Assembly: GCA_945860285.1 (NCBI GenBank)
Contig: CAMAQB010000005.1
Location: 1-64,000 of the forward strand
Direction of reading: 5' to 3'
Source of the DNA: Akkermansia muciniphila
Lineage (GTDB): Bacteria; Verrucomicrobiota; Verrucomicrobiia; Verrucomicrobiales; Akkermansiaceae
Length of the DNA: 64,000 bases
Part shown: piece after piece, positions 1 to 64,000 of the stretch
How positions within the stretch are numbered: the stretch's first letter is position 1
How the letters are laid out: each line of letters opens with the position of its first letter
The notes under the pieces: model-generated
What the model was told of the DNA's origin: nothing
What the model saw: the letters and a program-made list of their open reading frames with translations, nothing else
Database searches by the model: none
Translations under genes and position numbers: made by a program

Positions 1-138
1 GACATCACAGCAAAACAAATCAAAGAAACACAAGAAGCACTCAACAACCGCCCCAGAAAACGCCACAATTTTTTAACCCCGAACGAATTCAACCAACAAA
101 ATTTCAAACAAATTGACAGCCGTTGCATTAGCAATTAG
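1..138 (+). mobile_element. IS30-family transposase, C-terminal end (partial, runs off window)
   Basis: The first 45 codons in frame 1 end at a TAG (136-138). They contain the sequence ALNNRPRKRHNFLTPNEF, which matches the conserved C-terminus of IS30-family DDE transposases (typically NNRPRK.L.Y.TPNE.F). Only this tail is in the window, so integrity of the element cannot be judged. The IS right end must lie just after the stop, and the next gene begins at 152, so the element abuts or has replaced that gene's upstream region. The family call rests on one motif but that motif is distinctive. Confidence 0.7.
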
Positions 139-151
139 AATTCGCCCTCTC

Positions 152-1213
152 ATGGCTTGGGGTGTATTGTTGTCGGCATTGTCCGGAATTGCCGCGCTGG
201 GCCTTTTCGTCCTCGCGGCGGCTGCGGAAGAATCCGATTGGCGGCTGGACTTGCTGAAGGCGGAAGGGATTTCGAGCGAGACAGCCGCTCTCAAGGATTG
301 GACGAAAAAGCTTGATGTATCGACCGATCATTTGGAAGGCGCGATCGGCAGGCTCGGCGCGGAGGACTATGCCACCAGAGAACAGGCCCAGCGCGAGATC
401 GTGTTGATGGGAAAAAAAGTGCTGCCATTGCTGCAACGCCTGCCCGAGTCTGCGGAACCGGAGGTGAGGCAACGCGTGCTTGCCATTCAGGAAATCCTGC
501 AACCAGGCTGCCGCTGGGCCAGGGAGGACCTGGTCCGTCATGCCGTGACCAGCCTGCTCAGGGAGCGCCTGAAGAAGGAAATTCCCGCCCCGGCGGAAAT
601 GGTTTTCGCCGAGTTCTTCGATCAGCCGCTTGGCTCGATGAAGGACGGATACCGGCGCTTTCATTTCAAAGCCAACGAGGGAATGACCGGCCATGTGCAC
701 GACGGCGTGCTGGTGATGAAGGGCAACCATCAGAACGAAGGCGACCAGCGCTTGTTGCTCGATGCAAAATCGCTGAACGGCAAGGAAACGTTTCCGGACA
801 AGTTCCGCATCGAAGCCAAGCTGGGTGGCGAGGTCGGCGGTGAGGGAGCCTATCACATCGGCGTCTCCGTCGGCAACGTGCGGGCCCTGTTTCACCCCGG
901 TTTTCAGGGCGGTGGTTTTCGCTTTCAGCGGGTCGATACCCAGGAGATGATCACCCAGAACACCGCTATGGGGTTTGATCCTCTGAGTGGCAAGAAGCAG
1001 CGAATGAGCCTGACGGTGCAGCGATTGAACGGTGGCCGGGTCGAACTCGTCGCCGTGGTCAGCGATGGCGACAAGACTTTCAAGGATCGGAAGATCATTG
1101 AAGCAGCCGTGATCGGCAAACTGGACCACATCAGCCTCGACCGCAGCGGCCGTAAAGGGGGCAACGCACTCTTTGATGATCTGGTGGTCGAACTGGGCAA
1201 TCCCGCCCGATGA
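152..1213 (+). CDS. secreted hypothetical protein with HEAT-like N-terminal part
   Basis: A 353-residue protein from ATG 152; an in-frame TTG at 113 lies inside the IS30 tail and is less likely. Residues 1-28 form a hydrophobic signal peptide or anchor (MAWGVLLSALSGIAALGLFV). Residues 60-120 are helical with a pattern of HEAT-like repeats found in Planctomycetes/Verrucomicrobia secreted proteins (REQAQREIVLMGKKVLPLLQ). The C-terminal half (about 180-350) is beta-rich with many Gly, like a concanavalin/LamG-type fold. Function is unknown. Its promoter region is occupied by the IS30 end, so expression may depend on the element. Confidence 0.7.
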   Translation: MAWGVLLSALSGIAALGLFVLAAAAEESDWRLDLLKAEGISSETAALKDWTKKLDVSTDHLEGAIGRLGAEDYATREQAQREIVLMGKKVLPLLQRLPESAEPEVRQRVLAIQEILQPGCRWAREDLVRHAVTSLLRERLKKEIPAPAEMVFAEFFDQPLGSMKDGYRRFHFKANEGMTGHVHDGVLVMKGNHQNEGDQRLLLDAKSLNGKETFPDKFRIEAKLGGEVGGEGAYHIGVSVGNVRALFHPGFQGGGFRFQRVDTQEMITQNTAMGFDPLSGKKQRMSLTVQRLNGGRVELVAVVSDGDKTFKDRKIIEAAVIGKLDHISLDRSGRKGGNALFDDLVVELGNPAR

Positions 1214-1409
1214 TGGCCGATGTCAGGGATTTTCCTTTTGGGTTTGATCGTTAGGAAAAGCAAATGCGGGTTGGTGCGATGGAAGAAGCGGATCTGGATC
1301 AGCAACAAGGACGCATTCTACCGCACTGTCTGCACGAGCAAAATCATGCCCGAAGCCTCCCCCGACCAGCGCACAAAACAGCATCGCGAGCACTGGTTGT
1401 TTTTTCTGG

Positions 1410-2477
1410 TCACTGCGGGTCCGTGGGCGACACCTGCTTCGTTCGCTCGCTCTTCTGCACGGCATCCACGAGGAATTTGCTGATCGTTGCATAGACCGGC
1501 TGTGGGGTAACGAGAACATCGTGATGTCCCGCACCATGGACAGAGAGGAACTGTTTGGTGGCCGTGTTTGTAGCTGCAAACAGTCTTTTTGCATGATCGG
1601 GCGGCACAAAGGTGTCTATATCACCATGTCCGATGCACACAGGCATGGAGTCAAGTTTTGCCGCGGCATCAACGGGCCGGACGCGCACGGGATCGTACCC
1701 CGCACGCCATTTCACCAGATGACCGACGAGAAACCGTGCCGGAGCATGCAGCGGGCCGAAGATGCGACGGGCCTGGTTGGCGATGACGCCTTCGAGGTCG
1801 GCAAAGGATGACAGCTCGGCCACAGCGGCCCATTTCGTCTGGTCCGCCGCAGCGGCTTGCAGCGCGATGGCACCGCCTTGTGATATGCCCATCAGACACG
1901 CGGGTTGTGAATCGAACTTCATCGCTAAAGCAGCCGCTTCCAGTGCGGCGGACGGAAGTGTGGACTCATGGAAACCAAACGAAGCATACTGTGACGGATG
2001 GTCGCCATGGCCCGGTAGATCGGGGAGAATGCAGCGGAACCCGACCGCGCAAAGGCGCTCGGCGACAGGCAGATGATCTTCTTTTCTTCCCGTGTGCCCG
2101 TGAAGCAGGACAACGTTGCCGATGATCCGCCCCCACGGCTTGAGGCAGATGCCTTCAGTTTCGAGTTGTTTTCGCAAGAGGTTCCCTTTAGCCGCCGCCC
2201 CAGGATGATTGCTGGGTTCACAGACCAGACACGGCGTTCCTTTCCATGGCCCGGTCTCGACCACGAACGACCGGATCACCATCCCGTGCTCGACGGCGTT
2301 TGCGACAATTTCGCGGTGATAGTCCTGCAATGGCCTTCTTGGGGGACAAATCAAACGCGATGAAGCAATCCAGCATATCACAAAAAAACCCACGATGAAT
2401 GCCAACAGCAGCCTGAACAGGATTCGCCGGATGTTTCTCACTCGCTTCGTTTGCGCAGGCCGAGTCATGAGATTCAT
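1410..2477 (-). CDS. alpha/beta hydrolase, membrane-anchored
   Basis: A 355-residue protein with one N-terminal transmembrane segment (about residues 18-41) and an alpha/beta-hydrolase domain. The oxyanion-loop motif LLHGHTG is at 124-130, the nucleophile elbow GISQGG puts Ser at 199, the acid is probably Asp288 (HGDIDTFVP), and the base is His318 or His319 (GAGHHDV). This is a complete triad of the serine aminopeptidase/dienelactone hydrolase type. Substrate cannot be inferred. It stands alone, with 76 bp to the next gene on the same strand. Confidence 0.8.
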   Translation of the reverse strand: MNLMTRPAQTKRVRNIRRILFRLLLAFIVGFFVICWIASSRLICPPRRPLQDYHREIVANAVEHGMVIRSFVVETGPWKGTPCLVCEPSNHPGAAAKGNLLRKQLETEGICLKPWGRIIGNVVLLHGHTGRKEDHLPVAERLCAVGFRCILPDLPGHGDHPSQYASFGFHESTLPSAALEAAALAMKFDSQPACLMGISQGGAIALQAAAADQTKWAAVAELSSFADLEGVIANQARRIFGPLHAPARFLVGHLVKWRAGYDPVRVRPVDAAAKLDSMPVCIGHGDIDTFVPPDHAKRLFAATNTATKQFLSVHGAGHHDVLVTPQPVYATISKFLVDAVQKSERTKQVSPTDPQ

Positions 2478-2553
2478 GTAATGGCTTCACTGCCCAGACT
2501 GCCGGCAAGATTCATGGGGAAATGCCGGATTCGTCACAAAAAAAGCGAGCTTG

Positions 2554-3837
2554 TTACTTCGTTGGATAAGCAATGCCCATGGGGGTCCATCCCACACTGG
2601 CAATGCCGGCCTTGGCTGCAGGCGAAAGAATTCCGGTGTGGACCAGGACCTTTGTCGTGGCCCCGAGGTCGTCACGGTTGGCGAAGCCAGCGACCTGCTC
2701 GGTCCAGGTCACGTGATCGACAGGAGCGGGCACTTCCAGTGTGCCACTGGCGGTGGAGGCACCGGGCAGGCGGCCGATGATTTTCACGGCAGCATAGTCC
2801 GCAGCTCCGGAACGTTGGCGCTCGGCGAGGATCGCGATTGCGGAAACGAGGAAGTCCGCCTGCTCCGCATTTTCACAGGAATTGGCGAGACGAATCATCA
2901 GTCCGCGGCCTGCGGTTTTCGGCATGGCTTCCAGCGAAGTGACGATGCGGTGTCGACGCGTGGTGCTGAGACTCGCGTTCAGTTGGAACTCCTTGATGTC
3001 TTCGGCGGTCACCTTCATCGCGGTCAGTGATTTCTCATCGCGAAGTGCCAGCTCGGACTGGGTGAGCGCATAGGTATCATCGGGAATGCCAACCATGTTG
3101 GTCGCGGTGAGAGTGACTCCGGCCGACATGACCGCCGCACCGACCCGCAGCGGCAGTCCACCGGCGAAAAACGCCCAGGTGACCTTGTCCATCTCCTCCT
3201 GCAGCCGGACATTGTCCGAATACGGATCCACTCCGAGCTGTCGGGCGGTATCGAGTTTTGCTTTGTCAAATCCGGCCACGTTTTTCGCGGTGTTGCCGAC
3301 CCCCTTGCCTGCCTGCGCGGCCACGGTGCCGGCGTCTGTTTGATTTTCCTTCGCTTCATCGGCGCGTCGTTCGACTTTCTGCGCACCGCGGCTGATCGAA
3401 GAACCCACCTTGCTGAAAAAATGACCGACCGTTTTCGGGACCTGCTTCACCGAGTTCACCGGATCATGAACGATGTTTTTCACCGCATCGATGGGTTGCT
3501 CGAGGGAACGTTTCACCCCCTCGGCGAAAAGATCACTCTTGCTGGTTTCCACGAGTTTGCGGATCGCCTCGATTTCCACAATCCGCTGGCGCACCTGCGG
3601 AACGCCGGAGGCTTCAAAAATGCCGAAGTCCGAATCGATCTCGAAGTGAGCCATGAACCCGTCCGTAACCACCTGGTCCCTCACCCGGTGCGAGGGCCCG
3701 TGGAGAAGATCCGCCGGAAGCAGATCCGCCGCACGCAGCAGCACTCCCTGTTCGAAGACGGTAACCGCAGCGGGTTGAGCGGAGATATGCCCGATGACAA
3801 ACGCGGACACGAGGGGGAAAATCAACGGAGTTTTCAT
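2554..3837 (-). CDS. secreted hypothetical protein
   Basis: A 427-residue protein with a clear signal peptide (MKTPLIFPLVSAFVIGHISAQ). It has a charged helical middle section (about 95-205: repeated Val/Lys/Gln-rich helices followed by an Ala/Lys/Glu-rich coil), then a short hydrophobic stretch near 225-250 that could insert in a membrane. The remainder is mixed alpha/beta. I do not recognise the family. It is probably periplasmic or outer-membrane associated. No operon partner is evident. Confidence 0.65.
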   Translation of the reverse strand: MKTPLIFPLVSAFVIGHISAQPAAVTVFEQGVLLRAADLLPADLLHGPSHRVRDQVVTDGFMAHFEIDSDFGIFEASGVPQVRQRIVEIEAIRKLVETSKSDLFAEGVKRSLEQPIDAVKNIVHDPVNSVKQVPKTVGHFFSKVGSSISRGAQKVERRADEAKENQTDAGTVAAQAGKGVGNTAKNVAGFDKAKLDTARQLGVDPYSDNVRLQEEMDKVTWAFFAGGLPLRVGAAVMSAGVTLTATNMVGIPDDTYALTQSELALRDEKSLTAMKVTAEDIKEFQLNASLSTTRRHRIVTSLEAMPKTAGRGLMIRLANSCENAEQADFLVSAIAILAERQRSGAADYAAVKIIGRLPGASTASGTLEVPAPVDHVTWTEQVAGFANRDDLGATTKVLVHTGILSPAAKAGIASVGWTPMGIAYPTK

Positions 3838-3953
3838 GGCTGTGGAGATTTGATGTTTTCGAGAAGGCTTTGTTTGGTTTGTGAGCTGAGTTCGATCTTT
3901 CCTGGTAGAGGACGGTGCCGGAACTGGCTGGTGAACCCCAAATTAGATCGGGA

Positions 3954-4296
3954 TTAGTCCTGCGGCTGCTTTTTCGCCTGGGAAATCCGGGAGCGGGCGG
4001 CGGCTATAAACGCCTGTCCCTCCGGTGTCTCGCGGTAATACTTCTCTGCCGCTTCCCCCGCTGCCAGGCATTCCCGCAAGATTGGATGCATTTGTCCAGT
4101 CGGTTGCAAGGGCGCGCCCAAGGGCATCGGTAAGGGTTTTCCAGTGGTAGGCGATTCCATGGTATTGTAAGACGGCGTTAAGTGTGGATTCTTTCTTCGC
4201 AAGCAAACTTGTTGTCCCGTCGGGTGGGCTGTCAAGGCCGATCTGAAGGGAATGCTCCCGCTTCACGGAAATGAAAACCATTACGCCCGGTTGCAT
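3954..4296 (-). pseudogene. small hypothetical protein, apparently frameshifted
   Basis: Two overlapping minus-strand frames look like the two halves of one protein. The first half (from Met at 4296 or 4281) reads VFISVKREHSLQIGLDS...ALGRALATDW. The second, in another frame and ending at 3954, reads ILRECLAAGEAAEKYYRETP then a basic helical tail. Each half looks protein-like only on its side of about position 4095. I infer a single frameshift. The product is not recognised. It sits in a run of damaged genes. Confidence 0.4.
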
Positions 4297-4416
4297 GTTA
4301 GGATTTTTCTTTGGGGGCTTGATGACCGTGGATAGAAAAAAATCTCTCAGGAAAACCCGTGCAGGCTCTGTCAATCTGCTGCGAGCTTGTCAATCAATGG
4401 CCGCGCGTTGTCTGCC

Positions 4417-5496
4417 CTATTTCTGAACAGAACCTCTCCCAGCCAGCGATTCAACCACATAACCCATCCCACAGACCAACTCCGCAAACGGCCCAAAGTC
4501 CATCCTGTCCGGGGTGTCGGTGAGTTCGTGATAGTGATCCGACCGCAGGAAAGCCGTGTCCGTAACGCAGAACGCCGGATATCGCGCGCGGCCATAGGAC
4601 CAGTCATCCGACCAGGCCACCGTTTTGTGCACATACGGCAGAGTCAATGTCCGCACTGCCATCTCAGATGAGTGGGCGGCAAATTCCGTCGTGCATTTCC
4701 GCGCCAATGAGCCACCCGAAGGCACGGTCAGGAATGCCACATAGTCCGTGCGATCCGGCAAGCCAACGAAAGCAGGAATCGGTCCGAGACCGCCCCGTCG
4801 TTTGGTGCGGGGCTGCGCCGATTAGCAGCCCACTGCGTCGAAGGCAATCACGGCGCGAATGTTTTCGTGTGCGGCCCTGCTGCGCTGCGCACTGACATGA
4901 CTGCCCATTGCATCGGGCTTCTGATAAAAGGGCGGCTCCTCGTTCACCCAGAAGCAGAATCGCACAGTACGCGGCAGAGGATGACCGGCCATGCGCCTTG
5001 CAATGGCCAGCACGGCCGCTACTCCACTGGCATTGTCGTTGGCCCCGGGAGTGCCGCGGTGTTCGGGCTTGACGTTGTCATGATCATGCCAGCCATCGAA
5101 TGCCGCGCGCGAATCGTAGTGCGCCCCCACAATGATGATCTCCTCCGACCGGCTCGTTCCCGGAAGCTCCGCAATGACGTTGTGCACGGTCTGCGTCGCG
5201 CACTGAAAACGCCGGCCATCGACATGGATCAACTCCGGACGGGGGAGGTAACCTCACGAGGTCAGTTGTCGCTCGATCGATGTCGCCGCACGATGCAAGC
5301 CCGCCGGGCGGTAGCAATTGCGTTCACCAATGTGCTCGGAAAGCACCTTCACGTTGTGCCGCAACTCCCCCGCCAATGCCCTAATTACTGCGGCATGATT
5401 CAATCCAGGCGACGGAGCACGAAAATGACTGACGCAGCCCGAAAGGACAACAGAAGCGAGCAAGACAAGCGAAGCCTTCGTAACTGATGCGGTCAT
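4417..5496 (-). pseudogene. M28-family metallopeptidase lipoprotein with two premature stops
   Basis: One continuous minus-strand frame of 359 codons encodes a lipoprotein signal peptide (LVLLASVVLSGC) followed by an M28 aminopeptidase domain. The zinc ligands and catalytic residues are visible: GAHYDS (His, Asp), GANDNASG (Asp), NEEPPF (Glu-Glu) and SDHYHELTDTPDRMDF (His). Two in-frame stops interrupt it: a TGA at 5254-5256 and a TAA at 4822-4824. The latter sits where related enzymes have a Tyr (G[YC]YS). No frameshift is needed to read through. Length matches the family (about 340-360). I call it a pseudogene by nonsense mutation. Confidence 0.8.
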
Positions 5497-6111
5497 CACA
5501 GCGGAAGTTAGCCTTGTCGACCAGCCAAAATCGGCAACAGAGCGCTCACTGTGACTGTTATCGCAGGCGTCGCTGCCATCACCGGCCCCGGCGAGCCCAA
5601 ACAAATCTTCGTCCGCATCGAGGTGGAATAAGTTCGCAGTCCATAATGCCTCCCGCATGGAGTATCGTGGGGAAGCTACGAAAATGTCACCTGGATCGCC
5701 GAATGTGCGTGAATCCTCCGTAGCAACATCCAGGGTGCAACGAAAGACGAAGATGCGCAATGATCCACAAAGCCAGAGTCGTCTGTTTTGAAGTACGCGC
5801 CAAGCAAGGCAATGACGCCCACCAGGGAAACCCAGCTTCGTGGAGCTTGCAGCCGCCTGACTTTCTCTCCCACTTACGAACCGAGCGTGCTTTGCGTTCT
5901 TGCCGGACTGCTCAAACTCGATGGATGAAATTGATCGACGCATTCGTCTGGGGTGGCCACGGGTTGCGACCGGTGGTCGTTGATGGCGAGCACGCGACAG
6001 TCCCTGGCCATTCATCACTGACCAATCGAAATTGACTTCACGACCTGGTCCTCCTAAAACGTCGTATGTCATGGACTCCCATTTCAACAACGAGCGATTT
6101 CCCCTACCGAT
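5497..6111. other. 615-bp stretch without an intact gene
   Basis: No convincing complete gene is present. On the plus strand, codons ending at about 5630 read like the end of a beta-rich secreted protein (LTVTVIAGVAAITGPGEP). On the minus strand, 5676-5873 encodes a short hydrophobic stretch (WVSLVGVIALLGAYFK). Both are likely remnants. The stretch lies between two nonsense-disrupted genes, which fits local decay. Confidence 0.4.
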
Positions 6112-7833
6112 ATGAAAACATGCCATCGATTGCAAATGGTCCCGCCAGCCGTTCTCGGGATGGTTCTGGCGATCCTGGCACACTGTGCCGCTGGGGCGCC
6201 TGAGAGCTCGGTCACTCCCAATCCGCCGCTTCAAGGCGATTGGAATGCGGCGGGAAAGAATGGAGTTGTCGCTGCGGGAAGTCCGCAGGCTGTCGCGGCC
6301 GGCATTGAAATTCTCGCCGCCGGCGGCAATGCGGCGGACGCGGCGGCCGCGACCATTTTCGCGCTCAACATCACCGATCACGGATACTGTTGCATCGGGG
6401 GCGAGGTGCCGCTGATTGTCTGGGATGCGAAGTAGCGGCAGGCAAAAGTTCTCGTGGGCCAGGGCCGGGCACCCCTCTCGCAAGATGCCATCAACTGGTA
6501 CATGCAACATGGCATTCCCGGCGGCGATGACATCAAAAGAGCTCCGGTTCCCTCGGTGGTGGATCTGTGCGCCACCCTGTTGCAACTCCATGGCACGATG
6601 TCGTTCGAACGGATCATCGCGCCCGCGCTCGCCTTGTTGGACGCCGGGAAGGCGCCCCGGCATCCGGATCTGGCGGTGACATTGCGCCGCATGGTTGAAT
6701 CGGAGAGGAGCGCGTGCGGCGGTCGTGAGGAGAAGATCCAGGCGGCGTGTGATCGTTTCTTCGGCAGGCCCGGCGCTCCCCAGGATATTGCTGACGAACT
6801 GGAGGCGTTCCATATCCGCAAGGGAGGATTCCTGCGCAAGGCGGATCTGGCCGCTCATCGAACCTTGGTTGAGGACCCGGTGACCGTGAACTATCGTGGA
6901 TACACCGTCTGCAAGTGCGGGCCGTGGACGCAGGGGCCCTTCCTTCTCCAGTCGCTGCGCCTGCTGGAAGGCTTCGACCTGAAGAAGATGGGCCGTGACT
7001 CGCCGGACTATATCCATGCCGTCGCCGAGGCCATGAGACTCGGGCTCGCCGACCGCAATTAATACTGCGGCGATCCTGCGTTCGTCAAGGTTCCTCTAAC
7101 GGAACTGCTGTCCGACGAATACACGCGGATCCGCCGCCCGCTCATCGACATGGCGCATGCTTCCATGGAGATCCGCCCGGGCGATCCCTATGGCATGAAA
7201 TCGATCAAGAGCGCCGGCGTCATCCGGCCGGGAGCGGGCGGCACGACCACCTGTGTGGTGGCCGACCGGTGGGGGAACGTGATCAGCGCCACCCCAAGCG
7301 CGAACGTGGCGGCGGGATGCGAGGGTGGCGAGGCGGGAGTGACCTACGGCAATCGCCTGGCGAGCCTCAACACGAAGCCGGGCCACCCGAATTGCATCCA
7401 GCCGGGGAAACTTCCACGCATCACCCTGACGCCCACGCTCGTGCTGAAGAACGACAGGCCGATCCTGGCGGTCAGCGTCGCCGGAGGGGATTTGCAAGAT
7501 CAGGGCACCTTGCAACTGCTGCTCGGTTGCATCGACTTCGGCATGATGCCCGCCGCGGATGTGACCGCGCCGCGCTTCGCGACTGACAGCTACCAGGATT
7601 CCTTCAATCCCTCCGCCAAACGTGAAACCACCATCGTCAGCCTCGGCTTGCTAACAGTCAACGACACCGTGAGCGAACGCACGAGGGACGAGCTTGCGCG
7701 GCGCGGACACCGGTTGAAGGTGACTGCGGGAGCGGTGGCCGCGCCGGTCATGCTCTATCTGGAACCCGCCGGCGGAATGGTTTTCGCCGCAGGGGATCCC
7801 GCCGCCGGCCAGCATGCCGCCGCCGCGCCCTGA
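6112..7833 (+). pseudogene. gamma-glutamyltransferase with two premature stops
   Basis: A single plus-strand frame of 574 codons covers a full-length gamma-glutamyltransferase: signal peptide (residues 1-29), the early AAGGNAADAAAATIFAL motif, GQGRAP, EAMRLGLADRN, and the self-processing region GGTTTCVVADRWGN, where the nucleophilic Thr lies at about 378-379. The C-terminal glycine-rich motif near 450-470 is less typical (VAGGDLQDQGTLQLLL rather than GSPGG...). The frame is broken by TAG at 6433-6435 and TAA at 7060-7062, the latter inside the conserved ADRxxYxGDP motif. No frameshifts are seen. Taken as a pseudogene, though its reading frame is otherwise well preserved. Confidence 0.85.
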
Positions 7834-7997
7834 CAAATCGCCGTGGGTCGCCGATGGATCCGCCGGGTTTTTCCAAGAGCGTTCTTGACTTTGGCCGCCA
7901 ACCATTGATTGCGACAACGCAGATGGAAACGACGATGCCATTGACGAGCACCCCCCTTTTTCTCCGGCTCCGGTCTTTCCATGAGCTTTCTAACCAG

Positions 7998-8027
7998 CCT
8001 TCATCTCAAAAGCAAATTCCTGGCACT
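7998..8027 (+). repeat. 30-bp direct repeat, copy 1
   Basis: A 30-bp sequence starting CCTTCATCTC and ending CCTGGCACT is repeated exactly, in the same orientation, at 9495-9524. Read from the ATG at 7981 it encodes MSFLTSLHLKSKFLAL, which resembles the start of a membrane sensor or chemotaxis receptor. It lies just beyond the 3' end of the esterase gene. Confidence 0.9.
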
Positions 8028-8035
8028 TATCGTCA

Positions 8036-9259
8036 TCAGGGATCTCCTGTTTTGTCGCCGCCGGTTTTCATCATCTGAAGTGATGCTTCGGCGAAGGTTT
8101 TTCCCATAAGAGCGAAGGTTTTTGCGCAGCCCAGGTAGTGGTAACCGGCATTGGATGCGCCGCGTTCCCAAAGGGCTTTCTCTGCGGGAGTAATCAGTTC
8201 GGCTTCCAGTTTCTTTCCCTCCGCTTCCGCGTCTTTTTTGGTCATCTTGCCTTCTTTGACTGTCTTTTCCAGCTTCTGCCGCTTGCCCCTGAGTTGCTCG
8301 CGCTTCGCATCAATGGCAGCCAGTTCCTCGGACCAAAATGGCGCGGTCTGCACAGCCATGACATTGCCTTTGAATTCAGGCAACAATGCCGGAGCCGCCA
8401 TCGCTTTGCGGAATGCCTGAATGTTCTCGGACGCATTCAGCCCGTTCACGCCAAGCACACCGATGACAAAAGGCATTTTCGGTGCATTGAAATCCTTGCG
8501 GACATCGCGGATGAAATCGGCCAGCCATTCACCGTATTTGGTATAGTCGCGATCCTTGCCTCCGGTCTTTGACGGGTAAGCGTCGCCCGCCACGAGGTCA
8601 TTGAAACCCTGGAGCCAAACGAAGCCGGCAATCTCGTAGCCCTCTTTTTCATCATAGGCCGGGCAGACGCGCTTGATGTCCTTGGTGACAAATTTCACAT
8701 GCTCGACCATCTTGCGATAGAAGACACCAGTGGCTGCGGCCACTTCCTTCTCCTTCTCCGGCTTCGCAGCCCATTTTTTGCGATCCTCGTCCGTGGGCAC
8801 ATAAGGTCCCGCGCTCGGCGGGCGGAAATCCTTATGAAGACTCTTTCCTCCCCATGCGGTCTTGATGATGAGCACCGGCTCCTTCAAGGCCTTGTCCATT
8901 GTTATGCCAAATGTGAATTCCGGCCCGATTTTGCCGCCGTCCTCCGCCGGATTTTTTCGAGAGCCGTATCCGGCGGTCAGCTTGCCGAAGCCCTCTCCGT
9001 ATTGATCGCCAGCGCCTGTGGAATAGGAAATCCAAACGTGGTCACACACCGTTGATTTTCCATCCGCTCCACGCATAAGTTTCAGCAATGGCGCGGTCTT
9101 TGGATCATCTCCAATGTAGTCAAAGGTCTCGATCTTCGCATGACCTTCCATGTTGGATTGTCCGACAAGAATGAATATTTTCAGTGGCTTCGCCGTAGCG
9201 AGCACTTGGGAAAACAGTAAAGTGAACGCGGTTAAAGATGCGTGAATAAAGGATTTCAT
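8036..9259 (-). CDS. SASA-type carbohydrate esterase (sialate O-acetylesterase family)
   Basis: A 407-residue secreted protein; ATG at 9259 gives a signal peptide (MKSFIHASLTAFTLLFSQVLATA). The SGNH-like motif ILVGQSNMEGHA supplies the catalytic Ser, and a block-III type motif is seen at GFVWLQGFNDLVAGD. A C-terminal coiled insertion of Lys/Glu-rich helices (about 320-365) precedes the likely catalytic His region (GASNAGYHYLGCAKTF). Such enzymes remove acetyl groups from polysaccharides such as xylan or sialic acid; they are abundant in Verrucomicrobia. The gene is bracketed by a perfect 30-bp direct repeat, so it may have arrived as a unit. Confidence 0.85.
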   Translation of the reverse strand: MKSFIHASLTAFTLLFSQVLATAKPLKIFILVGQSNMEGHAKIETFDYIGDDPKTAPLLKLMRGADGKSTVCDHVWISYSTGAGDQYGEGFGKLTAGYGSRKNPAEDGGKIGPEFTFGITMDKALKEPVLIIKTAWGGKSLHKDFRPPSAGPYVPTDEDRKKWAAKPEKEKEVAAATGVFYRKMVEHVKFVTKDIKRVCPAYDEKEGYEIAGFVWLQGFNDLVAGDAYPSKTGGKDRDYTKYGEWLADFIRDVRKDFNAPKMPFVIGVLGVNGLNASENIQAFRKAMAAPALLPEFKGNVMAVQTAPFWSEELAAIDAKREQLRGKRQKLEKTVKEGKMTKKDAEAEGKKLEAELITPAEKALWERGASNAGYHYLGCAKTFALMGKTFAEASLQMMKTGGDKTGDP

Positions 9260-9912
9260 GGTGATTCCTACTGAGCGTTTTGGTTTGAATTTGCCAGTCA
9301 AATACATTCGCTTGGAGCCATTCTTATCAGCAGGGAGCGGCTTTCTTGGGCTCGCTCCGTTCCGATTGCCTGGATTCGACCAGCATGGCTTTGAAAACGG
9401 GTCATCGCGACGTTTGAAAGCGGAAGCACTGCTTACGAATTTGACTATCGCGCCACACCCGAAACGGGACAGTGGCCATTTCGGATCCTCAAAACCTTCA
9501 TCTCAAAAGCAAATTCCTGGCACTCCTGCTGAGAATGGAAGAATAGCCATTGTGATCTTCGGCAATATACGGATCTTCGTCATTTTGATTGATCTTACGT
9601 ATGCGGTCGGCAGAACACCGCCTATTTTTTTGGTATAGCGCTGGTGGTTATGATGCAAGCACCCCCGGTAGCGCGACCACTGAAAAAATTTCCCTCAGTA
9701 ATCATTGGGAAATGTCACTTTGTTTCAAGTATCTCAAAGTGACGATTCCGATTTCATGATTCCACTCACCAAAAACCCTTCGAAGTCGGCAATCTCAAAA
9801 ATCAGGGGAATGCCGCTCAATATCATCGAAGCAACAGACCCGAGTATCCGCTCACCGGCGATCAAGCTAGGGAAAAGCTTTACAGATTAAAGGTTTTCTA
9901 AAAATAAAAACT
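9260..9912. other. 650-bp stretch without a recognisable gene
   Basis: Apart from direct-repeat copy 2 (9495-9524), I see no coding sequence here that looks real. A 61-codon plus-strand frame at 9705-9890 has no family resemblance or clear ribosome binding site. The region separates the esterase from the ISL3 remnant. Confidence 0.5.
9495..9524 (+). repeat. 30-bp direct repeat, copy 2
   Basis: Exact copy of 7998-8027, located 236 bp upstream of the esterase start codon. In the equivalent frame it encodes NLHLKSKFLAL, then diverges (LLRMEE stop). Bases flanking the two copies are unrelated. Confidence 0.9.
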
Positions 9913-10373
9913 GGCTCATCCGCAGAATCTGTGGGTGGATTGCGGCTCGGGGAGGGCGCCCAGTTGATGGTAAAGGGCAAGGCTCAAATGCTCGAAGTTC
10001 CTATATCCAAAGGCTCTTCTCATCGCGTTGCCTACTTTCAAATTGAACTCCAGAGGGGAATGTAGTCGAATGAGCGAACTGAGGGGGAGGTGTCGTTAGT
10101 GGGACCGGATTTGCCGCAGCAAGAGCATTTGGCACGGTTGTTTTTGCGTGGCTCGATGGTGACTTTGATGAGCTTCTTGGGGCTCTCAGTCATTTCGACG
10201 GTGCGAAAAAGAAAGCCCTTGATCGGGCACAATTTACGGAGTAGGTTTTTAATTGTGATGGCGAGCGGAATGGTTGGTTTTTTTTGACCACTTGACTTAC
10301 CAATTAGCTCGTCATCACAAATGTTTATTTTCCCACAATGGTGCTTTTTACCCACAGATTTTGCGGAAGAGGC
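9913..10373 (-). mobile_element. ISL3-family element, internally deleted
   Basis: The element is bounded by 24-bp terminal inverted repeats at 9913-9936 and 10350-10373 that match at 21 of 24 positions and start GGCTC/GCCTC, as ISL3 ends do. Inside, the minus strand encodes the transposase N-terminus (to about 10050) with the zinc-finger pattern CSCCGKSG and the following RSFDYIPLW, and then the extreme C-terminus (about 10025-9915: NAMRRAFGYRNFEHLSLALYHQLG). The catalytic middle is missing, so the copy is non-autonomous. The usual 8-bp target duplication is not evident. Its right end abuts the stop codon of the neighbouring gene. Confidence 0.8.
10038..10355 (-). pseudogene. ISL3 transposase N-terminal fragment
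   Basis: About 105 codons that match only the N-terminal zinc-finger region of ISL3 transposases (KCSCCGKSGP...RSFDYIPLW), ending at a stop near the internal deletion junction. The DDE catalytic core is absent, so the product cannot transpose the element. Confidence 0.75.
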
Positions 10374-11195
10374 TTATTTTTCAAACAAGCCCAGGTCCAC
10401 TTCGCCGGCGCCGGGAATCGGCAGTTTTCCCGTCACCAGGCCGTAGTGGTTTTCCGCCCAGCCAGCGGCGGCATTGTAGGATCCCCAGCCGTCCGAGCGG
10501 ACCAAAAAGATCAACATCGCATTCGGCGTGGCTTTCACCTGATTGAGAAATTGATTGTAGTTGCCGTCCGACATCACGCTGTCCTGTCCGACGTTTTGCT
10601 TTTCCGTGCGACCTTTGCGCACGGTGATCGCGGCGTTCGAGGTCTCGACAAAAAACAGCTTGCGGTTGCCGCCGAAACCGCTTCCGGACGGTTGAACGAG
10701 CACCGGCAGCGGCTTGTCGTCGGGTTTTTTCTTGCGCAATTCGAGTTCCTTTTTGAGTGCCTCGATTTCCTTGGCCAGCGGCGGCATTTGGCGGGTGATC
10801 GCTTCGATTTGCGAAATCTGGTTCTCGACCTTTTTCTGCAGGACGGTTGCCTGCTCCTTGTTGGTTTTCGCTTCCGCGCCGGACATTTCCAGTCGTTTGC
10901 GCAGTTCGTTCAGTCGCGCTTCTTTGGCCCGGGCTTCCGCATGTGTCGCTGTGAGTTCCGCCAATCGGGTTTTCAACGGCGCGCTTTCCTGCTCCGCGGT
11001 TTTCAGCATGCGAGTGAATTCCGCAAATTTGCGGGCGAGACTTTCCTCCTCGGGGGTGCGACCGTTGGTTTGCCGGGTCTGCGCCACGCAAAGCACCACG
11101 ATGATCAGGATCAGCACCCCGATGAGAGCGCAGAGGATGTCGAGGAAGGGAATCATCATCACCTCGTCGCGATTCGCTTTTCGGCGTTTGGCCAT
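10374..11195 (-). CDS. MotB/ExbD-like protein with coiled-coil stalk
   Basis: A 273-residue protein with a single N-terminal membrane helix (about 16-40) carrying the Asp of ExbD/TolR/MotB proteins (MIPFLDILCALIGVLILIIVVL). Residues 50-155 are a long charged coiled coil, followed by a roughly 110-residue C-terminal domain that is not OmpA-like. It is 31 bp downstream of the MotA/ExbB-like gene, so the pair probably forms an ion-driven stator-like complex in the inner membrane. The ISL3 remnant begins directly after its TAA stop. Partner process unknown. Confidence 0.75.
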   Translation of the reverse strand: MAKRRKANRDEVMMIPFLDILCALIGVLILIIVVLCVAQTRQTNGRTPEEESLARKFAEFTRMLKTAEQESAPLKTRLAELTATHAEARAKEARLNELRKRLEMSGAEAKTNKEQATVLQKKVENQISQIEAITRQMPPLAKEIEALKKELELRKKKPDDKPLPVLVQPSGSGFGGNRKLFFVETSNAAITVRKGRTEKQNVGQDSVMSDGNYNQFLNQVKATPNAMLIFLVRSDGWGSYNAAAGWAENHYGLVTGKLPIPGAGEVDLGLFEK

Positions 11196-11226
11196 GGGAG
11201 GATTGTTGCTTTCTCAGTTCAGGGGT

Positions 11227-12567
11227 TCATGCCTCGTCGTTGCGCGACCACGGCCACTTGCGCCGGGACTGGCGGATGACGATTTGTTTTTCACCAAGGC
11301 TGGCGAGCACATCGTTGAGTCCCTGGATTCCGGTGTGCAGTCCCTTGAGATACTGGGAAACCTGGGTCATTGACTCCTTTACCGCGTTGTCCGATTCCTC
11401 GCGCATCGCGGCGGTTTTGACGACGAACTCCTCGCTGACCGTTTTCTGGAAGGCCGCCATTTTTTCATCGAGGCTGGTTGCATAGCCGACCATGCGCGAG
11501 GAGAGTTCGTTCAAGTCGCTGAGAAACTCGTGATGCGCGCTGGTGAGTTGCTTGACCACCGCATCGGCGATGGCTCCGGTGTCACCGTTGCCCGCACCCA
11601 CACCGTCGTTGAGTCGCGGCAGCAGGACTTCGTTGCAGAAGGCATCGATCTCGTTGAGGTTATCATCCTCCTGTTTCGAGAGGGAATTGATTGGGAAATT
11701 CAGCATCATCGCGAGCACCAGGCCGAGCAGGGTGGCATCGAAGGCCGTGCCCAGTCCGCTGGTGACGTTGTTGATCGAGGTGACAATCTTGCCGACATCC
11801 TCGACGTTGGCGAAGTTCATGCCGCCGATGGCCTGGGACAGACCGAGCACCGTGCCGATGAATCCGAGCAGCGGGATCGCCCAGAGAAAGGCACGAGGCA
11901 GGGTGTAGCTACCGCCGATGCGTGCGCTGTCGATGTCCGACTGACTGGACATCATTTCGCGGACATCGGACACCGACTGGCGGACTTCGAACAGCTCCAG
12001 CGCCTTGCGGATGCGGTTGACCATCAGGCTGTCGCGCAGTTTGCGGGGCAGCCTGTAAACGTGATCGATGAACTGCGACACGTTGCCGACGTGGATCTCC
12101 TTGCCGAGCTGCATGGGCAGCACATCGAGCAGCAGAGCGGCCCGCTGGTGGCGGAGTTTTTTGAACTTGAGGTATAGGATCGCGATCGCCCAGGTGAAGA
12201 ACAAGGTGTTGAGAAAACTGACGAGCAGGTGTTTGTAGAACAGCGAGGAGAGAAATTCCATTGCGCTGTAGGACGAGATGGCCTTGTCGGCGTGGGGGAT
12301 GAAAGGCGCGAGCATCATGAACCACAGCGCGAGCAGGAACGCGCCGATGCCGAGGCTGAGGAAAATGTTCGGATTGGTCGGGTCGGTCTCCTTCCAAACC
12401 TGGCGGGTCGCCGTGCGGTGCGCCGATCCCGCCTGGGTAGAGGCGGACTCCGGCATGGCGGAAGGAATGACGAGACGCGCATTGCAACCCGGGCAGCGGA
12501 CGAGATGACCGGCCTGCTCGGGCTCGGCTTTGAGTTGCATGTTGCAACTGGGGCAGGAGAAAATCAT
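11227..12567 (-). CDS. MotA/TolQ/ExbB proton-channel family protein with N-terminal zinc ribbon
   Basis: A 446-residue protein. Residues 1-35 form a zinc ribbon (CPSC...CPGC). Membrane helices are visible at about 70-90, 108-128, 220-245 and 258-285, the latter two being the MotA/TolQ/ExbB core (WAIPLLGFIGTVLGLSQAIGG and GLGTAFDATLLGLVLAMML). The C-terminal 130 residues are helical. It precedes a MotB/ExbD-like partner, so they likely work as an ion-driven unit. The zinc ribbon is an unusual addition to an ExbB protein but appears repeatedly in Planctomycetes/Verrucomicrobia (recollection, not searched). Confidence 0.8.
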   Translation of the reverse strand: MIFSCPSCNMQLKAEPEQAGHLVRCPGCNARLVIPSAMPESASTQAGSAHRTATRQVWKETDPTNPNIFLSLGIGAFLLALWFMMLAPFIPHADKAISSYSAMEFLSSLFYKHLLVSFLNTLFFTWAIAILYLKFKKLRHQRAALLLDVLPMQLGKEIHVGNVSQFIDHVYRLPRKLRDSLMVNRIRKALELFEVRQSVSDVREMMSSQSDIDSARIGGSYTLPRAFLWAIPLLGFIGTVLGLSQAIGGMNFANVEDVGKIVTSINNVTSGLGTAFDATLLGLVLAMMLNFPINSLSKQEDDNLNEIDAFCNEVLLPRLNDGVGAGNGDTGAIADAVVKQLTSAHHEFLSDLNELSSRMVGYATSLDEKMAAFQKTVSEEFVVKTAAMREESDNAVKESMTQVSQYLKGLHTGIQGLNDVLASLGEKQIVIRQSRRKWPWSRNDEA

Positions 12568-12697
12568 CGTATCGTCGGCTGGTGGGCTTGCATGCGCCGG
12601 CGTTCAACCACTACTTGCGCATCGCGCCAACCAATCTAAATGACCGCCCCGCACTGTCGAGGCAAATTTTGAGACGCTCCCGCTTGCCGCAGGGCGA

Positions 12698-13408
12698 TCA
12701 CCATTGGAAAACCACGGGAGGCACCACGATGCGAACGTTTTCGCTTCGCTCGTTCTTCTGGTCTTCGAGCGCGCTGACGATGCCATTGGTGAATTCCACC
12801 ACCTTTCTGCTTTTCTCGATCTGGGTCACGCTGACGAGTTGTCGGTACATATCACCGGTGTAGGGGTTTCTCACCGTGGTGTAGTTCTTCTGTTCCTCGG
12901 ATTCGATGAACTCCCACTTGCCGCTTTTCCCTTCGGGCGTCTCGCGCAACGAGCTTTTCGTCGGTTTGCCGAGCGACTGAGAGACTTCCTCCGTGGTCAT
13001 GCCCAGGGCCACTTCCTTGGCGGCGATCAGCGCGTTGATTTCAATTTGCCGGGTGTAAAACTTTTTCAGGTTATCGACGAACTTCGGGTCGTTCGAGGAA
13101 AATGCCCAAGGCCCCACCCATCCGGAAATGCCGTCGATGGTGCCCTTGCCACGCACCTTGTAGGCCTTGTCGGTGATGGCTTCAATCTTCACCTTCTGGT
13201 CGGCCTTGATCACCCCCAGCTTCACCTTGCCGTCGACATCGGAATAAACCGGGGCGTCTTTGACAATCGTCAGCACGATTTGTTTGTCGGGCATGTCTGT
13301 CAGATAGACCACCCGCGGGTCACTGTCCAAAAGGGATTTGCGCTCGCCCAGTTTCGATTGCGCGGAGAGAGGTAAAAGCAGCAACAAGACCATTCCGAAC
13401 GGTTTCAT
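12698..13408 (-). CDS. secreted SH3-like hypothetical protein
   Basis: A 236-residue protein with a signal peptide (MKPFGMVLLLLLPLSAQS). Residues 45-100 look like a bacterial SH3 domain (APVYSDVDGKVKLGVIKADQKVKIEAI...GISGWVGPWAF). A second part (about 125-205) resembles a small beta-rich SmpA/OmlA-type domain (ALGMTTEEVSQSLGKPTKSS). Function unknown; probably periplasmic and cell-wall related. Located between the ExbB-like gene and hemL. Confidence 0.7.
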   Translation of the reverse strand: MKPFGMVLLLLLPLSAQSKLGERKSLLDSDPRVVYLTDMPDKQIVLTIVKDAPVYSDVDGKVKLGVIKADQKVKIEAITDKAYKVRGKGTIDGISGWVGPWAFSSNDPKFVDNLKKFYTRQIEINALIAAKEVALGMTTEEVSQSLGKPTKSSLRETPEGKSGKWEFIESEEQKNYTTVRNPYTGDMYRQLVSVTQIEKSRKVVEFTNGIVSALEDQKNERSENVRIVVPPVVFQW

Positions 13409-13560
13409 AAGAACAAAGTATCACCCGCGCCCAAAAAGCAAAGGACAAAGATTGAACGAGGCCGGATCTCCATTTATTCGATAAAAGTGCGTCGCGCGGA
13501 TCGTTTCGGCAAAAAACATCATTGCAGATGCGGCGGAATTCCCTGACTATCACGCCGCCC

Positions 13561-14844
13561 ATGCGCTATCCCAATTCCGCAACACTCTTTGAAATCGCGA
13601 AATCCGTGATCCCCGGCGGGGTGAACTCCCCGGTCCGCGCCTTCCGCAATGTCGGCGGCGACCCGTTTTTCGTGCGCCGCGCCAAGGGCAGCCGCATCGA
13701 GGACATCGACGGCAACAGCTACATCGACTACATCGGCACCTGGGGTCCGGCGATTCTCGGCCATGCTCCGATCGCGGTGATCGATGCCGTGCACCAGGCG
13801 GCGAAAAACGGCTTGTCGTTCGGCATTCCCAACGAGCACGAGGTGGAAATGGCGCAGATGATCTGCTCCTGGGTGCCGTCGGTGGAAAAAGTGCGGATGA
13901 CCAATTCCGGCACCGAGGCCACGATGTCGGCAATCCGCCTGGCGCGCGGATATACCCGGCGGGACAAGATCATCAAGTTCGACGGCTGTTACCACGGCCA
14001 CAGCGATTCGTTGCTGGTCGCCGCGGGGTCCGGCGCGCTGACGTTTGGCGAACCCGACTCGGCAGGTGTGCCCGCTTCTTTTGCGGCGGAAACCATCGTG
14101 CTGCCGTTCAATGATCCCGCCGCTGTGGAGGCTGCGTTTGCCCGCTGGGGCGAGCAGATTGCCGCGCTGATTCTCGAACCCTATCCCGCCAACGCGGGCC
14201 TGATCCTGCCTCTGCCCGGCTACCTTTCTTTCCTGCGCGAAATCACCGAACGCCACGGCTGCGTATTGATTTTCGACGAAGTGATGACCGGATTCCGGCT
14301 CGGCAAAGCCGGCGTGCAAGGGCTGGAGTGCGTCACGCCCGACCTTTCCTGCTTCGGCAAGGTCATCGGCGGCGGTCTGCCGGTCGGAGCATTCGGCGGC
14401 AAAGCGGAAATCATGGACTGGCTTGCCCCGCTCGGCCCGGTTTATCAGGCCGGCACGCTGAGCGGCAATCCTCTCGCGATGGTCGCGGGTTTGACCCAAC
14501 TGCATGAACTCGAAAAAACCGGGGCCTATGAAAAACTCGACCAGATCGGCGCCTATCTGCAGGGCGGCATCGAAATTATCCTAACGGAAAAAGGCATTCC
14601 ACACCGCCTCAACCGCGTTGGCTCGATGTTCTGTCTGTTCTTCACCGACCAGGAAATCATCAATCTTGAATCCGTGAAAACGCAGGACATGAGCATGTTT
14701 CGAAAATTGTTCTGGGCCTTGCTCGACCGAGGTGTGTACATCGCCCCCAGCCCCTACGAAACCGGTTTCCTCTCGCTGGCCCACTCGCGGGAGGACATCG
14801 ATTTCACCCTCGAAGCACTCGAACAGGCGCTGGCGGAGATTTGA
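13561..14844 (+). CDS. hemL: glutamate-1-semialdehyde 2,1-aminomutase
   Basis: A 427-residue PLP enzyme that converts glutamate-1-semialdehyde to 5-aminolevulinate in the C5 route to tetrapyrroles. The N-terminus IPGGVNSPVRAF, the YHGHSDSLL segment, the FDEVMTGFR aspartate that binds the PLP ring, and the catalytic lysine in CFGKVIGGGLP are all present. Start set at ATG 13561 by comparison with the family's normal N-terminus; an upstream in-frame ATG (13522) would add 13 atypical residues. Convergent with the K+ channel gene. Confidence 0.96.
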   Translation: MRYPNSATLFEIAKSVIPGGVNSPVRAFRNVGGDPFFVRRAKGSRIEDIDGNSYIDYIGTWGPAILGHAPIAVIDAVHQAAKNGLSFGIPNEHEVEMAQMICSWVPSVEKVRMTNSGTEATMSAIRLARGYTRRDKIIKFDGCYHGHSDSLLVAAGSGALTFGEPDSAGVPASFAAETIVLPFNDPAAVEAAFARWGEQIAALILEPYPANAGLILPLPGYLSFLREITERHGCVLIFDEVMTGFRLGKAGVQGLECVTPDLSCFGKVIGGGLPVGAFGGKAEIMDWLAPLGPVYQAGTLSGNPLAMVAGLTQLHELEKTGAYEKLDQIGAYLQGGIEIILTEKGIPHRLNRVGSMFCLFFTDQEIINLESVKTQDMSMFRKLFWALLDRGVYIAPSPYETGFLSLAHSREDIDFTLEALEQALAEI

Positions 14845-14861
14845 GGTCAGGCCATCGTCCC

Positions 14862-15878
14862 TCACTCGGGAGCGAGCAACTTGGCCAGATTCGAACCCCG
14901 GCCGACCACAACAACGCCGTCGCCGGCTTGCAGGGGAGATTCCCGATTCGGTCGCAGTTCGGTGCCGCCTTCCTTGCGGTGCAGGGCGATGACGATCACC
15001 GTGCCGGCGTGCTGACGCTCGAAATCGGCGATGGTTTTTCCCGCAAACGGCGAGTATTTCGGAATCACCGCTTCTTCCAGTTCCAAGCCGAGAACGCTCA
15101 GTTCCGCCTGCAGTTGATCGGACTTCTCGGCGTTGTCAATGAGTTCCTCGGCTTCGGGAAAGAGAATCAGATGGGAAATGCGTTCGGCACCGATGTGGGC
15201 GGGCAGCACCACACGATTCGCCCCGGCCTGCAGCAGTTTGCGCTCGGTCGATGGATCTTCACCGCGGGCGATGATGTTCAAACCCGGATTCAATTCCCGC
15301 GCGCTGAGCGTGATGAACACATTGCTCGCATCCGCCGGCAACACGGTGGCGAGAACGGCGGCGCGCGTCACCCCGGCTTCGATCAGCACGGATTCCTCGG
15401 TGGCTTCGCCCTCCAGAGTCAGGTGTCCGCACTCCCGCGCCGCCTCCAAGCGCCGCGGATCCTTGTCCACGATCACGAAGGGGCGCTGCCCGTCTTTGAG
15501 ATCGGCCGCCACCATGCGCCCGATTCTGCCGTAGCCGCAAATGATGGTGTGGTTGTTCAATTTTTTTATTTCTGCATTCATACGTCGCTCTCCCATGACG
15601 CGGCGGATTTGTCCCTCCATCAGGACTTGGACAAAAGCACCGCTGACAAAAATCACGCTGAAGCACCCGAGGATGATCAGCAACATCGTAAACCCCCTCA
15701 ACCCTTCTTCCTGGATCGGCCGGACCTCGCCATAACCGACGGTGAAAATCGAGATGATCACCATGTAAATGGCATCCGACCAACTCCAGCCCGCGACCAG
15801 ATACCCGACCACCCCCGCGACGATGACCACAGTCAGGAAAACGAGACCGGACAGAAGGTTGCGGGTCGGATGATTCAT
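14862..15878 (-). CDS. potassium channel with RCK (TrkA-N/TrkA-C) domains
   Basis: A 338-residue protein with two membrane helices (about 8-30 and 60-82) around a pore helix whose selectivity filter is TVGYGE. A TrkA-N nucleotide-binding domain follows (IICGYGRIGRMVA, GxGxxG, about 110-225), then a TrkA-C-like domain to the end. This is the classic Kch/MthK layout for a ligand-gated K+ channel. Met at 15878 gives a normal N-terminus; 29 upstream in-frame codons look non-coding. Confidence 0.92.
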   Translation of the reverse strand: MNHPTRNLLSGLVFLTVVIVAGVVGYLVAGWSWSDAIYMVIISIFTVGYGEVRPIQEEGLRGFTMLLIILGCFSVIFVSGAFVQVLMEGQIRRVMGERRMNAEIKKLNNHTIICGYGRIGRMVAADLKDGQRPFVIVDKDPRRLEAARECGHLTLEGEATEESVLIEAGVTRAAVLATVLPADASNVFITLSARELNPGLNIIARGEDPSTERKLLQAGANRVVLPAHIGAERISHLILFPEAEELIDNAEKSDQLQAELSVLGLELEEAVIPKYSPFAGKTIADFERQHAGTVIVIALHRKEGGTELRPNRESPLQAGDGVVVVGRGSNLAKLLAPE

Positions 15879-16035
15879 CGATGAGCGAGCCCTTTGGATG
15901 CATGCTGCATGCCATTTTTCGGGAAAACCCTGCATGTTCGGCTTTTCGCACGATGCAAGAACCAAAGCCTTTGCACCGCAGGCGGCGGCGCTTCCGACTC
16001 GACCTCAGAATGCAGATATGAAAAGCGTCAAAACT

Positions 16036-17355
16036 TCAACGGCGGCGGCGCACCAGCAGCAGCGAACCGGAAAGGAATGCCAGAAACGAGGTGGCGGGTT
16101 CGGGAACGACGCGCAGGTAATTGGCGGTAACATATTCGCCGATCTGGGCTCCCGCAATTTTGCCGTCCTCGTTGTCGAACGGGAAGTGAATGCCGCCGTA
16201 GATCCTCGACATGCCCGCTTCGTCAACGGCATCGGAGATCGATGTGAAATTGCGGGTGTAGCCGGGTGCGAGGTTGAAAATGTCCTCGGTGACGACCGAG
16301 AAGTTCAACAGGTCGGTATCGAAATAATCGGAAAGCACTCCGCCCGCTGCTGCACTGAAGGTGCTGTGACCGCTGGTATAGGCGGGAAACGGCGGTGTCG
16401 AGAGTAGCGGTGTCCACGTAGGATCGGCCAGAGTGCCGGGATTGCCGTCGTCGAGCCGGATCGCCGTCACCGGACGCCACAATGCCTCATCGAATTTGGC
16501 ATCCCACGCTGCAATTGCCGCATCGGCCGTGGCCATGTTCAACAGGGCAAAAAGACGGGAATTTTGCTCCAAGGTGAGACCCTGGTCGGAGGAAATCTGC
16601 TGGGTGATGAGATTCCAGTGGCCCGGTGGTGTGGCGGTGCCGCCGCCATCGGCCCAGAAATACGCAATGTCCGTCTGGTCCGCCGTGCGGGTGGAACCGG
16701 TTTTGCTGCCCAGTGATTTCACCTCGTTGTAAGAGGCAGTGTAGTAACCGGAGTTGATCGCAGGTGCACCGGGAGGCTGGAACTGGCTGCCGGATGTCAT
16801 CGCAAAGGGCGTCACGTCTTTCCACTGCGGCAACAAATAGTTGGCAAAACCCGCAGGCGTCGGCGTCCATACGCCGATCGTGCCCGGCGGCGGGTTGACG
16901 TAGTTGACGATGTCGTTGGAATGGTCGGCGACTCGCGAGGAAAGCATCGCGCTCGCGGCATTCGTACCCAATGTCACGCCATTGGCTTTTTGAACGGGAT
17001 CGGCAACGCCCGACAAATGGGTGTTGAGTAGGGCATCAAATGCCGCAGTCTGCGCCGGGGCGGTGAACAACGATGCAAGAACGTTGTGCGCGGCTTGCGC
17101 GGCCGCCGCCTGCATGGAGGTGGGTCCGGACAGGGGCTGATATCCCAAATACGCTTCGTGATTCATGCTGATCGAATTCACCGCATCATATACCGCTAGA
17201 TGGGCCATTGCCAGCGCTCGCGACGCTTTGGGCGGCGGTGTTCCAGTGGCGCGGATCGCATTCAATGCGGCGTTGTTCCAATCGGTGACGATGTCGGCAT
17301 GAGTCAGAGCAGTGCATGCCAGAGTAAACAGGATAATGCGATAGCGGCGCTTCAT
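16036..17355 (-). CDS. vanadium-dependent haloperoxidase/PAP2-type protein with PEP-CTERM tail
   Basis: A 439-residue secreted protein with a signal peptide at residues 1-20. The PAP2/haloperoxidase active-site motifs are FPAYTSGHSTFSAAAGG and RIYGGIHFPFDNEDG; a candidate earlier Lys/Arg region lies at AKFDEALWRPVTAIR. The C-terminus is a PEP-CTERM sorting signal (VPEPATSFLAFLSGSLLLVRRRR), so the protein should be processed by an exosortase, which is not encoded in this window. Vanadium haloperoxidases halogenate organic matter; a phosphatase role is possible in the same fold. Confidence 0.9.
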   Translation of the reverse strand: MKRRYRIILFTLACTALTHADIVTDWNNAALNAIRATGTPPPKASRALAMAHLAVYDAVNSISMNHEAYLGYQPLSGPTSMQAAAAQAAHNVLASLFTAPAQTAAFDALLNTHLSGVADPVQKANGVTLGTNAASAMLSSRVADHSNDIVNYVNPPPGTIGVWTPTPAGFANYLLPQWKDVTPFAMTSGSQFQPPGAPAINSGYYTASYNEVKSLGSKTGSTRTADQTDIAYFWADGGGTATPPGHWNLITQQISSDQGLTLEQNSRLFALLNMATADAAIAAWDAKFDEALWRPVTAIRLDDGNPGTLADPTWTPLLSTPPFPAYTSGHSTFSAAAGGVLSDYFDTDLLNFSVVTEDIFNLAPGYTRNFTSISDAVDEAGMSRIYGGIHFPFDNEDGKIAGAQIGEYVTANYLRVVPEPATSFLAFLSGSLLLVRRRR

Positions 17356-17408
17356 AACGTTACTACAATTGGTTGATTCACAAGTTGTGTAAAGTAAAAA
17401 ATTCTGGT

Positions 17409-18026
17409 TTAGGATTTTATTTTCAGGTGCCAGCCGGACTGATCCGGTTGCAGCAGGCTGGCGAGGGGCACGCGGCAGAGGTCGAGATGTGCGATCATCC
17501 ATTCCAGCAGGCAGAGCGAGGCGACGGCATCGTAGAGCGCGTCGTGCCACGTGCGCTCGGGAACCAGCGCGGAAATTTTTTCGGTCAGCGCGAGCTCGCG
17601 GCACAGGTGTCCGAGGGAATGTTCCCGCTCTTGTGGCCAGACCGCGCGCGCCAGCAACAAGGTGTCGAGCCACGGACCGAAACCGTGACCGGGGAAGGCG
17701 CGCAGGAATTTTTTTTCCGTGCCTTTGCCATGAGCGACCAACACCCGGTCGTGGAGATGATGTTTCACCTGCGGCCACAGGGAAACCAGCGGAGGGGCGT
17801 CTTTCAGTTCGGCGGGACCGATGCCGTGCTGTTTTTGCGCGGCCCAGGTGATCTCTTGTTGCGTGTGCAAGTACGAATCGAACATCGCGGAGAAACCCTC
17901 TTGAGGGGACCACTGCGCGATGCCGATTTGGATCGGGGTGTCGGTCACACCGCGAGCGGCCCCGGCCGATTCAAAGTCGATCGCGGCAAAGCTGAGGTCC
18001 TGGATGATGCCGGCGCTCGAAGGCAT
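17409..18026 (-). CDS. DnaQ-like 3'-5' exonuclease
   Basis: About 205 residues. The ExoI motif FAAIDFESAG supplies Asp and Glu, ExoII is probably in LVAHGKGTEKKFL, and the ExoIII motif is RTWHDALYDAVA (His and Asp), so the DEDDh set appears present. Start chosen at Met 18026, which places the first motif near the N-terminus; an in-frame ATG at 18113 would overlap the end of the upstream DUF1501 gene by 17 bp. It may act as a proofreading-type or RNA-processing exonuclease; the substrate is unknown. Confidence 0.8.
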   Translation of the reverse strand: MPSSAGIIQDLSFAAIDFESAGAARGVTDTPIQIGIAQWSPQEGFSAMFDSYLHTQQEITWAAQKQHGIGPAELKDAPPLVSLWPQVKHHLHDRVLVAHGKGTEKKFLRAFPGHGFGPWLDTLLLARAVWPQEREHSLGHLCRELALTEKISALVPERTWHDALYDAVASLCLLEWMIAHLDLCRVPLASLLQPDQSGWHLKIKS

Positions 18027-18096
18027 GGATGCTTCCAGAGAGCCTTTTTTTCCAGTCGTGACCAGAAAAAAATCCTTCGACAAATGATCGCCGCCT

Positions 18097-19521
18097 TCAG
18101 GCGATGATCTCATGCACCACCTTGCCGTGCACGTCGGTCAGGCGGAAATCCCGACCGGAATAATGATACGTTAGTTTCTCATGGTTCATGCCCAGCAAGT
18201 GCAGGATCGTCGCGTGGAGGTCGTGAACGTGCACCGGCTTGTCGACGGCGGCAAAACCGAACTCATCGGTGCTGCCGTGAACGTGCCCGCCTTTCACTCC
18301 GCCGCCGGCCATCCACATGGAGAAGCCGTAGTGATTGTGGTCGCGGCCCTTCATGACCCCGCTGTTCGAGCCCGCCTGTGGCAGTTCCACCACCGGAGTG
18401 CGGCCGAACTCCCCGCCCCAGACGACCAGGGTTTCGTCGAGAAGTCCGCGCATTTTCAAGTCGCCGAGCAGTGCGCCGATGCCTTGATCGCATTGACCGG
18501 CCAGACGACGGTGGTCCTCGATGTTGTCATGACTGTCCCACGGTTGTTCGTTGCCATGCCAGAGCTGGATGTAACGCACGCCGCGTTCCAACAACCGGCG
18601 GGCCATCAGGCACTGACGCGCGAAATTTCCCGGACCATACATATCGCGCACCGCCTGTGGTTCGCGCGAGGTGTCGAAGGCATCGGTGGCCTCGCTTTGC
18701 ATGCGGTAGGCCAGCTCGAAACTGCGGATGCGCGCCTCCAGTTGCGGGTCGTGCTGGTGGCTCCGCAGGTGCTCCTGATTGATGCGCTGCAAAAATTCCA
18801 ACTGCTTCGCCTGCCGCACGTCGCTCACGTTGGTGTTGTGGAGATTTTCGAGCATCTGGTCCACTTGTTGGATCGAGGAGTCGAGATAGGTGCCTTGAAA
18901 TCGTCCGGGCAGAAACGACGAGCGCCAGTTTTCCGAACGTTTGATCGGCATGCCACCCGGGCAGAGGGAAATGTACGACGGCAGGTTTTCATTCTCACTG
19001 CCGAGACCATAACAAATCCACGATCCCATCGATGGACGCACTTGCCGGCCTTCACCACAGTTCATCAGCATCAGCGAGGGTTCGTGATTCGGCACGTCGG
19101 CATGCATCGAACGGATCACGCACAAATCATCGGCATGTTTCGCGGTGTGCGGGAACAGCTCGCTGATTTCCAATCCCGACTGGCCGTGGCGCTGGAATGA
19201 GAACGGCGAACGCAAGGCCGCGCCGGTGGGACGCTCGGTTTTCAAGCCTTCCAGCGAAATAGGCTTGCCATGCTGCTCTTGCAGGGCCGGTTTGGGGTCG
19301 AAGGTGTCGACCTGCGATGGTCCGCCATTCATGAACAAATGCACGACCCGTTTGGCCTTGCCCGCAAAGTGCGGAATGGCGGAACCCTGCATTCCGACCG
19401 ACGAAGCACTCGCGCCCTCCAGCATGCTGCCGAGCGCCATGCCGCCGAAGCCCATGCCGCAGCGACGCAGGAAATCGCGTCGATCGACAATCAAATCCCT
19501 CGGCTGCCAGGCATGACTCAT
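18097..19521 (-). CDS. DUF1501 family protein, Tat-type signal
   Basis: A 474-residue protein of the DUF1501 (sulfatase/alkaline-phosphatase-like fold) family, which is greatly expanded in Planctomycetes and Verrucomicrobia. The N-terminus has RRDFLRRCGMGFGGMALGS, like a twin-arginine signal. Characteristic segments are HLFMNGGPSQVDTFDPKP, QLWHGNEQPWDSHDN, VVWGGEFGRTPV and RDHNHYGFSMWMAGGGVKGGHVHGSTDE. DUF1501 genes normally follow a DUF1549/DUF1553 partner; here none is adjacent. Biochemical role not established. Confidence 0.93.
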   Translation of the reverse strand: MSHAWQPRDLIVDRRDFLRRCGMGFGGMALGSMLEGASASSVGMQGSAIPHFAGKAKRVVHLFMNGGPSQVDTFDPKPALQEQHGKPISLEGLKTERPTGAALRSPFSFQRHGQSGLEISELFPHTAKHADDLCVIRSMHADVPNHEPSLMLMNCGEGRQVRPSMGSWICYGLGSENENLPSYISLCPGGMPIKRSENWRSSFLPGRFQGTYLDSSIQQVDQMLENLHNTNVSDVRQAKQLEFLQRINQEHLRSHQHDPQLEARIRSFELAYRMQSEATDAFDTSREPQAVRDMYGPGNFARQCLMARRLLERGVRYIQLWHGNEQPWDSHDNIEDHRRLAGQCDQGIGALLGDLKMRGLLDETLVVWGGEFGRTPVVELPQAGSNSGVMKGRDHNHYGFSMWMAGGGVKGGHVHGSTDEFGFAAVDKPVHVHDLHATILHLLGMNHEKLTYHYSGRDFRLTDVHGKVVHEIIA

Positions 19522-19629
19522 GTTGTTTCGCTGTGGAATACGCAGCCACAGGCCGCTACTCTGTCAACAATGCCGTCGCGATGAAATATTCTTGAGCGGG
19601 GGTCCGTGACGAAACTACGCTGCGTGAGA

Positions 19630-20181
19630 ATGAGTGACATCCCGCGCAATTGGCTGCCGAAATCCCCTCGCAACCGCTGGGCGCTCGCTCTGGCGGTCTG
19701 CAGCTTGCTGCTGCTGATCACCTGGAACCTGATGCCGAATTATGAGCACACCTATGCCACAGATCCGCCGGGTTTTGAAAAAAAGGGCATCAACGCCATG
19801 GTAATCTGGCCTTCGATCTTCGAATCAGTGATCCAAAACTTCCAAGGTGACCTGGCTTTTGATGACGTCCTGAGCCTGATCGCGACATTCTCACTTCTGC
19901 TGCTGGTGATGGTCAACATCCTCGTCGTTCCCTTTTGGGACGTTGCTGCGAAGTCAAATGTGTTACGCTTCATTCCTGCGTGCATCTGCTCGCTGGGCTT
20001 TGCCGCGCTGGTTTATTTTTTGATCGTGGAGTTCCCAAGCGTTTCGTCAGACTGGCACGAAAGGTATGAATTTTCCCCGTTATGTCTCATCGGTCTGAAT
20101 TTCCTGCTGATGGCGCTGTCGCTGCTGCTTTTCGGCCAGGAGCCTGCGGAAACGATCGAACCTCACGAATCCTTTCCATGA
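19630..20181 (+). CDS. hypothetical membrane protein, four helices
   Basis: About 183 residues with four predicted membrane helices (near residues 16-35, 84-107, 117-137 and 155-173) and a periplasmic loop between the first two. Start set at ATG 19630; an in-frame GTG at 19606 is possible. No family recognised. It is followed by the REP-like repeat block. Confidence 0.6.
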   Translation: MSDIPRNWLPKSPRNRWALALAVCSLLLLITWNLMPNYEHTYATDPPGFEKKGINAMVIWPSIFESVIQNFQGDLAFDDVLSLIATFSLLLLVMVNILVVPFWDVAAKSNVLRFIPACICSLGFAALVYFLIVEFPSVSSDWHERYEFSPLCLIGLNFLLMALSLLLFGQEPAETIEPHESFP

Positions 20182-20186
20182 AATTC

Positions 20187-20447
20187 AATTCCCCCCGGCC
20201 CTAACTGCGCCGACGGTGATAGCGAAGGGTGCCATGAGGCACCCTGGAAAACATGCCCCCCCATGTACCCGCGCCCTGAATGGGCGCACGATTGATTCTT
20301 TTGTGCGGCATGGTACCAGGGTGAATTCCTAACGGAATTTCACCCTTCGCTATCACCATTCACGCCGTTGGCGTGAGAAATACAATTCCCCCCGGCCCCG
20401 ACGGGGCCGACGTTGATAGCGAAGGGTGCCGATAGGCACCCTGGAAA
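20187..20447. repeat. REP-like repeat block, three related units
   Basis: Two direct units (about 20187-20250 and 20384-20447) share CCCCCCGGCCC, then GATAGCGAAGGGTGCC, a 4-base loop and GGCACCCTGGAAA. A third, inverted variant lies between them (about 20310-20355), where GGTGATAGCGAAGGGTG is on the minus strand. The GGGTGCC/GGCACCC arms form a hairpin. The units look like dispersed intergenic repeats. They lie between a membrane-protein gene and proS. Confidence 0.8.
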
Positions 20448-20529
20448 TTGCGCGAGGCACCCCGGAACATCCGCCACAAAAAAGCCGTGATTTTTGTGAT
20501 GGCTCATGATAGTTTGTCCGTCCCGAATC

Positions 20530-22059
20530 ATGTCAGAAGCCAAATCAGCCATCTCGCCCACGCGGAGTGAAAATTTTCCCGAATGGTACCAACAGGTCAT
20601 TCGCGGTGCCGACCTCGCCGAGAACTCGGAAACCCGCGGCTGCATGGTCATCAAACCCTGGGGCTATGGAATCTGGGAGCTGATCCAACAACAGCTCGAC
20701 CGCCGCTTCAAGGCCACCGGACATCAAAACGCGTATTTCCCGCTGCTGATCCCGCTCGCTTATCTGGAGAAGGAAGCGGAACACGCGGAAGGCTTCGCGA
20801 CCGAATGCGCGGTGGTGACGCATCATCGCCTCGAGTCGCAAAAAGACCCGGTCACGGGGAAAACCCGGCTCATTCCCGCAGGCAAACTCGATGAACCGTA
20901 TGTGATCCGTCCAACCTCCGAAACGATCATCGGCGCGGCTTTCGCACGCTGGGTCAATTCCTATCGCGACCTGCCCTTGTTGATCAACCAATGGGCCAAC
21001 GTGATGCGCTGGGAAATGCGTCCGCGCATGTTCCTGCGCACGGCGGAATTCCTCTGGCAGGAAGGCCACACCGCGCATGAAACCAGGGAGGAAGCGGAGG
21101 CGGAAACGAGGTTGATGCATCGCGAATACGAAGCGTTCCTGCGCGATCACCTCGCCATTCCGGTTGTGCCCGGCGAGAAGACCGAAAATGAACGCTTCCC
21201 CGGCGCCGAGATGACTCTCACGGTCGAAGCGATGGTGCAGGACAAAAAAGCCATCCAGGCGGGAACTTCACATTACCTCGGACAGAATTTTTCAAAAGCA
21301 CAGGACATCAAGTTCACCGGTCGCGACGGCTCGATCCAACACGTCCACACCACCTCGTGGGGCGTGTCGACGCGCATGATCGGCACGTTGATCATGGCGC
21401 ATTCCGATGACGACGGTCTGGTCCTGCCGCCGCGTGTGGCGACGCAACAAATCGTCATCATTCCGGTGACTCCCAAGGAGGACAGCAAAGCAGCGGTCAT
21501 CGATGCCTGCCAGGCATTGGCCGAGACTCTTCGCAACCAGTTGTATCAAGGCGACCCGCTGCGGGTGATCGTCGACAGCCGCGATCTCGGCGGCGGTGTC
21601 AAGAAATGGGAATGGGTGAAAAAAGGCGTGCCGATCCGCATCGAAATCGGACCGCGCGATCTGGAGTCGCGCAAGGTCGCCATCTCCCGCCGCGATCAGC
21701 CGAGCGGGGAAAAAACCTTCGCCGACAAGGAGGACTTCCTGCGCGAGGCAGGGGAAATTCTCTCGTCGATCCATCAAAACCTGCTCGATCGAGCGACCGC
21801 ACTGCGCGATGCGAACATCCGCTACTGTGACAACATCGATGACTTTCACGCCCATTGGGCTGCGGAGAATCCCGGCTGGTTGTTGACACCGTGGCAAGGC
21901 AGCGCTACTGAGGAAGATGGACTGGCGAAACAGCACAAAATCACCATCCGCTGTCTGCCGCTCGCCGATGTGCCGATGCCTCAGGCCCCCGCAGCGGCGA
22001 AGTGCATTCTCACGCAGGCCGGCACCTCATGTTTTGCCATCTGGGGGAGGAGTTACTGA
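20530..22059 (+). CDS. proS: prolyl-tRNA synthetase, archaeal/eukaryotic-type
   Basis: A 509-residue class II aminoacyl-tRNA synthetase that charges tRNA-Pro. Typical segments are NFPEWYQQVIRGADLAENSETRG, GCMVIKPWGYGIWELIQ, the class II motif 2 area (WANVMRWEMRPRMFLRTAEFLWQEGHTAHE), QAGTSHYLGQNFSKA and the motif 3 arginine at TTSWGVSTRMIGTLIMAHSDDDGL. The C-terminal zinc-binding-like extension ends near LTQAGTSCFAIWGRSY. This short form, lacking the editing domain inserted in E. coli-type ProRS, is the ProS type 3 group. Start at ATG 20530. Confidence 0.96.
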   Translation: MSEAKSAISPTRSENFPEWYQQVIRGADLAENSETRGCMVIKPWGYGIWELIQQQLDRRFKATGHQNAYFPLLIPLAYLEKEAEHAEGFATECAVVTHHRLESQKDPVTGKTRLIPAGKLDEPYVIRPTSETIIGAAFARWVNSYRDLPLLINQWANVMRWEMRPRMFLRTAEFLWQEGHTAHETREEAEAETRLMHREYEAFLRDHLAIPVVPGEKTENERFPGAEMTLTVEAMVQDKKAIQAGTSHYLGQNFSKAQDIKFTGRDGSIQHVHTTSWGVSTRMIGTLIMAHSDDDGLVLPPRVATQQIVIIPVTPKEDSKAAVIDACQALAETLRNQLYQGDPLRVIVDSRDLGGGVKKWEWVKKGVPIRIEIGPRDLESRKVAISRRDQPSGEKTFADKEDFLREAGEILSSIHQNLLDRATALRDANIRYCDNIDDFHAHWAAENPGWLLTPWQGSATEEDGLAKQHKITIRCLPLADVPMPQAPAAAKCILTQAGTSCFAIWGRSY

Positions 22060-22065
22060 CACTCT

Positions 22066-22359
22066 ATGAGCCGCACCCGCCAACTGATCAACGCATTTCT
22101 GATCATTGCAGCGGTGATGCTCGGCATCGTCGGCCTATGGACCGGTCGGTTTCTGCCGGAACCGCTCGGATCGATCTGCGCGCGGATTTTCCACATTCTC
22201 ACCACGCCGATCATTATGGAAATCAGCTTCGGAATTCTCGGCATCTTGATCGTACTTGCGTTGGCGCACCACCATGAAAAAAACGCCGACGAATGGGTGG
22301 AAATGGATGTGCCGGATGAATCCGTAGCCCCCGAATCGGGTGGCGAGTCCGAGCCGTGA
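22066..22359 (+). CDS. small membrane protein
   Basis: A 97-residue protein with two membrane helices (about 9-27 and 44-66) and an acidic cytoplasmic tail (HHHEKNADEWVEMDVPDES). It starts 6 bp after the proS stop, so it is probably co-transcribed. No family recognised. Confidence 0.65.
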   Translation: MSRTRQLINAFLIIAAVMLGIVGLWTGRFLPEPLGSICARIFHILTTPIIMEISFGILGILIVLALAHHHEKNADEWVEMDVPDESVAPESGGESEP

Positions 22360-22360
22360 T

Positions 22361-22410
22361 CGATGCGCCTGCAATGACGGATCGATCGGCGAAGATCTTT
22401 TTGCGCATCG
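22361..22410. other. inverted repeat downstream of the proS unit
   Basis: Perfect 8-bp arms CGATGCGC (22361-22368) and GCGCATCG (22403-22410) with a 34-bp loop, followed by a run of six A then CTTCTCTTT. It could be a weak terminator or an operator before ilvE. The long loop makes a simple terminator doubtful. Confidence 0.35.
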
Positions 22411-22431
22411 AAAAAACTTCTCTTTAGGGGC

Positions 22432-22459
22432 TTGTCATGGGCGGCAGGAAGGCTAACTT
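22432..22459 (+). promoter_or_regulatory. candidate sigma-70-type promoter for ilvE-mcsA-mcsB-clpC
   Basis: TTGTCA at 22432-22437, a 16-bp spacer, and TAACTT at 22454-22459, ending 9 bp before the ilvE ATG. The spacing and boxes fit a housekeeping promoter but would give a very short leader, so the assignment is tentative. Confidence 0.35.
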
Positions 22460-22468
22460 TGGTCGCGC

Positions 22469-23338
22469 ATGAAAATCTGGTTGGATGAAAAATTGGTGGA
22501 GGAACAGGATGCGAAGATTTCGGTCTTCGACCATGGCTTGCTCTATGGCGATGGTGTTTTCGAGGGCATTCGTTTCTACAACGGCCGGGTCTTCCGCCTT
22601 GAAGAGCACATCAAACGGCTTTTCGATTCGGCCAAAGCGATCATCATCACCATGCCGTGGACGCAGGAGCAGGTGGTTCAGTTCACCGTGGACACCATCG
22701 CGGCCAACGGACTGCGCGACGGTTATGTGCGCCTGGTGGTCACCCGCGGCACCGGCGGTCTCGGACTGAACCCGTATCTTTGCGAGCGTCCGAGCATGTT
22801 CATCATCGCCTCGACGATCAGCCTCTATCCGGAGGAATATTACACCAAGGGATTGCCGATCATCACCTGCGCGACGCGTCGTCCGGCGCCGTCCGCGCTG
22901 ATGCCGCAGGTGAAGTCGCTGAACTACCTGAACAACATCATGGCCAAGGTCGAAGCCATCCAAGCCGGGGTGATGGAGGCATTGATGTTGAATGAACAGG
23001 GCTTCGTAGCCGAATGCACCGGCGACAATATCTTCATCATCCGCGATGGCAAACTGCTCACGCCGCCCGTCGCCGATGGCGCGCTCGACGGCGTGACCCG
23101 GCGGGTGATTCTCGAACTCGCCGACCAGCTGGGCATTCCCTGGGCCGAGCAGACGCTGGCGCGTTACGACATCTACATCGCCGATGAATGTTTTCTCACC
23201 GGTACCGCGGCTGAGGTGATTCCGGTCATTTCGCTCGACCGACGGCCCATCGCCGATGGTTTGCCGGGCCCGTTGACCGGCAAATTCATCCGCGCCTTCC
23301 GCGAACTGGCGAACTCGACCGGCACTCCGATTGTCTAA
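22469..23338 (+). CDS. ilvE: branched-chain amino acid aminotransferase (class IV PLP)
   Basis: A 289-residue fold-type IV PLP enzyme for the last step of Leu, Ile and Val synthesis. Family marks: FDHGLLYGDGVFEGIRFYNGRVFRLEEH at the N-terminus, VKSLNYLNNIMAKVEA containing the catalytic Lys, and EALMLNEQGFVAECTGDNIFII then FLTGTAAEVIPV for phosphate binding. A D-amino-acid aminotransferase cannot be excluded by eye, but the sequence pattern is that of ilvE in Verrucomicrobia and Bacilli. It is 11 bp upstream of mcsA, so the four genes likely form one operon. Confidence 0.9.
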   Translation: MKIWLDEKLVEEQDAKISVFDHGLLYGDGVFEGIRFYNGRVFRLEEHIKRLFDSAKAIIITMPWTQEQVVQFTVDTIAANGLRDGYVRLVVTRGTGGLGLNPYLCERPSMFIIASTISLYPEEYYTKGLPIITCATRRPAPSALMPQVKSLNYLNNIMAKVEAIQAGVMEALMLNEQGFVAECTGDNIFIIRDGKLLTPPVADGALDGVTRRVILELADQLGIPWAEQTLARYDIYIADECFLTGTAAEVIPVISLDRRPIADGLPGPLTGKFIRAFRELANSTGTPIV

Positions 23339-23349
23339 CAATTTTTCCG

Positions 23350-23871
23350 ATGAAATGCAATTTTTGTAATCAAAAAGCCACGGTGTTCCTCACCCAGCTT
23401 GCTGACGGGCAGATGAAAAAAGTCTGCCTTTGCGAGAATTGCGCCAAGGAAAAAGGTGTCACCGATCCCACCGGATTCTCGCTGGCGGACATGCTGATCA
23501 GCGGCGTTTCCACCAGCGCGCTCGTGCCTTCCACGACCTATTCCCCCGGTCGCTCGGGCGGCAAGAAATGCCCCAATTGCGGATTTTCGCTCGACGACCT
23601 CAACCGCATCCGTCGCTTTGGCTGCAGCGAGTGTTTCCAGGCTTTCCAATCGGAAGTCGAACTGATCCTGCGCGGCATGCACCAGGGCGGCAACCACGTC
23701 GGCAAGGTGCCAAGAGGATTTGAGGAAATCCATGCGCGCGACCAGAAGATGGAGGAACTGCGCGGCTTGCTCGATGAAGCCATCACCACGGAGAACTACG
23801 AGGAGGCTGCCTCCTTGCGCGATCAGATCCGCCAGCTTGAACTGTCCATTCCCGCCCCCACCGTGCCATGA
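23350..23871 (+). CDS. mcsA: McsA, activator of the protein arginine kinase
   Basis: A 173-residue protein with four CxxC zinc-binding pairs (CNFC near 3-6, CENC near 27-30, CPNC near 76-79, CSEC near 95-98) and a C-terminal UVR motif (EELRGLLDEAITTENYEEAASLRDQI). In Firmicutes McsA binds McsB and activates protein arginine phosphorylation, which marks proteins for ClpCP. Its stop overlaps the mcsB start by 4 bp. Confidence 0.92.
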   Translation: MKCNFCNQKATVFLTQLADGQMKKVCLCENCAKEKGVTDPTGFSLADMLISGVSTSALVPSTTYSPGRSGGKKCPNCGFSLDDLNRIRRFGCSECFQAFQSEVELILRGMHQGGNHVGKVPRGFEEIHARDQKMEELRGLLDEAITTENYEEAASLRDQIRQLELSIPAPTVP

Positions 23872-24995
23872 TGCGATTTTCCACATTGATCAAACACCCC
23901 GCCGACTGGATGGTCGGCGGCGATGTGGATACGGCGGTGGTGCTGACCTCGCGGATCCGCCTCGCCCGCAACGTCCGCCTGTTGCCGTTTCCCGGCTGGG
24001 CGACGAAGGACCAACGGCGGCAGACGATGGCGTTGATCCAGCCGGTGGTGCAGATGATGCGGCCGATGAAAGACGCCTTTTGTCAAACTCTCAGCGGACT
24101 GACTTCCGTGCAAAAACAAGTCCTGGTCGAGCGCCATTTGATCAGTCGCGAGCACGCCGCCCGCAACGAGGGCAGCGCGGCGGTGATCGAACGCCGGCAG
24201 TCGCTGAGCATCATGATCAACGAGGAGGATCACCTGCGCATGCAGTCGATCCGCCCCGGACTGAACCTGCGGGTGGCGTTCGACGCTCTCAACGATCTCG
24301 ATGACGAATTGCAGGAGTCGCTCACTTTCGCCTTCGACCGCAAGCTGGGTTATCTAACAACCTGCCCGACCAACCTCGGCACCGGCCTGCGGGCCTCGGC
24401 GATGCTGCACCTACCGGCCCTGGTGCTGAGCGAGCAGATCAACCAGGTGCTCAATGCCATCGGTCGCATGGGTCTTGCGGTCCGCGGCCTCTACGGCGAG
24501 GGCACGGAGTCGCTGGGCAATCTTTATCAAATTTCTAACCAATCCACGCTCGGTGAGAGCGAACGTCAGATCATCGAGCGCCTCGAACGCGTCATCGACA
24601 AAGTCGCTGGTCACGAAACCAACGCCCGCCTGAAGTTACTGGAGGACGACCGCATGATGCTGCACGACAAGATCGGCCGCTCCTACGGAATCCTCCGCCA
24701 TGCCTGGTTGATCGATTCCAAAGAGGCCCTGAATCACCTCTCACTGATCCGCCTCGGCGCCAACCTCGGATTTTTCCCGCACGAAACCGTGCGCCTCTGC
24801 GACAACCTGTTGATGGAAATCCAGCCCGCCCACCTGCAGTTGCACAGCGGCAAGAAACTTTCTCCGGAACAGCGCGATGAAAGCCGCGGACAAATTATCC
24901 GCACCCAGTTGCAAAGTATTCCCACGCCTGCTATGGTCTTCTCACAAACAAAAAAAGATTCATTTCCCGAGCCACCCCTAGATATTGACCTATGA
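23868..24995 (+). CDS. mcsB: McsB, protein-arginine kinase
   Basis: A 375-residue phosphagen-kinase-fold enzyme that phosphorylates arginine side chains on proteins to tag them for ClpC. Visible signatures: VVLTSRIRLARNVRLLPFPGW at the N-domain, the ATP-binding arginines, and the family motif YLTTCPTNLGTGLRASAMLHLPAL with its catalytic Cys; also LYGEGTESLGNLYQISNQ (a segment unique to McsB). ATGA overlap joins it to clpC (24992). No CtsR repressor gene is adjacent, unlike the Firmicutes operon. Confidence 0.95.
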   Translation: MMRFSTLIKHPADWMVGGDVDTAVVLTSRIRLARNVRLLPFPGWATKDQRRQTMALIQPVVQMMRPMKDAFCQTLSGLTSVQKQVLVERHLISREHAARNEGSAAVIERRQSLSIMINEEDHLRMQSIRPGLNLRVAFDALNDLDDELQESLTFAFDRKLGYLTTCPTNLGTGLRASAMLHLPALVLSEQINQVLNAIGRMGLAVRGLYGEGTESLGNLYQISNQSTLGESERQIIERLERVIDKVAGHETNARLKLLEDDRMMLHDKIGRSYGILRHAWLIDSKEALNHLSLIRLGANLGFFPHETVRLCDNLLMEIQPAHLQLHSGKKLSPEQRDESRGQIIRTQLQSIPTPAMVFSQTKKDSFPEPPLDIDL

Positions 24996-27553
24996 ACAAC
25001 TTCACACCAAGAGCACAGCAGGTTCTCGCACTGGCACGCAAGGAAGCGGATCGCTTCAGCCACAATTATGTCGGCACCGAGCACATCCTGCTCGGGCTGA
25101 TCAAACTGGGTCAGGGAGTTGCGGTCAATGTGCTCGAACGCATGGGCCTGGACCTCGACAGCGTGCGCATGAAGGTCGAGAAAAAAGTGGGCACGGGCAC
25201 GGCCGGTCAGACCGGCGGCAACATCCCCTACACACCCCGCGTGAAAAAAGTCCTCTCGCTGGCCGACAAGGAAGCGAAGGCGCTCAACCATTCCTATGTC
25301 GGCACCGAACACATCCTGCTCGGCCTGCTGCGCGAAGGCGATGGCGTGGCAGCGGATGTTTTGTTGGAATTCAATGTCGACATCCAACGCACCCGCAACG
25401 AGATTCTCGCTGAGATCGATCCGAACTTCACGCCATCGGACGATGCCGATGACGATCAGGAAGCGGATGAACCGGAGGACGACAATCCTTTCGGGGAATC
25501 GGAAAAGCAGTCGTCTTCTTCGGCCGAGGTCCAAGAGGGCAAGACCAAAACCCCGGCCTTGAAAGCCTTCGGTCGCGATCTAACAAAAAGCGCCCGCGAA
25601 GGCGAGCTGGATCCGGTCATCGGCCGCGAGAGCGAGATCGAGCGCGTGATTCAAATCCTCTGCCGCCGCACCAAGAACAATCCGGTGCTGATCGGCGAGG
25701 CCGGTGTGGGCAAAACCGCGATCGTCGAAGGACTGGCCCAGGAAATCGCCTCGGGCAATGTGCCGGAAATCCTCCGCGACAAACGCGTGGTCACCCTCGA
25801 CCTCGCATTGATGGTCGCGGGAACCAAGTACCGCGGCCAGTTCGAGGAACGCATCAAGGCGGTGATGGACGAAATCCGCAAGGTGAAGAATGTGATTTTG
25901 TTCATCGATGAGCTGCACACCATCGTCGGTGCCGGTTCGGCCGAGGGCGCGATGGATGCGTCGAACATCATCAAACCGGCGTTGAGCCGCTCGGAGATGC
26001 AGTGCATCGGCGCCACCACGCTGAACGAGTACCGCAAGTACATTGAAAAGGACGCCGCCCTCGAGCGCCGGTTCCAACAAGTCAAGGTGGAGGAGCCATC
26101 GCAGGATGACGCGGTCAAGATTCTCAACGGCCTGCGCGCGAAGTACGAGGCCCATCACAAGGCGCATTTCACACCGGAGGCGATTGTCGCTTCTGTGAAG
26201 CTCACTTCGCGTTATCTAACGGGACGTTACCTGCCTGACAAAGCCATCGATGTTCTCGACGAGGCCGGCTCGCGCGCCCGCATCACCCAGATGACCCGTC
26301 CGCCTGCAATCAAACAACTGGAGGCCGACATCGAGGTCACCAACAAGGACAAGCTGGCGGCGATCGCCGAACAGGATTTTGAAAAGGCCGCCGCGATGCG
26401 CGATGCCGAGAAGCAGGCCAAGAAAAAACTGGAGGACACCCTGAAAGCCTGGCGCGCTCATTCCGAGGAATCGATCATCACGGTCGACGAAGAGGACATC
26501 ATGGCGGTCGTTTCGAAATGGACCGGCGTGCCGCTCCGTCGCATGGAGCAAAAGGAATCGGAGAAGTTGCTCAAGATGGAGGAGGAACTCGAGACCCGTG
26601 TGATCGGTCAGAACGAAGCGGTGAAATCGATCTCCAAAGCCCTGCGCCGCTCGCGCGCGGACCTGAAGGACCCGCGTCGTCCGATCGGCTCGTTTTTGTT
26701 CCTCGGTCCGACTGGTGTCGGCAAAACCTACCTGGCGCGCAACCTCGCCGAATTCATGTTTGGAGATCCGGACTCGTTGATCCAGATCGACATGTCGGAA
26801 TACATGGAGAAGTTCACATCGAGCCGTCTCATCGGTTCGCCGCCGGGTTATGTCGGTTATGAGGAGGGCGGGCAACTGTCCGAAGCCGTGCGCCGTCGGC
26901 CCTACTGCGTGATTCTTTTCGACGAAGTGGAAAAAGCCCACCCCGACGTGATGAACCTGCTGTTGCAGATTCTTGAGGAAGGCATGGTCACCGACTCGAT
27001 GGGCCGCAAGATCGACTTCCGCAACACCATCATCATTCTGACATCCAACGTCGGTGCCTCGACGATCAAACGCCAGAGCACGCTTGGTTTCAATGCGATG
27101 AATGCCGACGAGGGCGACTTCGAAACGATGAAGGAAAAAATCATCGAGGAGTCGAAAAAAGCCTTCAAGCCGGAGTTTCTCAACCGCCTCGACGAGCTGG
27201 TGGTTTTCCACATGCTTGAGAAAGCCGATCTTTCGCGGATCATCGATCTCGAAATTTCCAAACTGGCGAAGCGCCTGAAAGACAAGTCGATCGTCATCCA
27301 ACTCAGTGAAACCTCGCGCGACCTGTTGATCGAAAAAGGCTACGACCCGAGTTACGGGGCGCGGCCGATGCGACGTGCCGTGGAGAGATATCTGGAAGAC
27401 CCGCTCGCCGAAGCGCTGTTGCGTGGAGACATCAAGCAGGGCGACACCGTGGAAGTCATCCGCCGCGACAACAGCGACGAATTGCTCTTCCAGGCCGTCA
27501 ACCCACCCACCCCAGCGCTTTTGATCAAGGAGGAAACGCAGCCGGAAAATTGA
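24992..27553 (+). CDS. clpC: ClpC, AAA+ unfoldase
   Basis: An 853-residue Hsp100 protein. Two Clp_N repeats (about 1-145), an acidic linker rich in Asp/Glu (about 150-180), NBD1 with [13 protein letters not shown] and [14 protein letters not shown], a UVR-containing middle domain ([21 protein letters not shown], about 450-480), NBD2 with [17 protein letters not shown] and [13 protein letters not shown]. The STLGFN loop (near 695) is the ClpP-docking loop, absent in ClpB. With McsA/McsB and the ClpP encoded at 52451 it should degrade arginine-phosphorylated proteins. Confidence 0.96.
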
Positions 27554-27643
27554 TTCTCCTGGATGAGCTGTGGTTATCCTGTGCAGGAAATTTCCACCGT
27601 TCTCATCCACCCCCTCCCCTCTCCGCTGGTATTCTTTTTCATC

Positions 27644-28762
27644 ATGCGTCCGATCCTGTTCCTGCCTTTGAGCGTCCTTGCCCTGACTTCCCCCGGTTGT
27701 GGGAGGAAGCCTGCCGCCGCTCCCCCGGCAATGCCTCCTGCTGCGGTCACTTTCCTTTCCGCCACGGCGGAAACCGTCACCATCACCCGCGACCTGCCGG
27801 GTCGGATCAACCCGCTGCGGATGGCGGAAATCCGCGCGCGGGTGCCTGGCATTCTGTTGAAAAAATCGTTTACGGAAGGTGCCGACGTGAAAGCGGGCGA
27901 TGTTCTTTTCCAAATTGATCCGCTTCCTCTGCAAGCCGCCCGCGACAGCGCTGCCGCGCTTCTTGTCCGTGCCGAAGCGAACGGAAAGCTGGCGGAAAAC
28001 CAACTGCGGCGACTACGCGAGTTGGTGGGTGTCAGTGCGGTCAGCAAACAGGATGCCGAGAACGCGGAGTCGGCGGTCAGCATCGCCAACGCCGAAATCC
28101 TCGCCGCAAAGGCGTCGTTGGCCACAGCCGAGCTGAACCTCGGATACGCCACGGTCACCGCGCCGATTTCCGGACGCATCGGCAAAGCCATGGTGACCGA
28201 GGGCGCACTCGTCGGTCAGAACACGGCCACCCTGATGGCGGTCATCCAGCAGCTCGACCCGGTGTATTTCGACTTCACCCAATCCAGCAGCGATCACGCG
28301 AAGCTGAAAAAAGCGGGTGCGAATGGAACCAACATCACGCTGTTGTTAGAGGACGGCAGCGCGTATGAAAGCCAGGGCCGCATTCTTTTCTCGGAGGCAT
28401 TCGTCGACGAGTCCACCGGCATGGTGACCCTGCGTGCGGAGATTCCCAATCCCCAGCGCGACCTGTTACCCGGCACCTTTGCCCGCGCGCGGGTGGTTCA
28501 GGCGGTTCGCGAAAATGTGATCACCATTCCGCAGCGCGCCCTCACCCGCGGTGCCGGCGGCGCGGGCGTGGTGATGGTGATCGACGCTTCCAATCACGCC
28601 CAGGCCCGGATCGTGCAAACGGGTGAAATCTCCGGCGACAAATGGGTTGTCAACTCGGGCCTCAGCGTGGGCGAACGGTTCATCATCGAGGGCCTGATGA
28701 AAGCCCGGCCCGGCGCACTCGTGGTGCCGGAACCGTTCACTGCCTCACCGAACCAACACTAA
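27644..28762 (+). CDS. RND efflux periplasmic adaptor lipoprotein (AcrA/MexA-like)
   Basis: A 372-residue membrane-fusion protein. Met at 27644 gives a lipoprotein signal (LFLPLSVLALTSPGC), and an upstream in-frame start (27563) would add atypical residues. The lipoyl half-motifs are GRINPLRMAEIRARVPGILLKKSFTEGADVKAGDVLFQIDPLPL and ATVTAPISGRIGKAMVTEGALV, with a helical hairpin between. It links the inner-membrane pump (12 bp downstream) to an outer-membrane channel, which is not encoded here. Confidence 0.93.
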   Translation: MRPILFLPLSVLALTSPGCGRKPAAAPPAMPPAAVTFLSATAETVTITRDLPGRINPLRMAEIRARVPGILLKKSFTEGADVKAGDVLFQIDPLPLQAARDSAAALLVRAEANGKLAENQLRRLRELVGVSAVSKQDAENAESAVSIANAEILAAKASLATAELNLGYATVTAPISGRIGKAMVTEGALVGQNTATLMAVIQQLDPVYFDFTQSSSDHAKLKKAGANGTNITLLLEDGSAYESQGRILFSEAFVDESTGMVTLRAEIPNPQRDLLPGTFARARVVQAVRENVITIPQRALTRGAGGAGVVMVIDASNHAQARIVQTGEISGDKWVVNSGLSVGERFIIEGLMKARPGALVVPEPFTASPNQH

Positions 28763-28774
28763 TTTTCTGAATTC

Positions 28775-31700
28775 ATGGCCCGTTTTTTCATCGATCGCCC
28801 GGTTTTCGCCTGGGTGATTGCCATCCTGATCTGCGTGATCGGCGGCATCGCCATGACCAGGCTTCCGGTCGCTCAATACCCGAGCGTCGCCCCGCCCTCG
28901 ATTTCGATCACCGCAAACTACTCGGGCGCTTCGGCGGAAACGCTCAGCGAAACGGTTACGTCGGTCATCGAACAACAACTCAACGGCATCGACAATCTGC
29001 TTTATATGTCGTCGGCCAGCGATGCGAACGGGACTTCGATCATCACGCTGTATTTCCTTCCGGGCACGAACCCCGATGTCGCGCAGGTGCAGGTGCAGAA
29101 CAAGGTGCAGCTCGCCACTCCCAGTTTGCCGTTGACGGTCCAGCAACAGGGCGTCGTGGTGGCAAAAGCAACGCGCAACTACATGATGTTCATCGCGCTG
29201 TCCTCGGAGGACGGCAGCATGGATGCCATCAGCCTCGGAAATTATCTGGCTGCCAGCGTGCTCGATCCGCTGCGTCGGGTCGACGGGGTCGGCGAGGTGA
29301 TCCAGTTCGGCACCCAGAACGCGATGCGTATCTGGTTGGATCCCGACAAATTGCTGAGCTATAAACTGACACCCGCCGATGTCACCGCCGCCGTGCAGAC
29401 CCAGAACATACAAGTGCCGGTCGGCCAGCTCGGCCAGCTTCCGGCGGTCGGCGGGCAGCAACTCAATGTAATTCTCCAGGGCCGGGCGACGCTGCGCGAA
29501 GTCGGGGAATTCCAGAACATCACCCTCCGCGTGAATGCCGATGGCTCGCGTGTGTATCTGCGCGACGTGGCACGCGTCGAACTCGGCGGACAGGATTATT
29601 CGATCAAGGCACGCATCGACGGCAAGCCCGCCAGTGCCGCCGCGATCAAACTGGCTCCCACGGCCAACGCGCTCAACACCGCTGATGCGGTACGCGCCGA
29701 GGTCGCCCGGCTTCAGGCGTTTTTCCCGCCCGGCGTGAAGGTGGACTTTCCGCTGGATACCTCGATCTTTGTGAAAACCTCGATCAACGAAGTGCTCAAG
29801 ACCCTGATCGAAGCCATCGTGCTGGTGTTCCTGGTGATGTATCTTTTCCTGCAAAATTTCCGCGCCACGCTGATTCCCACGCTGGTTGTGCCCGTCGCAC
29901 TGCTGGGCACTTGCGCCATCCTCGCCGCCTTTGGATTCTCAATCAATGTGCTGACGATGTTCGGCATGGTGCTCGCCATCGGCATTCTGGTGGACGACGC
30001 GATTGTGGTCGTGGAAAATGTCGAACGCATCATGAACGAAGAAGGCCTCTCCGCCAAGGAGGCGACGCGAAAAGCGATGGACCAGATCACCAGTGCGCTC
30101 ATCGGCATTACGGTGGTGCTCACCGCCGTGTTCATTCCGATGGCGTTTTTCGGCGGTTCGGTTGGCACGATCTATCGACAGTTCACGATGTCGATGGTCT
30201 CATGCATGCTGTTTTCGGTGTTCCTCGCACTGTCGCTGACACCGGCCTTGTGCGCCTCAATGTTGAAACGTGTGGATGCCGGCCACCATCACGCCAAGGG
30301 CGGATTTTTCGGCTGGTTCAACCGCGCGTTCGCCGCTTTCACAAACCGATACCAACGCTGGGTCGGTGTGCTGGTGAAACGATCTTTCATCGGCATGTCC
30401 GCCTTGCTGCTGATCATCTTTCTGGTGGTGACGCTCTATCGGAAAATGCCCTCCGCGTTTGTGCCGGAGGAGGATCAGGGATATTTCCTGACCCTGATTA
30501 CCCTGCCGGTCGGCGCGACCGATGTCCGCACGGGCGAGGCCCTTTTGAAGGTGGAGGAATATTTCGCCAAGCAACCGGAGGTCGAACACTATTTCACAGT
30601 CGCGGGATTCAGCTTCGCGGGTCGGGCACAGAACTCGGCGCTGGCTTTCATCCGCCTCAAACCGCAGGAGCAGCGCGAAGGCAAGGAACACAAGGTGCAG
30701 GCCGTGATCCAGCGCGCCCTGATGGGGCTCGGCGGCATCAAGGATGCCATGGTTTTCTCGGTGAATCCGCCGGCGATTCCCGAACTTGCCGTCTCATCGG
30801 GTTTTGACTTCTGGCTTCAGGATGTCGGCGGGGTCGGCCACGACGCATTGATGGCGGCCAGCGGTCAACTGCTCGGCATGGCGGCGCAGAACACCACGCT
30901 GAAACAAGTCCGGCCACAAGGTCTGGCCGATGCCGCACAGATGAAAATCGAACTCGACCAGGACAAGGCCAGCGCGTTCGGTGTTTCACTGGCCGAAATC
31001 AACACGACCATGCAAACCGCGTTTGGTTCGAGTTACGTGAACAATTTTGTCAACGGCCCGCGTGTGCAACGGGTGATCGTACAGCTCGACGCTCCCTACC
31101 GCATGACTCCCGAGGACATCGGCAAGGTTTACGTTCGCAACAAAACCGGCGGCATGGTGCCCCTGTCGTCCTTCACTCACATCGATTGGACCTTCGGCTC
31201 TCCGCAGCTCCAACGCTACAACGGCATTCCCGCAGTCAACATCGTCGGAGCCGCCGCACCGGGGCTCAGCTCCGGCGACGCGATGCTGGCAATGGAAAAA
31301 ATGGCGGCGCAACTTCCGCCGGGCATCGGATATTCCTGGAGCGGGCAGTCGCTCGAAGAACGGATCTCCGGCAACCAGGCACCACTGCTGTATGCGATTT
31401 CACTGCTGATCGTGTTCCTTTGCCTCGCCGCGCTCTACGAAAGCTGGACGATTCCGGTCGCGGTGATTCTCGTTGTGCCGTTGGGAATTCTCGGCGCGCT
31501 CGCCGCCGTCACTTTGCGCGAGCTGCCGAACGATGTGTATTTCAAAGTCGGCCTGCTGACCACCGTCGGACTGTCCACCAAGAACGCCATTCTCATCATT
31601 GAATTTGCGCTCGAACTCCAGCGCGAAGGCAAGGGCCTGATCGAAGCGATCCTGAGTTCGGTGAAACTGCGGTTGCGACCGATCCTCATGACCTCGATGG

Positions 31701-31915
31701 CCTTCGTTCTCGGCGTGCTCCCACTCGTGGTAAGCACCGGACCGGGTTCCGCCAGCCAGAATGCGATCGGCACTGGTGTCGCCGGCGGCATGATCACCGG
31801 CACCATCCTCGCGATCTTTCTGGTTCCGGTGTTTTTTGTGGCCATCAGGAATTTTGTCGACCGCATCACCGGAAAAGGGGAAACTTCCCTGCCGCATAAA
31901 TTACCCCCGCTTTGA
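28775..31915 (+). CDS. RND efflux permease (AcrB/MexB-like)
   Basis: A 1046-residue inner-membrane HAE1-type pump with twelve predicted helices and two large periplasmic loops. It begins MARFFIDRPVFAWVIAILI, as these pumps do. The proton-relay aspartates sit in GILVDDAIVVVENVERI, and the second half has LLTTVGLSTKNAILIIEFA with the matching Lys. Length is standard. Exports drugs, detergents or solvents together with the adaptor; no outer-membrane factor or regulator is adjacent. Confidence 0.95.
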   Translation: MARFFIDRPVFAWVIAILICVIGGIAMTRLPVAQYPSVAPPSISITANYSGASAETLSETVTSVIEQQLNGIDNLLYMSSASDANGTSIITLYFLPGTNPDVAQVQVQNKVQLATPSLPLTVQQQGVVVAKATRNYMMFIALSSEDGSMDAISLGNYLAASVLDPLRRVDGVGEVIQFGTQNAMRIWLDPDKLLSYKLTPADVTAAVQTQNIQVPVGQLGQLPAVGGQQLNVILQGRATLREVGEFQNITLRVNADGSRVYLRDVARVELGGQDYSIKARIDGKPASAAAIKLAPTANALNTADAVRAEVARLQAFFPPGVKVDFPLDTSIFVKTSINEVLKTLIEAIVLVFLVMYLFLQNFRATLIPTLVVPVALLGTCAILAAFGFSINVLTMFGMVLAIGILVDDAIVVVENVERIMNEEGLSAKEATRKAMDQITSALIGITVVLTAVFIPMAFFGGSVGTIYRQFTMSMVSCMLFSVFLALSLTPALCASMLKRVDAGHHHAKGGFFGWFNRAFAAFTNRYQRWVGVLVKRSFIGMSALLLIIFLVVTLYRKMPSAFVPEEDQGYFLTLITLPVGATDVRTGEALLKVEEYFAKQPEVEHYFTVAGFSFAGRAQNSALAFIRLKPQEQREGKEHKVQAVIQRALMGLGGIKDAMVFSVNPPAIPELAVSSGFDFWLQDVGGVGHDALMAASGQLLGMAAQNTTLKQVRPQGLADAAQMKIELDQDKASAFGVSLAEINTTMQTAFGSSYVNNFVNGPRVQRVIVQLDAPYRMTPEDIGKVYVRNKTGGMVPLSSFTHIDWTFGSPQLQRYNGIPAVNIVGAAAPGLSSGDAMLAMEKMAAQLPPGIGYSWSGQSLEERISGNQAPLLYAISLLIVFLCLAALYESWTIPVAVILVVPLGILGALAAVTLRELPNDVYFKVGLLTTVGLSTKNAILIIEFALELQREGKGLIEAILSSVKLRLRPILMTSMAFVLGVLPLVVSTGPGSASQNAIGTGVAGGMITGTILAIFLVPVFFVAIRNFVDRITGKGETSLPHKLPPL

Positions 31916-31953
31916 TAGCTTGCGGATGTGCTGCGCGTAGATTATCATTCGAC

Positions 31954-34344
31954 ATGACTTCGCTGCGTTTCTCCCTTTCCCTGCTGCCGGGCTTGCTTCT
32001 CGTTCTGCCATCGGGTGCCGTGGATTTCGTCCACGAGGTGGCTCCGATCCTCAAGGAGAATTGCGCGAAGTGCCACATGGGCGACAAACACAAGGGCGGG
32101 TTTTCGATGAACACCCGGGAGGATTTTCTCAAGGAAAACGACGGTCACTTCGCGATGGAAGTCGGCAACAGCGGCAAAAGCCTGTTGATCAAGATGCTGC
32201 GCTCGTCCTCGGAGGAAGAGGACGAACGCATGCCTCCCAAAGGCGACCGGCTCAAGGAAAAGGACATCGCCCTGATTGCCTCATGGATCGATGCCGGAGC
32301 CCCGTGGGAACCGGGATTCACTTTCAAAAAGAGCTCCTACGAAGCACCGCTGAAACTCACCCGTCCGGCACTGCCGCCTGCAAAAAACGGCCGCGAACAC
32401 CCGCTGGACCGGATTCTCGATGCCCACCTCGCCAAGACCAAAACCACCCCGCCCGCGCCAATCGATGAGGCGGCCTTTGTGCGACGCGTGCATCTCGACA
32501 TCACCGGTGTGCTGCCGCGCACCGATTTTCTCAAATCCTATCTTGCCGACAAGGATCCCGCCAAGCGGACGAAGTTGATCGACTCCCTGCTCGCCGACCG
32601 ACCTGGTTATTCCTCGCACTGGCTCACTTTTTGGAACGACCTGTTGCGCAATGACTACACGGGCACCGGATACATCACCGGCGGCAGATCGCAAATCAGC
32701 GAGTGGCTCTACCGCTCGCTGTTGGAGAACAAGCCCTACAACCAGCTCGCCAGCGAACTGATCTCCGCCAGCGGACCGAGCGCCGGATTTGCCAATGGCA
32801 TCAAGTGGCGTGGCGAAGTCAGCGCCGGCCAGACGGTGCCGATCCAATATGCGCAGTCGGTCGGCCAGGCATTCCTCGGCATCAACCTGAAATGCGCGTC
32901 GTGCCATGACTCGTTCACGGACAACTGGAAGCTCACCGATTCATACGGTCTCGCCGCCGCATTTTCTAACGAAAAACTGGAAATCGCGCGCTGCGACAAG
33001 CCGACCGGCAAAATCGCCGAGCCCTACTGGCTCTATCCGGAACTGGGCAAGATCGATGCCACAAAACCTCCGGCGGAACGCCTCAAGCAGGTCGCCGAAC
33101 TCACCACGACGCCAGCCAACGGGCGCTTCAGCCGCACGATTGTCAACCGCTTCTGGCATCGCCTGATGGGCCGTGGCATTGTGCATCCGGTCGATGCGAT
33201 GAGCAGCGAACCATGGAACGAGGAACTGCTCGATTACCTGGCGCTCTATCTGGTGGAGAACAACTACGATTTGAAAAAAGTCATCTCGCTGATCTGCACC
33301 TCGCAGGCCTATCAATCGAAAACCGAGGCCTTGATGAACGATGATGAGTCGAAGTGGAAATACGCCGGCCCCCGCGCCAAACGCATGACCGCCGAGGAAA
33401 TGGTCGATGCCTTCTGGCAGATCACCGGCGGCGCGCCCCAAAAGCCCGATTTCTCGCCACCTCAGTCACCGGGCGGAGGCGCAACTTCGATGCCTCCCGC
33501 GTTCTGGGTTTGGATCGATGGCGGTGCACAGTCGAAGGCCGGTGAAACGATCGCCTTGAAAAAAACCATCGAACTGAAGGCCGACCTCGCTTCCGCTGTC
33601 GCCGCGGTGTCGTGCGACAACGAATTCACCCTTCGCATCAACGGCAAGGACGTTTCGAAAGGAAATGACTGGACGGCTCCGGTGGTCGTCGATCTCAAAC
33701 CGCACCTTCACACCGGCACCAATGAAATCGTGATCATCGCCACCAACGGCGGCAGCGGACCGAATCCCGCAGGTTGTTATTTCCAGGCGATGCTGGTGCA
33801 GGCGGGAACGACCGCGTATGTTGGCTCGGATGATTCCTGGCAGGTGACGACGGCCGACGGCGGCAAAGTCGCTGCCGATGCCGCATGGCACCCGGCGGTG
33901 AAGTGCGCCAATCAACAGGTCTGGAACACCAACGAAGCGGGCTTCCAAAATGCCCTTGCCCGCCTGACCAACGCGCCGCCGATGCAGGTGCGCGCGTCGT
34001 TGATGAAGTCGGACGAACTGATGCGCTCGCTCGGTCGACCGAACCGCGAACAGATCGTCACCTCCCGACCCAACGACCTCACCACCCTGGAGGCGATGGA
34101 TCTCAACAACGGCAGCATTCTTGCCGGTATCCTATCGAAAGGCGCGCAGAACATCATGAGCAAACATGGATCGGATGCATCGGCACTCATCGACGATGTT
34201 TACCTCCAGGCCTTGTCCCGCCCGCCGACCACCGCGGAAAAAGAGATCGCAATGCAGGTGATCGGCGCCACCCCGCAACCCGCGACCATCGAGGATTTTC
34301 TCTGGTCGGTTTTCATGCTTCCCGAATTCCAACTGATCCGCTGA
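31954..34344 (+). CDS. PSD1-type cytochrome c / DUF1549 / DUF1553 protein
   Basis: A 796-residue secreted protein (signal peptide 1-22). A single c-type heme motif CAKCH near 35-39 (PSC1-type domain), followed by DUF1549 (DEAAFVRRVHLDITGVLPR...WLTFWNDLLRNDY, with CASCHDSF) and DUF1553 (RTIVNRFWHRLMGRGIVHPVDAM). A beta-rich insert at about 505-650 resembles a galactose-binding-like domain. It is 20 bp upstream of a DUF1501 gene, the usual partner in Planctomycetes and Verrucomicrobia. The pair is thought to act on polysaccharides or in respiration, but this is unproven. Confidence 0.92.
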   Translation: MTSLRFSLSLLPGLLLVLPSGAVDFVHEVAPILKENCAKCHMGDKHKGGFSMNTREDFLKENDGHFAMEVGNSGKSLLIKMLRSSSEEEDERMPPKGDRLKEKDIALIASWIDAGAPWEPGFTFKKSSYEAPLKLTRPALPPAKNGREHPLDRILDAHLAKTKTTPPAPIDEAAFVRRVHLDITGVLPRTDFLKSYLADKDPAKRTKLIDSLLADRPGYSSHWLTFWNDLLRNDYTGTGYITGGRSQISEWLYRSLLENKPYNQLASELISASGPSAGFANGIKWRGEVSAGQTVPIQYAQSVGQAFLGINLKCASCHDSFTDNWKLTDSYGLAAAFSNEKLEIARCDKPTGKIAEPYWLYPELGKIDATKPPAERLKQVAELTTTPANGRFSRTIVNRFWHRLMGRGIVHPVDAMSSEPWNEELLDYLALYLVENNYDLKKVISLICTSQAYQSKTEALMNDDESKWKYAGPRAKRMTAEEMVDAFWQITGGAPQKPDFSPPQSPGGGATSMPPAFWVWIDGGAQSKAGETIALKKTIELKADLASAVAAVSCDNEFTLRINGKDVSKGNDWTAPVVVDLKPHLHTGTNEIVIIATNGGSGPNPAGCYFQAMLVQAGTTAYVGSDDSWQVTTADGGKVAADAAWHPAVKCANQQVWNTNEAGFQNALARLTNAPPMQVRASLMKSDELMRSLGRPNREQIVTSRPNDLTTLEAMDLNNGSILAGILSKGAQNIMSKHGSDASALIDDVYLQALSRPPTTAEKEIAMQVIGATPQPATIEDFLWSVFMLPEFQLIR

Positions 34345-34364
34345 ACCCTTACCCGAAAAGATTT

Positions 34365-35780
34365 ATGAACAACCGTCGCGATTTTCTCAAGGCCCTTTCC
34401 GCCAGCACCGCCGCCGCTTGGGCGGCCCGCGCCCCGCAGTTGCTGGCCGAAGATGAGATCAAACATCCCGCCGCCCGGGCCGACAGCTGCATTCTGTTGT
34501 GGATGGCCGGCGGCATGGCCGCGCCGGAAACGTTTGACCCCAAACGCTACCAGCCGTTCGTGAAGGGCGCGCCGATGAAAGACATTCTCAGCACCTTCCC
34601 ATCGATCCGCACGGCGGTGGACAACATCAACATCTGCCAAGGCCTCGAGAAAATCGCTTCGGTGATGGACCGCGCCACGCTGATTCGCTCGGCCGTTCAG
34701 GCGGACCTGGGTGCGATTCTGCATTCACGTCATCAATACCACTGGCACACTGGCTACATCCCTCCGCAAACAGTCGCGGCCCCGCACATCGGTGCCTGGA
34801 TGGCCAAGGTGCTCGGACCGAAAAATCCGGTGATGCCGCCATTCATCAACATCGGCCAGCGCCTCGAAGGCGTGGGCGAAAACGAGGAACTCAAGGCCTT
34901 CACCACCGCAGGATTTTTCGGATCGGAATTCGGACCGATGAACCTGCCCTACCCGGATCAGGCCGCGGCCGCGGTGCGACCTCCCCAAGGCATGACGCCC
35001 GACCGCTTTCAAAGCCGCCGCGCGCTGCTCGCCAAACTGATCGCCCAGTCGCCTCACCGCGAATACCTTTCGGACCATCAACAGGAATCGATGCTGCGCT
35101 CGCTGGAAAACGCCCACCGCCTGCTTTCATCAAAGGAGCGCGATGCCTTCGACATCACCCTGGAACCGAAGGAGGTCTACGATACCTACAACACCGGTCG
35201 TTTCGGCCAGGGCTGCCTGCTCGCCCGCCGGCTCGTCGAAAACGGCGCGCGCTTTGTCGAGGTCACGACGGAATACGTGCCGTTCTTCCAATGGGACACC
35301 CACAAGGACGGCCATTCCGTGGTGGAAAAAATGCACGCGGAAATCGACGGACCGATCGCGCAATTGATCAAGGACCTCGAATCGAGGAAATTGTTAGACC
35401 GCACTTTGGTGATCATCGCCAGTGAGTTTTCGCGCGATGCGATGATGGAAGGCGGTCCCGGCTCCAAAGCCACCGACCAGGCCACGGTCAGCGGCGACAC
35501 CTTGGAAAGCCCGGCGCATTATGGTTTGCATCGACACTTCACCCAGGGATCAAGTGTTGTGATGTTCGGTGGCGGCGTGAAAAAAGGCCACCTTCACGGA
35601 GCCACGGCGGACGAACGGCCTCTGGTCGCGATCAAGGACCCGGTGTCGATCTCCGACCTGCACGCCACCATCTTCACCGCGATGGGCATGAGCCCGAAAA
35701 CGGTGTTCGATGTCGAGAAGCGCCCCTTCTACGCGACCATCGACGGCAAAGGCAAAGCCGTGGAATCGATCTTTGCATGA
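34365..35780 (+). CDS. DUF1501 family protein (partner of the PSD1 protein)
   Basis: A 471-residue DUF1501 protein starting MNNRRDFLKALSASTAAAWAARAPQLLA, a Tat-like signal with RRDFLK. Characteristic segments: SCILLWMAGGMAAPETFDPKRY, FVEVTTEYVPFFQWDTHKDGH, LDRTLVIIASEFSRDAM and HYGLHRHFTQGSSVVMFGGGVKKGHLHG. Start by Met at 34365, immediately after the PSD1 gene. A long upstream in-frame extension (from 33885) is non-coding, being inside the previous gene. Confidence 0.93.
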   Translation: MNNRRDFLKALSASTAAAWAARAPQLLAEDEIKHPAARADSCILLWMAGGMAAPETFDPKRYQPFVKGAPMKDILSTFPSIRTAVDNINICQGLEKIASVMDRATLIRSAVQADLGAILHSRHQYHWHTGYIPPQTVAAPHIGAWMAKVLGPKNPVMPPFINIGQRLEGVGENEELKAFTTAGFFGSEFGPMNLPYPDQAAAAVRPPQGMTPDRFQSRRALLAKLIAQSPHREYLSDHQQESMLRSLENAHRLLSSKERDAFDITLEPKEVYDTYNTGRFGQGCLLARRLVENGARFVEVTTEYVPFFQWDTHKDGHSVVEKMHAEIDGPIAQLIKDLESRKLLDRTLVIIASEFSRDAMMEGGPGSKATDQATVSGDTLESPAHYGLHRHFTQGSSVVMFGGGVKKGHLHGATADERPLVAIKDPVSISDLHATIFTAMGMSPKTVFDVEKRPFYATIDGKGKAVESIFA

Positions 35781-36087
35781 CGGTGGAGCAGTGCGCAGGT
35801 AAGTGTGGTCTCGATCACTGCTGCAACTGACTTGCATCGGTTGGATGAAGTGTTTCACGCTTCATTCACTCACTTCATCGGAGTCCATGCGGCCCGCTTT
35901 CTCTTCAGACATGCTTCCAGTCTGTCCCATCGGCCCGATTTTTCATCGTCAGCGGCCACCATTGCATCTTGCGTGGTTCCGCGACAGATGGGCCAACAGG
36001 TTGCCGCTCGGGTGAGCGTAGGAGCATTCGATGATCTAGCGGCTGAGGCGGTGAGAGAGTTGCGCGAACAAAAAACCGTTCCTTTCC
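35781..36087. other. 307-bp stretch with a possible antitoxin tail
   Basis: The plus-strand frame ending at 36119 reads MGQQVAARVSVGAFDDLAAEAVRELREQ followed by VPFHELLDQRGVS. This could be the end of an antitoxin overlapping the truncated toxin gene at 36088. Nothing else looks coding. Confidence 0.3.
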
Positions 36088-36234
36088 ATGAACTCCTCGA
36101 CCAGCGCGGCGTTTCGTAAGCAACTTGCGGACCTTGCCCCGGATGTGCAGCGACAGGCGCGTGATCACCGCGCACTCAGTATGGAGAGCTGGGGCACGAT
36201 TGTATGGTTTCTCGTCGGGCGTCATGACGGTTAG
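36088..36234 (+). pseudogene. RelE/ParE-type toxin, internally deleted remnant
   Basis: 48 codons from ATG 36088. The N-terminal part (TSAAFRKQLADLAPDVQRQARD) and the C-terminal part (WGTIVWFLVGRHDG) match the two ends of a HigB/RelE-like toxin of the form ...FRKLFAALPxxVQxxAR...DTIVWFWIGxHDEY..., while the middle 40 or so residues are missing. It overlaps the end of an upstream frame that may be the antitoxin. A dead toxin-antitoxin locus at the island edge. Confidence 0.5.
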
Positions 36235-36292
36235 AAAAGAAAAAACATATCGAAAATTTGACAATGGTGGGATTTCCCACTAGCATGCCGCC

Positions 36293-36583
36293 ATGAAGAC
36301 CACGGCCCGCCAATCATTAAAAAAGGCAACTCCTATCACCGTCGTGCATGACTACGATGCGGCGGCAGACACGAAAAATCGCATCAGCCTGCGCGGGGCA
36401 AAGACAAAATACTTTCATGTTAAAGCGCTATCCAATGGAACCTACTTGTTAGAGCCACGGGTTCTGGTGCCGCCCGATGCCATTCCCGCCAAGACTCTGA
36501 AAATGCTCAATCGTTCCGTGGTCAACCTCAAAAAAGGTAAAACCTCGGCCCCTATTGACCTGTCACGTTTTCAAGAGCGCTGA
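36293..36583 (+). CDS. antitoxin-like protein (AbrB-type swapped-hairpin suspected)
   Basis: A 96-residue protein with a central beta-rich segment (NRISLRGAKTKYFHVKALSNGTYLLEPRVLVPPDAI) typical of small DNA-binding antitoxins, and a helical tail (TLKMLNRSVVNLKKGKTSAPIDLS) that would bind a toxin. It is 8 bp upstream of a RelE-like gene. The pair is inferred to be a type II toxin-antitoxin module; the antitoxin would repress the operon. Confidence 0.6.
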   Translation: MKTTARQSLKKATPITVVHDYDAAADTKNRISLRGAKTKYFHVKALSNGTYLLEPRVLVPPDAIPAKTLKMLNRSVVNLKKGKTSAPIDLSRFQER

Positions 36584-36591
36584 AGCGTTTT

Positions 36592-36993
36592 ATGCCATTT
36601 CAAATTCGCATGGGAGTCCCCGAGATGGATCAGCTTTGGCTGGACCTATCGAATCGCAGTCGTCAAGGAGCCCTGGACAAGGAGGAACTAAAATTCTTTA
36701 AGAAACTTGTCAAAACACTCGGCTACCTCGCCGCTGATCCGAGGCACAACAGCCTCGCGTCTCATGAGATCGATGATTTAAGCCGCAAATATGGCATCAA
36801 GATTTTCCAGTCCTATCTTGAAAACAATACCCCAAGTGCCGGACGCCTGTTTTGGACCTATGGTCCAGACAAGGCCGACATCACCGTCCTCGCCATCGAG
36901 CCGCATCCCGAGGACACGAAACGCGGTGCCTACGAGCGCATCAAGTTATCCAAAACCCCTCCGGCGAAAGGTGGTAAAAGCGAAACGAAGTGA
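36592..36993 (+). CDS. RelE/ParE-fold toxin-like protein
   Basis: A 133-residue protein whose second half has the RelE-type strand pattern GRLFWTYGPDKADITVLAIEPHPEDTKRGAYERIKLS; the final EPHPEDTKRGAYERI is the most diagnostic part. The N-terminal half is helical and charged. RelE-fold toxins cut ribosome-bound mRNA or inhibit gyrase; the target here is unknown. Paired with 36293-36583. Confidence 0.65.
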   Translation: MPFQIRMGVPEMDQLWLDLSNRSRQGALDKEELKFFKKLVKTLGYLAADPRHNSLASHEIDDLSRKYGIKIFQSYLENNTPSAGRLFWTYGPDKADITVLAIEPHPEDTKRGAYERIKLSKTPPAKGGKSETK

Positions 36994-37029
36994 TCGGCTA
37001 AATGCCTCTCCCATTCTTCACGCAAAATC

Positions 37030-37296
37030 ATGCAAGTTCTCATGCAAGTTCCCGCAGAATATACTAAAAACCACTCGGTGATGGACATGCTGGGTGCCGC
37101 GCAAAAAGTCGTGGCAGCTTTACACTTTTCGGGGTCTGGCTTTACAGATTTTACACCAAAGGTCGAACACCTGGAAGCTCATCCAGCCGATGTGCCGGAA
37201 ACGCTTGCATCCATTACGGCAGTAGGGAAAGAACTCGGTTGGGCACCCAGGATTTTCTTCCCGGAAACGTCGGATCCAGACGTGAAAAAAGTGTAA
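37030..37296 (+). CDS. small hypothetical protein
   Basis: An 88-residue frame (possible later Met at 37042 or 37081). No family recognised and no strong ribosome binding site. Base composition is more A+T-rich than the chromosome before 36 kb. It may be a non-coding frame; included because it fits between two real genes without overlap. Confidence 0.35.
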   Translation: MQVLMQVPAEYTKNHSVMDMLGAAQKVVAALHFSGSGFTDFTPKVEHLEAHPADVPETLASITAVGKELGWAPRIFFPETSDPDVKKV

Positions 37297-37720
37297 AACA
37301 GAAAATGGCTCCTTTCATAGGATTTGGATGGGGGTGGGGAGACCCAAGGACTGAGACGGTCACGGAAATAGATTTCCTGCTCACATTCTATGGCTTACGA
37401 CGCAGTCAAGCGATCGTTTTGCCACCAGTTCTATCAGCTATCAATCAGGGGAAATAGATCTCTGATCCAGTATAGCACTTTCTGATCCAGCGCTGCCCAG
37501 CATGACGCCGCCTTGGAGGCGTTAGGCAACACACATTAGTCCGAAGGAAAAGGCTTTTCGCCTGCGGAGAGGTACCACAAAAATGCTAACGATGTTTTTG
37601 TTGCCAAACCGTGTCTTTTTTGTTTGAATCGGAAGACGTCATTGAAAATGGCTTGTTTCGTGGAACCTGACAGAAAATTATTCTCGAGGACATACGTACA
37701 ATTCAGAAACAAAATCGAAT
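37297..37720. other. 424-bp upstream region of the TerY-P/channel operon
   Basis: No gene is seen. Features: a short dyad with arms ACGCC and GGCGT around 37502-37519, and the decamer TCTGATCCAG twice (near 37459 and 37489). No convincing sigma-70 boxes were found by eye. The operon's promoter and any operator should lie here. Confidence 0.4.
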
Positions 37721-38401
37721 ATGGCACTCACAATTGAAATCGCACCAGGAGCAACCTCACGCAAACCGATGCCTGTTGTCCTACTCGTAGATGTGTCCAC
37801 AAGCATGGAGCCTGTTGGTATCGCGCAGGCCAACCAAGGCATAAGGGATTACATCGAAGAACTTCAACGCAGTGAAGATACCTGTGATTCGGTTTTTCTT
37901 TCGGTAATCACATTCAGCGATACAGCACAGACAATTATTGAACATGAATCCGTTGGCCTGGTTAGCCCGCCGCTAATCAAAGCCGGTGCGGGACGCACAA
38001 ATCTCGACAAAGGCCTAGAGGAAGTGCTGGCACTGGTGAAACGGAAAGATTTACAGTTTAAGGGAGGGAAAGAACCGTTGTTCGTTCTCATTACTGATGG
38101 AAATCCAAATTGCGCCGAAAGCGCTTGGAAGGCACAGCTGGCAATCATGAATCAGCACCCTCTTATTGGGAAAAGACCCTCTGGACGCGCAGCTGGCTAC
38201 AGAGTCATAGCAGGTGCTGGCGATGACATCAATGAATCAATTCTCACCGATTTTCGTCATGATGATGAAAAATCACAAATCGTGAAACTCAAGGATCAAA
38301 CAACAATCAGTAGCTTTTTGAAAAACCTCAAGACGTTAACAATTGAGGTATCCGAATCTCGACCGATGAGCCACGTTATTGGGACTACGCTCATCAACTG
38401 A
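37721..38401 (+). CDS. TerY-type von Willebrand factor A domain protein
   Basis: A 226-residue cytoplasmic vWA protein with a complete MIDAS metal site: DVSTS at 24-28, Thr93 in GRTNLDKGL, and Asp126 in LITDGNP. This is the TerY/YegL type, which in the TerY-P triad travels with a PP2C phosphatase and a kinase. It starts a tight six-gene operon; the next ATG is 7 bp after its stop. It probably acts as the metal-dependent scaffold or substrate of the kinase/phosphatase pair. Base composition is A+T-richer than the chromosome before 36 kb. Confidence 0.9.
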   Translation: MALTIEIAPGATSRKPMPVVLLVDVSTSMEPVGIAQANQGIRDYIEELQRSEDTCDSVFLSVITFSDTAQTIIEHESVGLVSPPLIKAGAGRTNLDKGLEEVLALVKRKDLQFKGGKEPLFVLITDGNPNCAESAWKAQLAIMNQHPLIGKRPSGRAAGYRVIAGAGDDINESILTDFRHDDEKSQIVKLKDQTTISSFLKNLKTLTIEVSESRPMSHVIGTTLIN

Positions 38402-38408
38402 ACCTCTT

Positions 38409-39305
38409 ATGGAAACGCCTGCCGATTCCAGCCGGTTTAGTTTGCCTCCGATTGTCACCTACTATGGTGTAGCCGGGCGGAAAGTCGCTGTCGTGAAATT
38501 CTGCTGGCAGGGAAAATCCCATGTTGAAATGGGAACCGAATGTCAAGACTTTGCTGACATATTTCCATCATCACCGAATGGCGACTCTGTGCGATTATCA
38601 TTGGTTGTGGCTGACGGTGTAGGAACACGGTCTCGATCGCGGAAGGGAGCTGAATTTGCATGCTTCACTATTGGCAAGACATTCAGCGATGTCATGTTCG
38701 AGGGAGATCGCCTTTCAGATCGGTTCGCAAGAGCAAGGTGTAAATTCATCGATTTATGTGCCAGGGATGCATCCAATTACGAAGGCGAACACGAAGACAA
38801 AGGCGAAGAAAACACGGGCAACAATAAAACTCCGAAAGATAATACAGTTAATGAATATGCGACGACAGCCTTGGTTCTATGTCTCGAGGCGCAAGGATAC
38901 TGGGCCGCGAGTGTAGGCGACGGAGCTATCTACGGCCTGACAAATGGCGGATCATCGGCGCGATTATTGACGAAAATCAATCGTGAAGGTTTTTCAAATG
39001 AAGTGCGACCGTTGACCAATGACCAATGGCAGCGCAGTTACGACGAGTCGCATCCAGAGTTCATTGCCGACGAGAGCATGCAAGGTTTTTGCCTCATGAC
39101 AGACGGCTTAAGCGAGAGCATTGGTGATGCAGGCATATATTTTGGCAGTATTTGGCCGGAGTTGAAGCAGCGGTTGAATGACCGGACGGCCCTTACCGAG
39201 TATGCCGACGCCTATTGCCGTTACTGGGAAGATCGTAATTTCTCGGATGATGATAAAACACTTGTGGCAGTATTCATAGACCCAGAGGGCGATGCCGACG
39301 TCTAA
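38409..39305 (+). CDS. PP2C-type protein phosphatase
   Basis: A 298-residue Ser/Thr phosphatase. Metal ligands: Asp69 in VVADGVGTRSRSRKGAE, Asp171 in ASVGDGAIYG, Asp232 in LMTDGLSE, and Asp281 or 282 in DDDKTLVAV. Residues 124-146 are an acidic low-complexity insert. It would reverse the action of the kinase encoded next, whose ATG (39292) overlaps the end of this gene by 14 bp. Equivalent to YegK in the E. coli yegI-yegK-yegL set. Confidence 0.9.
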   Translation: METPADSSRFSLPPIVTYYGVAGRKVAVVKFCWQGKSHVEMGTECQDFADIFPSSPNGDSVRLSLVVADGVGTRSRSRKGAEFACFTIGKTFSDVMFEGDRLSDRFARARCKFIDLCARDASNYEGEHEDKGEENTGNNKTPKDNTVNEYATTALVLCLEAQGYWAASVGDGAIYGLTNGGSSARLLTKINREGFSNEVRPLTNDQWQRSYDESHPEFIADESMQGFCLMTDGLSESIGDAGIYFGSIWPELKQRLNDRTALTEYADAYCRYWEDRNFSDDDKTLVAVFIDPEGDADV

Positions 39306-40647
39306 CGCCAGATTTACTGCGGCTGACGGCCAAGAATATCGCTATGACGCCGAACTTGGTGTCGGAGGGCAGGCAATAGTCTGGCAGATCACCCGCCTAA
39401 CTGACGGGCACAAGATGGCAATCAAGTTGTTTAAGAATCCTCCAGCCGGAGTGGCATTAACGAAACAGCAAGAACGCCTCAACAAGGTCAGTAATGTTGC
39501 TAAGCAGATTGCTGAATCTTTGCCACAGGCACAGGTCTGCTTTCCCCAGACAGTTCATAATTCAGGAGGGGATTTTGGCGTGCTGATGGAACTTGCATCA
39601 GGCAAGCCACTTGATCACCGCACACTCCTGACGAATCCCCATGATCAGCCTAACCCTTTCGCAAGTTCTGCACTCCTATCTGTTGTCAACCGTAAGGAGA
39701 AATACCATCACTTTCTACTTGCTGGCTTTCATCTTACCCGTGCGCTCCGTGCAATCCACAGTCATGGAATGACGCACTGTGATCTATCGCTCGGAAACGT
39801 ATTTATCGACACCTCTGACGGACGCATCTGTCTAATTGACTGCGATAACTTAGCATGTGGGGAGAATTACCTGCCAGTAAAAGTTGCTGGAACTCCAGGC
39901 TATAGGGCACCAGAGCTCATCACGGCGCAAGTTCCAAGGCCGACTCCTGAATCTGACCGTCACAGTCTTGCAATTCTGCTTTTCTACCTAGTTTTATTCA
40001 GGCATCCATTTATTGGTAGTGTTGATCCAACTTTCAATTTATTGGACAAGACAGAGGAAGAAGCATTTGGAGCAGAAGCGTTATTCACAGATCATCCATC
40101 AAATAGCGGAAATAGATTTGCTGGAGGCATTCCTTTCACTAGCCTGCCGAAGTCGATGCAAGCAATGTTTGCAAAGGTGTTCAAAGATGGCCTGAAAGCG
40201 CCAATCGAACGTCCAACTGCTGCAGCGTGGTCTCACGAGTTCTGGCAGGCACTCGAGTGCATGGCCGAATGCAATCATTGCAGGCAGAGATTTTTTATAT
40301 CTGATAGGTATTCCACTTGCTTGTTCTGTGGGAAAATGAACCCTGGCCCGCGGTGGCGTTTGCGCTTCTCCAATGGAAAGAAGATGTTAACGGCACACGG
40401 ACGTAAACTTTATGAACACCACCTCGAAAATGCTGAGTTCCAATTTCTGCGACCAATGGGAGAATTGAAGGAAACGGATCGTGGTATGACGCTCAAGAAC
40501 CTCAGCGACACGACGTGGACAATACATCTTTCGTCCGGCGGCGTTCGGCAATGTGCACGCGGGTTCGCATTCCTATTCGAGGGAGTAAACTCGTTTGATT
40601 TCGTACTCGGCCGAGCATTTATCGAACCAGTAATCGATGAGGTCTGA
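39292..40647 (+). CDS. Ser/Thr protein kinase with C-terminal zinc ribbon (TerY-P kinase)
   Basis: A 451-residue soluble kinase. Glycine loop GVGGQA 23-28, Lys45 in MAIKLFK, catalytic loop HCDLSLGNV 162-170, metal-binding DCDN at 183-186 in place of DFG, and RAPEL 205-209. Zinc ribbon CNHC...CLFC (Cys 327, 330, 343, 346), then a roughly 100-residue beta-rich C-terminal part that could be a divergent FHA-like or sensor domain. Zinc-ribbon kinase, PP2C and vWA together are the TerY-P module of Ter-linked stress systems. Substrates unknown; the vWA and channel proteins are candidates. Confidence 0.9.
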   Translation: MPTSNARFTAADGQEYRYDAELGVGGQAIVWQITRLTDGHKMAIKLFKNPPAGVALTKQQERLNKVSNVAKQIAESLPQAQVCFPQTVHNSGGDFGVLMELASGKPLDHRTLLTNPHDQPNPFASSALLSVVNRKEKYHHFLLAGFHLTRALRAIHSHGMTHCDLSLGNVFIDTSDGRICLIDCDNLACGENYLPVKVAGTPGYRAPELITAQVPRPTPESDRHSLAILLFYLVLFRHPFIGSVDPTFNLLDKTEEEAFGAEALFTDHPSNSGNRFAGGIPFTSLPKSMQAMFAKVFKDGLKAPIERPTAAAWSHEFWQALECMAECNHCRQRFFISDRYSTCLFCGKMNPGPRWRLRFSNGKKMLTAHGRKLYEHHLENAEFQFLRPMGELKETDRGMTLKNLSDTTWTIHLSSGGVRQCARGFAFLFEGVNSFDFVLGRAFIEPVIDEV

Positions 40648-40665
40648 TAAACTAGAAACTAATCA

Positions 40666-42294
40666 ATGGGAACACTATTTCTTGCTTTGATCATCATGCT
40701 TACCGTTTTTGGGGGCATTGGCTTGTATTTAGAAATCCGTTTCTGGCTAGCACAAAGCAAAGCCATCGCGCATCTTTCTAAAGAGCTGCTCGTAAACGAC
40801 CCAGACAGCATGAGCAACTGGCTCAATACAGTATTGGGAAAAGAGCATCCATTGCGCCCTGCTCTTGATCGCATTCTGGCCACGGATCACGCCCCAGAAG
40901 CATCCGTTGATCTTATTGAGCCTAACAAAAACTACGTCCGACTTTTGTGCGGGATACGTAGGTATGCCATTTCTGTAGTACTGCTTTGCGGGATTGCAGG
41001 CACACTTTTCTCACTGCATGCTGCCATCCCTGCCAGCGGTCTCTTTGAATCAGTTGATCCAAACCAGATGGCAACAAGCATGGCGAAGTATCAGGAAAGT
41101 TTTCGCCATCTACAACCTGCACTTGCCAATGCGTTCTGGCCAAGCATTTGCGGTGTCCTTGCGACTCTTTTGTTACAGGCAGGTAGATTCGCCTTCCTTG
41201 ATCCGGCACATCAAAATGCTGGGCGAGCCTTCGTTGCTTTTGCGAGTAGTGCTCTAATTCCGTGGACGCTTCGTCATAAAGAAGTGTCGTCCGCTGCTAC
41301 AGATGCGGCATCAAAACTTGAAGGCGCTGCTAATGCATTTGCCAATGCGGCACAAAGCGGCGTTGAGGCCGTAACAAGCGGGGCGCAAACTACTAAAGAG
41401 TCGCTTGAAGGCCTGAGCATGGCGACTATTGATGGCTGCAGCCAGCTATCGCAAGCGTTTCAAACATCAGCGGAGCAAATAGGCACAGCAGGGTTTGCCG
41501 CCGTTACAGTTGTTGAGAGTTCAACCAAAGCAATCGCAAAAGCCATGTCCGATCTTGGAGTGGCACTAACACCAATCGTAAGTGGAATGGAAGGTGTCTC
41601 AAAAAACATTGGGACCGCAGCTGACCGTTTTGACAAGAGCGTTGCAGCGAATGGCCCTTTCTTGAAGGCAATGGAACAGCTCTATGACGCAAGCAGCCCA
41701 GCGGAAAAGCGCTATGAGCAATTATTGGTTGCCGTTACGGAGATGCAGCAGCTTTCGACCACGCAAAACGCAGACTTGCTACGCTTGCTACAAGAGACGG
41801 CTATTTTAACAAAAACAGTAGTGCAAACAGCTCAGGAATCGGCACGACTTGCTCAAAGTCTGGAAACCGCTACGGCTAGCCTGCCAGCAACAGCACAAGC
41901 TGTAACGACACATGGAGATGTCCTTACAGCGATCACCAAGCAATGGCAAAGCGAGGTAACTAGTCTTACATCGGAGTTTCGTAGTTTCTCAGTTGACGTA
42001 AAAACCGCAGCCGGAGCACATCGCCAGGTGGCAAATGATTTGCTCGCAGACCTGCCGACGCAGATAGCGCAGGCACTTGCAACTAAATTGCCCCAGGAAC
42101 TCGCCCCCTTAGTGAGTAGCACAACTATAGGAAATCAACACACTATTGCTCTACGCGACGGCATACGTGGTTTGCAGGCATCAATTGAAGGACTCCGCAC
42201 AGAGATGAGTCAGATCGGAATTAAGGGCCCCACCGGAGAGCCAGCGACAAGGATTAGACGTAAGAAGAAATGGTATTTTCTTGGAATGAAATAG
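40666..42294 (+). CDS. MotA/TolQ/ExbB-like membrane protein with long helical tail (ZorA-like architecture)
   Basis: A 542-residue protein. Membrane helices at about 4-27, 99-122 and 154-175; the pair CGIAGTLFSLHAAIP and LANAFWPSICGVLATLLL corresponds to MotA/ExbB helices that line the ion path. Residues 200-520 are a long Ala/Thr/Ser-rich helical or coiled tail, ending in a basic stretch (RIRRKKKW). A channel with a long cytosolic tail is the hallmark of ZorA from Zorya anti-phage systems. It begins 18 bp after the kinase and pairs with the next gene. Orthology to ZorA is an inference from architecture. Confidence 0.75.
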   Translation: MGTLFLALIIMLTVFGGIGLYLEIRFWLAQSKAIAHLSKELLVNDPDSMSNWLNTVLGKEHPLRPALDRILATDHAPEASVDLIEPNKNYVRLLCGIRRYAISVVLLCGIAGTLFSLHAAIPASGLFESVDPNQMATSMAKYQESFRHLQPALANAFWPSICGVLATLLLQAGRFAFLDPAHQNAGRAFVAFASSALIPWTLRHKEVSSAATDAASKLEGAANAFANAAQSGVEAVTSGAQTTKESLEGLSMATIDGCSQLSQAFQTSAEQIGTAGFAAVTVVESSTKAIAKAMSDLGVALTPIVSGMEGVSKNIGTAADRFDKSVAANGPFLKAMEQLYDASSPAEKRYEQLLVAVTEMQQLSTTQNADLLRLLQETAILTKTVVQTAQESARLAQSLETATASLPATAQAVTTHGDVLTAITKQWQSEVTSLTSEFRSFSVDVKTAAGAHRQVANDLLADLPTQIAQALATKLPQELAPLVSSTTIGNQHTIALRDGIRGLQASIEGLRTEMSQIGIKGPTGEPATRIRRKKKWYFLGMK

Positions 42295-42312
42295 CAGTCA
42301 GCATACAACACT

Positions 42313-43275
42313 ATGTTCAGGAAACACCAAGACGAAAACACATACTGGCCTTCACTGACGGACTTGGTTTTGGCAGTTCTCCTGCTAGTCCTAATACTCT
42401 GGGGGGTGGACTCTGGGATGCGCTCGGTGTGGGACTCCTTATTTCCGCGACTTCAGCCTGGGCAAATCGCTGTCGGAGAGAAGGAATGGAATGAGCGACC
42501 TATTCCAAATCCCAACTATGTCTCAGTCAAAAAGTCTGATTTGGATGAATTAGTGAAAAAAAATCCTGATGAGATGATCGTCAAAAAAGCTGATTGGGAG
42601 AACCGGGTGATAAAAGAATCGTATGAGATCGTCGTAAATAAAGCGGCCTGGGAGCAGCGAGTAGAAAAGAAACCTGATGAGATTGTCGTCAAAAAAGCTG
42701 ATTTTGAGAAGCGGGTTGAGCTAAAGCCCGGCGAAGTGGTAATGAGGGATGCACCATTAGTAATACCATTAGAAGAGGCGTCAGGGTATGCATTTGCCCC
42801 AGGGCATGCAGAACTCCCCGCTGGCTTCGAGGAACGCTTAAGACAGGATATTGTGCCAAAGATACGCAAAATGGTTGAAGCTTATCCAATCGAAGTAATG
42901 GAAATAATCGGACACACCGATGGTACGCCTAAGACTGGATCTTCAAATCTAGATTCCATGTTGATGGGATTCGAGTTTGGTCCGTCATCACCAAGTGTTA
43001 TTGGAAGATTACAAGCTGGATCAAATGCTGATCTTGGATTAGCGCGTGCGCTGTCAGTCGCCTCATTTTTAAACAATGAATTCGACAAATCACAAAGTCC
43101 TAGATTAGGTTCCCTTGTTTGCCGAGCCTACTCCGGTGCTCAGCTTATTGCCCCGAATAGTAATATGGTGAGTGGTGCCAAAAATGAAGATATCCCTGCT
43201 CGACGACGCATCGAATTACGTTTCACGAGAAAGAGTAAACTTGATGCAGAAAAGCCAGCAGCGGTTGCAGAATGA
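42313..43275 (+). CDS. MotB/OmpA-like protein with five 18-residue repeats (ZorB-like architecture)
   Basis: A 320-residue protein. One membrane helix (about 14-31) begins with SLTDL, whose Asp17 matches the ion-binding Asp of MotB/ExbD. Residues 54-143 are five tandem 18-residue units with a K-x-(D/A)-(W/F)-E-x-R-V core and a PDE(I/M)V end. Then an OmpA-type peptidoglycan-binding domain: IGHTDGTP at 199-206, NADLGLARALSVASFL 238-253, and RRRIELRF at the end, with a roughly 30-residue insert between the first two. The protein should couple the channel to the cell wall. Confidence 0.8.
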   Translation: MFRKHQDENTYWPSLTDLVLAVLLLVLILWGVDSGMRSVWDSLFPRLQPGQIAVGEKEWNERPIPNPNYVSVKKSDLDELVKKNPDEMIVKKADWENRVIKESYEIVVNKAAWEQRVEKKPDEIVVKKADFEKRVELKPGEVVMRDAPLVIPLEEASGYAFAPGHAELPAGFEERLRQDIVPKIRKMVEAYPIEVMEIIGHTDGTPKTGSSNLDSMLMGFEFGPSSPSVIGRLQAGSNADLGLARALSVASFLNNEFDKSQSPRLGSLVCRAYSGAQLIAPNSNMVSGAKNEDIPARRRIELRFTRKSKLDAEKPAAVAE

Positions 43276-43523
43276 AAATCGATTGGACCAGAAAGCGCAC
43301 CAAGATCGAGAGGTGGCAGAGCAGTTCTGCGAACGACCTTGGAAGATTCGAGCTGAACTCGATCAAATTCGATTATCAACAGGAGCGTGTGCGATTGGAG
43401 GCCATGCTGGAAGAAATCACAGGTGTAAAAATAGTATTTTGGGACGATGAGCCTGCGTCAGAGGCGGGTGACATGCTGCTAACGATCGAGCAGTGGCGCA
43501 TGGTGTGTCATGTAGCCAGCTAA
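43272..43523 (+). CDS. small conserved-position protein, last gene of the TerY-P/channel operon
   Basis: An 83-residue protein whose ATG overlaps the stop of the preceding gene (ATGA), which argues for translation coupling and a shared function. It is mostly helical (FELNSIKFDYQQERVRLEAMLEEITGV) with an acidic C-terminal half and no membrane segment. No family recognised. It may be an effector, regulator or immunity-type component. Confidence 0.6.
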   Translation: MKIDWTRKRTKIERWQSSSANDLGRFELNSIKFDYQQERVRLEAMLEEITGVKIVFWDDEPASEAGDMLLTIEQWRMVCHVAS

Positions 43524-43545
43524 GCTCCGCGAATTTCAATGTTCA

Positions 43546-43716
43546 ATGTTCCGTAAGCCATTACTGCTATTCTTTTGCTTATTCGTCCAAAACTGTGGAC
43601 ATCCGGTTGCGGTCCAAGACGTATCAACCCTGATTCAACCGCTCATTGATCCAGCCAAGCTCGCCACGCTTCGCCGGGGTCAGTCCTCGCATAATAACAT
43701 GTTAGAATTTTGTTAG
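43546..43716 (+). pseudogene. 5' fragment of a secreted-protein gene
   Basis: 56 codons from ATG 43546 encode a signal peptide (MFRKPLLLFFCLFVQNCGHP) followed by DVSTLIQPLIDPAKLATL, a start I associate with longer secreted proteins in this phylum (recollection, not searched). It ends at a stop shortly after RRGQSSHNN, within 40 bp of the IS110 remnant. I infer truncation by the insertion or a later deletion. Confidence 0.45.
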
Positions 43717-43755
43717 AAAGTTTTCATCGCAATTAATAATTTGTCTGTCCCCATC

Positions 43756-44055
43756 TCATATTCCACACCGATCCATAATAACGGTGCAGGGCACTTTCAT
43801 TTTGTGAAGCATGCGGGCAATCCACATGCCGCAGCCTCCGGCTTCGTAGCAAACGGAAATGCGCGATAGAGGAATGTTCTTGGACTTGGCGATACGCCGG
43901 ATCAACCGATCTAGCGCAACCTGGGTGGTGGCGACTTCTCCGTGGTGGCGGATTTCGCCTGTGGCTCCCGGATCAGCAATGGCGACGGAAGATTTTTCTT
44001 TATGGACGTCGAGTCCGATGTAGAGTTGGGGTGTCGTGTCTGGGTTCGTTTTCAT
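43756..44055 (-). pseudogene. IS110-family transposase, N-terminal fragment
   Basis: About 99 codons starting at Met 44055: LYIGLDVHKEKSSVAIAD is the N-terminal DEDD (RuvC-like) motif of IS110 recombinases, followed by SRISVCYEAGGCGMWIARMLHKMKVPCTVIM. It stops after MDRCGI, so the rest of the catalytic domain and the C-terminal Ser domain are missing. Non-functional remnant lying between the operon and the orphan genes. Confidence 0.85.
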
Positions 44056-44200
44056 TATTTGTAATGTATTGAATGTGGATAGGTCGCACCGACTTCGTGT
44101 CGGCGCGATAGCCCACGACTTGAACCAGACACGACACCTCCCTATCAATCTTAAATTTGACCGAATGGTGCGTGACTGGAACCAGTCGCAGCCATAAGGT
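44056..44200 (-). ncRNA. possible remnant of the IS110 bridge-RNA region
   Basis: This non-coding stretch is directly upstream of the IS110 transposase start, where IS110-group elements encode the bridge RNA. On the minus strand it has a hairpin with arms CGCACCGAC/GTCGG-type around 44083-44106 (CGCGCCGACACGAAGTCGGTGCG region). Structure beyond this was not computed. Tentative, given that the transposase is truncated. Confidence 0.3.
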
Positions 44201-44212
44201 CTAGCACAATGA

Positions 44213-44758
44213 ATGAATGATTTGATCCAGATTGTAAAAGAGCCGCACAAATGGACTCCTTTGCCTCCAACAGGCCACAAGTTTCAGATTTCCGTCCTCA
44301 CTTGGATTGAGCGCGATGGAGGATCAGTGGCGCCGTGGACTCTCGCTCGCCTTGCAGTGCCAAGCCTCGCCTCGCTAGTCAGGGCGGATGTTATTTCTGC
44401 CGAGTATTGGACGCGAAAGCGATGCGGACTTCTCAGGCGCTGGCGTGACGAGTTCGAACACGAACGACCGTGGGCTGATCTCATGAACTGCAGCGATGCC
44501 AAGCTAGAAAAGAATGACGAATTTCCTAACCGCATTGTCTTCACACGAGACGGCACACTCATGCTTCTCGAGCAAACCGAGTTCTGGAATGCGGCTGGTG
44601 GACCGGCGCCCTACCATGATTCGGTGGCACTCTCATTCTTTTCGGAGTTCGAAATCCAGAGCCAGATCGAGGAAATAGTTCTGGACACCTGCCGAACAAT
44701 GGGGGTCAACAGAATCGCTCAATACGTGCCTGACGCTGGCAAATTGCGCCGCCGCTAA
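44213..44758 (+). CDS. hypothetical protein
   Basis: A 181-residue soluble protein with no recognised domain. Sequence is mixed helix and strand with conserved-looking aromatic patches (WTPLPPTGHKF, FWNAAGGPAPYHD). It follows the IS110 remnant and is 14 bp upstream of the next gene, suggesting a small operon of orphan genes. Confidence 0.6.
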   Translation: MNDLIQIVKEPHKWTPLPPTGHKFQISVLTWIERDGGSVAPWTLARLAVPSLASLVRADVISAEYWTRKRCGLLRRWRDEFEHERPWADLMNCSDAKLEKNDEFPNRIVFTRDGTLMLLEQTEFWNAAGGPAPYHDSVALSFFSEFEIQSQIEEIVLDTCRTMGVNRIAQYVPDAGKLRRR

Positions 44759-44772
44759 TTTCTTGCACACCT

Positions 44773-45294
44773 ATGGGATGGGGTCGCCAAATAGCCGTCG
44801 GGATGAGTGAGCCGGCCGAGGAATTGTTCCTGCAGTTTCTCCGCAGCAAGGCCGACATCAAAATCTTTGTCTCCCATGCGACCAAGCCGGAGTTTCTGAG
44901 CTTGGAGCGGTTGCCTCCACGCCGTTCCGGTGAAAGAAGATTCTTCCTGTGGAACACCGCCTACCCTTGGACTCCAGAGATAGCCGTTGCCAGTAACGGG
45001 TCATTTTACATTCAGGACATCGACAGTGCGCCGGTCATTGAGTATTGCCGCGATCCTTTCACAGCAGGCTGCTATGACAGCCATACCGGTCGCTTATTCT
45101 GGAGCAAATTCCTGACTCCAGGCGGCCCTTACTCATTCCAATCCGCACCCTACTCTTACGACGCCGAGCAGTTTGCCGGTTGGTATAGCCAAGTGGTGCG
45201 GTGGATCAAAAAAAACAGCAAACCTGTAAAATTGAAAAATAATCACATTTTTTACCGGGTAAATTCACCATCACCTTGGTGGAAGTTCTGGTAG
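44773..45294 (+). CDS. hypothetical protein
   Basis: A 173-residue protein rich in aromatic residues (WNTAYPWTPEIAV, YSFQSAPYSYDAEQFAGWYSQVVRWI) with a basic C-terminal tail. No membrane helix and no known family. The pattern in the middle resembles small immunity-like or SMI-type proteins, but this is a guess. Co-directional with its neighbours. Confidence 0.6.
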   Translation: MGWGRQIAVGMSEPAEELFLQFLRSKADIKIFVSHATKPEFLSLERLPPRRSGERRFFLWNTAYPWTPEIAVASNGSFYIQDIDSAPVIEYCRDPFTAGCYDSHTGRLFWSKFLTPGGPYSFQSAPYSYDAEQFAGWYSQVVRWIKKNSKPVKLKNNHIFYRVNSPSPWWKFW

Positions 45295-45335
45295 CCGTAT
45301 ACCAACCGCACGCCCAACAAACAAAGCCGCTTGCC

Positions 45336-45782
45336 ATGGGATATCACATCACGCTCAAGAGACCTGAACCGAGCACCGGCATCACCGAGCAAGAGTGGAG
45401 AGACTTCCTGGCGAGCCGACCCGAACTCAAGGTTGTAGAAGAGACCGCACACTTCATCACCGCCATTCTTGATGGGGAAGACAGCCTTGCTCTTCATTAT
45501 TCAAGCGGGGACGCCTCTGTGTTCACGAAAAATCCAGAAGGACCGAGGATCATTGAGTATATGGCGTCTATCGCCCCTCACTTTGGTGGCGTTGTGACTG
45601 GTGACGAGGGAGAGACCTTTTCGTCTCCGGCAGATTGGGGGACCCAGAGTGATTGGGACAGCCAGCCGAACTTTGCCGAGAAACCTTGGTGGAAGCACGA
45701 GCTTTCCGGTGGTAAAAAGATAGTTTTAGGACTGCTTCTCGGAGTAGTTGCCACTCTTATCAAGGAGTTGTTTTTCCCATGA
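45336..45782 (+). CDS. hypothetical tail-anchored protein
   Basis: A 148-residue protein from Met 45336 (MGYHITLKRPEPSTGITEQEW), an N-terminus seen in proteins of unknown function with a small alpha/beta domain. The C-terminus has one membrane helix (KIVLGLLLGVVATLIKELFF). An upstream in-frame ATG (45276) overlaps the preceding gene and is less likely. Probably an inner-membrane tail-anchored protein. Confidence 0.65.
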   Translation: MGYHITLKRPEPSTGITEQEWRDFLASRPELKVVEETAHFITAILDGEDSLALHYSSGDASVFTKNPEGPRIIEYMASIAPHFGGVVTGDEGETFSSPADWGTQSDWDSQPNFAEKPWWKHELSGGKKIVLGLLLGVVATLIKELFFP

Positions 45783-45949
45783 CCGCCCTACAGATGGCCA
45801 TCGGTATAAAGAAAGCGAACAAGGCGCTCCTGGACAACCGCTGGAGCTGCTCTGTCGGCCAAGCTTTCCATAACTTTAACCCGCCATCCCGTTTCGTTGC
45901 CCCCCGCCCCAGAGGCGCCAGCGCTTGAACGTTCGCTAAGAAATATCCC

Positions 45950-46135
45950 ATGAGCATCGGCCGTCCATCGTGCCCGCAGTGCTCCTCGTCGAGAGTAGCT
46001 GAGATGCTGTTTGGATTCCCCAGCGACATCCAAAGCATCAAAGGGCGATTGGACAGCGGGGATCTGGTTTTGGGTGGCTGCGACGTTTCCGCCGATTCGC
46101 CTAAGTGGCACTGTCATGAGTGCGGACATGAGTAG
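45950..46135 (+). CDS. small zinc-binding protein
   Basis: A 61-residue protein with CPQC near the N-terminus and CHEC near the C-terminus, plus LVLGGCDV in between. This matches a widespread family of tiny two-knuckle proteins (CPxC...LGGC...PxWxCxxCG). Function unknown. The ORF is short but the Cys layout is convincing. Confidence 0.7.
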   Translation: MSIGRPSCPQCSSSRVAEMLFGFPSDIQSIKGRLDSGDLVLGGCDVSADSPKWHCHECGHE

Positions 46136-46138
46136 GTA

Positions 46139-46393
46139 GTGTCCGAGTGGAAGGCCATAATCGAAGATTCCAAGCGCGAACGAGCCGAGAAGTATGCTGA
46201 GGCCGAGGTCGCCGCAGAAACGCGGGGAGTTATCATCGCGACTGCGAACGAAGAGGGATACGTGAAGTGCCCCCACTGCCGACGGAGCTTCTCGATCCGA
46301 TACCCGATGTTATGGGACGGTAGAATGCACAAAAGTTGCCACACCCGCCTAAAGATAACTAACGGAGAACAAGTTGGAGCACAGAACCCCTGA
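46139..46393 (+). CDS. small zinc-ribbon protein (GTG start)
   Basis: An 84-residue frame starting with GTG 46139, 3 bp after the previous stop. N-terminal half is a charged helix, and the C-terminal half has CPHC and a lone downstream Cys-His pair (KSCHTRL). Possibly a partner of the upstream small zinc protein. Real status uncertain. Confidence 0.5.
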   Translation: MSEWKAIIEDSKRERAEKYAEAEVAAETRGVIIATANEEGYVKCPHCRRSFSIRYPMLWDGRMHKSCHTRLKITNGEQVGAQNP

Positions 46394-46532
46394 CTCGCTT
46401 CGAGTTCAAGCCGCCATGACCATTCCAATCTCGAAGTCGAAGACTCGCCCCCGGTAAGGGGTCCTGTGTCCTTTGACGTTGGGCGGAAAATTATCCGCTG
46501 GCTTTGTTCGAGCAATCAACTATCCTGCTATC

Positions 46533-46742
46533 ATGCCACAGGTAACAACACTACTCAAGGAAGCATCGAAGCTCGATCTCCCTGATCGGGCAGAACTTGT
46601 ATCGTCGCTACGAGAAGACTTGGACCCCCATCCTCATTATGTCAGTGATGAGGAAGTTCTAGAGCGTCTGGAAGAACTAAGGCCGGGCAAGGTCAAGGGT
46701 CTCACCAGGAATGAATTTTGGAAGGCATGTGGTCGCCCATAA
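46533..46742 (+). CDS. antitoxin of the addiction-module component family
   Basis: A 69-residue protein from Met 46533: LLKEASKLDLPDRAELVSSLREDLD is the start of the small helical addiction-module antitoxins that pair with RelE/ParE toxins. It is followed 3 bp later by a broken toxin gene. The C-terminal half (FWKACGRP) is less typical, so the antitoxin may be altered too. Confidence 0.7.
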   Translation: MPQVTTLLKEASKLDLPDRAELVSSLREDLDPHPHYVSDEEVLERLEELRPGKVKGLTRNEFWKACGRP

Positions 46743-46745
46743 GCG

Positions 46746-47040
46746 ATGCACGTCATCAGAAATCCAAAGCTGGCAGATGATATTCGCGACGCGGCGATGC
46801 ATTATGCTGATATTTCAAAGAGAGTATTCTCGTCATTCTAAATAGAGCTTGATGCGGTCATTGATGGAATCGAGCGGAATCCAAGAAGTCATCATTACGA
46901 CTCCTGTGGATTAAGAAGGGGCTAACATGAGGAGATTTCCATATCATCGCTTGTATGAAGTCAAAGACGATACGATCTTCATGGTGGTGTTTCGTCATGA
47001 CAGGAGGCACCCAAGCTTCGGCGCAAAACGAGAAATCTAA
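46746..47040 (+). pseudogene. RelE/ParE-type toxin, broken by a stop and a frameshift
   Basis: From ATG 46746, VIRNPKLADDIRDAAMHYADIS...VF reads to a TAA at 46839-46841; the same frame then continues as IELDAVIDGIERNPRSHHYDSCGLRR, and after a frameshift near 46920 the final part NMRRFPYHRLYEVKDDTIFMVVFRHDRRHPSFGAKRE appears. Together these are the full length of a ParE/RelE toxin. The antitoxin gene upstream is open. Confidence 0.75.
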
Positions 47041-47056
47041 CCAGAAGCTGCTGAAA

Positions 47057-47122
47057 GGAGTCGCAGCATTCTGCTGCGGTTGTATTCGGGAACAGAAGAA
47101 CGCAGCAGAATGCTGCGACTCC
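47057..47122. repeat. perfect 22-bp palindrome beside the RAYT pseudogene
   Basis: Left arm 47057-47078 (GGAGTCGCAGCATTCTGCTG...) and right arm 47101-47122 are exact reverse complements, separated by 22 bp. Each arm is itself nearly palindromic (GCAGCATTCTGC-type), so several hairpins are possible. Its position next to a REP-associated transposase suggests a REP/BIME-like unit; GGAG at the arm foot fits the tetranucleotide recognised by some RAYTs. Confidence 0.85.
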
Positions 47123-47161
47123 TTATGTCTTTGCTCTCTTGGTCGAGTTTCATGACCTTAC

Positions 47162-47915
47162 TCATGCACGCAGAGCGCCCATATCCAGACTCTTGGCAAT
47201 CCATTCGTTGCTCACCGCGCAGTGCTTTTTCACCATCGCTGCCAGCAATGCTTTCTGCCAGATTCCTTTGCGCTGTTGAGCGAGAGATTCTCGATCAACG
47301 TCGTAGTCGATTGCTGCACCCAACATGGTGATAACACGCTCGGCATCAGACTTTGTGCGCTTTGACAACTGGTCCTGACACGGAGCCTTTTTTGATCATT
47401 TTTCCAGCCATTTCGGGCCTTTGCCGCTCTCATAAGCCGGCACACTGCTCCATGCGTAGGATGTCAGTGGTTCAGTAGCTAACAAACGCGCCCGCGCGGG
47501 ATTGAGATGAATGTAGTCAGCGGTGACGCGAAAGTAGCTGCCATCGGCAGCGCGTTCGCCCGAGACGGGAATGGATTTGTAGCGACCCTGGAACTCATGA
47601 CAGCGGCGCTGATGCCGCGCATCCCAGTCCTGGCTAAACGTTCCCATCAAATAGCGCATTCCATCCACGAGATTCGGCTCGGGAGTTTCTAACAGCAGGT
47701 GAAAATGATTCGCCATCAAGACATACGCATGAACTTTCCAACAACACCGCTCACAAACCTCAGCAAGACGGAAGAAAAAGCCCTTGGCATCTTCGTCATC
47801 GAGAAAGATTCGTTTTCCCATGCATCGCGTGAGGCGCAGCCTTTTACGCGCAATCACCACGTGCCATCACATGATACGTAGCACCAGCATATTCAAAGCG
47901 TAACGGTCGGGCCAT
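47162..47915 (-). pseudogene. REP-associated tyrosine transposase (RAYT, Y1_Tnp), frameshifted
   Basis: The N-terminus MARPLRFEYAGATYHVMARGD starts at 47915 in one frame. The main domain is in another frame (to 47396): DDEDAKGFFFRLAEVCERCCWKVHAYVLMANHFHLLLETPEPNL with the HUH-type HFHLL motif, and VTADYIHLNPARARL. The C-terminal DNA-binding part is in a third frame (to 47162: DAERVITMLGAAIDYDVD...WIAKSLDMG). At least two frameshifts and an internal loss make it inactive. Adjacent to the perfect palindrome. Confidence 0.85.
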
Positions 47916-47999
47916 GCGGGAAGTTGATGCGTCATGGCAAAAGAACGCAATTAAAAATTTGCATTTCCAAGGACTGGACACCATTTACTGACCCCAGTT

Positions 48000-48524
48000 A
48001 TGAATACTCAAGATCACACGCGCAGCCTTCGATTGCTTGCCTCGATCGGGCTCGCATTGGGTGGACTGGGTGGCATGGCAGGCAGCTTCGTACCATCCGA
48101 GCAATTGCGCGGACTCTTGTGGGGTATCGATGGAGTTTCCCTTGTCATTGCAAGCGCATTGCTGACGGTGCACTTTTTCCGCAAGGGCGAGGATGTTGTT
48201 GCGGCCGGCTACATCGTCTTCGCCGTGGGCCAAGGCTTGATTGTTTCGGGGGCCGCGATGAGTCTGGCTGCCAGTATACCGTCATTTGGCGCAGGAGCGG
48301 GTCTTTGGGCGGCAGCGCTATTGCTGATCAGCGTGCCGCGGGTGTTTCCCCTCGTAGTCCGATTGCTGGGAATAGCGGCGGCGGTACTGTTTACCGCCAC
48401 TGCCACTCAGATCTTCTACGGCGTGGCACTTCATCCCAAGAGCGAGCCTCTTCCCTCGTTCGCTTATCCGGTATTTGTCGCCGCGCTTTTCGGGTGGATT
48501 TGGGCGTTATGGAAGAAGCGTTAG
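48000..48524 (+). CDS. hypothetical membrane protein
   Basis: A 174-residue integral membrane protein with about five to six hydrophobic helices (for example LLASIGLALGGLGGMAGSF, YIVFAVGQGLIVSGAAMSLAA, LLGIAAAVLFTATATQIFYG). No conserved family recognised. GC content here is back near the chromosomal level. Confidence 0.7.
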   Translation: MNTQDHTRSLRLLASIGLALGGLGGMAGSFVPSEQLRGLLWGIDGVSLVIASALLTVHFFRKGEDVVAAGYIVFAVGQGLIVSGAAMSLAASIPSFGAGAGLWAAALLLISVPRVFPLVVRLLGIAAAVLFTATATQIFYGVALHPKSEPLPSFAYPVFVAALFGWIWALWKKR

Positions 48525-48675
48525 CAAACTCGGAGGCAGTCCTCCAAAATAATCGCCGTCGAGGCCGGGATTCTGCTGGCAGCGGAACCGCTTTGGCCGT
48601 GTTCCTGATGGACGACTTCAAAAAAAACAGAACGGAATTTTCACTTGTCAAAACCCGTAACGGCTAACAAAACAG

Positions 48676-49122
48676 ATGCAGGCAACGGCCCGCATGGCAA
48701 GTGTCGTGTCATCGACGTTTCCCGCCCGCCATCGCCTGATCCAAGGGGTTGTGAAAGAATTCCAAACAGAACCGATGAGGCGACACATTGCAGCAGAGCT
48801 GCCGGAAGCCCCTGCCGGAACAACCATGCTGATCAAGGCACCGAAGAGAAATCGGTTACTATATTTCGGATGTATCGTTTTTACTTTTATCGCGAGGTTG
48901 AAGGCATTTTCCATACCAAAGGTGCAGTTGGATCGAGTGCCGAACGTCGCGGTCGCGTGCACTATCATCGATCATTTCATCAATGGTGCCGGTGACATTC
49001 AGCTCCGAAGCACTTCCGATGACGGCGCTCGCCATTACATGTTTCAAGACCGCGTGAAGCCTTACGATAGTAGCCGCCGGATTTTCGAAGCGGCAGGAAT
49101 CAACATCGAACAGACCCCATGA
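48676..49122 (+). CDS. hypothetical protein, possibly anchored
   Basis: A 148-residue protein (alternative Met at 48697) with one hydrophobic segment (LLYFGCIVFTFIARL, about 61-75) and a small soluble C-terminal domain ending FEAAGINIEQTP. Its stop overlaps the start of the next gene by 4 bp (ATGA), so the two are co-expressed. No family recognised. Confidence 0.55.
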   Translation: MQATARMASVVSSTFPARHRLIQGVVKEFQTEPMRRHIAAELPEAPAGTTMLIKAPKRNRLLYFGCIVFTFIARLKAFSIPKVQLDRVPNVAVACTIIDHFINGAGDIQLRSTSDDGARHYMFQDRVKPYDSSRRIFEAAGINIEQTP

Positions 49123-50357
49123 GAACCGCCTTACTGACACTAATCATCTTCGTCTCCGACTTTTCCTTTGCGTCTGCAACGGCGCAATCCGGCGATTTCA
49201 GCCGACCTTCGAAAGACCGACTCCCCGGAGTGGACATGGCAGAGGGCATTTCGCAGATCACCGGCACAGCGATTTCCCCTCTATTGGGCGTGTGTTCTGC
49301 GGGAGCTTGGCGTTACTTCCACACTCCAAGCGCACAAAGAGGTTCGTTGCCGTGGTTTTGCCATCCGGGAGCTTGGGTGTTCGGATTTGCCATTCTCGGC
49401 ATCTGCATCCTCAAGGATGTGTTTGGCACTGTTGCCCCCCCGCTCATCAAGAAGCCTCTCGACATGGCGGAGATTTTCGAGAACAAGGTCAGCGGACTCG
49501 TCGCCAGTGCCTCATTTGTCCCGTTCATTGCAACCCAGATGGCTCAACACTTCGATGCGACTCAGGCTCAAATTTGCCCGTCGGCACATCTATTTTACGC
49601 ATCCCTTATCCCGATTGCGTCGGTAGGCTTCGACCTGCGGTTGCTATTCATTCCGCTTGGTATTGTAGCCTTCCTCGTCGTATGGATGACAGGCCATGCA
49701 ATCAACGTTCTGATTGCCATATCTCCATTCGGATTTGTTGATTCGATGCTGAAGATTTTCAAGGTTGCGATTCTTGGTCTGGTTGTGCTTTCCTACTTGA
49801 TCAACCCGTATTTTGGCGCAGCGATTTCCCTGCTGATTGTCCTTGTGGCGGCGATGCTCGCTCCATCGGCATTCCGCCTTACGGTCTTTGGCACATTATT
49901 TGCCAGCGACACGATCATTCCGTGGCGGGCGCGACGGTTCGTCACGCCAACAGAAACACACGCATTCATGGCGCGACCGTTGGCGGGTGTTCCCACACGC
50001 ACACACGGGCGTTTGGTTCGCTCACCAGACGGAGCCATCTGTTTCAGTTTCCGCCCGTGGTTGATTCTATCCCGTCGCACCATTCATCTGCCCGCGGGAA
50101 CGCTGGCCATTTCCAAGGGTATCTATTTTCCATCACTGCTGCACAGCACGGATGCGGGGGATTCAAGCACGAGAATCATTCTTTTTCTTCCGCGCTATCG
50201 GAGTCATGAGCGGGCAATTGCGGATCATTTTGCGATTCCAGACATTCGCGAAAGCACTTTAACCAAAGGCTTCCAGGCCGCGAAGGCGTGGCTGACCGGG
50301 ACGCTCAATACGGGTAAGGCCAAGTATGCCGAATTACAGCACACCCGAAGAGCCTAA
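49119..50357 (+). CDS. hypothetical multi-pass membrane protein
   Basis: A 412-residue protein with a signal-like N-terminus (LLTLIIFVSDFSFASA) and four to five further helices (WVFGFAILGICILKDVFG, LLFIPLGIVAFLVVWMTG, AILGLVVLSYLIN, AAISLLIVLVAAML), then a roughly 130-residue soluble C-terminal domain. The family is not known to me. Forms an operon with 48676-49122. Confidence 0.65.
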   Translation: MRTALLTLIIFVSDFSFASATAQSGDFSRPSKDRLPGVDMAEGISQITGTAISPLLGVCSAGAWRYFHTPSAQRGSLPWFCHPGAWVFGFAILGICILKDVFGTVAPPLIKKPLDMAEIFENKVSGLVASASFVPFIATQMAQHFDATQAQICPSAHLFYASLIPIASVGFDLRLLFIPLGIVAFLVVWMTGHAINVLIAISPFGFVDSMLKIFKVAILGLVVLSYLINPYFGAAISLLIVLVAAMLAPSAFRLTVFGTLFASDTIIPWRARRFVTPTETHAFMARPLAGVPTRTHGRLVRSPDGAICFSFRPWLILSRRTIHLPAGTLAISKGIYFPSLLHSTDAGDSSTRIILFLPRYRSHERAIADHFAIPDIRESTLTKGFQAAKAWLTGTLNTGKAKYAELQHTRRA

Positions 50358-50482
50358 CAAGACGTGACGAGCCAACCGGCCATAAGATTTCCCATTTCAA
50401 ATTCCACTCATGCGCGCCGGTGGGCGCGCTCAACCGTTGCGGTATTACCGGGCCAACACCTGACATTTGAGTTTTAACGATC

Positions 50483-50860
50483 ATGCGAAAAGAATCCATA
50501 CAAACCTGCATCGCGTTTTTACTTTCGTACGCTGCCGCAGTTCCGATCACCGCCCCAGCGCAACAGCCCAAGCCTGGCGGATATGCCACAGGCTCTGTTG
50601 CCAGCAAGGAGGTAGTTGCGGTGGCAAACTTCGCGGTTAATGCGCACCAGAAGGCGATGCAGGAGAAAAAAATGGATCCGCCAACGCTGGAACTGGTCAC
50701 AATCTTGCAAGCTGAGCAACAGGTTGTCGCAGGAATGAATTACCGACTCAAGTTAAAGGTGAAGTTGAATGGGAAGGAGAGGACGGCGGAAGCCATTGTC
50801 TGGTGGCAGGCTTGGAGAAAACCGAATCCTTACCAACTGACTTCATGGTCTTGGATGTGA
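50483..50860 (+). CDS. cystatin-like cysteine protease inhibitor
   Basis: A 125-residue secreted protein (signal peptide about 1-27) that shows the full cystatin signature: an N-terminal Gly pair (GG 32-33), the helix SKEVVAVANFAVNAHQKAM, the inhibitory loop QVVAG at 80-84, and a second loop with Trp (WWQAW 107-111) plus SWSW at the end. Cystatins block papain-like cysteine proteases; bacterial examples are uncommon. It is the last gene of the accessory island before the trigger factor gene. Confidence 0.85.
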   Translation: MRKESIQTCIAFLLSYAAAVPITAPAQQPKPGGYATGSVASKEVVAVANFAVNAHQKAMQEKKMDPPTLELVTILQAEQQVVAGMNYRLKLKVKLNGKERTAEAIVWWQAWRKPNPYQLTSWSWM

Positions 50861-51022
50861 TCGGCTGGCCCGGCAAGCGTTACGTATCTGCCGCGCAGAA
50901 CAAGATACGGCGTTCACAACGGTTTGGAGCGTAAGAAGTTTGATCCTCATTCGTTTTCCTAGCTTTGTCGAGGTCTGGAATTGCCTTTTGGAGGAACGCG
51001 AGATTGCTGAGATCCTTGTTGG

Positions 51023-51052
51023 GCCTGTCAGGGAAACTGGCAGGCTTTTTAT
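51023..51052 (+). terminator. rho-independent terminator
   Basis: GCCTGTCAG (51023-51031) pairs with CTGGCAGGC (51037-51045) with one G-T pair, followed by TTTTTA. Lies between the cystatin gene and tig; the stem should stop transcription arriving from the island. Confidence 0.8.
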
Positions 51053-51082
51053 TTGACAAGCCCGCAGGGCAACGCCTAGTTT
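51053..51082 (+). promoter_or_regulatory. sigma-70-type promoter for tig-clpP
   Basis: A perfect TTGACA at 51053-51058, an 18-bp spacer, and TAGTTT at 51077-51082, 34 bp upstream of the tig ATG. Positioned directly after the terminator, a strong arrangement for an independent housekeeping unit. Confidence 0.65.
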
Positions 51083-51116
51083 CCCCTCCCCGCTCACTGC
51101 CCGGGATTCAGCACCC

Positions 51117-52454
51117 ATGAACATCACCATTGATCGTCAACCGAACTGCCTTGCCACCCTGCGCGTGGAAATTCCTGCCGCCGTTGTTTCCGCCGAAAAG
51201 GAGACGATCCTCAAACAATATGTCAAGCAGGCCAAAATCCCGGGTTTTCGGCCCGGCAAAGCTCCGATGGCGGTGATCGAAAAAAGATTCCAGTCCGACA
51301 TCAAGGAAGAGATCGAATCGCGCTTGATCGACCAATCCCTGCAGGAATCCTTGAAAACCGAGAAACTCAGGGTGCTCGATTTCGGCACCCCGGGCAACCT
51401 GAGTTACCCGGCCGACGGGTCATTCCGCTACGAAACCACTTTGACTCTTGCTCCAGAGGTCGACTTGCCCGATTACAAGGGGTTCAGCGTTTCCGTGCCC
51501 TCCGGAGAGGTAGGAAAACCAGAAATCGACGCGCAACTCGACAACCTGCGTGAGCGTTTTGCCGACTTTTCGGGCGTGGAAGGTCGCGCGGCGGAGATGG
51601 GAGACTTTGCGATCATTGATTTCACATCCACCGTCGATGGTGCACCGCTCGAAGAAGCACTTCGTCGTCCCGCCGGTTACCTCGCCGGACGCGAGAATTA
51701 CTGGCTGAAAATGCACGACGAGGCATTTCTGCCCGGATTTGCAACCCAGCTTGTCGGAGCCCTTCCTGGCGAGGTGCGGGAAGTGGCGATCGTCATTCCC
51801 GATGACTTTCCGGTGGCGGACTTGCGCGAAAAAACAATGCTTTTCCATACCCAGCTCAAGGAGTTGAAAAAACAGGAACTGCCCGATCTCGACGATGCCT
51901 TTGCGGCACGATTGATGGGCGAGGGAAAAACTTTGGATGAGCTCAACAACATCATTTTCGAAGGCGTGAAAGCCAACAAGAAGAAAGAGATTGATGACAT
52001 GAAGATCAATCAGATCATCGCTCATTTCGACCAATTGGTTGAATTCGAAATTCCCGAGCAGTTGTTGGAGGCCGAGACCCAGAACCAGGCGGATGCCTTG
52101 GTCGAAAGCGCGGTGCAATCCGGAATGAGCGAGGAGGAAATCCAGCAGCAACGCGAATCGCTCATCGACACCGCCGCAGCTCAGGCGAGGACCAACATCA
52201 AGACCAACTTCATTCTTCAGGAGATCGCTACCAAGGAAAAAATCGTGGTTCAGGATCAGGAACTGGTCCAGCACTTGATCCAGATCGCGAACAATCGCAA
52301 GGTGGATCCGGAGAAATTCATCAAGGGACTGAGCCGCAATGGCCAGATCCCCGGCATCCGCAATTCACTGCTTGTCAACAAAGCGCTTGATTTCCTTCTT
52401 GAGCATGCTTCCGTTGTCGAAATCCCACAAGAATCCAACACCACAACCGAATGA
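51117..52454 (+). CDS. tig: trigger factor
   Basis: A 445-residue ribosome-associated chaperone with the ribosome-docking motif GFRPGKAPM (near 44-52), a PPIase-like central domain (about 155-245, [28 protein letters not shown]) and a helical C-terminal chaperone cradle (250-435). It catches nascent chains at the exit tunnel. Its TGA overlaps the clpP ATG (52451), giving a coupled tig-clpP operon as in many bacteria. Confidence 0.96.
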
Positions 52455-53089
52455 ATCTACCCTCCTCCAGTTCCAGTGCCCCGAAAAACTCCTATTACGT
52501 GCCGATGGTCGTCGAACAGGACGGCCGCGGGGAACGATCCTTCGACATCTATTCGCGGCTGTTGAAGGACCGCATTGTATTCATCGGCACCGGGATCGAT
52601 GACTTCGTCGCCAACTCGGTGATCGCCCAGTTGTTGTTTTTGCAGATGCAGGACCCCAAGAAGGACATTCACATTTACATCAACTCCCCCGGCGGTTCGG
52701 TGACAGCGGGACTGGCGATTTACGATACCATGCAGTTCATGACCTGCGACGTGAACACCTACTGCATCGGCATTTGCGCAAGCATGGGCTCGGTGTTGCT
52801 GACGGCAGGAACCAAAGGCAAACGATTCTGCCTGCCGAACTCCCACGTGATGATTCACCAGGTCTCCGGTGGCGCCAGCGGCACGGCCTCGGATGTCGAA
52901 CGCACCATTGGTTTCATGTTCAACTTGAAAAAGCGCCTCAACGGAATTCTCGCGCATCACACCGGCAAGTCGATCGAGCAGATCGAAAACGATTCGGATC
53001 GCGACAACTACATGACGGCCGAGGAATCGACAGCCTACGGGCTGGTTGACAAAGTGCTCACCCGCAAGGAAATGCCGGACAGCAAATGA
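52451..53089 (+). CDS. clpP: ClpP protease subunit
   Basis: A 212-residue serine protease with the catalytic Ser111 ([13 protein letters not shown]), His136 (SHVMIHQ) and Asp185 (DRDNYM). The N-terminal segment [29 protein letters not shown] is standard. It forms the degradation chamber for ClpC and probably ClpX; clpX itself is not in the window. Immediately downstream of tig with 4-bp overlap. Confidence 0.96.
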
Positions 53090-53115
53090 GGGGGCGGCGG
53101 TTTTTCCGCGACACT

Positions 53116-53934
53116 TCAATAATTGCGAATGAAACTTTCCTCGTAGGGAGAATCGGATTTTCCGCATTTGTCCGCAAGCAGCAGCGCCTGGGTGCTGCCG
53201 TTTTCAATCGGGAAGGTGATTTTTCCTGAAATTTTCACCCAGGTGTTTTCCGCCAAGGCCGGAGGTGTGCCTTCACCGAATTCAATGATGATCGGGATGG
53301 CGCGGGCATCCGCCGCGCAGCACGTGGTAAAGAGTCGATAGAGCCTGCGGCGTGTGCCCCGCTCGTTGTTGTCCTTTTCGGCCACCAACCGCCCCTCGGT
53401 CTCGATGTTCATGCCATCAAGCAGTTTTTTCAATTCGGGGTCGCCCACGGCGAAATACAACTCCATCAAATTGAATTGATAGAGCCCCTCCCCGTTTTTT
53501 GTGTGTGATTTCCCGATGTCCGCCATCGTCAACGGCGGCAAGTCCTTGGCGAAAAAGAGGTTCTTGCTGAGCGGTGCGTCGTACAAGGACTTGCGCGACA
53601 AGACTTTGATGGAAAAGCCATCTGTTGTATTGAAAACGGCAAACAAGAGCGGCGCGAGCATCAGCAGCATCGACATCAGCGGATGCATGTCGCCGCTTTC
53701 GTGGTCGTGCTCTTCATCGCAGCTGTGGTCATGTCCACAGGCGGATTTTTCCCGACTTGTCAGCAGCACAAACAAGCCAATCACCGCCAGTCCGAGCGCG
53801 CCATAGAGACAGAGTGGTCGGAAGCCGGGGGCAAGATACTTGACGATTCGGCCGCTGCCGTAAAAATACAGCATCGCACCTGACCAGCCCAGTGCGATCA
53901 ACGGATGCACAATTCGTTGCAGCATGACAATCAT
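53116..53934 (-). CDS. YcgQ/TIGR03943-family protein (permease subunit)
   Basis: About 272 residues, start at ATG 53934 that overlaps the stop of the upstream gene (ATGA). Two or three N-terminal membrane helices, a His/Cys/Asp-rich cytoplasmic or periplasmic loop (ACGHDHSCDEEHDHESGDMH), and a soluble C-terminal domain with CCAADARAIPIIIE. This is the YcgQ partner of YcgR-type permeases (DUF318). Metal handling is inferred from the His-rich loops. Confidence 0.8.
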   Translation of the reverse strand: MIVMLQRIVHPLIALGWSGAMLYFYGSGRIVKYLAPGFRPLCLYGALGLAVIGLFVLLTSREKSACGHDHSCDEEHDHESGDMHPLMSMLLMLAPLLFAVFNTTDGFSIKVLSRKSLYDAPLSKNLFFAKDLPPLTMADIGKSHTKNGEGLYQFNLMELYFAVGDPELKKLLDGMNIETEGRLVAEKDNNERGTRRRLYRLFTTCCAADARAIPIIIEFGEGTPPALAENTWVKISGKITFPIENGSTQALLLADKCGKSDSPYEESFIRNY

Positions 53935-55004
53935 GGCGGTCCGGGGAGTTCGATGTACCATTGGAAACCGATGGTGGCGGCGGCGATGACCAAAAACAAA
54001 GCGACGGCCATTGCGATCAGGAATTTTTTATTCAAAACAGTTTGATAGAGGAATAGCAACTTCAGGTCGAGCATCGGACCAAAGACCAGAAAAGCCAGCT
54101 TGGCGCCGTGCGTGAACTTGTCGAGCGTGGCCGCGATGAATGCATCCGAGGTGCTGCACAGGCTCAGGACAAAAGCCAGCACCATCAGCGCGCAGGGCGC
54201 CAGTATGTGACGATTGGCAAGGCTGTCCAACCATGCGGCACCGGGAGCGATGCCGGTATTGAACAACGCGGTGATGGCGATGCCGATGGAAAAATACACG
54301 CCGACATCGACGAAATCCTTGAGCGAAGAGCGAAAGGCCGCAATCAGGCGTTGATCGCCGGACCGAGCAGGCACGGGCGCATGGTGGTCATGATGGTGAT
54401 CGTGACCGCAGCATCCCTCGCCGTGCTGGTGGGATGAGTGGTCGTGATCATGAACTTCTGGATGAGCGTTCCCGATGTCATCGACGAGGCTTCTTTTCAG
54501 CACCCGGGACATTGGCTGGCGGGAGACGACCCAACCAATCAGCACCGCGACGAGGAATCCCAGACCGAGCCGACCCGAAGTCATCACGAGTTGTGCGGAG
54601 AACATGTGCCCGTTGATGCTGATCCCTTGGTCGGCAAAGGCCTTCCAGGTGCTCAGCGCGGTGATCGGATTGACGATCGGCGCCGCCAGCATGTATGTCA
54701 GCGCGCAGGAGACCGGCAATCCCTTGCGCACCAGGCGTCGGATTACCGGCACCACCGCGCATTCGCAGACCGGAAAAATCGCACCGAGGCAGGCAGCTGC
54801 GACAACCGCGAGAAACTTATTGCGCGGCAGGAAGCGGTCGATCATTCCGGGCGGCATGTAGACATCGATGAAGCCGCTGATCAGCGTTCCCAGCAGAATG
54901 AAGGGCACGCCTTCGAACAGAATGCTCAAAAACGCAAATGCGAAATCCTGTCGTGCCTCACCTGTCATCCGCGCGAACGGTAGTGGGTTTGCGGTGCTTT
55001 CCAA
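53931..55004 (-). CDS. YcgR/DUF318-family permease
   Basis: A 357-residue membrane protein of the SO_0444/ArsP-like permease family, with eight or so helices in two halves. Signatures: GLPVSCALTYMLAAPIVNPITALSTW and LMVLAFVLSLCSTSDAFIAATL. A central loop is packed with histidines (HDHDHSSHQHGEGCCGHDHHHDHH, about 190-214; not all contiguous), suggesting divalent metal binding such as zinc. Forms an operon with 53116-53934. Confidence 0.85.
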   Translation of the reverse strand: MESTANPLPFARMTGEARQDFAFAFLSILFEGVPFILLGTLISGFIDVYMPPGMIDRFLPRNKFLAVVAAACLGAIFPVCECAVVPVIRRLVRKGLPVSCALTYMLAAPIVNPITALSTWKAFADQGISINGHMFSAQLVMTSGRLGLGFLVAVLIGWVVSRQPMSRVLKRSLVDDIGNAHPEVHDHDHSSHQHGEGCCGHDHHHDHHAPVPARSGDQRLIAAFRSSLKDFVDVGVYFSIGIAITALFNTGIAPGAAWLDSLANRHILAPCALMVLAFVLSLCSTSDAFIAATLDKFTHGAKLAFLVFGPMLDLKLLFLYQTVLNKKFLIAMAVALFLVIAAATIGFQWYIELPGPP

Positions 55005-55055
55005 TCACAAAAGCGTGCGGACTATCGGAGTTGCAAAAACGGGTGTGCCGGGCAC

Positions 55056-56063
55056 TCACATCCGCCGCAGGTAATTCGGCACCTGCTCCCTTTGCAAAAC
55101 CGGGGGCACCTTGGCACTGGCGTAGGAAATCACCGCCCCCACCCCTGCGGCATGCGCTCCCCCCATGCGCGGTGCGACATCAAATTCCACAAAAGAAAAA
55201 GTCGCGCGTGCCCGGCGGATCAAGCCGAGGAGCAATGCGGCAAGAACGACCACCGCGCCGATCGCGATCGGATAGCTCCTTTGCATCAACCAGAGCTTCG
55301 CCGCACCCAACCGGGCCTGATTGTGCTGCGTCCCGGAGTCGATCTGCGGCTGCTGGACTGGCGCGACGACACCGGCATCCATGGCTTTCTCCATCTCGTA
55401 GATTCGGTTCGACATCTGCACGCAAAAGCCGTCAAGTTGATCGACCGGCTGGCTCTTCAACACCGCCTGGTTGATTGCGATTTGCAAAGCGCGCAGACGC
55501 TCCGCTTCGCCGACGGCGCGCATGACTCCGGGGCTGAGTTGGATTTGCGAACGTTCCGGCGCGCCAAGATAGTAGAAGACCAACACTGCCGGACGGTCCG
55601 AATACAAATAGGTCGCGATAACATCGTCGATTTTGATATTGGACGGAATGATCTGCTCCTTGTCAAAAAGAAAGACGAACATATCAACTTTCGAATCGCT
55701 TGCATGGAATTGCAGAAAGCTCAGGCAGTCCCGGTATTCCTGCTGACTGAGAAGTTTCTGTGGATCGACCATCGAATTGCTCTTCTGCGAGAAATAAGCC
55801 GCCAGGTCCCCATCGGGAATTTCGTCAGGCGCCACAAGGACCTGACTTTCCGGGCCCGGTTCGGGGAGTTGCAAACCCAGGCCTGCAAGACCGCTGTCCT
55901 CACCTTCCTCTGGCATGTGAAAAAGGATGTCGGATGCAAGGAACTCGCCCGAGTTCACCCGTTGAGAATCCTCCGCCGACCACTCGGGCAACGGTTCATC
56001 CTCCTCATCGGCACGGGCCGATAAAGACAGGAACAATGCCAGCAAACAGATCGCACCCCTCAC
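55056..56063 (-). CDS. hypothetical secreted/membrane protein, probable GTG start
   Basis: A 335-residue protein with a signal peptide (RGAICLLALFLSLSARA). Residues 40-240 form a soluble domain that may be a divergent TPM-like fold (FLFDKEQIIPSNIKIDDVIATYLYSDRPAVLVFYYLG). One C-terminal membrane helix (YPIAIGAVVVLAALLLGLIRRA) and a roughly 50-residue tail. The start codon is GTG at 56063, overlapping the end of the upstream TPM-like gene. Probably envelope-localised. Confidence 0.65.
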   Translation of the reverse strand: MRGAICLLALFLSLSARADEEDEPLPEWSAEDSQRVNSGEFLASDILFHMPEEGEDSGLAGLGLQLPEPGPESQVLVAPDEIPDGDLAAYFSQKSNSMVDPQKLLSQQEYRDCLSFLQFHASDSKVDMFVFLFDKEQIIPSNIKIDDVIATYLYSDRPAVLVFYYLGAPERSQIQLSPGVMRAVGEAERLRALQIAINQAVLKSQPVDQLDGFCVQMSNRIYEMEKAMDAGVVAPVQQPQIDSGTQHNQARLGAAKLWLMQRSYPIAIGAVVVLAALLLGLIRRARATFSFVEFDVAPRMGGAHAAGVGAVISYASAKVPPVLQREQVPNYLRRM

Positions 56064-56743
56064 CGCCCGACCTCCTTTCCCGAGTCACGACGCCCGGAGC
56101 GCGAGTGCCCGAAACGGATCTTTTTCACAAGGTCGCCCATCTGCGGAGGTGGGGAGACGTTGCATTCGAAACGCTCCGGATCTTTTTTGACCTGGCGGCT
56201 TTTGCGCTTGAGAATGTTTTCCAATGCCCGCAGGAGGGCGACGATGCCATCGGCCGTGCGACGCTCCAACCAATAGGGATGCGCCTTTGTTAGACAAAAA
56301 AACGTCTCGTCTTCATTCAGATAGGGATCGAGCAAATAACCATAGGTCAACCCCGCGGCCTTGCCTTCGACATCGATCACAAGAATGATCCCCGCCGCAT
56401 TCGGGTGCTGAAGATCCACGTCCTCAAAGGCAGCGCGGTTGAGCAGCCAAAAGCCGAACTGGCGCAAATTCGCCGACTCGCGAAACACACCGGTATAGAC
56501 CCCGAAGAACAACTGCGGGAATCGACGCGAAAAACGATCCATCGCTTTTTGCACGGCATGGCGGTCCTTCTTGCGCAGCAAACCCGCCGTGTCCGTGAGC
56601 GCCCTCACCACCACCTCCTCGGTTCCAAACTCGCCATCAGCCGTGTCCAGGCAAAAGCCGCAATGCGGGCAGGATTCCGCCCCGCGGTGAATCTTTTGCA
56701 CGCATCGGGGACACTTCATCGGCTCATACGGAGGATGACGCAT
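56060..56743 (-). CDS. zinc ribbon plus TPM-like domain protein
   Basis: About 227 residues. N-terminal double zinc knuckle MKCPRC...CPHCGFC, then a TPM-like domain (TDTAGLLRKKDRHAVQKAMDRFSRRFPQLFFGVYTG...NAAGIILVIDVEGKAAGLTYGYLLDPYL). TPM domains include phosphatases and photosystem repair proteins; activity here is unknown. Start at ATG 56743 or 56719 (MKCPRC); the latter leaves only the zinc motif at the N-terminus. Overlaps the next gene by 4 bp. Confidence 0.7.
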   Translation of the reverse strand: MRHPPYEPMKCPRCVQKIHRGAESCPHCGFCLDTADGEFGTEEVVVRALTDTAGLLRKKDRHAVQKAMDRFSRRFPQLFFGVYTGVFRESANLRQFGFWLLNRAAFEDVDLQHPNAAGIILVIDVEGKAAGLTYGYLLDPYLNEDETFFCLTKAHPYWLERRTADGIVALLRALENILKRKSRQVKKDPERFECNVSPPPQMGDLVKKIRFGHSRSGRRDSGKEVGR

Positions 56744-56944
56744 AAGCCCCGACAGGTCAAAAAAAATATGACGCCCTGGCATTGCGCCGCGAGGATGGCC
56801 GACACAAGATCCAACCGGGATTTTCACTGTGGTTTGTGGAAGTGGTGCTTTTTCGGCTCCCGGGGCATGGGCTTTTGTTCGCACATCCGCGCGCGCGATC
56901 GGAAAAGAAACGGAAAATTAATTCCGAAACCTGCAGTTTCCTTC

Positions 56945-56973
56945 TTGACTTTGCTCCCGATTCTTCCAATTAT
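56945..56973 (+). promoter_or_regulatory. candidate promoter for rpsU
   Basis: TTGACT at 56945-56950, 17-bp spacer, AATTAT at 56968-56973, 47 bp upstream of the rpsU ATG. Boxes and spacing fit a housekeeping promoter. Confidence 0.55.
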
Positions 56974-57020
56974 CCGCGCCCCAGCACAAACTTATCCAAT
57001 CAACAACCATCAATTGCAGC

Positions 57021-57251
57021 ATGCGCGGAGTGACAATGAAAAAAGGAGAACCCGTTGACCGGGCCCTCAAACGCCTCAAAACGAAACTCGATGCCGAAGG
57101 CATTCTTGAGGAAATCCGTCGTCGTCGCGCTTTCGAAACTCCCAGTGACCGCTTCAAGCGCAAGCTGCGCACCGCTTCCAAGCGCAACAAAATCCGCTGG
57201 CGTTTCTCCACTGACAAACCCACGTTGATTCTGGACGAGGCAGCGGATTGA
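57021..57251 (+). CDS. rpsU: ribosomal protein bS21
   Basis: A 76-residue basic protein with the bS21 signature KKGEPVDRALKRLKTKLDAEGILEEIRRRRAFETPSDRFKRK. It belongs to the small ribosomal subunit and helps mRNA recognition. The C-terminal extension (RWRFSTDKPTLILDEAAD) is longer and more acidic than the E. coli version. Monocistronic, followed by a bidirectional terminator. Confidence 0.93.
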   Translation: MRGVTMKKGEPVDRALKRLKTKLDAEGILEEIRRRRAFETPSDRFKRKLRTASKRNKIRWRFSTDKPTLILDEAAD

Positions 57252-57276
57252 TCCGTTGGCGATTTCACAACTGCTC

Positions 57277-57308
57277 AAAAAAGGACACCTGCGGGTGTCT
57301 TTTTTTAT
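57277..57308. terminator. bidirectional terminator between rpsU and deoB
   Basis: GACACC (57284-57289) and GGTGTC (57294-57299) around a 4-base loop, with A6 before and T7 after, so it works on both strands. Matches the convergent arrangement of rpsU and deoB. Confidence 0.9.
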
Positions 57309-57317
57309 TGCACATCG

Positions 57318-58475
57318 TCAGGCAATGGCATGCCCGGAACAGGTCCAGGAGGAAAAATAGTGACGCAATAATTGCGCGACCTCGGTGAAATCGTCTCCCG
57401 GCCACAGTGGAACGGGGCTGTTCAACGTCAGCAAGGGCACCTGCTCGCGGGTGTGGTCCGTGCCCCGATGATAAGGGTCGTTGCCATGATCCGCTGTGAT
57501 GCAAAGAAAATCTCCTTGCCCCACCAGAGGGAGAAAGCGCCCCAGCCAGTCATCGAACTCCCGCAAGGCCTGGGCATAACCGCGCGGATCGCGCCGATGA
57601 CCATACAGGGAATCAAAGTCGACAAGGTTGGCAAAAATGAATTGCGGCCCGGGATCACTCCGGTTCCACAGCGTCGCGATCGTAGTCATGCCCTCGGCAT
57701 TGGACTTGGTGGGATGACTTTCCGAAATTCCCCTACCCGCGAAGATGTCGGCGATCTTTCCCACTCCGGTAACTTGGATGCCGTCGCGCTGCAACTCGAT
57801 CAGAACGTTGTCGGGAGGCGTCAGGGAGAAATCCCGCCGATTCGCTGTGCGCAGAAAATTTTCCGGATTGTCACCGACAAAAGGCCGGGCGATCACACGT
57901 CCCACAGGGATCTTCCGCTCATCCAACACCAGCCGGGCAGTTCGGCAGAGTTCCAACAAACGTTGCAAACCAAAGATTGCTGGATCTTCGTGGGCGGCAA
58001 TTTGCAGCACGCTATCCGCGCTGGTATAGAGAATCGGCCGACCGGTTTCCAGGTGCCGAGCACCCAGGCGGGATAGGATTTCCGTGCCCGATGCAGCCAG
58101 GTTGCCGATAAATGAAACGTTTGACCTCGACTCAATTTCCAAAACCAAGGATTCAGGGAAGGTGTCGAATGTTTCAAACGGTCGATCCAAAATGATCCCC
58201 GATATTTCCCAATGACCGGTCGTGGTGTCCTTGCCGGCCGATTTTTCCGCCATGTGGGTCGCTGCCGCGCCGCTCTGCATCATCGGAGTGAACGGTGCAC
58301 TGATTCCCCCTGAGCGCAGTAAATCGTACAAACCGAGGCTGGCCATGTGGGGCAACTCCAACTGCTCACGCTCGAACAGATGCCCGAGAGTATTGGCGCC
58401 CTCATCTCCGTATAAGGAAGCATCCGCGGCTCCCCCGCAGCCCACCGAATCCAGAACAATGAGTAATGCGCGCAC
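57318..58475 (-). CDS. deoB: phosphopentomutase
   Basis: A 385-residue alkaline-phosphatase-superfamily enzyme that interconverts ribose-1-P/ribose-5-P and deoxyribose phosphates for nucleoside salvage. Landmarks: LLIVLDSVGCGGAADASLYGDEGANTLGHL at the N-terminus, KDTTTGHWEISG holding the catalytic Thr and metal ligands, and ITADHGNDPYHRGTDHTREQVP. The start is probably the GTG at 58475 (VRALLIVLDSVG), which fits the family N-terminus; upstream in-frame ATGs (58532, 58520) would add atypical residues. Confidence 0.93.
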   Translation of the reverse strand: MRALLIVLDSVGCGGAADASLYGDEGANTLGHLFEREQLELPHMASLGLYDLLRSGGISAPFTPMMQSGAAATHMAEKSAGKDTTTGHWEISGIILDRPFETFDTFPESLVLEIESRSNVSFIGNLAASGTEILSRLGARHLETGRPILYTSADSVLQIAAHEDPAIFGLQRLLELCRTARLVLDERKIPVGRVIARPFVGDNPENFLRTANRRDFSLTPPDNVLIELQRDGIQVTGVGKIADIFAGRGISESHPTKSNAEGMTTIATLWNRSDPGPQFIFANLVDFDSLYGHRRDPRGYAQALREFDDWLGRFLPLVGQGDFLCITADHGNDPYHRGTDHTREQVPLLTLNSPVPLWPGDDFTEVAQLLRHYFSSWTCSGHAIA

Positions 58476-58589
58476 GGACAAAATTACCAAACAACAGGTT
58501 GGAGGCAAGATCCATTGCATGAACTGCGCCATGCCTGCCCTTGCGAAGAGACAATCAATAAATATGCGCAACAACTGGCAATCCAGGCC

Positions 58590-58613
58590 TAGCGCAGGAA
58601 ATTTTCTGCGCTA
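58590..58613. promoter_or_regulatory. 24-bp dyad upstream of clpB, candidate operator
   Basis: TAGCGCAGGAAA followed by its near-exact reverse complement TTTTCTGCGCTA: 11 of 12 positions match. It lies 30 bp upstream of the clpB ATG. The spacing resembles a repressor site and is loosely like CIRCE (TTAGCACTC-N9-GAGTGCTAA), though the sequence is different. Confidence 0.5.
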
Positions 58614-58643
58614 AAGTGCCAACTCAAACCAGGAACAAAAAAT

Positions 58644-61220
58644 ATGGGACTCGATAAAATGACACAAAAACTCCAGGAGGCATTGCAACAGGCTCAGCGG
58701 CTGGCATCCAAGTCCAGCCATGCGGAGCTGAAAAGTGCCCACGTCTTGCAAAGTCTGCTCGAACAGGAAGGAGGAATCCTCATGCCCATTTTGCAAAAAG
58801 CCGGAACCGACATTCCACGTCTCAGGAATTCCGTCGCCGACAACCTCGCCGCCGAACCACGTGTTCAAGGTTCCACCTCGCAACCTCAGCTGAGTTACGG
58901 CTTGCGGGCCACTCTGGATGCGGCAGACAACGCCCGCGAATCCCTTGGCGACGACTTTCTCAGCGTCGAGCATTTTCTCCTCGGTGCGCTGAAGTCCGAC
59001 TCCCCCGCTGGCAAGTTGCTCAAGGAAGTCGGCATGACCGAGGCCAAGGCCCGCGAGGCGATCAAGTCCGTGCGCGGCAGCCAGAAAGTCAGCGATGAAA
59101 ACCCCGAGGGCAAATACCAGACTTTGGAAAAATACGGCACGGATCTAACAGCACGGGCCCGTGAAGGCAAGATCGATCCGGTCATCGGTCGCGACAATGA
59201 AATCCGGCGGGTGATGCAGGTGTTGTCGCGTCGTACTAAAAACAACCCCGTGCTCATCGGCGAACCCGGTGTCGGCAAAACCGCGATCGTGGAAGGTCTG
59301 GCCCGGCGCATCGTGTCGGGCGACGTACCGGATTCGATGAAAAAAAAACGGATCATCACCCTCGATCTGGGTGGCATGCTGGCCGGAGCCAAGTATCGGG
59401 GTGAATTCGAGGACAGACTGAAAGCGTTCCTGAAGGAGGTGACCGAATCCGCCGGACAGATCATTCTTTTCATCGATGAGCTGCACACCATCGTCGGCGC
59501 GGGAGCCAGCGAGGGCGCAGTCGATGCCTCGAATTTGCTCAAACCCCAACTTGCCCGCGGCGAACTGTCCACCATCGGCGCGACGACTTTGGATGAATAC
59601 CGCAAGCACATCGAGAAAGATGCCGCGCTCGAACGAAGATTCCAGCCGGTGTTGGTTGGGGAACCCTCGGCGGAGGACACCATAGCGATCCTGCGCGGAT
59701 TGAAAGAGCGCTACGAAGTGCATCATGGCGTGCGCATCCAGGACGGCGCGCTGGTGGCCGCCGCCATGCTTTCCGACCGCTACATTTCCGATCGATTTCT
59801 TCCTGACAAAGCCGTGGATCTCATCGACGAGGCCGCGTCTCGTCTGAAAATCGAACTGGATTCCATGCCCACGGAGATCGATCAGATCGAACGCCAAGTC
59901 CTGCAACTGGAGATGGAGAAAAAAGCGCTGGAAAAAGAAACCGACAAGGCATCGGCCGCGAGACTGGACAAGGTCCGCGAGGAGCAATCCAACCTGAAGG
60001 AACAAAGCTCCGCGCTGATCGCGCAGTGGCGCAATGAAAAATCCGTGATCGATGAAGTTCGCAGCGCACAGGGAAAAATCGAGACTCTCAAAACGCAGGC
60101 CGAGCAGGCGCAGCGAATCGGCAACCTGACCCGTGCCTCGGAGATCACCTATGGCGAATTGCCCGGAGTGCAAAAAGAATTGGAGGCGGCAAAGCAGAAG
60201 CTGGCGAACTATCAATCGAACGGCGGCATCCTCAAGGAAGAGGTGACCGAGGACGACATCGCCCGGGTTGTGTCCGCATGGACGGGCATCCCGGTCAACC
60301 GCCTGCAGGAAGGTGAGCGGGCCAAACTCCTGCAAATGGAAACGCGACTCGGCGAACGCGTGATCGGCCAGAAAAAGGCCATCACTGCCGTCTCCCATGC
60401 GGTCCGGCGGGCGCGATCGGGTCTTCAGGATGAAAACCGTCCGGTCGGTTCTTTTTTGTTTCTCGGTCCCACCGGTGTGGGAAAGACCGAACTATCGAAA
60501 GCGCTCGCGGAGTTTCTCTTTGATGACGAAAGCGCGATGATCCGACTCGACATGTCGGAGTACATGGAAAAGCACAGCGTTGCCCGGCTGATCGGGGCAC
60601 CGCCGGGATACGTTGGCTATGAAGAAGGCGGACAACTCAGCGAACGGGTGCGCCGCAAACCTTACAGCGTGATTTTGTTCGACGAGGTGGAGAAGGCTCA
60701 TGGCGATGTCTTCAACGTATTGTTGCAGGTTCTCGATGACGGACGTATCACCGACGGCCAGGGGCGAACCGTGGATTTCCGCAATACCGTGATCATCCTC
60801 ACCTCCAACATCGGCTCGCAATTCATTCTGCACGAGGAGAATTCCGAGCAACGGGAAGCCAAAGTGATGGAAGCGCTGAGGGCTCATTTTCGGCCCGAGT
60901 TTCTCAACCGCATTGATGAAATCATCATCTTTGACCGTCTTGATCGCAGCGAGATCGGCAGCATCGTGGAGTTGCAGCTCACCCGGCTTCGCCAGCGCCT
61001 CGCGAAACAGGGGCTGGCGCTGGCACTGACACCGCAGGCGAAGGATTTCCTCGCCAACCAAGGCTACGATCCCACCTACGGGGCCCGACCTTTGAAACGT
61101 GCAATCCAACACCACCTGCTCGACACTCTCAGCATCGACGTGTTGGACGGAAAATTCGTGGAAGGCGATGTCATTGAAGTCGGCGTGTCAAATGGCGCGC
61201 TTGAATTCCACAAATCCTGA
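58644..61220 (+). CDS. clpB: ClpB disaggregase
   Basis: An 858-residue Hsp100 protein. Clp_N domain (1-145), NBD1 with [17 protein letters not shown] and [24 protein letters not shown], the long coiled M-domain (about 405-520) that marks ClpB, NBD2 with [17 protein letters not shown] and [13 protein letters not shown]. The ClpP-docking LGF loop of ClpC is absent. Works with DnaK/DnaJ (not in the window) to dissolve aggregates after heat stress. Confidence 0.96.
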
Positions 61221-61236
61221 AACGCGGAGACTGTCG

Positions 61237-62235
61237 TTACTTTTTCGCCTGATCCAACAGCGATTGGCTGATCTGGCGGAGTTCCTCCACGGGTATGGCA
61301 TAGCTTTCCGCGCGGTTGGCGCGGGCGATGTTCATGCCAATGCATTTGCCGTCGAGATCCAGAAGCGGCCCTCCCACGGTCTTGCTGGTGCCGCCGATGT
61401 CGTGTTGAATGACACGTGGAAATCCACTGCGCCTTTTGGAGACATCGCCGCTCATGGCATCGTTGCGGGATTCTTCCGCTCCGAACGTATCGGCCCGCCC
61501 CATCAGTTCCACCAGAGTCTTTTGATCAACGCCATCGCGCTGGTATCCGACCTCGATTTTTTCGCCCACGCGACGATCTTTCATGAACTCGACCAAGTCC
61601 TCACGCTTGTGAATCTCCCGGTCGCCCACGCTGATGATCTTGTCGCCGTCCCGAATCCCCGCCTTGTAGGCTCCGCTGATTTCCGGAACTTTATCGGCAA
61701 CAATGCCTGATTTTTCCTCCTTGATTTCCACACCGAGAACTGCCCCGCCTTCGGCAAGAATCTCGCGGGAGTTGGCACTGACCACTCCGATCATCGGCCG
61801 GCGTTCCGTGCGGCTGGTCGCCCCGTTGGCAACCACCCACGAGCCCTGGCCGATATCGCTGCTGTCGGCATAGACCACAGGTTTCAGCCCACCCGCCTCA
61901 ATTTTCAAAAGGCAAACGTCCCATCGGGTCTTCTGAGCGGAAATCTCCACGGTGTCGTACAACTCACCACCCACCCGGATGCTCAGCGCGCCGGCGTTTT
62001 TGAGTTCGCTCCACTTGCCCAGGATGTATCCATCCTCGGTGATCACGATGCCGTAGCCGATTTCTTTCTTGCCGTCGTAAACCACCGCGCTGAATTCCTG
62101 CAGCGACTGGTTGGCCCGGGTGACCACGGCGTGCATCAGCGAGCCATTGGTGCGATAATCCGATTCCAGAGATTCGAAGGCCCGCGCTGTTGCAGAGCAG
62201 GCGACGATCATCATGATAGCCGTTTTCCATTTCAT
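61237..62235 (-). CDS. HtrA-like pseudoprotease with inserted PDZ domain
   Basis: A 332-residue secreted protein (signal 1-19) built on the HtrA/trypsin fold but with key residues changed. The His motif region reads ITEDGYILGKWSEL (family TAAHV or TNAHVV replaced), Asp106 is kept (RWDVCLLKI), and the Ser motif reads TVGGPLLDLDGKCIGM, with Val287 where GNSGGP has Ser. A PDZ domain (about 165-245, SGAYKAGIRDGDKIISVGD) sits between the Asp and Ser motifs, rather than after the protease domain. Likely non-catalytic. Next to an intact HtrA gene. Confidence 0.8.
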   Translation of the reverse strand: MKWKTAIMMIVACSATARAFESLESDYRTNGSLMHAVVTRANQSLQEFSAVVYDGKKEIGYGIVITEDGYILGKWSELKNAGALSIRVGGELYDTVEISAQKTRWDVCLLKIEAGGLKPVVYADSSDIGQGSWVVANGATSRTERRPMIGVVSANSREILAEGGAVLGVEIKEEKSGIVADKVPEISGAYKAGIRDGDKIISVGDREIHKREDLVEFMKDRRVGEKIEVGYQRDGVDQKTLVELMGRADTFGAEESRNDAMSGDVSKRRSGFPRVIQHDIGGTSKTVGGPLLDLDGKCIGMNIARANRAESYAIPVEELRQISQSLLDQAKK

Positions 62236-62256
62236 AAAATCCAATCAATCAACAGG

Positions 62257-63237
62257 TCATTTTTCCCCAAGACGCACCGTGATTTCCTTCTCCTTGCCAT
62301 TGCGAACGATGACAAGCATCAGTTTTTCATCAGCAGCCTTCTCCTTGAGCAATTTCTGCAAGTTTTCCTTGTTGCTGATTGCAGCGCCATCGATCTTGAC
62401 AATGACATCGCCCTCCTTGATCCCGGCGGCCTCGGCCGGAGAGTCACGGCCGACCTTGGTCACACGCAACTTGCCCTCCGCCGTTTCCTCGGTCCCCACG
62501 CCCAGAAATCCACTGCCCTTTTTGGGCTTTTTCGCAAATGGCCCCTCGCCGATGAATTCTCCTTTCAACATCTCATCCCAGTGGCGCAGGAATTCGCGCA
62601 TTGGCACATGCATGTTCTGCTGGAGATTTGCACCGACCCGTGAATGAATGCCAATCAGGCGGCCTCGCACGTCAAACAACGGACCACCGGAATCCCCGCC
62701 GATGAGAGTGCAGTCACTCTGCCAAGTGGAGTCCGCGATCTTGACAAGCCGACCGATCCGGACACCCGCGCCGCGCTCCTTGTCATAACCTCCCGAATGG
62801 CCCAGGGAAAATACCCAGTCGCCCAGTTTGGTCAAATCGGCGCGATCCACCTCGACAAAAGGATAGGGTCCTTTTTCGGAAAGGCGGGCCATTGCGCAAT
62901 CGGTCTCGGAGTCCAGCCCCAGTGACTCGCACTTGATCTTCCTGCCGTCGGCGAGAATGGCCGTGATGTCCTTGCCAACTCCACCGGTCACATGCGCTGC
63001 TGTCAGGATCAGGCCATCGGCGGAAATGATCACACCGCTGCCCGACCCCTGCGCCAGTTCGAGACAGACGGTGGCATTACGCGCCGCCGGCAGCGAGCTT
63101 TTCAACGCCGCTTCGATCGCACGCATGTCGTCCGAACCGACGGGTAATTTTTTGTCGTTGACGCTCAGGCGATTGGCATCCTGGGAAAATGCGCTAATCA
63201 TCAATCCCAGCAATGAGAGTGCCACGGTGGTCTTCAT
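62257..63237 (-). CDS. S1C (HtrA/DegP-like) serine protease with PDZ domain
   Basis: A 326-residue periplasmic protease. Signal peptide 1-18; triad His82 (LTAAHV), Asp113 (DSETDCAMARL), Ser183 (GGDSGGPLFD); single PDZ domain at about 245-322 (DSPAEAAGIKEGDVIVKIDG). Degrades misfolded envelope proteins. Start at Met 63237; an upstream 35-codon extension lacks a signal peptide. Upstream of, and co-directional with, the pseudoprotease gene (21 bp gap), so they are probably co-transcribed. Confidence 0.93.
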   Translation of the reverse strand: MKTTVALSLLGLMISAFSQDANRLSVNDKKLPVGSDDMRAIEAALKSSLPAARNATVCLELAQGSGSGVIISADGLILTAAHVTGGVGKDITAILADGRKIKCESLGLDSETDCAMARLSEKGPYPFVEVDRADLTKLGDWVFSLGHSGGYDKERGAGVRIGRLVKIADSTWQSDCTLIGGDSGGPLFDVRGRLIGIHSRVGANLQQNMHVPMREFLRHWDEMLKGEFIGEGPFAKKPKKGSGFLGVGTEETAEGKLRVTKVGRDSPAEAAGIKEGDVIVKIDGAAISNKENLQKLLKEKAADEKLMLVIVRNGKEKEITVRLGEK

Positions 63238-63313
63238 CTTGCAGTTGTCAATGAAGCTATCACGCATATTTACATTTGGCAAGTGCCGGATTTCCGGGAA
63301 ATCGCGAACAATG

Positions 63314-64000
63314 TCAGCCGCCGCCCTGCAGGATGTCGTCAAGCACCTCCATGCAGCGGATGTTTTGCGGCATGGTGCCGACGGAAATGCGCACCCATTC
63401 GGGTAGTTTGTAACTGCTCATGGCGCGAAGGATGATTCCTCGTTTGAGCATTTTCCGGAACAGATCATCCCCATCGCCGACCTTGACGAGGACGAAATTG
63501 GCGAAGCTCGGCACGTATTCCATGCCACGATCCCGGAAGGCCTTTTGGAAATAGTCCAGTCCCTCCGCATTCACCGTCTTGGTCATGGTGATGTGCTCCT
63601 CATCGCCCAATGCCGCAAGGGCTCCGGCCTGGGCGATCGAGTTGACATTGAAGGGCTGCCTGGCCTTTTGCAGGATGTCGATCAATGATTTCGGCCCCAG
63701 TCCGTAACCCACCCGCAACGCGGCTAGCCCGTGGATTTTCGAAAAAGTGCGCAAAATGCAGACATTCCTCCCCTCCCGGACGTATTTCAATGTATCCGGC
63801 GCATCGTCCAGAAACTCATGATAGGCTTCATCAAACACCGCGACCACATGATCCGGTAGGCGGTCCATGAAACGGTCCAACGCCGCCTGATCCACCATCG
63901 TGCCCGTGGGGTTGTTCGGATTGGCGATGAACACCAGCCGGGTCTCGGGACCAACCGCTGCCGCCATGGCCTCGAGGTCATGAATGAACCCGGGGTCGGC
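63314..64000 (-). CDS. hisC: histidinol-phosphate aminotransferase, C-terminal part (gene runs off window)
   Basis: About 228 residues of a class I/II aminotransferase, open to the window edge on the N-terminal side. FIANPNNPTGTMVD, VVAVFDEAYHEFLDD (PLP-contacting Asp/Tyr), and ILRTFSKIHGLAALRVGYGLG with the catalytic Lys. The C-terminus (FANFVLVKVGDGDDLFRKMLKRGIILRAM...WVRISVGTMPQN) is characteristic of HisC. Catalyses the seventh step of histidine synthesis; a related PLP aminotransferase is possible. Confidence 0.9.
   Translation of the reverse strand, partial: ADPGFIHDLEAMAAAVGPETRLVFIANPNNPTGTMVDQAALDRFMDRLPDHVVAVFDEAYHEFLDDAPDTLKYVREGRNVCILRTFSKIHGLAALRVGYGLGPKSLIDILQKARQPFNVNSIAQAGALAALGDEEHITMTKTVNAEGLDYFQKAFRDRGMEYVPSFANFVLVKVGDGDDLFRKMLKRGIILRAMSSYKLPEWVRISVGTMPQNIRCMEVLDDILQGGG

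Follow-up and report, generated by a model that had tools for sequence, protein, structure and literature searches.

The operon analysed here has its closest described relatives in two kinds of system. The Zorya motors, formed by ZorA and ZorB, require peptidoglycan binding, the ZorA tail and ion flow, and they bring ZorE to the membrane upon infection; the structures 8VVN and 8VVI are those of type I and type II ZorAB (PMC11890865). ExbBD, TolQR and MotAB belong with them to the same broad 5:2 ion-motor superfamily. The TerY-P triads, composed of a vWA protein, a PP2C-type phosphatase and a kinase, are proposed phosphorylation switches (PMC11090510). TerY-P-like modules with an OB-fold kinase are stand-alone anti-phage systems according to the passage of PMC11090510 that cites Gao 2020. 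A TerY-P triad is also joined to a larger system in CoCoNuT types II and III-A, where its partners are coiled-coil nucleases, helicases and McrB-type GTPases (PMC11090510).

In a window of 64,000 nucleotides from Akkermansia muciniphila (the whole stretch of DNA that was analysed), six tightly packed genes join the two known modules, TerY-P and a ZorAB-like motor, in a conserved arrangement. In contrast with the CoCoNuT systems, the partner of the triad is here a membrane motor.

Gene content and genomic setting

The operon occupies positions 37721-43523 of the plus strand and consists of the following genes:

37721..38401, plus strand, vWA protein (TerY-like), 226 aa, Pfam VWA 6e-9
38409..39305, plus strand, PP2C-type phosphatase, 298 aa, Pfam PP2C_2 6.6e-28
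39292..40647, plus strand, Ser/Thr kinase with zinc ribbon, 451 aa, Pfam Pkinase 4.3e-16
40666..42294, plus strand, ZorA-like channel, 542 aa, family and channel-region profiles match ZorA structures
42313..43275, plus strand, ZorB-like subunit of the MotB/OmpA class, 320 aa, family profile matches ZorB structures, OmpA Pfam match below threshold
43272..43523, plus strand, 83-aa soluble protein of no known family, homologue at the same place in L020

The junctions measure, in order, 7 bp, a 14-bp overlap, 18 bp, 18 bp and a 4-bp overlap when the PP2C gene starts at the ATG at 38409; an alternative TTG start at 38379 would give a protein of 308 aa. The order and spacings of the six open reading frames in an earlier note on this DNA were all exact on re-reading. 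A Pfam scan assigned no family to the channel or to the 83-aa protein. The A+T-rich island described in the note was also recovered, the GC content of the operon being 48.5% versus 57.8% for the remainder of the window. Each of the three complete loci, i.e. those of the window, of a Verrucomicrobiaceae metagenome-assembled genome (L020) and of a Desulfobacterales genome (L027), shows an operon GC content 7-9 points under that of the surroundings, which is consistent with horizontal spread.

Downstream of the operon lie an IS110 transposase fragment (43756-44280, minus strand), an antitoxin-like ORF (46473-46742, plus strand, PF09720, below the Pfam cut-off) and a Y1 transposase (Y1_Tnp, 47396-47860, minus strand). 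The mobile elements that the note had placed nearby are these transposases. PADLOC matched none of the neighbouring ORFs tested except for an unspecific AAA+ match on an 858-aa ORF at 58644, 15 kb from the operon, so that no defence island is shown. TerC and TerD genes are common though not obligatory companions of TerY-P triads; none was found among the nearby ORFs of the window scanned with Pfam, and the neighbours covered by these scans include no flagellar gene. An Rfam search gave no match, and promoter and terminator scans performed no better than on shuffled sequence. Synteny around the trigger factor gene was compared within the genus in search of an empty site; the flanking genes were not conserved.

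The TerY-P-type triad and the ZorAB-like motor

The kinase matches plasmid kinases at 1e-28 to 1e-30 (tblastn), and these are encoded in the VWA-PP2C-kinase order beside TerD on Bartonella, Klebsiella and Azospirillum plasmids; the kinase profile scores 1e-46 to 7e-53 on the same classical loci. The triad of the window is therefore of the TerY-P type, as the note had it, and shares with classical triads the three proteins, their order and their intact active-site motifs. The MIDAS motif of the vWA protein is complete, as previously read (D24-x-S26-x-S28, T93, D126), and the metal-site motifs of the phosphatase (ADGVG, GDG, TDG, SDDDKT) and the catalytic motifs of the kinase (K45, H162-C-D164...N169, D183) are intact. 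The kinase domain is followed by a CxxC...CxxC zinc ribbon (327, 343) and a C-terminal domain of about 100 aa, a layout common to the motor-linked kinases and several classical TerY-P kinases; the CxxC pairs are present in four of the four motor-linked kinases and also in several classical ones. An FHA or OB fold was considered for the C-terminus and found no support in Pfam. Identity to the L020 and L027 proteins is 82% and 32% for the vWA protein, 67% and 28% for the phosphatase, and 69% and 33% for the kinase, respectively.

The window triad differs from the classical ones in the ZorAB-like motor that follows it, in an operon that contains no TerC or TerD gene, and in its phylogenetic position. 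In trees of 11-19 sequences, with a small sampling of other triads, the motor-linked proteins form groups separate from the classical triads sampled (vWA 99/98, PP2C 87/88, kinase 81/81). Across 388 genomes of Verrucomicrobiota and 395 of the phylum to which L027 belongs, no kinase fell in the interval between the motor-linked proteins (E of 1e-230 or better, these having themselves been in the profile) and the ordinary TerY-P kinases (best 2.6e-51). A further motor-linked kinase, absent from the profile, obtained 118 bits over about 157 residues (L131, see below). Thiotrichales kinases, encoded by separate genes in genomes with stand-alone ZorAB, were considered as a displaced half of the system and rejected: they are ordinary TerY-P-class kinases, several of them in vWA-PP2C-kinase clusters.

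Hydropathy shows three hydrophobic segments in the channel protein (1-27, 93-124, 152-178), against four transmembrane helices in MotA, and a long helical cytoplasmic tail follows them. The profile of its family matches the ZorA structure 8qyk at 2.3e-6. Many other matches of this full profile are unrelated coiled coils, and the channel region was therefore tested alone. With E values up to 1, the PDB entries retrieved by its profile were six ZorA sequences (best 8vvn, 2e-5) and a single unrelated protein; TolQ, ExbB and MotA were absent. On these profiles, the channel is closer to ZorA than to TolQ, ExbB or MotA. The AlphaFold2 model of the channel has a pLDDT of about 72-90 at the hydrophobic segments and low values in the tail; a fold search with this model, whose tail is poor, gave no match at E<0.001, and the low-confidence fold resembles ZorA and TolQ/ExbB about equally.

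The ZorB-like subunit is built of a transmembrane helix, a repeat-bearing linker and an OmpA/MotB-type peptidoglycan-binding domain; the latter distinguishes it from ExbD and TolR, which have no OmpA-like domain. Its single hydrophobic segment (10-40) contains Asp17 in a WPSLTDL motif, which follows the W-x-S-x-D pattern of ZorB. This aspartate is invariant in the verrucomicrobial set and present in at least 90% of a broader one. The Pfam OmpA match (0.007) is below the cut-off; the family profile matches the ZorB structures 8vvn (1.7e-9) and 8vvi (1.9e-6). The AlphaFold2 model (mean pLDDT 74.5) matches MotB-class periplasmic domains (MotS best, 3.5e-5; 3s02, 4.0e-5). The periplasmic linker carries three in-frame 54-nt repeats of 18 residues each (window 42552-42716). 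Overall, the kinship with ZorA and ZorB advanced in the note is borne out by the profiles; structure prediction gives the B subunit a MotB-class periplasmic domain and is indifferent for the channel. The note had held TolQR or ExbBD against this kinship, should they align best and should the pair never accompany the triad elsewhere; ZorA matches best, and the pair does occur elsewhere with the triad.

Recurrence of the arrangement and the wider ZorAB-like family

A collection with one genome for each of 84,980 bacterial and archaeal species was scanned with an alignment of MotB-like sequences, all counts being lower bounds. The six-gene combination that the note took to be new recurs. The best locus among the matches listed, that of L020, contains the complete set of six in unchanged order; near 10130 its ZorB-like reading is divided over two frames, possibly through an error of assembly. 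L027 has the first five genes in order and a different protein in sixth position. A third locus (L131), from a set of 43 genomes belonging to the Thiomargarita order, is on a contig that starts inside the kinase gene and continues with ZorA and ZorB. With the window, the arrangement is present in at least four genomes, one of them partial, from three bacterial phyla, and the kinase-channel junction measures 1-18 bp in the four. The joining of a TerY-P triad and a ZorA/ZorB-like motor in one operon is genuine and conserved. It is also rare: the ZorB-like query retrieved only the window's own protein from the 388 Verrucomicrobiota genomes, and among the 395 genomes of its phylum only L027 gave a strong match.

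The gene of the 83-aa protein overlaps the end of the ZorB-like gene by 4 bp (ATGA). Its homologue in L020 has 80 aa and lies at the same place (E 3e-17). The same ATGA overlap follows the ZorB-like gene in L027 (ORF 10495-11229, 244 aa) and in L131 (ORF 3045-3323, 92 aa). Homology of the 83-aa protein to these two ORFs was not significant against shuffled decoys, and only the shared position is claimed.

The ZorAB-like family occurs mostly with neither triad nor effector, alone or beside tubulin-like genes and without nucleases, and, among the ZorB-like loci examined, many consist of a ZorA-ZorB pair on its own, in cyanobacteria and Thiotrichales. In the ZorB tree, a clade of 10 sequences (SH-aLRT 98) unites the partners of the triad with Thiotrichales proteins and leaves the cyanobacterial, rhizobial and tubulin-linked ZorBs outside. 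Strict monophyly of the ZorBs encoded beside a triad does not hold, as L056, which stands alone, falls with L131 (p-AU 1e-4). Scans of viral contigs with the kinase, ZorB and ZorA queries found no relatives, and phage records gave two distant kinase matches only. On plasmids, ZorB relatives were found only in rhizobia, Microvirga and Tistrella, at loci which, where examined, have no triad; no ZorA relatives were found there.

Other operons of the family were observed. About three dozen cyanobacterial loci (e.g. L025:3645-10528) encode a vWA-like protein, Tubulin_2 (PF13809), a ZorA-like and a ZorB-like protein, nearly all with the vWA-like gene before the tubulin-like one; a literature search gave no description of this operon. 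Relatives of the window's genome (L009:428-8938, L007, L010 and L011) have a different tubulin-like operon, in the order membrane protein of about 260 aa, Tubulin_2, OmpA-domain protein of about 650 aa, ZorA-like and ZorB-like. A Rhizobiales plasmid operon (L014:5853-10471, L013, L016-L019) encodes a 480-aa protein, a protein of about 273 aa with a vWA-like motif, and ZorA-like and ZorB-like proteins, the transmembrane aspartate of the last appearing to be replaced by glutamate. The vWA assignment of the cyanobacterial and rhizobial proteins was made by eye from a DVTES/DVTDP-like motif, Pfam making no call.

Motor and phosphorylation switch as a proposed single system

The same gene order in L020 and L027, the kinase-ZorA-ZorB succession in L131 and the grouping of the triad proteins in trees argue for one functional system. 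The operon probably serves a response to envelope perturbation. As for its assembly, ion flow, direction of signalling, trigger and output, we infer the following scheme. The ZorA-like and ZorB-like proteins would form an ion-driven motor in the inner membrane, the OmpA-type domain gripping peptidoglycan and the long ZorA tail reaching into the cytoplasm. The motor would report a perturbation of the envelope, such as phage entry or other wall damage. The ZorA-like tail, which in Zorya works with nuclease effectors, would here recruit or activate the zinc-ribbon kinase. The targets of the activated kinase would be the vWA protein, other proteins or both; the PP2C phosphatase would reset the switch, and the 83-aa protein may be an adaptor or the final effector. 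For a single coupled system of this kind, with the peptidoglycan-anchored motor upstream of the TerY-P switch, the chances appear about even.

Signalling could also run in the opposite direction, with the triad as sensor and the motor as output, the kinase and phosphatase acting on the ZorA-like tail; phosphorylation of the tail would then gate ion flow or change the grip on peptidoglycan and so adjust the envelope under stress. The ZorAB-like pair exists without the triad in many cyanobacteria and Thiotrichales and so probably has an activity of its own, and TerY-P has been described as a metal-sensing switch (PMC11090510). Nevertheless, the motor of Zorya acts upstream and the effectors depend on its tail (PMC11890865), and the reverse direction is considered rather unlikely.

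The operon resembles Zorya types I-III in its long-tailed channel, the transmembrane aspartate in W-x-S-x-D and the OmpA-type peptidoglycan-binding domain, and among motor proteins in the PDB its profiles match ZorA and ZorB structures best. It could be imagined as a further Zorya type whose effectors have escaped recognition, the anti-phage role falling to the kinase or to the small sixth protein, all the more since type III demonstrates how completely the accessory proteins of Zorya can differ (PMC8565338). However, Pfam, PADLOC and NCBIfam scans found no ZorC, ZorD, ZorE, ZorF or ZorG in the six ORFs, and none of the six proteins contains a nuclease or a DUF3348 or DUF2894 domain. The B subunit is divergent, and the Zorya models of PADLOC match the window proteins only weakly, at 2e-5 to 2e-4 (in the wider family, ZorA1 matches 15/19 and ZorB1 18/22). 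Because these effectors are missing and the family is mostly alone or tubulin-linked without nucleases, often with no partner at all, the operon is not a Zorya system; of the note's "ZorA/ZorB of Zorya" the likeness stands and the identity does not, and a Zorya type with effectors in disguise is improbable. Two independent modules that merely share a mobile island, as the low GC and the toxin-antitoxin-like and transposase genes close by might suggest, are a very improbable explanation in view of the constant gene order and short kinase-channel junctions across genomes of three phyla and of the separate triad branch.

Under the preferred reading, with the motor upstream, phage defence may be the role of the operon. 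The Zorya motor on one side and the anti-phage TerY-P-like modules on the other separately tie both halves to defence; kinship with Zorya alone is no proof of it, since the ZorAB-like family is widespread without triad or nuclease. The fuller proposal, in which an ion-driven rotary motor anchored to peptidoglycan controls the kinase and phosphatase and converts envelope events into phosphorylation that halts the phage or protects the cell, is tentative and falls somewhat short of an even chance. The likelihoods given for an upstream motor, an upstream triad and a defence or stress system are not mutually exclusive.

In the open-access literature searched, no link of a TerY-P triad to a MotA/ZorA-type motor was found; an earlier mention in subscription papers, among them the 2012 Ter and 2020 Gao studies, is possible. 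To our knowledge, the partners described for Zorya motors have all been DNA-acting or uncharacterised, and for the TerY-P triad an input has only been hypothesised, as metal sensing. The triad-motor operon suggests that the input of TerY-P is the envelope, by way of the motor, and that ZorAB-like motors can have a non-nuclease output. The ZorAB-like family being widespread outside recognised defence contexts, these findings also bear on the origin of Zorya.

Follow-up and report, generated by a model that had tools for sequence, protein, structure and literature searches.

In the Verrucomicrobiales, the gene for the stress protease HtrA nearly always comes together with, or is fused to, a second copy that is catalytically dead and has a PDZ domain inside one of its loops. 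We describe here one such pair from Akkermansia muciniphila, where the window, i.e. the whole stretch of 64,000 nucleotides that was analysed, has two genes at positions 61237-63237, both on the minus strand, with the HtrA upstream of the pseudo-HtrA. The arrangement suggests one enzyme with two subunits, of which one senses and the other cuts. A gene encoding a ClpB-type disaggregase (window positions 58644-61220, plus strand) converges on the 3' end of the pair, and it is not generally conserved among the relatives.

The product of the upstream gene was predicted to be an intact HtrA, and the sequence bears this out. It has a signal peptide, a protease domain with an intact His-Asp-Ser triad and one C-terminal PDZ, and thus shows the features of the S1C family that we searched for (triad, trypsin fold, PDZ located C-terminally). 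Its score against the NCBIfam profile TIGR02037 (148.8) is below the cut-off of 416.2, and we therefore regard it as a divergent subfamily of HtrA/Do. The longer open reading frame starts with a TTG at 63342; we took the ATG at 63237 as the true start. The features of this gene are the following.

62257-63237, minus strand: active HtrA partner, 326 aa from the ATG at 63237
62992-62994, minus strand: catalytic His (TAAHV)
62899-62901, minus strand: catalytic Asp
62689-62691, minus strand: catalytic Ser (GGDSGGP)
62713-62754, minus strand: trimmed loop L3 segment, 14 residues, GRLVKIADSTWQSD

The downstream gene encodes an HtrA-fold pseudo-protease and no HtrA protease. Its chain runs from a signal peptide (MKWKTAIMMIVACSATARA) through barrel 1 and the start of barrel 2 to a PDZ, after which comes the rest of barrel 2. 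Residue numbers are counted from the TTG at 62244, while the ATG at 62235 is taken as the true start.

61237-62235, minus strand: pseudo-HtrA, 332 aa from the ATG at 62235 (TTG start of the open reading frame at 62244)
62008-62016, minus strand: K77-W78-S79, with Ser79 in place of the catalytic His, in a conserved K-x-S-E motif
61918-61920, minus strand: retained Asp109
61765-61767, minus strand: Arg160, directly before the PDZ insertion
61498-61743, minus strand: PDZ, inserted at the putative loop L3 position
61408-61467, minus strand: conserved post-PDZ segment RNDxMSGxxSxRRxGFPxVxQHD, which re-enters barrel 2
61375-61377, minus strand: Val290, at the catalytic Ser position
61312-61314, minus strand: Arg311, in the loop that follows strand IGMNIA (the L2 position in the alignment)

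Ungapped alignment with active HtrAs places Ser79 at the position of the catalytic His (GYILGKWSEL against GLILTAAHVT) and Val290 at that of the catalytic Ser (KTVGGPLLD against GDSGGPLFD), and Asp109 is kept. The catalytic triad that defines HtrA/Do (S1C) is therefore absent, and the loss of His and of Ser (to Val) that the original prediction had read from the gene is confirmed. The same is true of its unusual topology, in which the PDZ lies between the Asp and Ser motifs, unlike in ordinary HtrA. Pfam identifies Trypsin_2 at residues 63-157 and PDZ_2 at 169-247 (E 1.8e-13), followed by the remainder of barrel 2, so that the PDZ is not C-terminal to the protease domain and lies inside barrel 2, apparently at L3. 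The AlphaFold2 model of the single chain, built with 79 orthologues (pLDDT 89.4, pTM 0.82), likewise puts the PDZ between strands of barrel 2, and no Ser is supplied from elsewhere. Pfam, the model and Foldseek all agree on the two-barrel trypsin-like fold. The top Foldseek matches of the model are all HtrAs, with TMq of at most 0.40, whereas the active partner folded in the same way as a control gave TM of 0.48-0.53 with far stronger E-values. The lower scores are consistent with an altered chain order and are not decisive, because the orientation of the PDZ also lowers TM. Within the genome, the nearest relatives of the internal PDZ are the PDZs of the partners.

The loss of the triad is conserved. 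We drew relatives from 57 near genomes, from 80 named genome loci, nearly all of Verrucomicrobiales (Akkermansiaceae, Verrucomicrobiaceae, Rubritaleaceae), and from a sample of 289 genomes of the phylum; the genome scan used the near-set alignment (A2). None of the 158 distinct pseudo-HtrAs has a full triad. The His position is occupied by Ser in 152 and by His in none, and the K-x-S-E motif that stands in for the His motif has its Lys in 154 and its Ser in 152. The Asp is kept in 156. The Ser position is variable (V in 52, M in 43, C in 26, I in 11, T in 11, S in 2, and others), and two arginines are nearly invariant, Arg160 (156/158) and Arg311 (157/158). In one alignment of clade A, all 79 sequences have both Trypsin_2 and PDZ_2. 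The His-Asp-Ser triad is intact in each of the 154 HtrA partners that we identified, and each also has an Asp before the Ser. Full-length pseudo-HtrAs occur in 207 of 280 genomes of Verrucomicrobiales, representing 36 of 41 genera. Outside this order, the phylum sample has them in only two genomes, both from one family, and a tblastn search of plasmids returned no match. Between close orthologues of the pseudo-HtrA dN/dS is about 0.08-0.17, with dS near saturation, which indicates a gene that is maintained under purifying selection rather than decaying. A decaying copy or a chance occurrence is ruled out by this ratio of about 0.1 together with the 158 homologues with a dead triad.

The pairing is equally regular. 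In 140 pairs the genes are adjacent on the same strand, with the pseudo-HtrA after the HtrA and a gap of -367 to +62 bp (median -11 bp), and in 14 others they are fused into open reading frames in the same order. Four pseudo-HtrAs could not be placed automatically. One is at a contig end (L166). The second (L198, 589-2460, minus strand) is a reverse-order fusion, with the dead half first, in a genome from outside the order (family f38). In the third (L077), two HtrA halves, both apparently dead, make up a gene (2169-3842) that lies directly upstream of a fused HtrA-pseudo-HtrA gene (3848-5980). The last (L057, on G054:C46) has no adjacent partner and is a rare case in which both genes are kept on different contigs, the partner being at G054:C38:18691. 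We also looked for conserved neighbours as a clue to the substrate and found none besides the partner.

Co-occurrence follows the same trend. When the partner subfamily is defined at E <= 1e-60 (ordinary HtrAs start after a gap, at 1e-52), it is present in the identical 30 of 289 Verrucomicrobiota genomes as the pseudo-HtrA. In genus g3, the genomes that miss one member miss both, and several lack the whole module. Tree distances of pseudo-HtrAs and partners are correlated (r 0.84, against a permutation maximum of 0.18), and 93 of 93 nearest neighbours fall in the same clade in both trees. Clade A forms a single group in both trees, which mirror one another, and hence the pairs were duplicated as units; the mirroring partly reflects shared species history. 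The genome of the window has a second pair, of clade B (G000, contig C140, 669-2841, locus L013), whose pseudo-HtrA (427 aa) is extended at the C-terminus. Linkage, fusion and co-occurrence amount to a functional tie, from which physical contact would be a further step. It is very probable that the pseudo-HtrA serves its partner HtrA in some way. The original prediction proposed a regulatory or substrate-presenting partner: its first half, the partnership, is strongly supported, since the genes are adjacent, can be fused in either order, are present or absent together and have mirrored trees, and between the two roles we lean towards regulation.

This preference comes from the site of the insertion together with a change in the partner, i.e. 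from the PDZ being placed in what appears to be loop L3 and from the partner's own L3 being trimmed. When the pseudo-HtrA is aligned with DegQ (6z05), its residues 61-159 match 64-163 and its residues 277-334 match 174-236. The loop between GIISALN and NFIQTD has about 10 residues in DegQ and 117, PDZ included, in the pseudo-HtrA. Judging by this alignment, the insertion point would correspond to loop L3, which in DegS spans residues 176-189 (PMC11642142), and Arg160 probably occupies the position of the L3 arginine of HtrA, DegS Arg178 (PMC11642142). In DegS, a ligand bound to the PDZ moves L3, whose Arg178 then touches the LD' loop of the subunit next to it, and activation through L3 acts both in cis and in trans (PMC11642142). 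Of the 154 partners, 152 have an L3 segment of 13-15 residues, counted between the same pair of strands, against 21 and 25 residues in the two measurable ordinary HtrAs of the window's genome and 122-153 residues in the pseudo-HtrAs. The two proteins are thus complementary: the active one has a trimmed L3, and the dead one has an arginine plus a PDZ in L3. What is new here is the insertion of the PDZ in L3, together with the trimmed L3 of the active partner, on which the original prediction had not remarked. The partners have a C-terminal PDZ, apart from those of genus g3 and a small number of others. In the complete genomes of this genus (about 2.7-3.5 Mb), which have two pairs, the partners of one pair measure 246-254 aa and have no PDZ (L181-L191), while their pseudo-HtrAs keep theirs, which is the sole PDZ of that pair. 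Most active partners keep their own PDZ, and only in genus g3 is the PDZ of the pseudo-HtrA the one possible sensor.

On balance, we find it probable that the pseudo-HtrA is a dedicated, non-catalytic regulatory partner subunit that works through L3 on the active HtrA. In the model that we propose, the two proteins would be halves of one exported protease module, probably located in the periplasm, in which the upstream HtrA cuts. They would co-assemble as a trimer or dimer in which the two related protease folds are mixed, and the internal PDZ of the pseudo-HtrA would bind a peptide or the terminus of a misfolded protein. Once bound, it would shift L3 and Arg160 of the pseudo-HtrA against the activation loops of the partner and switch it on; within the same model, binding by the PDZ might alternatively dock the substrate to the partner. 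The trans half of the PDZ-L3-LD' route of DegS would in this way have been made permanent, with the pseudo-HtrA sensing and the HtrA cutting. The physical complex, the allostery, the sensing of peptides and the direction of regulation are all what we infer from the conserved pairing and the altered loops. A stricter version can only be put forward tentatively: an obligate hetero-oligomer with a split sensor, where the active subunit has lost its extended L3 (and, in one genus, also its PDZ) and is switched in trans by a dead subunit whose PDZ is wired into L3.

Other roles for a dead partner were considered. It could be a scaffold, whose protease domain sets the oligomeric state of the pair (trimer or cage) and relays no ligand signal. 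The inactive protease domain of plant Deg7, reported to drive trimerisation (PMC3473262), is a precedent for this, and fused forms also occur among our pairs. Yet a pure scaffold has no need for a PDZ as well conserved as this one (PDZ_2 in 79/79) in the signal loop, nor does it account for the trimmed L3 of the partner, and we think it fairly unlikely. The insertion in L3 and the trimming are equally unexplained by a role as substrate adaptor or chaperone, in which the pseudo-HtrA binds clients with its PDZ and passes them to the HtrA without allosteric switching. Client binding could be delegated in this way in genus g3, where the partner lacks a PDZ, but most partners have kept their own, which makes a simple adaptor quite unlikely. 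We see still less reason to regard the pseudo-HtrA as an inhibitor or substrate of its partner, a decoy that holds the protease off until it is removed: the equal gene pairing would suit an inhibitor, as would the bulky V, M or I residues that block the active site, but a fusion of inhibitor and enzyme, seen in both orders, would lock the enzyme, and the old catalytic site has a conserved surface instead of one that is free to vary. Finally, it is hardly credible that the near-invariant Lys77-Ser79-Asp109 cluster at the former His/Asp site (154, 152 and 156 of 158) makes a differently built enzyme. Its Lys and Ser lie on the same turn with a spacing of two residues, which is not how known Ser/Lys dyads are built, the former nucleophile position is variable, and such an enzyme would not explain why an active HtrA partner is always there.

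A regulatory pseudo-HtrA would be of general interest. In homo-oligomeric HtrAs each subunit both senses and cuts, which makes it difficult to work out how PDZ binding is passed on to the active site, be it in cis or in trans. Evolution appears to have split these two tasks onto different proteins in hundreds of genomes, where the genes are separate, fused or fused in reverse order. Should the model be right, mutations in one subunit at a time would give a direct test of trans activation through L3, and a function could be given to a widespread pair of the Verrucomicrobiales, the order that includes the Akkermansiaceae.

In the open-access literature we found no description of a PDZ inserted in the HtrA fold, nor of this pair in Verrucomicrobiales. 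The closest precedents of a two-part HtrA are MamE/MamO and plant Deg7. As in our pairs, an active HtrA (MamE) goes with a dead protein of HtrA fold (MamO) encoded in the same genome; MamE needs MamO for its proteolysis, and these pseudoproteases arose from HtrA paralogues (PMC4794232). However, MamO has Thr for the catalytic Ser, keeps the His and Asp, and binds metal; it activates through a C-terminal TauE membrane domain, and no physical contact with MamE was found (PMC4794232). The pseudo-HtrA has no TauE-like membrane domain, as it ends with barrel 2 and a helix, and it scores 15.5 bits against the MamO model (cut-off 800). Moreover, MamO is confined to magnetotactic bacteria, no PDZ is described inside its protease fold, and it does not form an adjacent or fused obligate pair of the kind seen here. 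Deg7 resembles the fused forms in that it has active and degenerate HtrA protease domains in one polypeptide, but the order of its domains is PD-PDZ-PDZ-PD(inactive)-PDZ-PDZ, with no PDZ within a protease domain (PMC3473262). The pair is thus not a twin HtrA of the Deg7 type, since the window has two separate genes and, in the fused relatives, the dead domain encloses the PDZ. Arabidopsis Deg5/Deg8 is similar to the pairs of genus g3, in that a PDZ-less HtrA works with a PDZ-bearing one, but both have intact triads and the canonical domain order, with no inserted PDZ (PMC3640471). Finally, DegS, AlgW and DegP (Do family, TIGR02037) share with the window pair the trypsin fold plus PDZ, and provide the signalling route from the PDZ through L3 to LD' of the next subunit (PMC11642142). 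They form homo-oligomers whose subunits keep an intact triad and have the PDZ at the C-terminus, whereas the window pair has a PDZ in L3 and would have this signalling route split over two proteins.
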